Assembly (NCBI GenBank): GCA_902780535.1
Contig: CACZFT010000059.1
Location: 1 to 37,450 of the forward strand
DNA: 37,450 bases
Direction: 5' to 3'
From: an uncultured Selenomonas sp.
GTDB lineage: Bacteria > Bacillota > Negativicutes > Selenomonadales > Selenomonadaceae
Of the stretch, positions 1 to 37,450 are shown one piece after another (the stretch's first letter is position 1; every line of letters starts with the position of its first letter). The notes under the pieces were generated by a model. The model did not search any database. It saw nothing but the letters and a program-made list of their open reading frames with translations, and had not been told where the DNA came from. The position numbers and the translations under genes were made by a program.

Positions 1-326
1 GCATCCTGGAAATCGAGGACATCCGCTGCGACAAGAGCGGAGTATTCGCCGAGGCTGTGGCCGCCGACGACTTCCGGCTCGATGCCGTGTTCCTTGAGGA
101 TGGCATACGAAATGACGCTCATCGTGAGGATGGCCGGCTGCGTGTTGGCCGTGAGCTTCAGATCCTCTGCCGGGCCCTCGAAGCACATTTTCTGGATGGA
201 GTAGCCAAGAGCCTCGTCCGCCTCGCGGAAGAGCTTCTTCGCGACGTCATACTTCTCGCAGAAGTCCTTGCCCATGCCGACGGTCTGTGCGCCCTGTCCT
301 GGGAATACGAATGCAAGCTTGTTCAA
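1..326 (-). CDS. fabD: malonyl-CoA:ACP transacylase, N-terminal part (cut by window edge)
   Basis: Reads leftward and runs off the window at position 1, so only about the first 108 residues are seen. FabD moves malonyl groups from CoA to acyl carrier protein for fatty acid elongation in the cytosol. The N-terminal FPGQGAQ motif and the nucleophile motif GHSLGE (Ser about residue 91) are both present, which is diagnostic of the family. The start is a TTG at 324-326: a GAGAGG ribosome-binding sequence lies 8 bases upstream, and the protein then begins NKLAFVFPGQG as in homologues. It follows fabK by about 100 bases on the same strand, in the usual fap/fab gene order. Confidence 0.93.
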   Translation of the reverse strand, partial: MNKLAFVFPGQGAQTVGMGKDFCEKYDVAKKLFREADEALGYSIQKMCFEGPAEDLKLTANTQPAILTMSVISYAILKEHGIEPEVVGGHSLGEYSALVAADVLDFQD

Positions 327-347
327 GTGAATGGCCTCTCTTTCAAC

Positions 348-371
348 GACTGGATAAATGACTGGATATTC
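348..371. repeat. tandem 12-bp direct repeat upstream of fabD
   Basis: GACTGGATA occurs twice, 12 bases apart, just upstream of the fabD ribosome-binding site in the fabK-fabD gap. A TATAAT-like hexamer (minus strand) lies further upstream at about 411-416. The repeat could be a regulator site, but no known consensus is matched. Confidence 0.4.
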
Positions 372-425
372 GATACGTTTTTGTGTTGGCTCTATTTCAT
401 TCCCTATTATATGGAAAGATATATA

Positions 426-1373
426 TTATTTCAGATCCTGCTGGATCATGTCGATCGTGGACGGGAGGCCCGCGACGATGTCATCGATGATCTTCTGCAC
501 CGGCTTGATGTCGTTCAGCATGCCGGAAATTTCGCCGATCATGACGGAGCCGTTCTCGACATCGCCCTCGTGCGTGGCACGATGGAGCGAGCCGACGCCG
601 AGCGCTTCGAGCTCTTCGGCCGGTGCGCCGTTGGCTTCCATCTCGAGATATTTGCGCGTGAGCTTGTTGTGGATGACGCGCGCCGGATGGCCGAGCGTGC
701 GGCCCGTGACGACCGTTGCACGATCCTTGGCCTTGCGCACGAGCTCCTTGTAGTTCGGATGCGCGATGCACTCTTCGCTCATGACGAAGCGCGAGCCCAT
801 CTGCACGGCCTTCGCGCCGAGCGCAAATGCTGCCGCGACGCCGCGCGAATCCGCGATGCCGCCCGCTGCGATGACCGGCACATCGACGGCATCGACGACC
901 TGCGGCACGAGCGCCATCGTCGTGATCTCGCCGATGTGGCCGCCGGACTCCATGCCCTCAGCGATGACGGCATCGGCGCCCGAGCGCACGAGGCGCTTTG
1001 CGAGCGCGACGGACGCGACGACCGGGATGACCTTCGAACCGATGGCCTTGAGCTCCGGCACGTACTCGCCGGGGTTGCCCGCGCCCGTCGTGACGACGGG
1101 GACTTTCTCCTCGAGCACGACCTGCATGACCTCTTTGACATACGGGCTCATGAGCATGACGTTGACGCCGAACGGCTTCTCCGTCCAGCCCTTGCACTTC
1201 TGGATTTCCGCGCGCAGGACTTCGGCAGGCATGTGGCCAGCGCCGATGATGCCGAGGCCGCCGGCGTTCGAGACGGCGGATGCGAGTTCTGCCGTGCCGA
1301 TCCAGGCCATGCCGCCCTGGAAAATCGGGTACTTGATGCCCAGCAGGTTGCAGATCACGTTGTTTTCAAACAT
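426..1373 (-). CDS. fabK: enoyl-[ACP] reductase II, FMN-dependent
   Basis: A 315-residue TIM-barrel flavoprotein of the FabK/nitronate monooxygenase superfamily. FabK carries out the last reduction of each fatty-acid elongation cycle and replaces FabI in many Firmicutes. Visible family motifs are the N-terminal QGGMAWIGTAELASAVSNAGG (FMN phosphate region, first part only needed for recognition), AEGMESGGHIGE mid-protein and AAGGIADSRG after it. Full length compared with homologues (about 310-320). A GGAGG lies 11 bases before the ATG. The position between plsX (25 bases upstream) and fabD supports FabK over a detoxifying nitronate monooxygenase. Confidence 0.92.
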   Translation of the reverse strand: MFENNVICNLLGIKYPIFQGGMAWIGTAELASAVSNAGGLGIIGAGHMPAEVLRAEIQKCKGWTEKPFGVNVMLMSPYVKEVMQVVLEEKVPVVTTGAGNPGEYVPELKAIGSKVIPVVASVALAKRLVRSGADAVIAEGMESGGHIGEITTMALVPQVVDAVDVPVIAAGGIADSRGVAAAFALGAKAVQMGSRFVMSEECIAHPNYKELVRKAKDRATVVTGRTLGHPARVIHNKLTRKYLEMEANGAPAEELEALGVGSLHRATHEGDVENGSVMIGEISGMLNDIKPVQKIIDDIVAGLPSTIDMIQQDLK

Positions 1374-1398
1374 TAAAAATAAGTCCTCCTTCGCCTCA

Positions 1399-2430
1399 TC
1401 AAACGTTCTCGCTGCCGCCCTGAAGAGCCTCCTCTTTCGTCAGAGCGTCGCGGATATGTGCAAGGACGTCTCCCTTGACGTAGTCATTGGCCACGCCGAT
1501 GGCACTGCAGATGGATTTGGCGTTCGATGATCCATGACTGATGATGACGCAGCCATTCACGCCGAGGAGCGGCGCACCGCCGTACTCCGTGACATCGAGG
1601 CGCTTGCCGAGCTTGTGGAGCGTCGGCATGAGGAGCAGCGCCCCGAGCTTTGCCAGGATGCCGCCATTCTTGATGGCATCCCGGATGAGCTTGTAAATGG
1701 TCTTTGCCAATCCCTCTGCAAATTTTAGCACAACATTGCCGACAAATCCATCACAAATTACGACGTCGAAATTGCCCTTCGGCACATCGCGTCCCTCGGC
1801 ATTGCCGGTGAAGTTGATCGTCGTCATGACTTTGAGAAGCTGGTACGTGGCTTTCGCCTGCTCGTTGCCCTTTGTCTCCTCTTCGCCGATGTTCAGCAGA
1901 CCGACGCGCGGCTGTTCGACATGGAAGACGTCTTTCGCGTAAAGCGAACCCATCATGGCGGCCTGCACGAGGTGCTCGGGCTTCGAATCGACATTCGCGC
2001 CCGAATCCATTAAGAGCGTCACGCCGCCTTTCGCGTTCGGCATCGGCGTCGCAATCGTCGGCCGCCCGATGCCCCTGATGCGGCGCAGGATGAGCTGGGC
2101 CGCCGTGACGGCTGCGCCTGTCGAACCTGCAGAAAGCACGGCATCGCACTGTCCGTCCTTGACGAGGCGCGTCGCGACGACGACGGAGGCGTCCTTCTTC
2201 GTGCGGACGGCGTCGGCCGGATGCTCGCCCATCTCGATGACCTGGCTCGCATGGACGATTGTGATACCGAGCTTCTCCCAGCCCGGCTCCTTGTCGAGCA
2301 CTTTGCGGATCTGCGGCTCGTCGCCGACGAGGACGATCTCGCATCCGAATTTTTTCGCGGCACGCACGGCGCCGAAGACAATCTCGAGCGGCGCGTAGTC
2401 GCCGCCCATCGCATCGACTGCGATCTTCAT
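1399..2430 (-). CDS. plsX: phosphate acyltransferase (acyl-ACP:phosphate)
   Basis: Makes acyl-phosphate from acyl-ACP, the acyl donor for PlsY in phospholipid synthesis; a peripheral membrane enzyme. The protein begins MKIAVDAMGGDYAP, the PlsX hallmark, and continues with SAGSTGAAV and CDGFVGNV motifs typical of the family. The chosen ATG (2428-2430) gives 343 residues; an upstream in-frame start at 2460 would add ten residues not found in homologues. The ATG overlaps the fapR stop as ATGA, so the two are translationally coupled. Downstream is fabK; fabH, often found between plsX and fabK/fabD in related gene orders, is not here. Confidence 0.95.
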   Translation of the reverse strand: MKIAVDAMGGDYAPLEIVFGAVRAAKKFGCEIVLVGDEPQIRKVLDKEPGWEKLGITIVHASQVIEMGEHPADAVRTKKDASVVVATRLVKDGQCDAVLSAGSTGAAVTAAQLILRRIRGIGRPTIATPMPNAKGGVTLLMDSGANVDSKPEHLVQAAMMGSLYAKDVFHVEQPRVGLLNIGEEETKGNEQAKATYQLLKVMTTINFTGNAEGRDVPKGNFDVVICDGFVGNVVLKFAEGLAKTIYKLIRDAIKNGGILAKLGALLLMPTLHKLGKRLDVTEYGGAPLLGVNGCVIISHGSSNAKSICSAIGVANDYVKGDVLAHIRDALTKEEALQGGSENV

Positions 2431-3005
2431 GCTCTGGCCCCTTTCTTTTCCTCTCCCCACGAAACCATGATGAACTTCGCGCGGAAGACTTCCTGCGTAT
2501 CATTTCGCGTCTTAACCCAGACGAAGTATTTGTTGCCGCGCACGCGCACGATCTCGGCCTTGGCGATGAGCTTCTCGCCGACGTGCACAGGGACTTTGTA
2601 TTTCACGTTCGCAACACCCGTGACGGCCATCGGCGCATCGATGATGGCGAGCGCGAGCGAATTGGCCTGCGAGAACATGTAGTGGCCTTTCGCAATCTGC
2701 GTCTTGGCAAAGACCATGTCCTCCGTCACGCGCAGCAGCGAGATGCCCGAATGGCCGAGCTCGAGGTCGATGAGCTCGCCGACGACTTCGCCGCTCTGGA
2801 TGGACTTGACCTTGTTCTGCGCGGTCTCGGCCATCTTGCGGATGCGGCCGCGGAGTTCCGGGATGCCGAGCTCGAGGCGGTCGAGGCGGATGGTCTGGAC
2901 GCTGACGCCGAGCGCTTTCGCGAGCTCTTCATCCGTGAGGAACGGCTTCTCCTTCACCTTCTCCACGAGGAGCTGCTGCCGCTCCTTCTTCTTGACCCGT
3001 GCCAT
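2427..3005 (-). CDS. fapR: fatty acid and phospholipid biosynthesis repressor FapR
   Basis: A 192-residue regulator that represses lipid-synthesis genes and is released by malonyl-CoA. The N-terminal third is a DeoR-like winged HTH (ERQQLLVEKV, then LAKALGVSVQTIRLDRLELG), followed by a hotdog-fold effector domain (EVVGELIDLELG, SQANSLALAIIDA). The long open frame begins at 3062, but the ATG at 3003-3005 is chosen because GAGGTGG lies just upstream and the protein then starts MARVKKKERQQ. It heads fapR-plsX-fabK-fabD and is expected to control that operon and itself. I could not find a convincing FapR operator by eye. Confidence 0.94.
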   Translation of the reverse strand: MARVKKKERQQLLVEKVKEKPFLTDEELAKALGVSVQTIRLDRLELGIPELRGRIRKMAETAQNKVKSIQSGEVVGELIDLELGHSGISLLRVTEDMVFAKTQIAKGHYMFSQANSLALAIIDAPMAVTGVANVKYKVPVHVGEKLIAKAEIVRVRGNKYFVWVKTRNDTQEVFRAKFIMVSWGEEKKGARA

Positions 3006-3062
3006 CTTTGCCACCTCGCTTTGCTCCGTACTTTTAAGACCTGTTTCTATAATCTGTTGCAT

Positions 3063-3091
3063 ATTATAGCGGCTTTGCTTCTAAAATGCAA
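3063..3091 (-). promoter_or_regulatory. sigma-A type promoter of fapR-plsX-fabK
   Basis: On the minus strand TTGCAT (3086-3091), a 17-base spacer and TATAAT (3063-3068) stand about 60 bases before the chosen fapR start. This supports a separate fapR transcript rather than read-through from the MATE gene alone. Confidence 0.75.
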
Positions 3092-3100
3092 CCCGAAATT

Positions 3101-4396
3101 TCATTTTGCGAAATTTCGTTCAAACTTCGGCCGCAGCCAAAGATAGCAGATGACGCAGATGACGATGGAGACGACAGAGCCCGTCGCGGTCGCGAGGCCC
3201 ATCGGCAGCAGCGTCATCGGGAACATGGCCGAGGCGAGATACGCGAGCGGGATGCGCGCGCAGGTGATCGAGATGATGTTGTGGATGAACGAGATTTCCG
3301 AGCGGCCATAGGCGCAGAAATACCCGCTGAAGCAGAAATGGACGCCCGCGAAGATGCAGTCGATGACATAGCCGTGGAAGTAATCCGCGCCGGACGCCAC
3401 GACGGCCATGTCGCTTGTGAAAAGCGCGAGCACGTCCTCGGCTGCGAACTGCATGAGGATGGAGACGAAGACGCCGAAGCCGACCGCGATGCCGAGCGCA
3501 TAGCGCAGCGTCTGGCGCACGCGGCCGTGCGCGCCCGCACCGACATTCTGCGCGCCGAGTGCCGAGACCGTTGAGAGCATCGACGACGGCACGAGGAACA
3601 AAAAGCTGATGACCTTCTCGACGATGCCGACAGCCGCCGCATCCGTCAGGCCGCGCATGTTCGCGATGACGGTGATGACGAGGAACGAAATCTGGATGAA
3701 GCCCGCATGGTCGGGGCGGAAATCGCTGCGCGCAACCGAGATGCCAGCGCTGCCCCGCCGGATGTAGAACAGAGAGATGACGACCGAAACGCCCTGCGCG
3801 ATGACGGTCGCGATGGCCGCGCCTTCCGGCCCCATCGAGGCCGCACCGAGGAACACATAGTCGAGCACGATGTTCAGCACGCAGGCGACAGCGATGAAGT
3901 ACATCGGACTGCGCGTGTCGCCGAGCCCTCGGAAGATCGCCGCGATGATGTTGTATGCGGCAATCAGCGGAATGCCGAGCGCACAGTAATAGAGGTAGTC
4001 ATGCGTACCAGCGACAGCTTCCTCCGGCGTGGACATGATGGCGACAAGATGCGGCAGCAGCGCGACCATGACAGCCGCGAGTACAACAGAGACGCCGAGG
4101 AACAGCGTGACCGTGTTGCCGATGGAGCGCGAGACCGCCGCCCTGTCGCGCGCGCCGACCGAGCGCGCAATCGTGATCGTCGTGCCCATCGCAAGGCCGA
4201 CGATGATGACCGTCACCATGTGCATGACCTGGCTGCCGATCGAGACGGCCGTGATGCTCGCCGCGCCCTGGAACTGGCCGATGATGAAGAGATCGGCCAT
4301 GCCGTAAAGCGTCTGGAGAAAATACGAAATCAGATAGGGAATCGAGAATACGAGGATGTTCTTTCCGATACTGCCGGTCGTGAGGTCTCTTGCCAA
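3101..4396 (-). CDS. MATE-family efflux transporter with a probable internal deletion
   Basis: A polytopic membrane antiporter of the MATE (MatE/NorM/DinF) superfamily, usually exporting drugs or organic cations. Strongly hydrophobic segments recur along its 431 residues, and family motifs such as FRGLGDTRSPM and GAQNVGAG are visible. TTG at 4394-4396 is the likely start because AAAGGAGG lies 7-8 bases upstream; starting at 4471 would add residues encoded by the rpmF terminator. Between SDFRPDHA and GFIQISFLVIT about 16 residues expected in relatives (the glycine-proline stretch that opens the second half of the transporter) seem to be missing in frame. The gene sits between rpmF and fapR; its substrate cannot be told from sequence. 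Confidence 0.88.
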   Translation of the reverse strand: MARDLTTGSIGKNILVFSIPYLISYFLQTLYGMADLFIIGQFQGAASITAVSIGSQVMHMVTVIIVGLAMGTTITIARSVGARDRAAVSRSIGNTVTLFLGVSVVLAAVMVALLPHLVAIMSTPEEAVAGTHDYLYYCALGIPLIAAYNIIAAIFRGLGDTRSPMYFIAVACVLNIVLDYVFLGAASMGPEGAAIATVIAQGVSVVISLFYIRRGSAGISVARSDFRPDHAGFIQISFLVITVIANMRGLTDAAAVGIVEKVISFLFLVPSSMLSTVSALGAQNVGAGAHGRVRQTLRYALGIAVGFGVFVSILMQFAAEDVLALFTSDMAVVASGADYFHGYVIDCIFAGVHFCFSGYFCAYGRSEISFIHNIISITCARIPLAYLASAMFPMTLLPMGLATATGSVVSIVICVICYLWLRPKFERNFAK

Positions 4397-4432
4397 CAAA
4401 TCTCCTCCTTTGGATGATGTAATTTTGAGCAG

Positions 4433-4467
4433 AAAAAATGAGCAGGCCGCGAAGTGCAGTCTGCTCA
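4433..4467 (-). terminator. rho-independent terminator after rpmF
   Basis: Minus strand: TGAGCAG pairs with CTGCTCA (4439-4445 with 4461-4467) with further pairing inside, followed by six T. It separates yceD-rpmF from the MATE gene. Confidence 0.75.
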
Positions 4468-4507
4468 TCATTTTTCGAATTTGTTCGAATGAAGTCCAAG
4501 ATACGGA

Positions 4508-4687
4508 TTACTCCGCAGCTTTCACGACTTCCTTGCCATCATAATAACCGCACTCCGGGCAAACGTGATGCGGCATCTTCGGCTCGTGGCACTGCGGGCA
4601 TGCAACGAAGCCAGGGGCTTCCAATTTCCAGTTCGCACGGCGCGAGTCACGGCGGGCCTTCGACATCTTACGCTTAGGTACTGCCAT
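4508..4687 (-). CDS. rpmF: 50S ribosomal protein L32
   Basis: A 59-residue basic protein of the large ribosomal subunit, below the size cut-off of many ORF calls. It starts [19 protein letters not shown], the L32 signature, and has a zinc-ribbon of two CxxC pairs (CPQC and CPECG). Reading frame runs from ATG at 4685-4687 to TAA at 4508-4510. It follows yceD by 21 bases, the widely conserved yceD-rpmF pair. Confidence 0.97.
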
Positions 4688-4708
4688 CTCGGATACACCT
4701 CCTTAAAA

Positions 4709-5215
4709 TCAATCGTTGTCTTTCGTCATGAATTCCTGTAATGCTGCCAGCCTCGGGTCGGGGACGAACGTATTACAGCCACAATCGCCGTGGTTGAGAT
4801 TCGCACCGCAGACGGGGCAGAGCCCTTTGCAGTCGGGCTTGCAGATATTGCTGAGCGGCTGTGCCGCCAGAAGCGTATCACGAACGAGCTCGTCGAGCTC
4901 GATGGTATCGCCTTCAAACGCATTTGCGTCTTCGTCATCCGAAACGGCCCCTTGCCGGAACGTCTCGCAGAACGCATGTTCCTGCGGTTCCGTGCACTCT
5001 TCGAGGCATCGGTTGCAAACGAAATGCTTCGTCGCACGAATCACGCCTTCGACGCGGTAGCCCGCACCCGTGTTCGTGACCGTGCCCGCAACCTCGATGG
5101 GCCCTTCGAAATCATAATCATCCGCCGTGGCATCAATCTTCGCCGCAACCGTCGTGAACGAAAACGGGAGATCTTTTCCAAGTCCGGAAGCAAGTTCAGC
5201 AATATGAATATGCAT
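4709..5215 (-). CDS. yceD: YceD/DUF177 family protein (23S rRNA accumulation protein family)
   Basis: A 168-residue protein of the YceD family, needed for normal 23S rRNA accumulation in E. coli and nearly always next to rpmF. Cys-rich: CNRC mid-protein and CKPDCKGLCPVCGANLN near the C-terminus, the classic DUF177 metal-binding-like ending. The start is the ATG giving MHIHIAELA, with GGAG 9 bases upstream; the longer frame from 5230 begins inside the ribosome-binding site. A near-perfect promoter lies immediately upstream, so this is the first gene of yceD-rpmF. Confidence 0.92.
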   Translation of the reverse strand: MHIHIAELASGLGKDLPFSFTTVAAKIDATADDYDFEGPIEVAGTVTNTGAGYRVEGVIRATKHFVCNRCLEECTEPQEHAFCETFRQGAVSDDEDANAFEGDTIELDELVRDTLLAAQPLSNICKPDCKGLCPVCGANLNHGDCGCNTFVPDPRLAALQEFMTKDND

Positions 5216-5232
5216 TAGCATCAACTCCATCC

Positions 5233-5261
5233 ATTATAGCGGCCGCCTTTTCGGTTGTCAA
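5233..5261 (-). promoter_or_regulatory. consensus promoter of yceD-rpmF
   Basis: Minus strand TTGACA (5256-5261), 17-base spacer, TATAAT (5233-5238): an exact match to the housekeeping consensus. Transcription should begin about 11 bases before the chosen yceD ATG. Confidence 0.88.
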
Positions 5262-5299
5262 GGAAAAATCCTTACCAGCCTGTACTTTTTCACGGCGGC

Positions 5300-6580
5300 T
5301 CATGCATCGCCGAGGCGGAAGGCGATTTCCCGGAGCGCGGCCTCGCGCACGCGCTTCCACGGCACGTCATGCGCCTCGGCGCAGGCACGGCAGTCTTCGA
5401 ATTCCGGCTGCACGTTGACGATCTCGCCCTCGTAGGCCGCAATCTTCACGCGCACCGTACCGTACTTCGTCTCTGCCTGCGCCACGCGGCGGTCACACTC
5501 CACACGCTCGTCAACTTTCGTCACGCGCAGGCCGATTGTCGTCGTCTCGCGGAAGAGAATTTGCTGGCAGGTGGCGCGTTGTGCGCCCGTCACGAGCACG
5601 GAAAGTTCGTGCGCCGGACGATTTTTCTTCATATATATAGGCGTCACCCAGACGTCGAGTGCCCCGGCCGCGAGCAGCTTGTCAAAGAGGTATCCATAAA
5701 TCTGCGGCGTCATGTCGTCGATGTTCGCCGCGAGGATATATTTGTCCTCCGCGCTGCTGTCGTCCGGCTGCTGCTGTTCCTCCATCTCGCCGAGATAGAG
5801 GCGCAGGACGTTCGGCAATCCCTCGTTGTCCCGCGTTCCAGCGCCATAGCCGATGGCCTCGGCGCGAAATGATGCAGGGCGCACAAGAGAGATGTTCGCG
5901 AACGCCCGCACAACGGCCGCGCCCGTCGGCGTCGTGAGCTCGACGGGCGCGCCTGCCGCATACGTCGGCCAGTCCTTCAGAAGCTCGGCGACAGCAGGCG
6001 CAGGCACGGGCATCGTGCCATGCGCACAGCGCACGAAGCCGCTGCCGACATTGACGCGGCCGGCATAGACCTCGGTGATGCCGAGCACGTCAAGGCAGAT
6101 GGCGACGCCGCAGATGTCCACGATGGAATCGGCCGCACCGACTTCATGGAACGTGACCTCGTCAGCAGGGTGTCCATGCACATGACCCTCGGCCTCGGCG
6201 AGCACCTTGAAGATGCGGAGCGAAATCGCCTTGGCGCCATCCGAGAGCGACGAGCCCTCAATCATCGCACGGATATCGCGCATCGCGCGATGTTGGTGGG
6301 CGTGATGATCATGCTCATGGTGCTCTTCATGCGCGGAATGCGAATCATGGGCAAGGTCATGAAATGCTGTCTGCTCTTCCTGCACTTCCACATCAACATA
6401 CGTGGCCGCGATGCCATTTTTCTTGACCTGCGAGACTTTGAGCTCACACTCCTGCATGACGGGGAGCTTCGCGAGCTCGCGGCGAAGGACATGTTCATCC
6501 ATGCCCGCCGCGAGGAACGCCCCGAGCAGCATGTTGCCGCTCAGGCCGGAAAATGCATCGAGATAGATTGCTTTTGCCAT
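5300..6580 (-). CDS. larC: nickel-pincer cofactor cyclometallase LarC
   Basis: LarC inserts nickel into pyridinium-3,5-bisthiocarboxylic acid mononucleotide, the last step of the nickel-pincer nucleotide made for lactate racemase and related enzymes. The 426-residue protein opens MAKAIYLDAFSGLSGNM, the family hallmark, and has a His-rich stretch at about residues 75-97 (HDSHSAHEEHHEHDHHAHQH), a likely nickel-handling loop. Unlike Lactobacillus, where two pieces are joined by programmed frameshifting, both parts are in one continuous frame here. It follows larB by 10 bases. larE and larA are not in the window. Confidence 0.93.
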   Translation of the reverse strand: MAKAIYLDAFSGLSGNMLLGAFLAAGMDEHVLRRELAKLPVMQECELKVSQVKKNGIAATYVDVEVQEEQTAFHDLAHDSHSAHEEHHEHDHHAHQHRAMRDIRAMIEGSSLSDGAKAISLRIFKVLAEAEGHVHGHPADEVTFHEVGAADSIVDICGVAICLDVLGITEVYAGRVNVGSGFVRCAHGTMPVPAPAVAELLKDWPTYAAGAPVELTTPTGAAVVRAFANISLVRPASFRAEAIGYGAGTRDNEGLPNVLRLYLGEMEEQQQPDDSSAEDKYILAANIDDMTPQIYGYLFDKLLAAGALDVWVTPIYMKKNRPAHELSVLVTGAQRATCQQILFRETTTIGLRVTKVDERVECDRRVAQAETKYGTVRVKIAAYEGEIVNVQPEFEDCRACAEAHDVPWKRVREAALREIAFRLGDA

Positions 6581-6590
6581 AATTTTCCTC

Positions 6591-7358
6591 TCAGTTCAGG
6601 CGGTTGATCTTGCTCGCGAGCACGCCCGCACCGAAGCCGTTGTCGATGTTGACGACGCTGACGCCCGCGGCGCAACTCGAAAGCATCGAGAGCAGCGCCG
6701 TGACGCCATGAAGCGCCGCACCGTAGCCGACGCTCGTCGGCACGGCGATGACAGGGCCGCTCGCAAGGCCGCCGATGACGGAGGCCAGCGCCCCCTCCAT
6801 GCCTGCGATGCAGATGATGACGCGCGCGCGTCGGATCTCGTCTTCGTGCGCCGCGAGACGGTGGATGCCCGCCACACCGCAGTCATAGAGCGTCTTGACG
6901 CGGTTGCCATAGAGCTCGGCCGTCAGCCGCGCCTCGGCCGCGACGGGGATGTCGCTCGTGCCCGCCGTGATGATGAGGATTTCATGCGCCTCGTCCTCCG
7001 GCGGCGCACCGACGGGCTTTGCCCGGCGAATATAGATGGCGCGGGCTTCCTCGTCGTACTCTGCCTCAGGCATCTCTGCTTTCACGAAATCATATTGCTC
7101 GCTGCTCGCCCGCGTCGCAAGCAGGCTGCCGTCGCTCGCTGCTTCGAGCGACTGGAAGATGGCGAGCACCTGCTCCTTTGTCTTGCCTGCCGCATAGATG
7201 ACTTCGGGAAAGCCCTGCCGCGCCTCGCGGCTGTGATCGACATTCGCGAAGCCCATGTCCTCAAAAGCAGCCTTGCTGAGAGATTCGGCGGCATCCTCTT
7301 TCGTGATGCCGCCGTCCTTGTACGCCTCAAGGAGGCGCAGAATATCGTTTTTCGTCAT
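6591..7358 (-). CDS. larB: pyridinium-3,5-biscarboxylic acid mononucleotide synthase LarB
   Basis: LarB carboxylates and hydrolyses nicotinic acid adenine dinucleotide to start nickel-pincer nucleotide synthesis. The C-terminal half is PurE-like: GTSDIPVAAEA, YDCGVAGIHRL, IAGMEGALASVIGGL and PTSVGYGAALHG are all typical. 255 residues, the usual family length. The stop of the preceding coiled-coil gene is one base from this ATG (TGACATG), so the two are probably translationally coupled, and larC follows directly. Confidence 0.93.
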   Translation of the reverse strand: MTKNDILRLLEAYKDGGITKEDAAESLSKAAFEDMGFANVDHSREARQGFPEVIYAAGKTKEQVLAIFQSLEAASDGSLLATRASSEQYDFVKAEMPEAEYDEEARAIYIRRAKPVGAPPEDEAHEILIITAGTSDIPVAAEARLTAELYGNRVKTLYDCGVAGIHRLAAHEDEIRRARVIICIAGMEGALASVIGGLASGPVIAVPTSVGYGAALHGVTALLSMLSSCAAGVSVVNIDNGFGAGVLASKINRLN

Positions 7359-7359
7359 G

Positions 7360-8247
7360 TCACTCCGCCTGCTGCGATGCCGGAGCTGCTGCCGGCACCT
7401 GTGCCTGCTGGGCCGTGACGGCCTGGACGGCAGCCGGGGCAGGCGCTGCCGCCATTTCCTCGACCGGTACGTCGGCAGCCGCTGCGACCTCGGCCGCGCT
7501 GCGGTTCATCTGCTGCTTCGCCTGACGCAGCGAGCTTGCCGCCTGGTCGACCGCCTTTGCCGACTGCTGCAGGTAGTCACCAGACTGCTGGGAAATCTGC
7601 TGCAGATAGTCCACATACTGCTGTGCCGCCTGCTGCAACGAATCGACGGACTGCTGGACGGCTTTCTGCACGAAATCCGCCGACTGCTGTGCCGCCTGTG
7701 CCGTATCCGTGACATGCCCGATGAGCTGATCGAAGACCTGATTGACATAGGCATCCGTCGTGTCGCGCTGCTGCTTCATTTCCTCTTTCGTGCGCTCGAG
7801 GATTTCGCGGCGCTTCTGCTCCGCCTGCTCGACGAGCACACGGGCCTTTTCTTCCGACTGCTTCTGGATTTCCTTGGCCTTTTCCTTCGCCTCGGCGACG
7901 ATGGCTTCCTTTTCCACGAGGTCGGCCGCATAGTCCTTGGCTTTCGTGATGATGCTGTCCGCTTCGCGGTGCGCTTCCTCGATGATCTGGCTCTCATTCG
8001 CCATGATTTCCTTGGCGTGGTTCAGTTCGAGCGGCAAGTCCTGACGCAGTTCTTCGACGAGGTGGATGAGGTCGTTCTCATCGATCATGCTCTTGCCCGT
8101 CAGGGGCACATGCGAGGCGTTGACGACGAGATTCTCCACTTCGTCGAGCGTGCGCTCGACGCGCGACGTCGCATTCCGGCTTGAGGTGTTGCGGTTTGCG
8201 GCATCGCGGGCCGCAGCCGTCCGTTTGGCAACCTTTTTAGAAGACAT
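7360..8247 (-). CDS. coiled-coil protein with hendecad repeats (unknown function)
   Basis: A 295-residue charged protein I cannot assign to a function. Visible parts: basic Ser/Arg/Asn-rich N-terminus (1-32), a long helical, Glu/Lys-rich region resembling DivIVA or F-type ATPase b-subunit coiled coils (about 60-165), then four consecutive 11-residue repeats at 187-230 of the form QQSxDxLQQxx, and an Ala/Pro/Gln-rich low-complexity tail from about 255. It has no signal peptide or membrane segment. It lies between coaD and larB, one base from larB. A filament-forming or membrane-surface scaffold role is possible but is inference only. Confidence 0.85.
   Translation of the reverse strand: MSSKKVAKRTAAARDAANRNTSSRNATSRVERTLDEVENLVVNASHVPLTGKSMIDENDLIHLVEELRQDLPLELNHAKEIMANESQIIEEAHREADSIITKAKDYAADLVEKEAIVAEAKEKAKEIQKQSEEKARVLVEQAEQKRREILERTKEEMKQQRDTTDAYVNQVFDQLIGHVTDTAQAAQQSADFVQKAVQQSVDSLQQAAQQYVDYLQQISQQSGDYLQQSAKAVDQAASSLRQAKQQMNRSAAEVAAAADVPVEEMAAAPAPAAVQAVTAQQAQVPAAAPASQQAE
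7558..7689 (-). repeat. four tandem 33-bp (11-residue) coding repeats
   Basis: Within the coiled-coil gene, residues 187-230 are QQSADFVQKAV, QQSVDSLQQAA, QQYVDYLQQIS and QQSGDYLQQSA. The 11-residue period places hydrophobic residues on one stripe of an untwisted helix. Confidence 0.85.
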
Positions 8248-8285
8248 GTTTTTTCCCTCTTTTTATACTGGAAGCATGGATGAAA

Positions 8286-8770
8286 TCATCGCTTCTTATC
8301 ATTTTCAGCAGCAATTCTTTCATTCACTGCGTGTTCAACACATGATGGCACGAGCCCGTGCACGTCCCCCGGACGCCCGACGAGCTCACAAACGAATAGG
8401 ACGGATTCGTGAGCAGGAAGACCGTCTCGATGGAATCGTCGAGATGATGCAGGATGTGCGCTTCGTTTTCCTCGTATTCGAGATCCTTGACGGAGCGCAC
8501 GCCGCGCACGATGATGTTCGCGTGGATCTTTTCCATATAATCCGTCAGCAGGCCCGAGAACGCATCGACGCGGACGTTCGGCAGATGCGACGTCGCTTCT
8601 TCGAGAAAGCGCTTGCGCTCCTCGATGGAGAAGAATCCTTCCTTGCGCACGTTGTGAAAGACGCAGATGACGAGTTCGTCAAAGAGACGGCTCGCGCGCT
8701 CGAAGATATCGACATGGCCGATGGTCACGGGGTCGAAGCTGCCCGAACAGACAGCGATGCGGTGGCTCAT
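8286..8770 (-). CDS. coaD: phosphopantetheine adenylyltransferase, frameshifted near the 3' end
   Basis: CoaD adenylylates 4'-phosphopantetheine, the penultimate step of CoA synthesis, and is essential in most bacteria. The N-terminal SGSFDPVTIGHVD nucleotide-binding motif and the later RGVR and YSFVSSS motifs are clear. After SSSGVR the open frame leaves the family sequence and stops at 8324. In the next frame the expected ending (GDVHGLVPSCVEHAVNERI) continues to a stop at 8286. Compared with B. subtilis CoaD about six residues are also missing at the junction, so a loss of about 19 bases near 8360-8370 fits best. Start overlaps the rsmD stop (ATGA). Confidence 0.88.
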
Positions 8771-9342
8771 ACGGAATCCTCCCCAACATAGCTCTTTTTC
8801 TGGAAAAAGCTCAGCTGCGTCGTCCTGCCATAGCGGCGATGATCGACGCGGACGATCGACGAAAGCTCCGGCACATCGTCCTCGTCCCCGCCGTGCTCGA
8901 CAACGAGGATGGCATCTTCTGCAAGCAGGCTCCCTTTGTCAAAGACAGAGAGCGCCCGCTGCCAGAGTCCTTTGTGATATGGCGGGTCGCAGAAGACGAG
9001 ATCGAATGTGCGCCCCTGATGCTCGAGCCGCGAAAGGCTCGCAAAAGCATCACCTGCGAGGACTTCCGCCTCCTGCTCGAAATGGCAGTGGCGGATGTTT
9101 TCCCGGAGGATGTCCGCCGTCGACTGGTCGAGGAAGACGGCAGACCGCGCGCCGCGCGAGAGCGCCTCGAGGCCGAGGCTGCCCGTGCCTGCAAAGACGT
9201 CGAGCACCGTGCGGCCGGAAACCATGGAGCCCAGGATGCTGTAAAGCGACTCCTTCACGCGGTCAGACGTCGGCCGCGTCGTCTCCATGCCTTTCGGCGC
9301 CTTGAGCCGCGCCCCGCGCGCCCGTCCCGTGATGATGCGCAT
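8767..9342 (-). CDS. rsmD: 16S rRNA (guanine966-N2)-methyltransferase
   Basis: Methylates G966 of 16S rRNA in the small subunit using S-adenosylmethionine. The 191-residue Rossmann-fold protein begins MRIITGRARG, has the SAM-binding DVFAGTGSLGLEALSRG motif and the catalytic DPPY motif of N-methyltransferases. GAGAGGAGG precedes the ATG. Its stop overlaps the coaD start, the conserved rsmD-coaD pair, and it appears to head the rsmD-coaD-coiled-coil-larB-larC operon. Confidence 0.95.
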   Translation of the reverse strand: MRIITGRARGARLKAPKGMETTRPTSDRVKESLYSILGSMVSGRTVLDVFAGTGSLGLEALSRGARSAVFLDQSTADILRENIRHCHFEQEAEVLAGDAFASLSRLEHQGRTFDLVFCDPPYHKGLWQRALSVFDKGSLLAEDAILVVEHGGDEDDVPELSSIVRVDHRRYGRTTQLSFFQKKSYVGEDSV

Positions 9343-9472
9343 GCGCGTCCTCCTCTCGAAAAAAACTCCAATCGCATTCTATTCTACCATACTTTTCCCA
9401 GTTCGTGAATATCGTTGAAATTTTTCATGTGCCGTGATACGCTGAAAGCAAGAAAAAAACGGGAGGTTTCCC

Positions 9473-11161
9473 ATGCATCGCATTTTTCGCGCCCTGCTGC
9501 TCGTTCTCGTCCTTGCAGCAGTTCTCGCCTTCTACCATTTTCTCCTGCATCCTGCCGCCGCGCTCACGCCCGTGTCGCCTGTGCGCACGTTTTCTTCGCG
9601 CGTCGTGCTCGTGCCGCTTGACAGCAGGCCGCCGTGCCGCCAGCAGGTCGCCGACCTCGGCCGCATCGCAGGGCTCGATGTCGTGACGCCGCCTGCAGAA
9701 TGCATGGACTACTATTCTCAGCCTGGTGATACGCGCGCCATGCAGGACTGGCTCATGACGGCTGTGCAGCCCGGCGACGCCGTCATCCTTTCCATCGACC
9801 AGCTGCTCTACGGCGGCCTGCTCGCCGCGCGCGAAAAGCAGGCGCCGGAAGATCTGCAGGACGCGCTCGTCGATTACCTTCGCGCCCTGCGTGCCGCGCA
9901 TCCCGGCGTCCCCATCTACGCCTTCTCCATCCTGCCGCGCCTCACGCCGCAGGACACGATTGACGGCTATGACGAACGCCGCGCCCTCATCGCTTACTCG
10001 CGCCTCGTCGGGCGCAGAGCCGCCGGCCTCGCCATTGACGAAGACGAGCTCGCGCGCCTGCGCGCCAAGATTTCCGACCAGAGCCTCGCAACGTATGAAG
10101 GCCATTTCCGCGAGAACGCCACGCTCAATGAAAAGCTCGTCGCACTGACGAAGGACGGCACGCTCACGCGCCTCGTGCTCGGGCAGGATGATGGCGAGCC
10201 CTACGGCATCCCGAACATCGAGAAAGCCGCCATCCAGCAGACGATGGCAGAGCTCGGCCTCACGGAACAGCAGTGCTTCCTCACGCACGGCGCCGACGAA
10301 ATCGCCCAGACACTGCTCGCGGCCTACGCCTGCGAGCGTGCGGGCTACCATCCGCGCGTCGCCATCGCCGCGACCGACCCGAAAGCGAAGATGCGCGTCA
10401 TGCCCTATATGGCCGTTGATTGCGAAACGGTCGCCGAAGAAAAAATCCGCCTGCTCGGCGGCACCGTCGCGGATGCCCAAGAAGACGCCGACCTCACGCT
10501 CTTCCTCTCGGCAAATGACAGCGACGAAGGCTCGATGGACACGCGGCAGGCCGCTGCAGACTTCCTCACGGCCTGCGTCGTATCGCCAGACAAAGCGGGC
10601 ACGCCTGTCGCGCTTGTCGACCTCAGCAAGCATTTCGACGCCGCCGAGCCGCTGCTGCCGCTGCTCCTGAGCCGTGACTTCCCCGTCACGCGCCTCGCCG
10701 CCTATGCGGGCTGGAACACGACGAGCAACGCCATCGGCACGGCGCTCTCCGCTGCGGCCATCCGCGAAGCTGCCGCGGCCCAGCCGCTCGACGCGGACGA
10801 AGCCCGTGCCGTCGCCGCTGAGAGCGCCCGCTTCCTCCAGAACCGCGTGCTCGAAGACTACTTCTATCTCAAAGCCGACATCGATCCCATCAACCACGCG
10901 CTGAAGAAAGCCGACTACCGCAACACCTCCGACCTCGACCTCGAGCACAACCACCGCTGGGCGACGGCCATGCTCCAGAAAAAGCTCCAGCTCCAGACCA
11001 TCCTCTACAAGCACTCGAAGAGCCTGCGCGCCCCGTTCCCCGTCCCGCAGACGGGCGAAGAGCTCGCCATCTACGACCTGCGCACCGATACGAGCTTCCC
11101 CTGGCCGCGGACGTTCGAAATCTATCTCGAAACCGAGCCGTATTTTGCGCTCGCAAAATAA
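9473..11161 (+). CDS. DUF4127 family protein, membrane-anchored or exported
   Basis: A 562-residue protein of the DUF4127 family, whose function is not known to me. Family hallmarks seen: VVLVPLDSRPPC near residue 44, SIDQLLYGGLLAAR, LVLGQDDGEPYG mid-protein and AGWNTTSNAIGTAL in the C-terminal half. An uncleaved signal anchor or signal peptide occupies residues 4-25 (Leu/Val-rich), so the main part is likely outside the cytoplasmic membrane. AAACGGGAGG precedes the ATG. It is the only protein gene on the plus strand in the first half of the window and stands alone, immediately before tRNA-Gln. Confidence 0.87.
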   Translation: MHRIFRALLLVLVLAAVLAFYHFLLHPAAALTPVSPVRTFSSRVVLVPLDSRPPCRQQVADLGRIAGLDVVTPPAECMDYYSQPGDTRAMQDWLMTAVQPGDAVILSIDQLLYGGLLAAREKQAPEDLQDALVDYLRALRAAHPGVPIYAFSILPRLTPQDTIDGYDERRALIAYSRLVGRRAAGLAIDEDELARLRAKISDQSLATYEGHFRENATLNEKLVALTKDGTLTRLVLGQDDGEPYGIPNIEKAAIQQTMAELGLTEQQCFLTHGADEIAQTLLAAYACERAGYHPRVAIAATDPKAKMRVMPYMAVDCETVAEEKIRLLGGTVADAQEDADLTLFLSANDSDEGSMDTRQAAADFLTACVVSPDKAGTPVALVDLSKHFDAAEPLLPLLLSRDFPVTRLAAYAGWNTTSNAIGTALSAAAIREAAAAQPLDADEARAVAAESARFLQNRVLEDYFYLKADIDPINHALKKADYRNTSDLDLEHNHRWATAMLQKKLQLQTILYKHSKSLRAPFPVPQTGEELAIYDLRTDTSFPWPRTFEIYLETEPYFALAK

Positions 11162-11185
11162 TTTCGCAGAAATCCAAATTTTTCC

Positions 11186-11214
11186 TTGACACCAGCCGCT
11201 CGAACCGTTATACT
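11186..11214 (+). promoter_or_regulatory. promoter of tRNA-Gln
   Basis: TTGACA (11186-11191), a 17-base spacer and TATACT (11209-11214) stand 20 bases before the mature tRNA 5' end. Confidence 0.85.
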
Positions 11215-11234
11215 ATCTCTTGTCGATACGACAT

Positions 11235-11310
11235 AGGGGCATCGCCAAGTTGGTAAGGCACGGGATTCTGAATCCCGCATGCGTAGGTTCGAGTCCTGCT
11301 GCCCCTGCCA
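11235..11310 (+). tRNA. tRNA-Gln (anticodon CTG)
   Basis: Full cloverleaf of 76 bases with encoded CCA. Acceptor AGGGGCA/TGCCCCT, anticodon stem CGGGA/TCCCG closing the loop TTCTGAA (anticodon CTG, reading CAG), T-arm with TTCGAGT, discriminator G as expected for Gln. Its 3' part is duplicated at 12072-12132. Confidence 0.95.
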
Positions 11311-11315
11311 TTTGA
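11255..11315 (+). repeat. att-like direct repeat, left copy (3' half of tRNA-Gln)
   Basis: From 11263 to 11315, 53 bases are identical to 12080-12132. With one mismatch (11262) the match extends leftward to 11255. It covers the tRNA from the anticodon stem to four or five bases past CCA, as at integrase-type tRNA attachment sites. Confidence 0.9.
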
Positions 11316-11323
11316 AAAATCCG

Positions 11324-11351
11324 AGACCATCGCGAAGTCGATGGTCTTTTT
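11324..11351 (+). terminator. terminator after tRNA-Gln
   Basis: AGACCATCG pairs with CGATGGTCT, then a T run. Confidence 0.75.
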
Positions 11352-11386
11352 CATTCCCAGATTCTTATTTTATACTTCTAAAGAGA

Positions 11387-11420
11387 AACGGCAACTCGCC
11401 GATCATGGCGGGTTGCCGTT
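11387..11420 (-). terminator. terminator after brnA
   Basis: Fourteen-base stem (11387-11400 with 11407-11420, one G-T pair) around a six-base loop, lying just after the brnA stop on the minus strand. Confidence 0.7.
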
Positions 11421-11430
11421 CATATTCTAT

Positions 11431-11745
11431 TTACAAGCATTTTGCAACCATCGCCGGATCGTTGATGGCTAAATCCAACAGGCGGCTGAGAATACCTGTA
11501 TAGCCCCTTCCAAGCTTCTTCGCTTTTGCCAGTGTGTCCGGCGACACGCGGATAGAAACGAGCTGTTTCTTTCGCTCCGCACGTTGCTTGGCAGCGATGC
11601 GTGCGAACTCCTCATACTGTTTTTCCGTGAGTTCCGGGCAATCTTCATCATAGGTGATAGGCATGGACGCAGCGCGGCGGATGCGTTTGCGTTGCTCTTC
11701 TGTCGGCTTCTGCCCTGATCTCACAACCATTTTATGAATGGCCAT
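11431..11745 (-). CDS. brnA: BrnA-type antitoxin
   Basis: A 104-residue antitoxin that neutralises BrnT and represses the pair. C-terminal ribbon-helix-helix-like region: KQLVSIRVSPDTLAKAKKLGRGYTGILSRLLDLAI, preceded by the typical charged linker containing DEDCPELTEKQYEEF. The ATG giving MAIHKMVV is chosen because AGGAGG lies 7 bases upstream; the open frame from 11769 would begin before this site. It overlaps the end of brnT by 14 bases, as usual for toxin-first BrnTA operons. The RHH strand (VSIRVS) should contact DNA at the operator upstream of brnT. Confidence 0.88.
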   Translation of the reverse strand: MAIHKMVVRSGQKPTEEQRKRIRRAASMPITYDEDCPELTEKQYEEFARIAAKQRAERKKQLVSIRVSPDTLAKAKKLGRGYTGILSRLLDLAINDPAMVAKCL

Positions 11746-12028
11746 AGTACAACCTCCTCTCACGCGCATTCGCTGTTCTTGCGGATATCAGTCGAATCGA
11801 TTCATGCTCCGGACGTTCCGTAAAGACAACGAACAAAACATCTTCCACCTTGCCAATCGTGATGTATCGGTCTTCTTCATCACTATGCAGCTCGTCAAAC
11901 ATCTCAATCCGTGCTTCATCTCCGAAAATCAATCCGGCATCCTCAAAGCCGATGCCATGTTTTCGCCGATTGATTTCATTCTTTTCGTCATCCCATTCGA
12001 TAAGACGACCATCGATTTCTTCTATCAT
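11732..12028 (-). CDS. brnT: BrnT-type ribonuclease toxin
   Basis: A 98-residue toxin of the BrnT family (RelE-like fold RNase that blocks growth by cutting RNA). Recognised from the N-terminal IEWDDEKNEINRRKHGIGFEDA block, the DEEDRYITIGKVEDVLFVVFTER strand pair and the C-terminal RLISARTANARERRLYY ending, all diagnostic. Family length is about 90-100. The only usable start is the ATG at 12026-12028. The promoter -10 box ends six bases before this codon, so the message may be leaderless. Lower GC than neighbouring genes and position between two tRNA-Gln half repeats suggest acquisition. Confidence 0.9.
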   Translation of the reverse strand: MIEEIDGRLIEWDDEKNEINRRKHGIGFEDAGLIFGDEARIEMFDELHSDEEDRYITIGKVEDVLFVVFTERPEHESIRLISARTANARERRLYYGHS

Positions 12029-12034
12029 ACTTCA

Positions 12035-12063
12035 AGTATAACTCAAAGTATTACAATTTGCAA
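12035..12063 (-). promoter_or_regulatory. promoter of brnT-brnA
   Basis: Minus strand TTGCAA (12058-12063), 17-base spacer, TATACT (12035-12040). The spacer and -10 contain two near-copies of ATACTTGA about 12 bases apart, a possible BrnA operator. The predicted start of transcription coincides with the brnT ATG. Confidence 0.75.
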
Positions 12064-12071
12064 CAATAAGC

Positions 12072-12132
12072 AAGGCACAGGATTCTGAATCCCGCATGCG
12101 TAGGTTCGAGTCCTGCTGCCCCTGCCATTTGA
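12072..12132 (+). repeat. att-like direct repeat, right copy (tRNA-Gln 3' fragment)
   Basis: Second copy of the 3' part of tRNA-Gln. It lacks the acceptor 5' strand and D-arm, so it is not a tRNA gene. Distance between copies is 817 bases; the segment between holds only terminators and brnT-brnA. Confidence 0.9.
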
Positions 12133-12137
12133 GAGAT

Positions 12138-12174
12138 AGCGGCTATCGCATAAGATGTGCGATAGCCGCTTTTG
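12138..12174 (+). terminator. terminator beyond the right tRNA fragment
   Basis: Perfect 13-base stem AGCGGCTATCGCA/TGCGATAGCCGCT followed by TTTTG. Probably the original terminator of tRNA-Gln before the islet inserted. Confidence 0.75.
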
Positions 12175-12184
12175 TTGTATCCAT

Positions 12185-12220
12185 AAAGAAAACGGCCTCC
12201 GCGCGGAAGCCGTTTTCTTT
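12185..12220 (-). terminator. terminator after udk
   Basis: AAAGAAAACGGC pairs with GCCGTTTTCTTT with an inner stem; A and T tracts on both sides make it usable in both directions. It overlaps the udk stop codon. Confidence 0.7.
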
Positions 12221-12833
12221 ATTTATCTGCGAGCAACGCTTCAATCTTCGTCTTCATGATGTCGAACGCCACATCATTGAGGCCGCTGTTGAGGATGAGG
12301 TCAGCGACGGTCTTCGTCGGCTCGACATAGAGGTAGTGCATCGGCTTGACGGTCGTCAGGTACTGCTCCATGATGTTCTCGAGACTGCGGCCGCGCTCCT
12401 TGATGTCGCGCGTGACGCGGCGCAGGATGCGCTCATCGGCGTCGGCCTCGACGAATATCTTGATGTCGAAGAGGTCGCGCAGGCGCGCGTCCTGGAGGAT
12501 CAGGATGCCCTCGACGATGATGACGCGGCTCGGCTCGACGCGGACGATGTCTTTCGCGCGCGTGTGATGCGCGAAGTCATACGTCGGGCAGTCGATGGCC
12601 TTGCCTTCGCGCAACGCCTTGAGGTGCTCGATCAGGAGGTCGGTCTCAAGGGAGTCCGGATGGTCGTAGTTGATTTTCTGGCGCTCCTCGAACGGGAGGT
12701 CGTCATGCGGCCGATAGTAGTTGTCGTGATACATGACCGTGATGCGGTCGCCGAAATACGCTTTGAGCCGGTTCGTGAATGTCGATTTGCCCGAGCCCGT
12801 GCCGCCTGCGATGCCGATGATTGTCGTCTTCAT
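12219..12833 (-). CDS. udk: uridine kinase
   Basis: Phosphorylates uridine and cytidine in the pyrimidine salvage pathway. 204 residues with the Walker A loop GGTGSGKST at residues 10-18, the substrate motif HDNYYRPHDDLP, the YDHPDSLETDLL region and VEGILILQD (Walker B), all typical of bacterial Udk. Full length. It follows the cinA-type gene by about 45 bases on the same strand and appears to be the last gene of the rimO-pncC-udk run. Confidence 0.95.
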   Translation of the reverse strand: MKTTIIGIAGGTGSGKSTFTNRLKAYFGDRITVMYHDNYYRPHDDLPFEERQKINYDHPDSLETDLLIEHLKALREGKAIDCPTYDFAHHTRAKDIVRVEPSRVIIVEGILILQDARLRDLFDIKIFVEADADERILRRVTRDIKERGRSLENIMEQYLTTVKPMHYLYVEPTKTVADLILNSGLNDVAFDIMKTKIEALLADK

Positions 12834-12878
12834 GCTTCTGTCTCCCCATGCCTCGCTTGTCTTGCTGTGATTCTGCTT

Positions 12879-13385
12879 TTATTTCTCTGTCAGTGCGTCG
12901 AGCACCATCGCGAGCACAATCTCGCTCGCCTGCCGCTTGACCTCCATGCGCGTGCCGCGAAAATGGTTTTCGCGCACGACCGTACCCCACGGCCCGGATG
13001 CTGCTGTGTAGACGAGGCCGACCGGCTTTTCCGCCGTGCCGCCGCCCGGGCCTGCAATGCCCGTCGTCGCAAGGCCGACATCCGTACCGACCGCGCGCCG
13101 CACGCCCTCGGCCATTTCGCGCGCCGTCTCTTCCGAAACCGCGCCATGCGCCGCGAGCGTCGCATGCTGCACGCCGACGAGCTTTTCCTTGACCTCGTTC
13201 GAATACGAGACGATGGAGCCCATGACATAGGCCGAGCTGCCCGCGATGTCCGTCAGGCGGCTCGTAACGAGGCCGCCCGTGCAGGATTCCGCGCAGGCAA
13301 CCGTGAGGCCGTGAGCCGCGAGCACGCTCCCGAGCCGAGCTTCGACAGGCTCTTTTCCGCTTTCCGTCACATGCAGCGCGCTCAT
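12879..13385 (-). CDS. pncC: nicotinamide-nucleotide amidase (CinA C-terminal domain protein)
   Basis: A 168-residue stand-alone CinA C-terminal domain. Such proteins deamidate nicotinamide mononucleotide to nicotinate mononucleotide in NAD recycling. Signature motifs: AESCTGGLVTSRLT at residues 32-45, GAVSEETAREMAEG and TGIAGPGGGTAEKPVGLVY. The N-terminal MoCF-like half of full CinA is absent, as in E. coli PncC/YgaD. Its ATG overlaps the end of rimO (ATGA), so it was coupled to rimO before or despite the rimO frameshift. Confidence 0.92.
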   Translation of the reverse strand: MSALHVTESGKEPVEARLGSVLAAHGLTVACAESCTGGLVTSRLTDIAGSSAYVMGSIVSYSNEVKEKLVGVQHATLAAHGAVSEETAREMAEGVRRAVGTDVGLATTGIAGPGGGTAEKPVGLVYTAASGPWGTVVRENHFRGTRMEVKRQASEIVLAMVLDALTEK

Positions 13386-14712
13386 TCCTTGTCCACCCTT
13401 TCGCCGACAACGTCATACGTGAAGCCCTGCAGGACTTTCACGCGCACGATGTCGCCGGGCTGGCTGTCCGTGTCGCCCTCGATGTAGACCTGTCCGTCGA
13501 CATCCGGCGCCGGTACGAGCGGCCGACGGCGATGTTCTGCTGCTCTTCGTCGCGGCCTTCGACGAGCACGTCGAGCTCGCGGCCTTCGAGCTCCTGATTG
13601 AGCTCTTCCGAAATCTTGCACTGCACGCTCATGAGGTCATGATAGCGCTCCTGCATGACATCTTCAGGCACCTGATGCGGCATGTCATAGGCCGGCGTGC
13701 CCTCTTCGCGCGAATACGTGAAGACGCCGACCTTGTCGAGGCGCATTTCTTCGAGGAAGTTCCGCAGCGTCTGATACTGCGCATCCGTCTCGCCCGGAAA
13801 GCCGACCATGAACGTCGAGCGGATCGTCACGCCCGGGATGCGCTCGCGCAGCTTCTGGATCAGCGCGCGCATGGATGCCTGCGTGTCGGGACGATGCATG
13901 CGGCGCAGGACTTCGTCATGTGCGTGCTGCATCGGGATGTCCACGTATTTCACAAGCTTCGGCTCTTTGGCAATCGTCTCGATGAGCTCGTCGTCGAAAT
14001 ACGTCGGATAGCTGTAGAGCGTGCGGATCCAGCGGACATCGTCCACTTTGCAGAGCTCGCGCAAGAGCTTCGCAAGGCACGGCTCGCCATAGATGTCGCG
14101 GCCGTACTCCGTCGAATCCTGCGCAATCAGCACGATTTCCTTGACACCTTTCGCCGCGAGATTTGCGACTTCGTCCTTGATGTCCTCAATCTTACGGCTG
14201 CGGTATTTGCCGCGGATGTACGGAATCGCACAGAACGCGCAGCGGTTGTTGCAGCCCTCGGCGATTTTGACGTAGGCCGTATACGACGGCGTCGTCGTGA
14301 TGCGCGGCGTGTGCTCATCGTAGAGCAGCTCGTCCTCGCCTGCGATGACGACGCGATGGCCTTTGAGCGTCTCCTCGACGGCTTCCATGATGCGGTTCCA
14401 GGCGCCCGTGCCGATGATGGCGTCGGCCTCCGGCATCTCATCGAGGAGTTCCTGCTTGTAGCGCTGACCGAGGCAGCCCGCGATGATGAGGCTGCGGCAG
14501 CGGCCCGACTCCTTGTACTCCGCCATGTTGAGAATCGTCGTGATGGATTCCTCTTTCGCCGATTTGATAAAGGCGCACGTATTGACGATGAGGATGTCGG
14601 CCTCCGACGGATCCGGCGTGATTTCGATGCCGTGATCCCGCAGGATGCCGAGCATCATTTCTGTATCAACGAGATTTTTCGAGCAGCCGAGGCTCACAAA
14701 ACCTGCTTTCAA
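13382..14712 (-). CDS. rimO: ribosomal protein S12 methylthiotransferase, frameshifted near the 3' end
   Basis: RimO adds a methylthio group to Asp of ribosomal protein S12; a radical-SAM enzyme with two [4Fe-4S] clusters. The N-terminal cluster Cys are at 10, 46 and 80, and the radical-SAM CNNRCAFC is at 154-161. The start is TTG (14710-14712) with GGAGGG 8 bases upstream. After GRSYR, in the C-terminal TRAM domain, the frame shifts and ends at 13438. The expected ending (APDVDGQVYIEGD to VVGERVDKE) continues in another frame to 13382. One or four missing bases near 13505-13514, within the palindrome CCGGCGCCGG, would restore it. Confidence 0.9.
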
Positions 14713-14736
14713 AATGGTTTCCCTCCAAAATATATG

Positions 14737-15774
14737 TTACTTGCCTGCTTTGCTGAAACGGATGTATTTGACCCAGCGGTCGAGGAATTCATGACGCTGT
14801 TCGTCTGTGAAATCGGGCTTCTGCGTGAACAGGACGAGGTTCTTGCCCGCGAACTGCTGATAGGCGAGCGTTGCGCGGTTCGTCGGCAGGAAGTCGAAGC
14901 CTTTCTGCCAGAGAAGGGTCTGCGCCTCGTCGGAAAGCAGCCAGTCGATGAATTCGCCTGCCGCCTGCTGGTCGTCCGGCTTCGCCGATGCCAGCACGCC
15001 CGCGCCCGCGAGCGTGTAGGCCGTGCCGTCGGCCGGATAGATGATGCGGATGGGATAGCCGTCCGCGACGTAGCGCAGCGTCTCGCTCGCCACGGCAATC
15101 GAGATGTCTGCCTCGCCCATGCCGACCTGGCGCACGGGGTTCGAGAGGTACTTCGTATACTGCACGACCTGCGGATGGATGCCACGCAGGATGCGGTAGG
15201 CTTCCTCGTCGCCAAACTGCGCAATCAGAGAATAGAGCAGGTTCGCTGCGGCATCGGCCGCGACAAAGTCCGTCATGCTGATGCGTACGTCAGAACGCGA
15301 AAGCTCTGTCCATGTGTCCGGCACATTCTTGAGCGTGCGCAGATAATCGCTGTTGACGGCAAAGACGACGGGATCGTACCAGACACCCGTCCACGCGCCC
15401 TGCTCCTGCCGGAATTCCTCAGGCACGGCATCCGTCGACACGGAATCATACGGCGCGAACGCGCCGCGCTTCGAGAGTTCCGCGAGCGTCCTTTCGTCCG
15501 CGAGCACAAGCGCGGCCGAGCGGTCATCCTTCGCGGCGCGGTCTAAAAGGTCTTTCGAGGAAAGCGGCACGAAGTTCACGCGCACGCGGCTCTTTTTCTC
15601 ATAGCCGTCCGAAAGCAGCGCCGCATGCTCTGCCGGGAGCGTCGTATAGACCGTGAGCTCCCGCATTGCGACGCCCTTCTCCACATGGCCTGACCCCGCC
15701 AGGTACGCTGACCCGGCGACGACGACCACGACGAGCAGGAACGCCGTCAGGAGCAGCGTCGTATAACGTCTCAT
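14737..15774 (-). CDS. ABC-type solute-binding protein (iron/anion type), orphan
   Basis: A 345-residue exported binding protein of the bacterial solute-binding family 1/Fe3+-type class (AfuA/FbpA-like). Residues 1-25 form a signal or anchor segment after MRRY. Typical features: LTVYTTLPAEHAALLSDGYEKKSRV at the N-terminus, AWTGVWYDPVVFAVN, SIAVASETLRYVADGYPI and AAGEFIDWLLSDEAQTLLW. Ligand is not clear; iron, phosphonate or a small anion are possible. The ATG at 15772-15774 is chosen because GGAGG precedes it. No permease or ATPase gene is nearby. rimO follows by 24 bases. Confidence 0.82.
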   Translation of the reverse strand: MRRYTTLLLTAFLLVVVVVAGSAYLAGSGHVEKGVAMRELTVYTTLPAEHAALLSDGYEKKSRVRVNFVPLSSKDLLDRAAKDDRSAALVLADERTLAELSKRGAFAPYDSVSTDAVPEEFRQEQGAWTGVWYDPVVFAVNSDYLRTLKNVPDTWTELSRSDVRISMTDFVAADAAANLLYSLIAQFGDEEAYRILRGIHPQVVQYTKYLSNPVRQVGMGEADISIAVASETLRYVADGYPIRIIYPADGTAYTLAGAGVLASAKPDDQQAAGEFIDWLLSDEAQTLLWQKGFDFLPTNRATLAYQQFAGKNLVLFTQKPDFTDEQRHEFLDRWVKYIRFSKAGK

Positions 15775-15826
15775 GGCACGCCTCCGCTTCCTTTCTCTCA
15801 AAGTCCTTCCAAATTAAACTCTCCCC

Positions 15827-15855
15827 ATTATATACAAAAGAGAACGGAAACACAA
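15827..15855 (-). promoter_or_regulatory. promoter of the solute-binding protein gene
   Basis: Minus strand TTGTGT (15850-15855), 17-base spacer, TATAAT (15827-15832). Confidence 0.65.
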
Positions 15856-15869
15856 GGATTTCCGTTCTC
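15840..15869 (-). terminator. hairpin terminator between chemoreceptor and solute-binding gene
   Basis: GAGAACGGAAA pairs with TTTCCGTTCTC (11 bases, 8-base loop), then TTTT on the minus strand. The -35 box of the next promoter lies in its loop. Confidence 0.7.
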
Positions 15870-15920
15870 CCATTCGACGCCCGCGTAAAAAACGCTCCTG
15901 CATTTCTTACGCCTATCTTG

Positions 15921-15970
15921 TGAGACTCCCTCCGCCCTTCGGGCACCTCCCTCTGAGAGGGAGGCTTTTA
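15921..15970 (-). repeat. 3'-end double-hairpin repeat, copy A
   Basis: Minus strand: begins in the stop codon of the chemoreceptor gene (TTTTAAAAGCCTCCCTC), first hairpin CCTCCCTC/GAGGGAGG, second hairpin GCCCGAAGGGC, tail GGAGGGAG. Confidence 0.8.
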
Positions 15971-17689
15971 AAACTGGAACTTCCCGAGCGATGCCTGCAG
16001 ATTCTGTGCGAGCTTCGCGAGGCTGCCGCTCGCCGTCGCGATCTCCGACGCGCTCGCGGACTGTTCTTCCGTCGCGGCCGAGACCGTCTGCATCTCATCG
16101 CTGACTTTGCGGCCCTGATCGCTGATGGTCTGCACCTGCGACGTGATGTTCTGCGCGTCGTCATCGGCCGACTGCACGGATACGTTCACAGCTTCGACCT
16201 GCTTCGTGACTTCCTCGACGAGGTTCTGGATCTGGCCGAAGACCTCGCGCAGGGAATCAACGCTCGTCGCACCGTTCTCCACGGCTTCGCGGCCCGTCTG
16301 CATCGAGGCGACGGCCGCATCCGTATCCTTCTGGATGGCAAGGATGAGGTCGGCGATACGCTGTGCCGCTTCCGCCGATTCCGACGCGAGCTTGCGCACC
16401 TCGTCGGCGACAACGGCGAAGCCGCGGCCATGCTCGCCCGCGCGCGCCGCTTCGATGGCCGCGTTGAGCGACAAGAGGTTCGTCTGCTCCGCAATGCCCG
16501 AAATCGTCTCGACAATCGTGCCGATTTCCTTCGACCGTGCGCCGAGCTTGTCGACGATGGCCGCCGATTCTGCGACATTCTTCGCGGCCGACTGGATCTT
16601 CTCGATGCTGCCGCCGACTTCCTGCGCACCGGCCGCCGCATACTGCGTTGCCGCTTCGGCGCGCTTTGCGGCCTCGCCCGACTGCGTCCGGATGTCATCG
16701 ACACTGCCGCCGATCTGCCCGACGGCCTCCGAGCTCGAATCGACCGCGCCCTGCTGCTCGGCCACGGCGCCTGCCGCATCCGTCACCGACTGCGCAACCT
16801 GGTTCGACGCCTGCGCCGACTGGCTCGAGCTCGCCGTGAGCTCCTCGCTCGCCGCCGCAATCTGTTCGGCCGTATCATGTGTCTTGTGCATGAGGCTGTT
16901 GAGGCTGTCGCGCATGTTGATGATGACATTCGCCATGTCGCCAAATTCATCCCCGCGCACAACCTTCTGCTCCGTCAGGCGGAAATCGCCATCGCCGAGC
17001 CGACGGCAGGCATCCATCATGTGATGGAGCGGCGTCGTGATTTCGCGCGAAATCCAGATCGTGAACACAATGAGAAGAGCAAGCGCGACGAGGCAGTAGA
17101 CGAGCATCAGAAGCCCCGCGCGCGTTGACTGTGCCTCGACGTCCTGATACGTCTCCTCAGCAGAATTGCGCACGAGCTCTTGTTCCTGTTCCAATGTCTT
17201 GCGCAGATTCGTCGTCGCCTGTGACGTGTCCTTTGCATAGTACGCGGCAGCGCCAGCCTCGTCGCCAGCCGCCTGCAGATCGACGACATGGTTGATGGAG
17301 GCATCGAATGCTTTCCATGCATCCTAAATGCCCGCGACATGCGCGTCGAACTCCGGCTCGGGCCGCAGCTGCGATGCTTTGTAGCCTTGCATGTTCTCGT
17401 CGAACTTCTGCTCGATTTCCTTGATATCCTTGCGCAGGTCTTCGAAGCGCGCCTGGTCATGCGCCGCCATCGCGAGCGCTGCGCGCGACTGCATGTCGCG
17501 CATCATGTACTTCGCATCACCGATGCGGTCGACTTGCTGCAGGTTCTCCTTGTAAACGATTTCCAAACTGTCTTGCGACGACTGGATGGTCGAGCGCCCC
17601 ATGAAGCCGATGGCAGCCATGCCAAGCGCCGCCACGACAACAAGAATCAGGATCTTATACACGACCCGCAGATTCTTGATGATCCCCAT
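15968..17689 (-). pseudogene. methyl-accepting chemotaxis protein split by an in-frame amber stop
   Basis: A chemoreceptor of 573 codons interrupted by TAG at 17324-17326. Residues 1-121 hold a first membrane segment and the start of a 4HB-type sensor domain (MGIIKNLRVVYKI, then a helical periplasmic part). After the TAG the same frame continues with the rest of the sensor, a second membrane segment ([20 protein letters not shown]), a HAMP domain and the signalling tip ([37 protein letters not shown]). CAG to TAG would explain it. Internal initiation at 17194 could give a receptor lacking most of the sensor. No che genes are nearby. Marked as pseudogene unless the stop is a sequence error or is suppressed. 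Confidence 0.82.
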
Positions 17690-17741
17690 AAAAATTCCCT
17701 CTTTCTCAACATATTGCCCTGAGAAACATATCTTCTATTTT

Positions 17742-18512
17742 TCAGCTCTCATTCGAGAGTTCCTGAACGACTTCCTGATAGGATTGCTTGCCCGTCATCT
17801 GGAAAAGGCGCTCGTAGCACTTCTTCGCGACAGCGGGATTCTTCGCATAGAGGCGATTGCCCGTACGGCACGAAGATGCCATGAGCGCGAGCGCCGTCTC
17901 GCTCTTCTGCGCGCAGAGCTCCCTGACGAATATGCGGCCGAGCGCGAGCTCCCGCTCGTTCGCGGCCTCAAGCCATGCCGCCTTTTCGAACTGCCGCAGA
18001 AAGCCCGTCTTGTCCCAATAGGAAAACGAACGCTTCTCGACCGGCAGGTCTTTTTCCTCCGTGTACCAGCGGATGACTTCGAGCGCGATGGCGAGGTCTT
18101 CCTCGAGCGCGACCGGCGTCTTGTAATCCTCCTGCGGCATGTCGCCGAGAATCGTCCAGACATTGTAAAAAACGTCGCACTCGTCAACAATCAGGCCGCG
18201 CACGCGGTTCGGGCGTTCTTTGCCCGTCTTCGGGTCGTAGCCGCAAGCCTCGAGGATGCCGAACGGCGCGAGGTGGTACAGCGGATACCACCAGGCATAA
18301 ATCATGTCGTAGACCGTCGGATTCATGCGCTGGATGTTCTCGACGGCCGTCTTGAGGTCGTCGAGCGTCATCTGGTACGGCGCCTGGAACGTGTAGTCCG
18401 CAAACTGCTTGCGGAGCGCATCGAGCGTGATTTCATGCCCCTCGAATCCGAATGTCCGCTCATACCGTGCGATGGCCTGCATATCTGCGGGCACGAAAAA
18501 ACGATTCGCCAT
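17742..18512 (-). CDS. hypothetical protein, 256 residues
   Basis: I do not recognise this family. It is soluble-looking, with many aromatic residues (IYAWWYPLYHLAPFGILEACGYDPKTGKE) and a C-terminal half rich in Ala/Arg/Leu helices (ANERELALGRIFVRELCAQKSETALALMASSCRTG, then NPAVAKKCYERLFQMTGKQSYQEV) that resembles TPR or Sel1-like helical repeats; this is only a resemblance. The assigned ATG lies in the stem of a strong hairpin followed by a T run, and no clear ribosome-binding sequence stands at normal distance, so the true start may be the ATG ten codons downstream (MQAIARYERTF). Confidence 0.7.
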   Translation of the reverse strand: MANRFFVPADMQAIARYERTFGFEGHEITLDALRKQFADYTFQAPYQMTLDDLKTAVENIQRMNPTVYDMIYAWWYPLYHLAPFGILEACGYDPKTGKERPNRVRGLIVDECDVFYNVWTILGDMPQEDYKTPVALEEDLAIALEVIRWYTEEKDLPVEKRSFSYWDKTGFLRQFEKAAWLEAANERELALGRIFVRELCAQKSETALALMASSCRTGNRLYAKNPAVAKKCYERLFQMTGKQSYQEVVQELSNES

Positions 18513-18540
18513 CGACGCACGATGGCGAATTCCTTTTTTC
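18494..18540. terminator. bidirectional terminator between nfo and the unknown gene
   Basis: ATTCGCCATCG (18504-18514) pairs perfectly with CGATGGCGAAT (18520-18530), flanked by GAAAAAA and CTTTTTTC. On the minus strand it ends nfo, but its 3' arm contains the annotated ATG of the next gene. Confidence 0.75.
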
Positions 18541-18575
18541 GGAACAAAATCCGTTCCTCGATTTGATCTTCTTTT

Positions 18576-19415
18576 TCAGCCTGCAAAACGCGAGCGCAGC
18601 AGCTTGATTTCCGCCGCATACCCCGCCGCATCATTCGGCGTCTCGAGGATGAACGGCAGGCCGCGCAGCTTCGGATGGTTTACGACGCGCACGAGTGACT
18701 CGAGACCGATCTCGCCTGCGCCGATTTTCGCATGGCGGTCTTTATGAGCGCCGCGCGGGTTCAGGCTGTCATTGAGATGGATGGCACGCAATCGGTCAAG
18801 ACCGATGATGCGGTCAAACTCCGCGAGCACGCCATCGAGGTCGCCCACAATGTCATAGCCCGCGTCCCAGACATGGCACGTATCGAGGCAGATGCCAAGA
18901 TGATTCGAGAGCTCCACGCGGTCGATGATCGCGCGCAGTTCCTCGAACGACCGCCCGACCTCCGTGCCCTTGCCCGCCATTGTCTCGAGAAGCACCGTCG
19001 TCGTCTGCTCGGGCTTCAGCACATGGTTGAGCTGCGCCGCGATAAACTCGATGCCGCACTCCGCGCCCTGCCCGACATGGCTGCCGGGGTGGAAATTATA
19101 AAGCTGGTGCGGCGTCTGCTCCATGCGCACGAGGTCGTCCGCCATCATCGTCTCAGCAAACGTCCGCAGATTTTCTTTCCCCGCGCAGGCATTCATCGTA
19201 TACGGCGCATGGGCGACAATCGGGCCGAAGGCGTGTTCCTTCATCAAATCGCGCAGCCGCGCCGCATCGTCGGGATCGATGTCCTTCGCCTTGCCGCCGC
19301 GCGGATTGCGCGTAAAGAAGGCAAACGTCGAAGCATCGAGATCGAGCGCCGCCTTTCCCATCGCCTCATAGCCTTTTGCCGACGACAAGTGGCAGCCGAT
19401 GTAAAACGTCCCCAT
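18576..19415 (-). CDS. nfo: endonuclease IV (AP endonuclease)
   Basis: Cuts DNA 5' of abasic sites in base-excision repair; a TIM-barrel with three zinc ions. 279 residues starting [16 protein letters not shown]. Family metal-binding motifs are visible: [36 protein letters not shown] and [22 protein letters not shown], with LETPND near the end. The open frame extends upstream to 19673, but the ATG at 19413-19415 is chosen since it overlaps the stop of the preceding gene (ATGA-type junction sharing one base) and matches the family N-terminus. Confidence 0.95.
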
Positions 19416-19933
19416 CACTTCACCCGATACGCCGCGACAATCTCGCCGACATAGAGGATGTGGTTGTCGCACTTGCCGTCTTTTTCGGGATAGAACTGCT
19501 CGCGGTTCTCCTTCGTCATCGCCATCGGGTCTTTCTGCTGCTTGTAGACGACGCGGCACTCGAGCGTCAGCGGGAACTCGCGGATAGCCGGGACGCCTGT
19601 GACCTCGCCGTCCTCGAGCGTCAGGCCGCATTCCTTGATCTTGTCCAGATCGCGCCCGCTCTTCGATCCGCAAACGCCGAGCACCTGTTTTGCCTGCTCG
19701 CCCGTGCCGACTGCGATGTTGAACACGCCCGTCTTATCGAGCAGGCCACGCGTGAACCGGCTCTCGCGCACGAACGTCTTGAACACCGGATGACGCCAGT
19801 CAATGCCGAGCGCACCCCACGAAATCGTCATCGCATTGACCTTCGCGCCATCCTTCGTCACCAGCAGCACGCCCGACTGCAAAGCCTGAAGGATTTCTGT
19901 CGCATGTTCCAGCACATCGATTTTTTCTTTCAT
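19415..19933 (-). CDS. flavoredoxin-like flavin reductase family protein
   Basis: A 172-residue FMN-binding split-barrel protein of the flavin reductase/flavoredoxin group (DIM6/NTAB-like). Features: [24 protein letters not shown] at the N-terminal strands, [44 protein letters not shown] and a C-terminal [12 protein letters not shown]. Such proteins carry electrons or reduce flavin; the partner is unknown. GGAGAG precedes the ATG. The stop shares one base with the nfo ATG, so both belong to one transcript. Confidence 0.88.
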
Positions 19934-20010
19934 GTTTTTCTCTCCTGTCTTTCCAAATATTTTTCCACGCTCAAACTTCTACGCCAAGCGGTTATCTTCC
20001 TGCTTTCGCA

Positions 20011-20379
20011 TCATTTCTCCAGATGATGTTCCAGCCACCTCACGAGCACCTGGACATGATTCTGCTCGGTGTTCTTCGTCGCATAGACGAGCGTGACGTC
20101 GCCTTCTGCGAGATTGTCGCGGAGTTTTTCAACGAAAGCCTTCGCTTCGTCGCTCGCTTCGAGCTCATCGAGATAGTCCGCCGCGAATCCCTCAAACGGG
20201 ATGCCGCCCGTATGGTAAAGCTTGCGAAGTTCCGGCGACGGCGTGATTTCCTTCGCCCAGGCGTCGAGCTTGGCACGTTCCTTCTTCATGCCGCGAGGCC
20301 AGAGACGGTCGACGAGGATGCGGCGGCCATCACCCGGCTCGGCTTCTTCATAAATGCGCTTCATCTTCAATGTTCCCAT
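20011..20379 (-). CDS. DUF488 family protein
   Basis: A 122-residue protein of the DUF488/YeaO-like family, function not established. It starts MGTLKMKRIYEEAEPGDGRRILVDRLWPRGMKKE; the DRLWPRG motif and the following LYHTGG region are diagnostic. The ATG at 20377-20379 fits better than an upstream GTG/ATG at 20397, since a purine-rich GGAGGGAAGATTGC precedes it. It is followed by the flavoredoxin-nfo pair after about 80 bases. Confidence 0.9.
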   Translation of the reverse strand: MGTLKMKRIYEEAEPGDGRRILVDRLWPRGMKKERAKLDAWAKEITPSPELRKLYHTGGIPFEGFAADYLDELEASDEAKAFVEKLRDNLAEGDVTLVYATKNTEQNHVQVLVRWLEHHLEK

Positions 20380-20433
20380 GCAATCTTCCCTCCACATCTT
20401 TCCTCCAGTATGGCGCGAAATCGATGGAACGTC

Positions 20434-20479
20434 AAGAAGCCTGCAAAGGATTGATGGATTCTTCCTTCGCAGGCTTCTT
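20434..20479 (-). terminator. terminator downstream of treC
   Basis: AAGAAGCCTGC pairs with GCAGGCTTCTT with extra pairing towards the loop; lies about 115 bases past the treC stop on the minus strand, beyond repeat copy B. Confidence 0.7.
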
Positions 20480-20508
20480 CATAAACTTTGATACGCCCTA
20501 CCTCCGAC

Positions 20509-20555
20509 ACTCCTTCAGTCAGCTTCGCTGACAGCTCCCTCTGAGAGGGAGCCTT
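20509..20555 (-). repeat. 3'-end double-hairpin repeat, copy B
   Basis: Minus strand: GGCTCCCTCTCAGAGGGAGC, then GTCAGCGAAGCTGAC, tail TGAAGGAGT. About 40 bases past the treC stop. Confidence 0.85.
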
Positions 20556-20593
20556 GCAGAAAAAGGCACGTTTGGCAACAGATGGTATCGAAT

Positions 20594-22184
20594 TTAATTG
20601 GTGAGTACAACAACTTCGTATGGACGCAGAGCGTCACGATTCTCTCCTGGATAATTGCTCAGGAGCCGCTTTCGTCTCTGTACCGTGCAGGTTGCAGAGA
20701 ACGCGGAGCTTCTTGTCGCCGAGCGTGCGCTCGTAGGCGAGGATGTCATTGTTTTCTGGTTCGAGGAACGTGACATCGCCCTCGGCGATGATCGGCAATT
20801 CCTTGCGCAAGCGCACGAGCTGCTTATAGAACGCGTGGATGGAACTGGGGTCGGCGGCTTCGCGTTCGGCGTTGATGGCCGTATAGTTCTTGTTCACTGC
20901 AATCCACGGCGTGCCCGTCGTGAAACCGGCGTTTTCGCCCGCCGTCCACTGCATCGGCGTGCGGCCGTTGTCGCGGGAGCGCTCGCCGATAATCTGGAGC
21001 GTTTCCGCCTCGCTATGGCCAGCGTCGCGCAGAATCTTGTAATAGTTGATGCTTTCGACATCGCGATACGCGTCGATACTTGCAAAGCCCGCATTCGTCA
21101 TGCCGAGCTCCTCGCCCTGATAGATGTAGGGCGTGCCACACATGAAATGGATGGCCGCCGCGAGCATCTTCGCCGACGCCTCCCAATACTGCCTGTCGTC
21201 GCCAAAGCGCGAGACGATGCGCGGCTGGTCGTGGTTGCACCAGAACAGCGCATTCCAGCCGCCGCCCACCGTCATCTGCTCCTGCCAGTCGGCGAAGAGC
21301 TGCTTGAGCTTTCCAAAATCCGGCGGCATCAGCGACCACTTGTCGCCGTCCTTGTAATCGACTTTGAGGTGATGGAAGCTGAACGTCATCGCGAGCTCGT
21401 GTTCGGCGGGATTCGAGTAGCGGATGCAGTTCGCAATCGACGTCGAGCTCATCTCGCCGACCGTCACCATGCCGTCGATGCCGGCATCATGCACGAGCTC
21501 CTTGAGATATTCATGCACATGCGGGCCATCCGTGTAGTATTTGCGGCCATCGCCCGCCGCGTCATCTTCGAACGCGCCCTTGCTGATGAGGTTCACGACA
21601 TCGAAGCGGAAGCCTTCGACGCCGCGCGCTTTCCAGAAGCGCAGCACGTTCTTGAGTTCTTCGCGCACGGCGGGATTCTCCCAGTTCAGGTCAGCCTGCG
21701 TGACGTCGAAAAGGTGGAGATACGACTTGTCGAGCTCCGGCACATACTGCCATGCCGGGCCGCCGAATTTCGACTGCCAGTTCGTAATCGGCGCATCCTT
21801 GCCGCCGTCGCGGAAGATGTAGTAGTCCTGATATTTCTGGTCTCCCGCAAGCGCTTGCTGGAACCACTTGTGCTCCGTCGACGTATGGTTGAACACCATG
21901 TCGAGCATGAGGCCCATGCCGCGCGCTTTTGCCTCGCGGACGAGCGTATCAAAGTCGTCCATCGTGCCAAAGCGCGGGTCGATGGCGCAGTAATCGGCAA
22001 CATCGTAGCCATTGTCGCGCTGCGGCGAAGGATAGACCGGTGTCAGCCAGAGATAGCGCACGCCGAGGTCCGCAAGATAATCAAGCCGCTGCGTAATGCC
22101 CGCGAGGTCTCCCCATCCATCGCCATTCGTGTCCTGGAACGACTTCGGATAAATCTGATAGACGACTTTGTCATGGAATGACAT
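20594..22184 (-). CDS. treC: trehalose-6-phosphate hydrolase (GH13), frameshifted near the 3' end
   Basis: Hydrolyses trehalose 6-phosphate to glucose and glucose 6-phosphate in the cytosol. GH13 conserved blocks are present: VYQIYPKSFQDTNGDGWGDL, DMVFNHTS, GFRFDVV (nucleophile Asp), VTVGEM (acid/base Glu) and NHDQPR. Assignment to TreC rather than another alpha-glucosidase rests on the adjacent PTS gene treB 25 bases upstream. After VLCNLHGTETKA the frame departs and stops at 20634, whereas LLSNYPGENRDALRPYEVVVLTN, the expected end of the C-terminal beta domain, lies in another frame and stops at 20594. A small deletion near 20680-20700 is likely; the catalytic domain is intact. Confidence 0.88.
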
Positions 22185-22209
22185 GGTGGTGTTCCTTTCT
22201 CTCTATGTT

Positions 22210-24180
22210 TTACGCGGGCTGCACAGTTGCTTCCGCCGCCACGCGATGCGCGACTGCATCTTTTCCTGCGACGACCTTTCCGCCCGTTGGGAAGCTGAAC
22301 GCCGCGTGATCTGCCGGATTCGTGACGACGCAGATGACGGTGTCGGGATGGCCCGCCTTCCTGATTTTATCACGATCAAAACGCAACAGGGGTTCGCCTT
22401 TCGAAACATGATCGCCCTGCTTGACGAGGTACGTGAAGCCGTCGCCGCCCATCGCGACGGTATCGAGGCCGACGTGGAGCAAAATCTCCGTGCCGTCGTC
22501 GAGCGTCAGGCCGATGGCATGGCGCGATTCCTCCATGAGGACCGTCACCGTCGCATCGGCCGGAGCGACGACGACGTTGCTCGTCGGGCGGATGGCGAAC
22601 CCGTCGCCGACCATGCCAGCCGAGAACACACCATCATTCAGCGACGCAAGCGTGACAACCTCGCCATCGACATAGGCCGCAAGCTCCTGCACGGGCTCTG
22701 CCGTCGCCGTGACAACCGGCGCGAGGTCTTCTTTTTCTTCCGTGTCCGTGACAGTATCTGCCACTTTATCCACGCCGCGGCGCTTGCCGACAATCGTCGT
22801 GAGCAGGAACGGCACCGCGATGGCGATGAGCATCGAGAGCGCAAACGTCGGCATGTACTGCGGCTGAATGGACAGGATGCCCGGGATGCCGCCGACGCCG
22901 ATGGCATTCGCCGTCGTGCCCGTCGAGACGCAGAGGATGGCGGCGAGCGCCGAGCCCGTCATGCCGCAGATGAACGGGAAGAAATATTTCAGATTGACAC
23001 CGAACATAGCTGGTTCCGTGACGCCGAGGTAGCACGAGATGCAGGCCGGGACGTTGATTTCCTGCGCGGCCGTATTCTTGCGCTGGAGGTAAATCATGGC
23101 GAGGACGGCCGAGCCCTGCGCGATGTTCGAGAGTGCGATCATCGGCCAGAGCATCGTGCCGTGGTAGTCGGCGATGAGCTGGAGGTCGATGGCATTCGTC
23201 ATGTGATGGAGGCCCGTGATGACGAGCGGTGCGTAGATGAAACCGAAGACCGCAGCGAACACGGCCTGGAACGAACCCGTGATGCCCGTGAAGACGACGG
23301 ACGAAACGTCCGAGCCGATCTTCCAGCCAATCGGGCCAAGCACGAAGTGCGCGGCGATGACGGCGAGCAGCAGCGAGCAGAACGGCACGACGATCATCGA
23401 GACGACCTGCGGCGTGATGCGGCGGAAGAATTTTTCAAGATACGCGAGCGTGAACGCCGCGAGGATGGCGGGGATGACCTGCGCCTGATAGCCGATCATC
23501 TGCACCGTGAACGAACCGAAATCCCAGACCGGAATCTTGTCGACCGGCGTCGTCGCGACGGCATAAGCATTGAGCAGCTGGCCCGAGACGAGCGTCAGGC
23601 CGAGCACGATGCCGAGCATCTGCGTCGTGCCCATCTTCTTCGTGACCGACCAGCAGATGCCGACCGGCAGCATGTGGAACACGGCCTCGCCGATGAGCCA
23701 GAGGAACTTGTCCATGCCCGCCCAGAACTGGCTGATCTCGACGAGCGTCTTCGTTCCGTCCTCGAAAAGATAGAGCGCATCGATGCAGTTGCGGAAACCG
23801 AGAATGAGGCCGCCGACGATGATGGCCGGGATGATGGGCGCAAAAATCTCCGCGATGACAGCGACGGCGCGCTGGAGCACGTTCTGATTCGACTTCGCGG
23901 CCGCCTTGACCACATCCTTCGACACGCCCTCGATGCCCGCGACCGCCGTGAAATCATTGTAGAACACCGCGACGTCGTTGCCGATGATGACCTGGAACTG
24001 ACCGGCCTGCGTGAAGCTGCCCTTGACGACCTTCATCGCCTCGATGCCCTTGATGTCCGCTTTCGCCGGATCGCCGAGCACAAAGCGCATGCGCGTCATG
24101 CAGTGCGAGACCGCGGCGATGTTCCCCTTGCCGCCGACGAGCCGCAAAAGCTCCTCCGCGTCTTTCGTGTACTTTCCCAT
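22210..24180 (-). CDS. treB: trehalose-specific PTS transporter, IIB-IIC-IIA fused
   Basis: Imports trehalose and phosphorylates it to trehalose 6-phosphate. Domains in order: IIB (residues 1-85, phosphorylated Cys27 in SHCMTRMRF), IIC membrane part (about 100-460, with GLHHMTNAIDLQLIADYHGT and GVTEPAMFGVNLKYF), a linker, and a C-terminal IIA of the glucose type (about 500-656, phosphorylated His near 569 in HVGLDTVAMGGDGF). The fused IIA means no separate EIIA-Glc is needed. The TreR operator lies inside its promoter, and treC follows in the same operon. Confidence 0.93.
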   Translation of the reverse strand: MGKYTKDAEELLRLVGGKGNIAAVSHCMTRMRFVLGDPAKADIKGIEAMKVVKGSFTQAGQFQVIIGNDVAVFYNDFTAVAGIEGVSKDVVKAAAKSNQNVLQRAVAVIAEIFAPIIPAIIVGGLILGFRNCIDALYLFEDGTKTLVEISQFWAGMDKFLWLIGEAVFHMLPVGICWSVTKKMGTTQMLGIVLGLTLVSGQLLNAYAVATTPVDKIPVWDFGSFTVQMIGYQAQVIPAILAAFTLAYLEKFFRRITPQVVSMIVVPFCSLLLAVIAAHFVLGPIGWKIGSDVSSVVFTGITGSFQAVFAAVFGFIYAPLVITGLHHMTNAIDLQLIADYHGTMLWPMIALSNIAQGSAVLAMIYLQRKNTAAQEINVPACISCYLGVTEPAMFGVNLKYFFPFICGMTGSALAAILCVSTGTTANAIGVGGIPGILSIQPQYMPTFALSMLIAIAVPFLLTTIVGKRRGVDKVADTVTDTEEKEDLAPVVTATAEPVQELAAYVDGEVVTLASLNDGVFSAGMVGDGFAIRPTSNVVVAPADATVTVLMEESRHAIGLTLDDGTEILLHVGLDTVAMGGDGFTYLVKQGDHVSKGEPLLRFDRDKIRKAGHPDTVICVVTNPADHAAFSFPTGGKVVAGKDAVAHRVAAEATVQPA

Positions 24181-24245
24181 GAGTTCTGTTCCCCCTGTGT
24201 AATGTATGAATCCCTCAGCCTTGTCTGAACAGCTTTGATGGTTCT

Positions 24246-24274
24246 AGGATAGCATACTTGTTTATACAAGTCAA
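24246..24274 (-). promoter_or_regulatory. treB-treC promoter with TreR operator in the spacer
   Basis: Minus strand TTGACT (24269-24274), 17-base spacer, TATCCT (24246-24251). ACTTGT-N4-ACAAGT (24256-24271) fills the spacer and resembles known TreR operators; binding would block RNA polymerase. Confidence 0.8.
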
Positions 24275-24326
24275 CGCCTTTTCTACGATTTTCTTATTGT
24301 TTTTATTGTTCCACAAAAGCAAAAAC

Positions 24327-24354
24327 TTGACTTCGACTCCATATTCGCTAAAAT
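24327..24354 (+). promoter_or_regulatory. promoter of treR
   Basis: TTGACT (24327-24332), 16-base spacer, TAAAAT (24349-24354), about 50 bases before the treR start and diverging from treB. Confidence 0.7.
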
Positions 24355-24402
24355 AAGATGGTAAAGTAATGTGAACAAGCAAGAACACAGGAGGTGATTT
24401 GT

Positions 24403-25131
24403 TTGCCACATGCAAAATTCGATACCATCTACCGCGACCTGCGCGAGAAAATCGAAGACGGCGACTACCCGTTCCAGTCGTTTCTGCCGTCCGAAAACAC
24501 CTTGACGTCGGTCTACGGCTGCTCGCGCAACACCGTGCGCCGCGCCATCGCGGGGCTCATCGAACGCGGTTACGCGCAGGCTATCCGCGGCAAGGGCGTG
24601 CGCGTGCTCTACCGCAAGGGACAGCAGAGCGCGTTCTCCATCGGCGGCATCGAGACGTTCAAGGAAAGCGCCGCCCGCAACCATCTGCACACCACCACGC
24701 GCGTCGTGCGCTTTGAGATGATCGAGGCGGACGACGCCCTCGCCGCCCGCACGGGCTTCCGCGCCGGCACGCCGCTCTGGCGCATCTGGCGCCTGCGCAT
24801 CCTCGACGGCCGCGCGCTGATCCTCGACAAGAATCTCTTCCGCGCCGACCTCGTGCCCGGCCTCACGCGCGCCATCGCCGAAGACTCCATCTACCAATAC
24901 ATCGAGCAGACGCTCCACCGCACGATCCAGACGAGCAAGCGCCGCATGACCGTCGAACACGCGACGCGCGAGGACGCGAAGTACCTCGACCTCGGCGACT
25001 ACAACTGCCTCGCCATCATCGAAAGCCAGACGTTTGACGAAAACGGCAGCCAGATCGAGTGGACGCAGTCGCGCCACCATCCCGAGCGCTTCGCGTTCGA
25101 AGACACGGCGACCCGCCGCCCGCATGCGTAG
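24403..25131 (+). CDS. treR: trehalose operon repressor, GntR family
   Basis: A 242-residue GntR/HutC-type repressor; TreR proteins sense trehalose 6-phosphate. N-terminal winged HTH: FDTIYRDLREKIEDGDY, LPSENTLTSVYGCSRNTVRRAIAGLIERGYA; C-terminal UTRA effector domain with IEADDALAARTGFRAGTPLWRIWRLR and YLDLGDYNCLAIIESQTFDENGSQIEW. The TTG at 24403-24405 is the likely start: AGGAGG is 8 bases upstream, and the in-frame GTG at 24394 overlaps that site. It diverges from treB-treC, whose promoter carries the matching palindrome. Repeat copy C begins two bases after its stop. Confidence 0.93.
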   Translation: MPHAKFDTIYRDLREKIEDGDYPFQSFLPSENTLTSVYGCSRNTVRRAIAGLIERGYAQAIRGKGVRVLYRKGQQSAFSIGGIETFKESAARNHLHTTTRVVRFEMIEADDALAARTGFRAGTPLWRIWRLRILDGRALILDKNLFRADLVPGLTRAIAEDSIYQYIEQTLHRTIQTSKRRMTVEHATREDAKYLDLGDYNCLAIIESQTFDENGSQIEWTQSRHHPERFAFEDTATRRPHA

Positions 25132-25133
25132 GC

Positions 25134-25177
25134 GGCTCCCCGTTGGGGGAGCTGTCGCCGCAGGCGACTGAGAGGGT
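25134..25177 (+). repeat. 3'-end double-hairpin repeat, copy C
   Basis: GGCTCCCCGTTGGGGGAGC, then GTCGCCGCAGGCGAC, tail TGAGAGGG; starts directly after the treR stop codon. Confidence 0.8.
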
Positions 25178-25228
25178 AACGCCGTTTGTGTTCGTGATTC
25201 ATTTGGTTCAAATTCCTTCTTTGTTACT

Positions 25229-25257
25229 TGCTTCTTGTTTTTACGCGTTGTATCGTA
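25229..25257 (+). promoter_or_regulatory. possible promoter of the second GH13 gene
   Basis: TTGCTT, 17-base spacer, TATCGT stand about 35 bases before the ATG; the -10 match is only partial, and read-through from treR past repeat C is an alternative. Confidence 0.4.
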
Positions 25258-25288
25258 AAAGAGAACGAATCCAGAGGAGGAATTTTTT

Positions 25289-26971
25289 ATGGCAGAAACA
25301 CACGCATGGTGGAAAGAAGCCGTGATTTATCAGATTTACCCGCGCTCCTTCATGGACGCGAATGGCGACGGCATCGGCGACCTCGCGGGCATCACGCAGC
25401 GCATCCCATATCTTTCAAAACTCGGCGTCGATGTCGTCTGGCTCTCGCCTGTCTACGCCTCGCCGAACGATGACAACGGCTACGACATCTCGGACTACCG
25501 CGCCATCATGAAGGATTTCGGCACGATGGAGGATTTCGATACGCTGCTCGCCGCCGCGCACAAAGCCGGCATCAAGATTGTCATGGACCTCGTCGTCAAC
25601 CACACGTCCGACGAACACGCCTGGTTCATCGAGAGCCGCAAGTCGTGCACGAATCCCTATCGCGACTACTACATCTGGCGCGACGGCAAGGACGGCAAAG
25701 AACCGAACAACTGGGAATCCTGCTTCTCCGGCCCGGCGTGGCAGTACGACGAAGCGACCGGCCAGTACTACCTGCATCTCTTTTCCAAGAAGCAGGTCGA
25801 TCTCAACTGGGAGAACCCGCGCGTCCGCGACGAGGTCTATGACCTCATGACGTTCTGGTGCGACAAGGGCATCGACGGCTTCCGCATGGACGTCATCAGC
25901 ATGATTTCAAAAGACCAGCGCTTTCCTGACGGCCCCGTGAAGCCCGACGGCTATGGCGACTTCTCCCCGTACTGCATCAGCGGCCCGCGCGTCCATGAAT
26001 TCCTGCAGGAAATGAACCAGCGCGTGCTCTCGAAATACGACCTGCTGACCGTCGGCGAAGCGGCCGGCGTCACGATTGACGAAGCGAAAAAATACGCGCG
26101 CAGCGACGGCAAGGAACTCGGCATGGTCTTCCAGTTCGAGCACGTCGGCAGCGGGAACGGCAAAGGCAGCATCGTCGAGAAATGGACGACGGGCAAGCCG
26201 AAGCTCAGAAATGTCCGCGCCATCCTCAACAAATGGCAGACCGAACTCGAAGGCTGCGCCTGGAACTCGCTCTACTGGGACAATCACGACCAGCCGCGCT
26301 GCGTCTCGATGTTCGGCAACGACGCGCCCGAGTACCGCGTCCGCTCAGCCAAGATGCTCGCAACCTGCCTCCACATGATGAAGGGCACGCCCTACATCTA
26401 CCAGGGCGAAGAGCTCGGCATGACGAACACGCACTTCAAGGGGCTCGATGACTGCCGCGACGTCGAAGAAAAGAACGCCTGGCAGCAGTTCGTCGTCGAT
26501 CAGAAGCGCGTAAGCCCCGAAACCATGCTCGCCTGCTTTGACAACATGGCACGGGACAACGCCCGCACGCCGATGCAGTGGGACGCGAGCAAAAACGCAG
26601 GCTTTCCGAACTACACGGAAATCAACGCGGCCAGCGAAATCTCCGACCCCGATTCCGTCTTCCACTACTACCAAAAACTCATCAAGCTCCGCCACGAGCA
26701 CGAGATCATCGTCTACGGCAGATTCGTCCCGCTCCTCGAAGACGATTCCAGCATCTACGCCTACGCTCGCGAGCAGGGTGGCCAAAAGCTCCTCGTCGCC
26801 TGCAACTGGACGAAAGACGAAGCCCCCTGCACGCTCTTTGAGGGCGTCAACGGCACCGAGCTCATCAGCAACTACAAAGAGCACAAAAAAGGCGCGCTCC
26901 AGCCTTATGAAGCGCGCGTAATTCTCTTAAAAGGCTCCCTCTCAGAGGGAGCTGTCGGCGCAGCCGACTGA
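25289..26971 (+). CDS. malL: oligo-1,6-glucosidase/alpha-glucosidase (GH13)
   Basis: Cytosolic exo-alpha-glucosidase, 560 residues. GH13 blocks: VIYQIYPRSFMDANGDGIGDL, DLVVNHTSDEH, GFRMDVIS (nucleophile Asp), TVGEAAG (acid/base Glu) and NHDQPRCVS, with GTPYIYQGEELGMTN. The Val in MDLVVNHTS is the residue associated with alpha-1,6 preference in this subfamily, which favours isomaltose-type substrates. GGAGG lies before the ATG. The natural C-terminus of the family ends at ...YEARVILL; here the frame continues through repeat copy D (KGSLSEGAVGAAD) and uses a TGA inside the repeat. It follows treR on the same strand and may act with the trehalose genes in alpha-glucoside use. Confidence 0.92.
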   Translation: MAETHAWWKEAVIYQIYPRSFMDANGDGIGDLAGITQRIPYLSKLGVDVVWLSPVYASPNDDNGYDISDYRAIMKDFGTMEDFDTLLAAAHKAGIKIVMDLVVNHTSDEHAWFIESRKSCTNPYRDYYIWRDGKDGKEPNNWESCFSGPAWQYDEATGQYYLHLFSKKQVDLNWENPRVRDEVYDLMTFWCDKGIDGFRMDVISMISKDQRFPDGPVKPDGYGDFSPYCISGPRVHEFLQEMNQRVLSKYDLLTVGEAAGVTIDEAKKYARSDGKELGMVFQFEHVGSGNGKGSIVEKWTTGKPKLRNVRAILNKWQTELEGCAWNSLYWDNHDQPRCVSMFGNDAPEYRVRSAKMLATCLHMMKGTPYIYQGEELGMTNTHFKGLDDCRDVEEKNAWQQFVVDQKRVSPETMLACFDNMARDNARTPMQWDASKNAGFPNYTEINAASEISDPDSVFHYYQKLIKLRHEHEIIVYGRFVPLLEDDSSIYAYAREQGGQKLLVACNWTKDEAPCTLFEGVNGTELISNYKEHKKGALQPYEARVILLKGSLSEGAVGAAD

Positions 26972-26979
26972 GGGAGTCC
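26927..26979 (+). repeat. 3'-end double-hairpin repeat, copy D (partly coding)
   Basis: TTAAAAGGCTCCCTCTCAGA onward, second hairpin GTCGGCGCAGCCGAC, tail TGAGGGAGTC. Its first 40 or so bases are the final codons and TGA of the GH13 gene. Confidence 0.85.
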
Positions 26980-27028
26980 CCTGTACATCATCTGAGACGC
27001 ACATCGATGCTCCTGCGGGTGCGACACA

Positions 27029-27065
27029 AAAAGCTCCTTTGCAACATATCTGCTGCAAAGGAGCT
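27029..27065 (-). terminator. terminator of the tRNA cluster
   Basis: AAGCTCCTTTGCA pairs with TGCAAAGGAGCTT; on the minus strand followed by TTTTTG, just after tRNA-Val. Confidence 0.8.
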
Positions 27066-27077
27066 TTCATTTTCTCA

Positions 27078-27153
27078 TGGTGGGCGATAACAGGATCGAA
27101 CTGCTGACATCTTGCTTGTAAGGCAAGCGCTCTCCCATCTGAGCTAATCGCCC
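27078..27153 (-). tRNA. tRNA-Val (anticodon TAC)
   Basis: Minus strand, 76 bases with encoded CCA; acceptor GGGCGAT/ATCGCCC, anticodon loop CTTACAA in stem CTTGC/GCAAG. Last of three co-transcribed tRNAs. Confidence 0.95.
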
Positions 27154-27154
27154 A

Positions 27155-27230
27155 TGGTGACGCCAATGGGATTCGAACCCATGAACCCGCCGTGAAAGGG
27201 CGGTGTCTTAACCGCTTGACGATGGCGCCA
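27155..27230 (-). tRNA. tRNA-Glu (anticodon TTC)
   Basis: Minus strand, 76 bases with encoded CCA; acceptor TGGCGCC/GGCGTCA, anticodon loop CTTTCAC in stem CCGCC/GGCGG. One base from tRNA-Val. Confidence 0.95.
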
Positions 27231-27231
27231 T

Positions 27232-27307
27232 TGGCTCCCCGAGCAGGATTCGAACCTGCGACAGCCTGATTAACAGTCAGGTGCTCTACCGGCTGAGCTA
27301 TCGGGGA
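27232..27307 (-). tRNA. tRNA-Asn (anticodon GTT)
   Basis: Minus strand, 76 bases with encoded CCA; acceptor TCCCCGA/TCGGGGA, anticodon loop CTGTTAA in stem CCTGA/TCAGG. First of the cluster, one base from tRNA-Glu. Confidence 0.95.
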
Positions 27308-27337
27308 ATCAGGTCGGCGTTTTCGCCGACGAAAGAT

Positions 27338-27366
27338 ATTATACGGTATCACAGGAAAGATTGCAA
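27338..27366 (-). promoter_or_regulatory. promoter of tRNA-Asn-Glu-Val
   Basis: Minus strand TTGCAA (27361-27366), 17-base spacer, TATAAT (27338-27343). A GTCGGCG/CGCCGAC hairpin (27313-27330) lies between it and tRNA-Asn, in the precursor leader. Confidence 0.8.
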
Positions 27367-27417
27367 GCATTTTTTTGAAAAAGTTCAGCCTCTTTTTCCT
27401 GCAAAAGAGGCAGCTGC

Positions 27418-27445
27418 TTGCATCCCACCTGCAAGATGATAAAAT
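27418..27445 (+). promoter_or_regulatory. promoter of the LysR-type gene
   Basis: TTGCAT (27418-27423), 16-base spacer, TAAAAT (27440-27445), 25 bases before the ATG. Confidence 0.6.
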
Positions 27446-27470
27446 GAGAACAAAAACGGGGGATGAAATC

Positions 27471-28236
27471 ATGACACTGCAGCAGCTGCGCTATCTCATC
27501 AAAATCGTACAGACTGGCTCCATCAATCTGGCTGCACAGGAACTCTTCCTCGCACAGCCGAGCCTTTCCAAAGCCATGTCCGAACTTGAAAAAAAGATGG
27601 GACTTTCCATCTTTGGCCGCTCTCATCGCGGCGTGACGCTGACCGAGGAAGGCAACCGCTTCCTCGCCTATGCGCGGCAAGTGGTCGAGCAAGCCGACCT
27701 GCTCGAACAGCATTACAAAGGCGGTCACAATCGGCGTGCTCTATCTCAGCGATTTCAACAACGCCGTCATGCGCCACATCCTGCGCGGGGCGGAACTTTC
27801 ATTCCAGCCGCTCTTCACTGCGCAGCCGCATGTCTTCGTGAGCCGCCGCAATCCTCTCGCAGGGCGCGCCTTCGTGACGCTTGATGACCTCGCGCCCTAC
27901 CCGCGCCTCACATACGAGCAGGGGACGAACAATTCCTTTTACTTTGCCGAGGAACTGCACAGCTCAGAGCAAGTGCCGAAAAGCATCATCGTCTCCGACC
28001 GTGCGACACTCTTCAACCTGCTCATCGGCCTCGACGACTACACGATTTCCTCCGGCGTGCTCTCGGCCGATCTCAATGGCACGGACATCTGTGCCGTGCC
28101 GCTCGAAAGCCAGGAACACATGGACATCGTCTATATCCATCCCGCTGGAACGGAACTCAGCCCGCTCTGCAGGAGGTACATCGAGCTTCTGCAGGCATAC
28201 ATCCAGCGATACGGGCTGAAACTCACGGCATCATGA
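27471..28236 (+). pseudogene. LysR-family regulator with internal deletion and frameshift
   Basis: The N-terminal winged HTH is intact (MTLQQLRYLIKIVQTGSINLAAQELF, LAQPSLSKAMSELEKKMGLSIFGRSHRGV) up to the linker helix QVVEQADLLEQHYK. At about 27716 the frame changes, and the rest of an effector domain resumes as AVTIGVLYLSDFNNAVMRHIL and runs to 28236 (PHVFVSRRNPLAGR, EQGTNNSFYFAEE, SDRATLFNLLIGLDDYTISSG). Relatives have roughly 55-60 residues between these parts, including the FCVSTQHY-type stretch, so most of the first effector subdomain is gone. The product would be a short, truncated DNA-binding protein. It converges on a decayed MetE-like gene, the type of gene such regulators often control. 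Confidence 0.85.
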
Positions 28237-28248
28237 ACACAGGCGTTT

Positions 28249-28687
28249 TCATGCATCCTCCCAGACGCGCTCGGCGATGCGCCGGATGAGGCGCAGCTTC
28301 GCCCACTGGTCTTCCTCCGTCAGGAGGTTGCCCTCTTCCGTGGATGAAAAGACGCACTGCGGGCTGAGGCAGAGCTGTCCGAGCGGCACAAACTTTTCGG
28401 CTTCATGGATGCGTGCGATGACATCCTCTTCCCGCTCGAGCTCTGGCGATTTCGACGTCACAAGGCCGAGCACGACCTGCTGATTCCGAACGGAAATTGC
28501 TGCGGCAGATGTGCATCGTAATGACCATGTCCGCCGGCTTCGCCTCCAACGCGAGATTGATCATCTCGACATATTTCTTTGCAATGCTGTCGAGGTCGAA
28601 ACCACGCTCTGCATACGCCTTGCGCTTTCCTGCGTCGCAGAACTCGCCCCAGGACGTATCATCAAGCTGCAAGATATCTTGGAAAAA
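28249..28687 (-). pseudogene. remnant of a MetE-like methionine synthase (YxjG/YxjH type)
   Basis: Only the C-terminal part of a cobalamin-independent methionine synthase-like protein remains. The first piece (LQLDDTSWGEFCDAGKRKAY to ITMHICRSNFRS, with the His and Cys zinc ligands in HIC) opens right after a TAA at 28688-28690, so about half the gene is missing at the 5' end. At about 28480-28490 the frame changes and NQQVVLGLVTSKSPELE to GNLLTEEDQWAKLRLIRRIAERVW follows. About 40-45 residues normally separate the two. No start codon in context remains; clearly non-functional. Confidence 0.82.
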
Positions 28688-28725
28688 TTATAGATGAAAA
28701 CTATATCGAGCAAGAACTGCAAAAT

Positions 28726-28773
28726 AAGCGGCGGATGCCACGCCCGATGCTTCGGGCACGACATCCGCCGCTT
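28726..28773 (-). terminator. long hairpin terminator of cupin-eno-ferredoxin
   Basis: AAGCGGCGGATG pairs with CATCCGCCGCTT, with an inner hairpin GCCCGA-TGCT-TCGGGC, then ATTTTGC on the minus strand. Placed after the ferredoxin stop. Confidence 0.7.
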
Positions 28774-28809
28774 GTGCTTCTTGTTTGTTCTTTCAAAAAT
28801 CGTTGGCTG

Positions 28810-28998
28810 TCAGTTCAACGAAATAGCGCCGACGGGGCAAGAATCCTTCGCGTCTTCTGCCGCTGAGAGCTCCCCCTCCGGGATTTCCCCCACGATGGCC
28901 TGCGCCTTTCCCTCATCATTCATGGAAAAAACGGCCGGGCACGTCCCTTCGCACATGCCGCATCCAACGCACATATCCTGATCAACAACTGCTTCCAT
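28810..28998 (-). CDS. ferredoxin, single [4Fe-4S]
   Basis: A 62-residue acidic electron carrier. CVGCGMCEGTCP at residues 10-21 with a second CP at 54-55 gives the ligand set of a single [4Fe-4S] cluster ferredoxin of the Desulfovibrio/Thermotoga type. The ATG at 28996-28998 is chosen because GGAGG lies 8 bases upstream; the frame from 29013 starts inside that site. It lies 30 bases after eno and before a strong terminator, so it is the last gene of cupin-eno-fdx. Confidence 0.92.
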   Translation of the reverse strand: MEAVVDQDMCVGCGMCEGTCPAVFSMNDEGKAQAIVGEIPEGELSAAEDAKDSCPVGAISLN

Positions 28999-29028
28999 GA
29001 TGTTCTCCTCCAAATTTTCTTTTCCGTT

Positions 29029-30345
<1,317 letters not shown>

Positions 30346-30999
30346 TCAGTTGCCCAAAACCAAGAGCAACGCCATCTTGAACTTTCCGTCTGACTTCACG
30401 CTGTGCAGGCCGCCTTCGGCGAAGCGGAACTGCTCGCCAGCGGAAATCGGATGCTCTTTTCCTTCGTAGCCGATGACTGCCTTGCCATCCAGTGCAAAGA
30501 CGACAGCATCTCCAGGTGCCGAATGCTCTGAAAGCCCCGTCCCTTCATCAAATGCCATAACGACGAACTTCATGGACGGCTGGTTCACGAGGTCCATATT
30601 CACAATCTTGCCTTCCTGATACGGAATCAGGTCTTTCAGCTTGAAAACATCTCCTTCTTTGATGATAGGATTCATTATGGAATCCCCCTTTCCCAGCGCA
30701 ATCTCCAGATACACGCTGTTTTCTTTTGCTGCCACGCCGATGTCGCTCCTGGCGGGCTTCACTACGGCTTCTCCTGCGGAAATCTTTACCGTTGATCCTG
30801 CCGGTGCATCCATGTCCAATATGGAGCTCCCCCTCAGCTGAACCTGCAGGATGGGAATGGGATAACTTTCGGCGCTGATGTCGGTGCCCTTCGCAAGCGA
30901 AAACACCGTCACGCCGCGCATGAGCTGGCCGGAAATCGTGCATCCCGGCACGACAGGATTCTCCTCGGCGATGGCGAACACCTGATGTTCTTTCTTCAT
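30346..30999 (-). CDS. tandem-cupin domain protein
   Basis: A 217-residue soluble protein with two cupin-like halves: the first around GVTVFSLAKGTDISAESYPIPILQVQLRGSS, the second around LSEHSAPGDAVVFALDGKAVIGYEGKEHPISAGEQFRFAEGGLHSV. The metal-ligand pattern is incomplete in the first half (no clear HxH), clearer in the second (SEHSAPGD and GGLHSV). Substrate is unknown; such bicupins often sit beside Crp/Fnr-type regulators. The ATG at 30997-30999 has GGGAGG ten bases upstream. First gene of the cupin-eno-fdx operon. Confidence 0.85.
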   Translation of the reverse strand: MKKEHQVFAIAEENPVVPGCTISGQLMRGVTVFSLAKGTDISAESYPIPILQVQLRGSSILDMDAPAGSTVKISAGEAVVKPARSDIGVAAKENSVYLEIALGKGDSIMNPIIKEGDVFKLKDLIPYQEGKIVNMDLVNQPSMKFVVMAFDEGTGLSEHSAPGDAVVFALDGKAVIGYEGKEHPISAGEQFRFAEGGLHSVKSDGKFKMALLLVLGN

Positions 31000-31031
31000 G
31001 AACTCTTGGCCTCCCTTCATCTTCTGTCGTC

Positions 31032-31037
31032 ATTATA
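31032..31037 (-). promoter_or_regulatory. -10 box of the cupin-eno-fdx promoter
   Basis: TATAAT on the minus strand, without a recognisable -35 box; the shared palindrome is centred about 41.5 bases upstream of the predicted start. Confidence 0.65.
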
Positions 31038-31053
31038 TCTAAAGGCAACCCGA

Positions 31054-31079
31054 AAATCTGTATCCACAGATACAGATTT
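31054..31079. promoter_or_regulatory. Crp/Fnr-type palindrome shared by two divergent promoters
   Basis: AAATCTGTATC-CACA-GATACAGATTT, a perfect 11-base inverted repeat with the 4-base gap seen in Fnr-type sites. It is centred about 40-42 bases before both predicted transcription starts, the class II activator position. Confidence 0.8.
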
Positions 31080-31094
31080 CAAAGCTTTTTCGTG

Positions 31095-31100
31095 TATAAT
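31095..31100 (+). promoter_or_regulatory. -10 box of the Crp/Fnr-type regulator gene
   Basis: TATAAT on the plus strand; no -35 match, the corresponding place overlaps the right arm of the palindrome. Confidence 0.65.
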
Positions 31101-31130
31101 CAAGATGATACACAAAAGGGAGGAATCCGC

Positions 31131-31805
31131 ATGGACGATGCGCTTCTGAAGAACTGTACCCTCTTCGCCGGTCTGACAGCAAAAGAGCTGCGGGACAATC
31201 TTTCCATCGTACCGCAGCACATCCAATGTTATGAAAAAGACGAAATCATCTTTCGCTTTATGGAAAATGCGGAAACCATCGGCATCATCCTGAAAGGAGA
31301 AGTCGATTCCGTCAAGCCATTTCCCAATGGCAAAGAAGTCAATGTCACCGTCCGACACCCAGGCGACCTCATCGGGCCTGCTGCCGTATTCTCCGCACAG
31401 CACCAGTACCCGTGCGACCTCCGTGCCAAGAAACCGACAACCATCATGATGTTTCATAAGAAAGACATTCTGCACCTCATGCAGAAAGACCTGCGCATCC
31501 TCGAAAATTTCACGCGGGAGCTGGCCACCGCCACGTATCTCCTGCAAGAGCGCCTGGAACTGCTTTCCTATAGCGGCATCGCCCAGAAAATTGCGCATTA
31601 TCTCCTGATGCAGTCCCGCAAAAACGAAACCGCACGCATCCGCATTCCCGAATCCATCTCCCACTGGGCTTCCCTGATGAACGTCTCCCGCCCCTCTCTG
31701 CACCGAGAGCTGCATGCCTTGGAAACGAAGGGCATCATCACATATCAGACACCGTTCATCTCCATCGAGAACGCTGCGACGCTAAGGGACATGCTCCAGA
31801 AATAG
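31131..31805 (+). CDS. Crp/Fnr family transcriptional regulator
   Basis: A 224-residue regulator: N-terminal cyclic-nucleotide-binding-like beta-barrel (residues about 10-125, LFAGLTAKELRDNL, ILKGEVDSVKPFPNGKEVNV, HPGDLIGPAAVFS), dimer helix (LLQERLELLSYSGIAQKIAHYLL) and C-terminal HTH with SHWASLMNVSRPSLHRELHALETKGII. The effector pocket lacks the RSA-type cAMP motif, and no N-terminal Cys cluster like that of Fnr is seen, so cAMP or [4Fe-4S] sensing is not supported; heme or redox sensing stays open. GGGAGG precedes the ATG. It diverges from cupin-eno-fdx with one shared palindrome. Confidence 0.92.
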   Translation: MDDALLKNCTLFAGLTAKELRDNLSIVPQHIQCYEKDEIIFRFMENAETIGIILKGEVDSVKPFPNGKEVNVTVRHPGDLIGPAAVFSAQHQYPCDLRAKKPTTIMMFHKKDILHLMQKDLRILENFTRELATATYLLQERLELLSYSGIAQKIAHYLLMQSRKNETARIRIPESISHWASLMNVSRPSLHRELHALETKGIITYQTPFISIENAATLRDMLQK

Positions 31806-31874
31806 GCACGCAAAAAACTGCCGCAGCCACACTATGACCGCGACAGCCTTTTGCATATTTTTACATCTCTAATT

Positions 31875-32183
31875 TTATCCCAGCAGCGCCTCGACCTGCT
31901 CTTTCGGCACGAGGCCGACGGACTGGTTCTTGAGCTTGCCGTTCTCGAAGACGAGGAGCGTCGGGATGCTCATGATCTGGAACTTTTCGGCGAGCTTCGG
32001 CTGCTCGTCGACGTTGACTTTGCCGACTTTGACGTCTGCGTGCGCTTCGGCGACCTGGTCGACGATGGGCGAGAGCATGCGGCATGGGCCGCACCAAGAC
32101 GCCCAGAAGTCGACGAGGACTTTGCCCTGTGCGTTCTCGACTTCATTTGCAAAATTTTCTGCCGTGATTTCTACCGTTGCCAT
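31875..32183 (-). CDS. trxA: thioredoxin
   Basis: A 102-residue disulfide reductase of the cytosol. WCGPC at residues 30-34 is the active site; the cis-Pro loop SIPTLLVFENG follows. Length and layout match TrxA. It stands alone on the minus strand. Its -10 box overlaps a C4/G4 palindrome described separately. Confidence 0.96.
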   Translation of the reverse strand: MATVEITAENFANEVENAQGKVLVDFWASWCGPCRMLSPIVDQVAEAHADVKVGKVNVDEQPKLAEKFQIMSIPTLLVFENGKLKNQSVGLVPKEQVEALLG

Positions 32184-32263
32184 GATGAATTCCTCCTATG
32201 CTGTGCGGCGGCGCTTTGCTGGCCGCTTGCTCGTTCTTGTCTTTCGTTTCCTAGGATGATTTC

Positions 32264-32283
32264 ATTATAGCCCCGTGGGGTAT
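32264..32283 (-). promoter_or_regulatory. trxA promoter -10 with overlapping CsoR/CstR-like palindrome
   Basis: TATAAT (32264-32269, minus strand) overlaps ATAGCCCCGTGGGGTAT (32267-32283). The CCCC/GGGG pseudopalindrome between ATA and TAT resembles operators of the CsoR family. No good -35 box is seen. Confidence 0.5.
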
Positions 32284-32356
32284 GTTTTTCCGTGAGCAGG
32301 TCACGCTCATACCTTCGCAGATACATTCCTGCGAAAATTCACTGTCTACCTTCGAC

Positions 32357-32402
32357 ACACCCCCAGTCAGCTTCGCTGACAGCCCCCTCGGAGAGGGGGT
32401 CA
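32357..32402 (-). repeat. 3'-end double-hairpin repeat, copy E
   Basis: Minus strand: CCCCCTCTCCGAGGGGG, then GTCAGCGAAGCTGAC, tail TGGGGGTGT. About 20 bases past the stop of the ZIP gene. Confidence 0.8.
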
Positions 32403-32420
32403 GAGAATGCATTGCTTGCG

Positions 32421-33215
32421 TCACCCCAACGCGACATCGAGTGCCATCATGAGCGTGAAGCCGAAGGCGAAGGCTAGGACGCCGATGTCGGTGTGCTCGC
32501 CTGCGCTCATTTCGGGGATGAGTTCTTCGACGACGACGTAGAGCATCGCGCCGGCCGCGAACGACAGGAGATACGGCAGAATCGGGATGACGAAGCTCGC
32601 GGCGAGGATGGTCAGGAAGCCGCCGATGGGCTCGACGAGCCCGGAGAGCACGCCGAGGCGGAACGCTTTCGTGCGCGTCTTCCCCGCTGCCCGCAGCGGC
32701 ATCGAGACGATGGCGCCTTCGGGAAAGTTCTGGATCGCGATGCCGATGGAGAGTGCGAGCGCCGCACCGGGCGTGATGTCGCCGCCGCCTGCTGCCCAGC
32801 CCGCGAGCACGACGCCGACGGCCATGCCTTCCGGGATGTTGTGGAGCGTCACGGCAAGTGCCATCATGATCGTCTTCGAGAGATGGCTCTGCGGCCCTTC
32901 GGCCTCGTCGCTCCCCATGTGAAGATGCGGGATGACGTGATCGAGGAGCAGCAGAAACAGCGTGCCGACCCAGAAGCCGATGACGGCGGGCAGGAACGCG
33001 AGATCACCGAGGTGCGCGCTTTCTTCCATGGCCGGGATCAAGAGGCTCCAGACAGACGCCGCGACCATGACGCCGGCTGCGAAGCCCAGGAGCATCTTCT
33101 GGACGTGCATGGAGAGCTCGTGCTTCATGAAGAACACGCAGGCCGCGCCAAGCGCCGTGCCGAGAAAAGGAATCGCGAGCCCTTCGAGGATGATGGGCGA
33201 AAAGATTTCGTGCAT
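32421..33215 (-). CDS. ZIP family divalent metal transporter
   Basis: A 264-residue inner-membrane permease for zinc or other divalent metals, with about eight hydrophobic segments. The transport motif HNIPEGMAVGV lies in one membrane helix and QNFPEGAIVSMP in the next; a short His-containing loop (DHVIPHLHMGSDEAEG) precedes them. The ATG at 33213-33215 is used: AGGGAG lies 8 bases upstream, but this site is also the 3' arm of the terminator behind bioA. Substrate (Zn, Fe, Mn) cannot be told. Confidence 0.9.
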   Translation of the reverse strand: MHEIFSPIILEGLAIPFLGTALGAACVFFMKHELSMHVQKMLLGFAAGVMVAASVWSLLIPAMEESAHLGDLAFLPAVIGFWVGTLFLLLLDHVIPHLHMGSDEAEGPQSHLSKTIMMALAVTLHNIPEGMAVGVVLAGWAAGGGDITPGAALALSIGIAIQNFPEGAIVSMPLRAAGKTRTKAFRLGVLSGLVEPIGGFLTILAASFVIPILPYLLSFAAGAMLYVVVEELIPEMSAGEHTDIGVLAFAFGFTLMMALDVALG

Positions 33216-33216
33216 G

Positions 33217-33265
33217 AAAAAAACTCCCTGTCGAATGGTTTCTGTTGGTTCCATTCGACAGGGAG
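33217..33265 (-). terminator. terminator after bioA that contains the ZIP gene's ribosome-binding site
   Basis: Perfect 15-base stem (33251-33265 with 33224-33238, 12-base loop) followed by seven T and then C and the ZIP ATG. AGGGAG in the 3' arm is the only ribosome-binding sequence for that gene. Confidence 0.85.
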
Positions 33266-33322
33266 GCGGGAAATCCTGCCTGTGGAGCTTTTGAGGGGTG
33301 CCGGGGGTTCAGTGTTCAGAGC

Positions 33323-34684
33323 TCACTCCGGCAGGATGTCCGTGATGCTCTCATGCGCGAGCTCGATGGCCGTGCCGAGCTCGTCGCGCGTGATGTTGAG
33401 CGGCGGATTGAAATAAAGGATGTCACCAAGCGGACGCAGGACGAGGCCGCGCTCGAGCGCTTTCTTGTAAATGGCATAGCCCGTGCGCTTCTTCGCGTCG
33501 AGCGGCGTCTTCGCCTCTGGGTCTTTGACGAGCTCGATGGCATGGATGAGGCCGATATGGCGGATCTCGCCAACATTCGGATGATGCGCGAACGCCTTGT
33601 CGAGCTCGGCCGTCAGCCACTTTGCCGTCTCGGCTGCTTTCTCGAGGATATGTTGCTCTGTCATGATCTTCTGCACGGCAAGCGCGGCAGCGCAGCCGAT
33701 CGGGTTGCCTGCATATGTATGGCTGTGCGGGAACGCCTTGCCTTCGCCATAGTCCGCATAGAACGCATCATAGATTTCGTCGCTGACACACGTGACGGAC
33801 ATCGGCAGGTAGCCGCCCGTCAGGCCTTTCGAAATGCACATGACATCGGGCGAGATGCCAGCCTGCTCGCACGCGAACATCGTGCCCGTGCGGCCGAAGC
33901 CCGTCGCGATTTCGTCGGCGATGAGCTTGACGTCGTACTTGTCGCAGAGGGCGCGGAGCTTCTTGAGGTAGAGTGGCGGATAGATGCGCATGCCCGCGCT
34001 GCCCTGCAGCAGCGGCTCGACGATCATCGCGGCCGTCTCATGTGCGTGCTCCTTGAAAGCCTTTTCCGCATGCTCGAAGCATTCGCACTGGCAGTGCTCG
34101 CGATTTTTGCCATACGGGCAGCGGAAGCAGTCCGGTGCCTGCACATGGATGTTGTCCATCATCATCGGCTGGTACATCTTCGCAAAGAGATCCATGCTGC
34201 CGACGGACAGCGCACCGATCGTCTCGCCGTGATAGCCCTCCGTCAGGCACATGAAGCGCTGCTTCTCGGGCTTGCCCGTCTGGTGGTAGAACTGGAAGCA
34301 CATCTTGAGCGCAGCTTCGACGGACGACGAGCCGTTGTCGTTGAAATGGAACTTGTTGATGCGGTCCGGCGTGATGTCCACAAGGCGCTCGGCGAGCTCG
34401 ATGGCCGGACGATGCGAAAAGTTCGCGAAAATGACGTGTTCGAGGCTGTCGAGCTGCTCCTTGATGGCCTCATTGATCTCGGGATTGCAATGGCCGAGCA
34501 GATTCGCCCACCACGAACTCACGATGTCGAGGTATTTCTTGCCGTGGATGTCATAGAGCCAGGGGCCTTTCGCATGGTCGATGACCATCGGCGGCAGCGT
34601 CTCGTAGTCCTTCATCTGCGAACACGGATGCCAGATATGCGCGAGGTCGCGCTCTTCCCAGGATGCCTGCTGTTTTTCCGTCAT
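33323..34684 (-). CDS. bioA: adenosylmethionine-8-amino-7-oxononanoate aminotransferase
   Basis: PLP-dependent enzyme that makes 7,8-diaminopelargonate in biotin synthesis. 453 residues; family motifs: HIWHPCSQMKDYE at the N-terminus, SSWWANLLGHCNPEIN, FHFNDNGSSSVEAALKM, LIADEIATGFGRTGTMF and the Schiff-base Lys in CISKGLTGGYLPMSVT. The ATG at 34682-34684 is used with GGGGAGAG 8 bases upstream. bioD is 17 bases upstream. Last gene of bioY-bioD-bioA. Confidence 0.96.
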   Translation of the reverse strand: MTEKQQASWEERDLAHIWHPCSQMKDYETLPPMVIDHAKGPWLYDIHGKKYLDIVSSWWANLLGHCNPEINEAIKEQLDSLEHVIFANFSHRPAIELAERLVDITPDRINKFHFNDNGSSSVEAALKMCFQFYHQTGKPEKQRFMCLTEGYHGETIGALSVGSMDLFAKMYQPMMMDNIHVQAPDCFRCPYGKNREHCQCECFEHAEKAFKEHAHETAAMIVEPLLQGSAGMRIYPPLYLKKLRALCDKYDVKLIADEIATGFGRTGTMFACEQAGISPDVMCISKGLTGGYLPMSVTCVSDEIYDAFYADYGEGKAFPHSHTYAGNPIGCAAALAVQKIMTEQHILEKAAETAKWLTAELDKAFAHHPNVGEIRHIGLIHAIELVKDPEAKTPLDAKKRTGYAIYKKALERGLVLRPLGDILYFNPPLNITRDELGTAIELAHESITDILPE

Positions 34685-34701
34685 GTCGATTGCTCTCCCC
34701 T

Positions 34702-35388
34702 TCATTTGTAAAGCGCCGCGAGTTTTTCCGCGTCCATCGCGAGGTCGGTGTCGCCCTTCTTCACATAGGCCACGACATCGACGCCCGTGAGCTCCTTGAC
34801 CATCACGGCATTGTCTTCCTCCATGAAATCGCCCGGATGGCTGTTGTTGAAGATGACGCCCGCGACCGGAATGTTCCGCATGCGCAGATGCTCGATCGTC
34901 AGCACGACAGCGTTGATCGTGCCGAGCCCCGCGTCGGCGATGACAAGCGTCGGCAGGCCGAGCTTCACGACGAGGTCGTCGAGAATGACATGGCGCTCGT
35001 CATCCCAGCGCAGCGGGCAGATGATGCCGCCGCTGCCTTCCATCGTGAGGAAATCGTACTTCGCGAGTGCCCGCTCGTAGTCTTTTTCGACCTTTTCAAA
35101 ATCAATGGGCTCGTTTGCGCGGCGTGCCGCGAGATGCGGCGAGACGGCTTCTTCGTAAATGTAGGAGACGAGGTTCGGAATCGTTTCGCCGATGCTGGCG
35201 ACCTTGTTGACGTGGAGCGCGTCGCCCGGCAGCAGCGAGCCGTCCTCAGCCCGTACCGCGCCCGACAGCGCCGCCTTGTAGTAGCCCGCGTTCTTGCCCG
35301 CGTCGCGCAGGCATTTGACGATGAGCCCCGTCACATATGTCTTGCCGATGTCCGTGCCCGTGCCCGTGATGAAAAGACCTTTTCCCAT
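34702..35388 (-). CDS. bioD: dethiobiotin synthetase
   Basis: ATP-dependent closure of the ureido ring of dethiobiotin. 228 residues starting MGKGLFITGTGTDIGKTYVTG, in which the P-loop is GTGTDIGKT, followed by EGSGGIICPL and the NAVVLTIEHLR region. Full length. Lies 35 bases after bioY and before bioA in the biotin operon. Confidence 0.95.
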   Translation of the reverse strand: MGKGLFITGTGTDIGKTYVTGLIVKCLRDAGKNAGYYKAALSGAVRAEDGSLLPGDALHVNKVASIGETIPNLVSYIYEEAVSPHLAARRANEPIDFEKVEKDYERALAKYDFLTMEGSGGIICPLRWDDERHVILDDLVVKLGLPTLVIADAGLGTINAVVLTIEHLRMRNIPVAGVIFNNSHPGDFMEEDNAVMVKELTGVDVVAYVKKGDTDLAMDAEKLAALYK

Positions 35389-35423
35389 ACATGTCGCTTC
35401 TTTCTATAAAGATGTTTTTGCTT

Positions 35424-36026
35424 TTATGCGCGATGCGCAGAGATGCCGTTCGCTGGTTCCGCCTCGACCGTCGCCGGATGGAGCCAGATGCCCGCCGCCT
35501 TGAGCCGTACGGCCAGTCCTGCTGCCGCGACGCAGAGCAGGAAGTCCGGCGGCGCCTGCAGGATGCCGCAGTAGAAGATGGCCGCCCAGAGCGCAATCGG
35601 CGCGTCGATGACGTAGTTCGAGAAGATATAGAACCAGCTGATGCCGATGAGGTAGACAATCGCCATGCCGCCGACATTGACGAGCAAGAGCGTCTTGAAC
35701 GAGACGTGCGTGACACGCCGCGCGTACCGCCCGCAGAACCACGCCTGCAGCACGAAGCCCAAAAGATAGCCGAACGTCGGCTGCAGCACATAGGCCGGCC
35801 CGCCGCCCGAAGCGAAGACCGGCACGCCGACGAGGCCCAAGAGGATGTACGCCGCGACCGCGACGGCACCGAGCCGCGCACCGAGCAGGAGCCCCGCGAG
35901 CAGCGTGAAGAGGAACTGGAGCGTGTAGACGTCCGTCCCGACCGGGATGCGCACGAACGTGCCGACCGTGATGAGCGCGATGAACAGCGCGCAGAGCACG
36001 AGTTCGCGCAGTTGCATGTTTTTCAT
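35424..36026 (-). CDS. bioY: biotin transporter substrate-binding subunit BioY
   Basis: Membrane S-component for biotin uptake, usually working with the energising ECF module encoded elsewhere. 200 residues, about six hydrophobic helices; LCALFIALITVGTFVRIPVG, the TLQFLFTLLAGLLLG stretch and GGPAYVLQPTFGYLLGF are BioY signatures. AGGAGAG lies 9 bases before the ATG. First gene of the operon, directly behind a BirA-type operator. bioB, bioF and bioW/C are not in the window, so biotin synthesis may depend on genes elsewhere or on imported precursor. Confidence 0.94.
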   Translation of the reverse strand: MKNMQLRELVLCALFIALITVGTFVRIPVGTDVYTLQFLFTLLAGLLLGARLGAVAVAAYILLGLVGVPVFASGGGPAYVLQPTFGYLLGFVLQAWFCGRYARRVTHVSFKTLLLVNVGGMAIVYLIGISWFYIFSNYVIDAPIALWAAIFYCGILQAPPDFLLCVAAAGLAVRLKAAGIWLHPATVEAEPANGISAHRA

Positions 36027-36048
36027 TGGATGTTTCTCTCCTTTCGTA

Positions 36049-36074
36049 TCAACCTATAAAATATAATTGGTTAA
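36049..36074 (-). promoter_or_regulatory. BirA-type operator over the bioY promoter
   Basis: Minus strand TTAACC-N14-GGTTGA; the AT-rich spacer (ATATTTTATA) holds the likely -10 box. Arms differ by one base from a perfect repeat and fit the BirA box pattern of Firmicutes. Confidence 0.75.
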
Positions 36075-36087
36075 CTAGTTGGGCAAA

Positions 36088-36120
36088 AAAAGAACTGCTA
36101 CTGAATCCAGTAACAGTTCG
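36088..36120 (-). terminator. terminator downstream of the outer-membrane protein gene
   Basis: GAACTGTTACTGG/CAGTAGCAGTTC-type stem (minus strand) followed by seven T; located about 165 bases past the gene's stop, beyond repeat copy F. Confidence 0.75.
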
Positions 36121-36228
36121 TAATCGCACCCACGAAAGTTACGTCATGCATATTGATGCGTCATGCAGGGGACCGCCGACTTCGTCGGCATAAGCGAACT
36201 CTAAGCGCTAAAGCGCTAAGAGCCTGCT

Positions 36229-36273
36229 TATCCCCCTGCCCTTCGGGCCCGTCCCCCCTCTGAGAGGGGGCTT
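36229..36273 (-). repeat. 3'-end double-hairpin repeat, copy F
   Basis: Minus strand: GCCCCCTCTCAGAGGGGGG, then GGGCCCGAAGGGC, tail AGGGGGAT. Ten bases past the outer-membrane protein stop. Confidence 0.8.
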
Positions 36274-36282
36274 CCAAAGGTT

Positions 36283-36789
36283 TCAGAACTTCAGCGTCAC
36301 GCCGACGCCGATGCCGTCTTCGTGGCGGCCTTCGTCCGGCTTGAAGTTGTGATAGTTGAGGTTGGCGTCGAGATTCGCGATGATGTTCTTGTTGATGCCG
36401 ACCTGCGTCTCGTTGAAGTCTTTGCCTGCCGCATACGATGCATAGGCGTCGAAGCCGAAGATTTTCGGCGTGCTGACAGAGGCGCCGATGAAGGCGTTGC
36501 TCTTGTCGCCCGGCAGGTTCCAGCGGTAGCCGCCGATGGCCTTGACCTCGGAGCCGATGATGTCATACTGCAGATAGGCCGCATCCTGGTGGTTGTACTC
36601 ATCGCGGTCCATGTATTCATAGCCGACGGTTGCCTTGCCCGTGACTTTGTGCTCGACATAGGCGCCTTTCGTGTTCGCGCCGATGGCGGTCTCATGCGCC
36701 GCCATCTGGTTGACAGGTGCGGCCATCGCCGACGCGCCAAGGAGACTGGCGGCCAGCGTGAGGCCTGCGATGCGTTTCAAATTCTTCAT
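36283..36789 (-). CDS. small outer-membrane beta-barrel protein
   Basis: A 168-residue exported protein. A signal peptide (MKNLKRIAGLTLAASLLGA, cleavage after AMA about residue 23) is followed by alternating strands such as ATVGYEYMDRD, AYLQYDIIGSEVKAIGGYRW, NAFIGASVSTPKIFGFDAYASY and a final GIGVGVTLKF; a C-terminal Phe is the outer-membrane assembly signal. Probably an eight-stranded barrel; pore or ligand unknown. GGAGGG lies 8 bases before the ATG at 36787-36789. Its presence supports a diderm cell. Confidence 0.82.
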   Translation of the reverse strand: MKNLKRIAGLTLAASLLGASAMAAPVNQMAAHETAIGANTKGAYVEHKVTGKATVGYEYMDRDEYNHQDAAYLQYDIIGSEVKAIGGYRWNLPGDKSNAFIGASVSTPKIFGFDAYASYAAGKDFNETQVGINKNIIANLDANLNYHNFKPDEGRHEDGIGVGVTLKF

Positions 36790-36888
36790 GATAGGGTCCC
36801 TCCAAGTTCTCTCAAAAGCACTTATCTTCTTTTCTGCTTTCATTGTAGCAGAAAAGGCTTAGAAGCGCAAAGGAGGAGCTTTAGGGCT

Positions 36889-37386
36889 TCAGTCCCTATC
36901 ACGAAGCTTGTCTTCCGAGAGCAGCGATTCGAGACGGCCGACGGTCATCTCTTCATCCGAGTAGACCTTGATGCCATGCGCTTCTAAAAGCGCCGCGCAG
37001 ACGCCCATGCCTTTCATCGTCTTGCCGTCGAACTTGCCCGTATGGACGAAATGCGTGCCGCACGACGGGCTGCGCTCCTTGAGAATCGCGACGCGCACAT
37101 GGTACGCCTCGGCGATCTTCAGCACTTTTTCCGCGCCCGTGATGAGGTATTCCGTCGTGTCCTGCCCGTTCTTGTCGAGTGCATGCCCCTTGCCCGCGAG
37201 GACTTTCTCGCCCGACGTGCGCTGGAGCTCCATCGGCGGCCGCGGAATCGGCAGCATGGCAAAGCACTCCGGGCAGACGGCGATGAAACGTCCGCGCTCA
37301 TTGTACTTCATGAGAAGATCATTCGTCTTGACGCCGCCGTCGAAACGGACGCGATGTCCGACGAGGCAGGCACTGATGAGAATCAT
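36889..37386 (-). CDS. DUF523 family protein
   Basis: A 165-residue protein of the DUF523 family, role not established. Diagnostic segments: ISACLVGHRVRFDGGVK at the start, VCPECFAMLPIPRPPMEL and LKERSPSCGTHFVHTGKFDGK; conserved Cys at about 7, 38, 41 and in SPSCG suggest metal or cluster binding (inference). It follows the partial gene at the right edge by 17 bases. Confidence 0.93.
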   Translation of the reverse strand: MILISACLVGHRVRFDGGVKTNDLLMKYNERGRFIAVCPECFAMLPIPRPPMELQRTSGEKVLAGKGHALDKNGQDTTEYLITGAEKVLKIAEAYHVRVAILKERSPSCGTHFVHTGKFDGKTMKGMGVCAALLEAHGIKVYSDEEMTVGRLESLLSEDKLRDRD

Positions 37387-37403
37387 CTACATACATCTTC
37401 TTT

Positions 37404-37450
37404 CTAACGCCCACGTCCCGGCATCCTTGCCAAAAACTGTTTCAGCGCTG
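37404..37450 (-). CDS. possible 3' end of a gene cut by the window edge
   Basis: Minus strand codons ending LKQFLARMPGRGR then TAG, 17 bases before the DUF523 ATG. Only 15 codons are visible, too few to name the protein; that it is coding is inferred from spacing and composition. Confidence 0.35.
   Translation of the reverse strand, partial: ALKQFLARMPGRGR

Follow-up and report, generated by a model that had tools for sequence, protein, structure and literature searches.

SepIVA (M. tuberculosis Rv2927c, M. smegmatis MSMEG_2416), a protein of cell division and envelope growth, has so far been described in actinobacteria, and a 2020 paper obtained no significant blastp matches to it outside Actinomycetales. 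The mycobacterial protein is described as septal and FtsQ-interacting (PMC7654743, PMC11571769); it is also called the spatial regulator of MurG and was pulled down with Wag31/DivIVA, in an account that leaves open whether the contact is direct or indirect (PMC12097788). In Streptomyces, SepIVA is reported at hyphal tips together with a two-hybrid interaction with DivIVA, and the S. venezuelae protein is characterized as dispensable, tip-located and not septal (PMC11571769). Its function thus varies within the actinomycetes themselves, and whether it is essential in M. smegmatis is a matter of dispute (PMC7654743). GpsB, Scy and FilP are further coiled-coil envelope scaffolds described with DivIVA (PMC11571769), and we liken them to the protein studied here by description only. 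Our search of the open-licence literature found no localization or partner evidence for a member from Bacillota.

We analysed a 37,450-nucleotide stretch of DNA from an uncultured Selenomonas sp. (hereafter the window), which encodes a coiled-coil rod protein homologous to SepIVA, in a gene family that sits after rsmD-coaD and before yceD-rpmF-plsX (Table 1). We put the probability at roughly 60% that this protein is orthologous to SepIVA and acts in Negativicutes as a coiled-coil scaffold of the envelope-growth and division machinery; its function in these processes is what we infer from the homologue. Like SepIVA, it combines an N-terminal domain with a coiled coil, and its gene precedes yceD and, in the majority of the lineages surveyed, follows coaD. 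The two also differ: the mycobacterial protein has 245 amino acids and a longer rod with a period of 3.65, whereas the surveyed Negativicutes open reading frames have a median of 175 amino acids, and the window protein carries two extra elements, a basic N-terminus and a glutamine-rich array of 11-residue units.

Table 1. Features of the SepIVA-family gene, its product and its neighbours in the window
Feature	Positions	Strand	Basis
SepIVA-family coiled-coil protein, 295 aa	7360..8247	-	ORF, SepIVA profile, BLASTP
aa 1-28, basic N-terminal extension	8164..8247	-	7 K/R, 1 D/E; without counterpart in the other 23 A1 rows
aa 29-84, conserved SepIVA-type N-terminal domain	7996..8163	-	A4 profile search, hhalign 96.4%
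aa 85-184, core coiled coil	7696..7995	-	Alignment, hydrophobic period, predicted helix
aa 185-228, four Q-rich 11-residue units	7564..7695	-	In 3/41 Negativicutes loci
aa 229-257, end of predicted helix	7477..7563	-	Structure prediction
aa 258-295 and stop, Ala/Pro/Gln-rich tail, predicted disordered	7360..7476	-	pLDDT <50
larB	6591..7358	-	NF033503 and neighbourhood survey; lineage-specific, between scaffold gene and yceD
larC	5300..6580	-	TIGR00299 and NF052512
Consensus sigma-70-like promoter match, annotated yceD start	5233..5261	-	12/12 matches
yceD, conserved distal neighbour	4709..5230	-	PF02620
coaD	8324..8770	-	TIGR01510, model positions 1-132 of 155; alignment with 11 relatives
rsmD	8767..9342	-	TIGR00095, PF03602

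Homology to SepIVA and relation to DivIVA

Homology to SepIVA is well supported by profile comparison. A Negativicutes profile built from 24 sequences (A1) retrieved SepIVA as the best match in all seven Mycobacterium genomes searched (E 6.3e-15 to 1.5e-17), with the best match outside the SepIVA gene at E 0.02. A second profile (A4), restricted to the non-coiled N-terminal 58 residues of 23 sequences, served as a control against coiled-coil composition and again found SepIVA, as the only significant match, in 7/7 genomes (E 1.7-3.1e-9; next match 0.83). Aligned by hhalign against a mycobacterial SepIVA alignment (A3, from ten of 80 Mycobacterium loci; A6 and A7 drew on eleven), A1 reached 97.9% and A4 96.4%, and the profile representatives of A4 and SepIVA share 36% identity over 56 columns of the N-terminal domain. 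Scored directly, the window protein matched the SepIVA profile at 39.6 bits (E 9.4e-11 at Z=5000) and gave no match to the DivIVA profile; BLASTP against mycobacterial SepIVA returned 51.6 bits over residues 29-156. The SepIVA profile outscored the DivIVA profile in all 80 non-mycobacterial orthologues, a set preselected by A1 (41 Negativicutes, 19 Bacillota, 20 Actinomycetota). We identify the mycobacterial query as SepIVA because its gene order, gene-yceD-rnc-fpg, matches the M. tuberculosis order Rv2927c-Rv2926c-rnc-fpg (PMC2734929), in which Rv2927c is described as the SepIVA homologue (PMC7654743). This order is complete in 5 of 9 named Mycobacterium maps, and yceD was found by profile in 9/9.

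The reverse search, with A3 at E 0.1, was weaker, giving a match in 44 of 60 class genomes and none in 16. The match included the N-terminal domain in 39 of the 60; in the 18 of these 39 that the survey of homologues also covered, it fell on the gene identified in that survey. In five genomes (the window's own, G022, G048, G049 and G265) only another coiled coil was found, which in G265 is DivIVA. The window's own gene was thus unlisted despite its direct score, and a first-look filter may be the cause. The forward search and direct scoring are what carry the SepIVA identification. For the window protein, none of the Pfam or NCBIfam models scored above its cut-off; PHROGs gave no match, Foldseek gave no informative one, and PDB sequence and fold searches returned generic helices, unrelated chains or nothing.

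The sequence-only reading had called the coiled coil DivIVA-like. This holds weakly: the best DivIVA-type match is to NCBIfam Wag31, at 18.5 bits against a cut-off of 260, and the layout of an N-terminal element followed by a coiled coil is common to both families. It fails for the N-terminal domain, which matches SepIVA and not DivIVA. Pfam DivIVA (PF05103) gave no match to the window protein even with a threshold of E 1, and the N-terminal domains could not be aligned by hhalign, where A1 reached 2.7% and A4 0.1% against DivIVA (represented by only four sequences). Among relatives, sub-cut-off Wag31 matches occur in 22 of 24 A1 members, DivIVA Pfam matches at E 0.01 in 11 of 44 (best 3.7e-9), and one relative, G050, exceeds the PF05103 cut-off at 31.2 bits; these matches leave room for a distant kinship. 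DivIVA itself has a gene of its own in 53 of the 60 class genomes, including the window's own. Two near-complete genomes (G011 and G013) retain the scaffold gene and have no PF05103 match, which argues against DivIVA as an obligate partner.

Architecture of the window protein

Conservation in the alignment runs from about residue 29 to about residue 155-190; outside this part, sequence varies in the N-terminal extension, array and tail. The conserved N-terminal domain consists of a short helix, a VPLTGKSMIDEND loop and the start of a long helix. AlphaFold2, run with a 12-row alignment, predicted helix 3-44, loop 45-56 and helix 57-257 (pLDDT 74); for SepIVA, also with 12 rows, it predicted helix 2-17, two short strands (20-22, 28-30) followed by long helices (pLDDT 79). 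The two models agree in layout, and the strands or N-terminal hairpin of SepIVA are not seen in the model of the window protein, both models coming from shallow alignments. Together with the hydrophobic period of residues 73-158, which peaks at 3.56, the long predicted helix supports the earlier description of the protein as a coiled-coil scaffold.

That description had also included four near-identical hendecad units. The array is real: the units AAQQSADFVQK/AVQQSVDSLQQ/AAQQYVDYLQQ/ISQQSGDYLQQ are identical at 21 of 33 positions when compared at lag 11, where 2,000 shuffles of residues 166-245 reached at most 14, and TRF detects a 33-bp period in the DNA. 'Near-identical' was an overstatement, with 5-8 of 11 residues identical in pairwise comparison, and for residues 181-236 the hydrophobic period has its peak at 3.59, a value intermediate between those of a heptad and a hendecad. 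Because it contains 15 glutamines in 44 residues and carries a net charge of -3, the array appears better adapted to self-association than to electrostatic contact with acidic membranes; it probably lengthens or strengthens the C-terminal rod in the three species of the window's genus that have it.

These species (the window and loci L031 and L032, from genomes G001 and G006) account for every Negativicutes locus with the array, 3 of 41, and we therefore rejected the idea that hendecad repeats define the gene. Lag-11 similarity was not found in the same-genus species G003, G004 and G005, each of which has a homologue. Across the family, 11-residue self-similarity (z >5) occurs in 14 of 89 orthologues, seven of them mycobacterial. 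Core hydrophobic periods in Negativicutes, Bacillota and other actinobacteria peak at 3.52-3.53 and not at 3.67, and we therefore do not claim a family-wide hendecad rod; this analysis covered 39/41, 15/19, 12/20 and 9/9 sequences, the remainder failing the start-setting pattern or being too short.

Gene neighbourhood, proposed role and competing explanations

Of 60 genomes that range from the window's genus up to its class and include the window's own, 58 have a homologue. At E 0.001, A1 matched 164 of 199 genomes in the window's phylum and 190 of 198 genomes in the phylum of Mycobacterium. We surveyed neighbours at 41 Negativicutes loci (the window and 40 further genomes, out of 57 that had a match), 19 other Bacillota loci (drawn from 159 genomes outside the class, mostly the best-scoring ones), 20 Actinomycetota loci from 18 genomes, and nine of 80 Mycobacterium loci. 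Counts come from cleaned profiles and leave out L201; at L250 and L251 coaD is present yet uncounted, owing to an over-extended start of the scaffold ORF. The names recG, rpmF, plsX, fapR, ackA, ylbJ, ylbM, smc and fpg are our own map labels, for several of which representatives were confirmed by Pfam (fapR, rpmF, smc and fpg are not among these).

Upstream of the gene, rsmD was present in 40/41 Negativicutes, 19/19 Bacillota and 18/20 Actinomycetota loci, with yceD downstream within the fetched stretch in 22/41, 12/19 and 18/20, respectively. An immediately upstream coaD was found at all 41 Negativicutes loci and at 15/20 Actinomycetota loci. Among the other Bacillota, coaD stands between rsmD and the gene in 8/19 loci; in the remaining 11 (L184, L185, L188, L189, L191, L192, L194, L195, L197, L199 and L200; seven read individually), rsmD directly precedes the gene with no room for coaD. 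ylbJ is present in 18 of the 19. The Actinomycetota order, rsmD-coaD-[gene]-yceD-rpmF with recG upstream in 17/20, agrees with that in Bacillota, and the nine named Mycobacterium loci have yceD downstream in all cases and coaD 2.0-4.7 kb upstream in five. Further members of the block at some loci are FakA-like, degV, plsX, rnc, ackA, patatin and ylbM genes. Two Actinomycetota genomes carry second SepIVA-type genes (L246 and L256) with no coaD, rsmD or yceD nearby.

Thirty-five phylum genomes had no match to A1. Among the 20 of these that we examined, 18 have coaD adjoining rsmD, and 16 have ylbJ directly behind coaD, leaving no room for the gene, so that it is cleanly missing from a fixed position. 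At E 10 no scaffold match was listed for the stretches of these 20 genomes.

In the proposed role, the protein would form coiled-coil oligomers, as mycobacterial and Streptomyces SepIVA do, and its N-terminal helix-loop-helix (VPxTxK) may contact the membrane or a partner. At the septum or the young pole, the rod could then recruit proteins of envelope synthesis, probably together with DivIVA. By analogy with the actinomycete work, the protein would be a membrane-proximal scaffold near the septum or pole and a partner of DivIVA and MurG.

The sequence-only reading had instead proposed a scaffold for synthesis of the nickel-pincer cofactor or of CoA, which we now regard as very improbable. It drew on the one-base gap to larB and is in keeping with the coaD found upstream throughout Negativicutes, but the neighbour survey largely refutes it: at most loci the gene is not next to larBC and lacks the repeats. 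Just 13 of the 41 Negativicutes loci have larB within 150 bp downstream; three more have it at another place in the fetched stretch (one at 179 bp), and in 25 it was not found in the stretch; two loci have larC without larB, and no larB was found at the 39 loci of other clades (0/19 Bacillota, 0/20 Actinomycetota). In the window's genome, the best match to TIGR00268, which we take to be LarE, lies on another contig (G000:C21:17976-18755), so larBC and larE appear to be split. On our reading the association with lar genes is a neighbourhood accident, larB-larC having come to lie downstream in one lineage, where they would be only co-transcribed, and larBC and the repeats are local additions. 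The link to CoA is wide but positional, and the 11 Bacillota loci without room for coaD argue against a required role in CoA synthesis. We rejected a scaffold for either pathway on this distribution. A stalk subunit related to ATP-synthase b or to V-ATPase is less probable still: weak profile matches to b, E and H subunits reach up to 22 of 24 A1 members (Pfam ATP-synt_B, 19 of 24), but for the window protein and one other member all are below curated cut-offs, in that other member they start at residue 29 or later, and no ATP-synthase gene is among the labelled neighbours. With the window protein below the curated cut-off or unmatched, we rejected this assignment.

Two other explanations weigh more, though both are unlikely. 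The better of them holds that the Bacillota protein shares its ancestry with SepIVA and has an unrelated job, for example as a generic membrane-curvature or nucleoid scaffold. Functions already differ between Mycobacterium and Streptomyces in the published description (PMC11571769), and the genomes lacking the gene, 35 of 199 with 16 of 20 leaving no space after coaD, also speak for it; against it stands the N-terminal domain, whose conservation (61% mean column identity, 23 sequences) suggests that a partner or surface has been kept. Somewhat less probable is an accessory role in ribosome biogenesis, with the coiled coil organizing or tethering that process. The most constant neighbours, rsmD (16S rRNA methylation), yceD (23S rRNA accumulation) and rpmF (L32), would fit, as would the direct adjacency to rsmD in the coaD-less Bacillota loci. 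The block also contains coaD, plsX, FakA-like and recG genes, however, so that order alone does not point to ribosomes, and published work on the homologue SepIVA places it in division and the growth of the envelope (PMC7654743, PMC11571769, PMC12097788).

What surprises is the breadth, and hence the likely age, of the SepIVA family, which looks older and wider than reported. The same gene block is found at the 60 examined loci of the window's phylum. We tentatively suggest, as an idea less likely than not, that SepIVA is an ancient scaffold common to Bacillota (diderm Negativicutes included) and Actinomycetota rather than an invention of actinomycete polar growth, and that its retention in a block with membrane-lipid-precursor genes (coaD, plsX, fapR and, at some loci, FakA-like/DegV) may couple the supply of lipids or precursors to the places where the envelope grows. 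The homology gives a widespread unnamed protein a role that can be tested and makes SepIVA biology accessible in tractable Clostridia and Negativicutes.

The window locus and its flanking genes

Pfam and NCBIfam identities give the order rsmD-coaD-[gene]-larB-larC in the window. The earlier reading of a gene one base from larB, inside a coaD-larBC operon, was correct; the frame encodes 295 residues on the minus strand, with coaD and rsmD upstream and larB then larC downstream. The operon probably also includes rsmD. A sigma-70-type promoter match at all 12 positions ends two bases before the annotated start of yceD; it suggests, without being proof, that yceD-rpmF is a separate transcription unit, and the likely operon is therefore rsmD-coaD-gene-larB-larC. 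The true start of yceD may lie further downstream than annotated. The coaD product has 148 amino acids, with a C-terminal end out of register relative to 11 relatives, which reflects either a draft error or a real lesion. Next to rsmD, on the other strand, lies a gene for a DUF4127 protein (9473-11161, +) whose cluster has 31 members, all at Negativicutes loci, making it a stable and unexplained neighbour. A BrnT/BrnA toxin-antitoxin pair (11431-12028, -) adjoins a tRNA-Gln gene.
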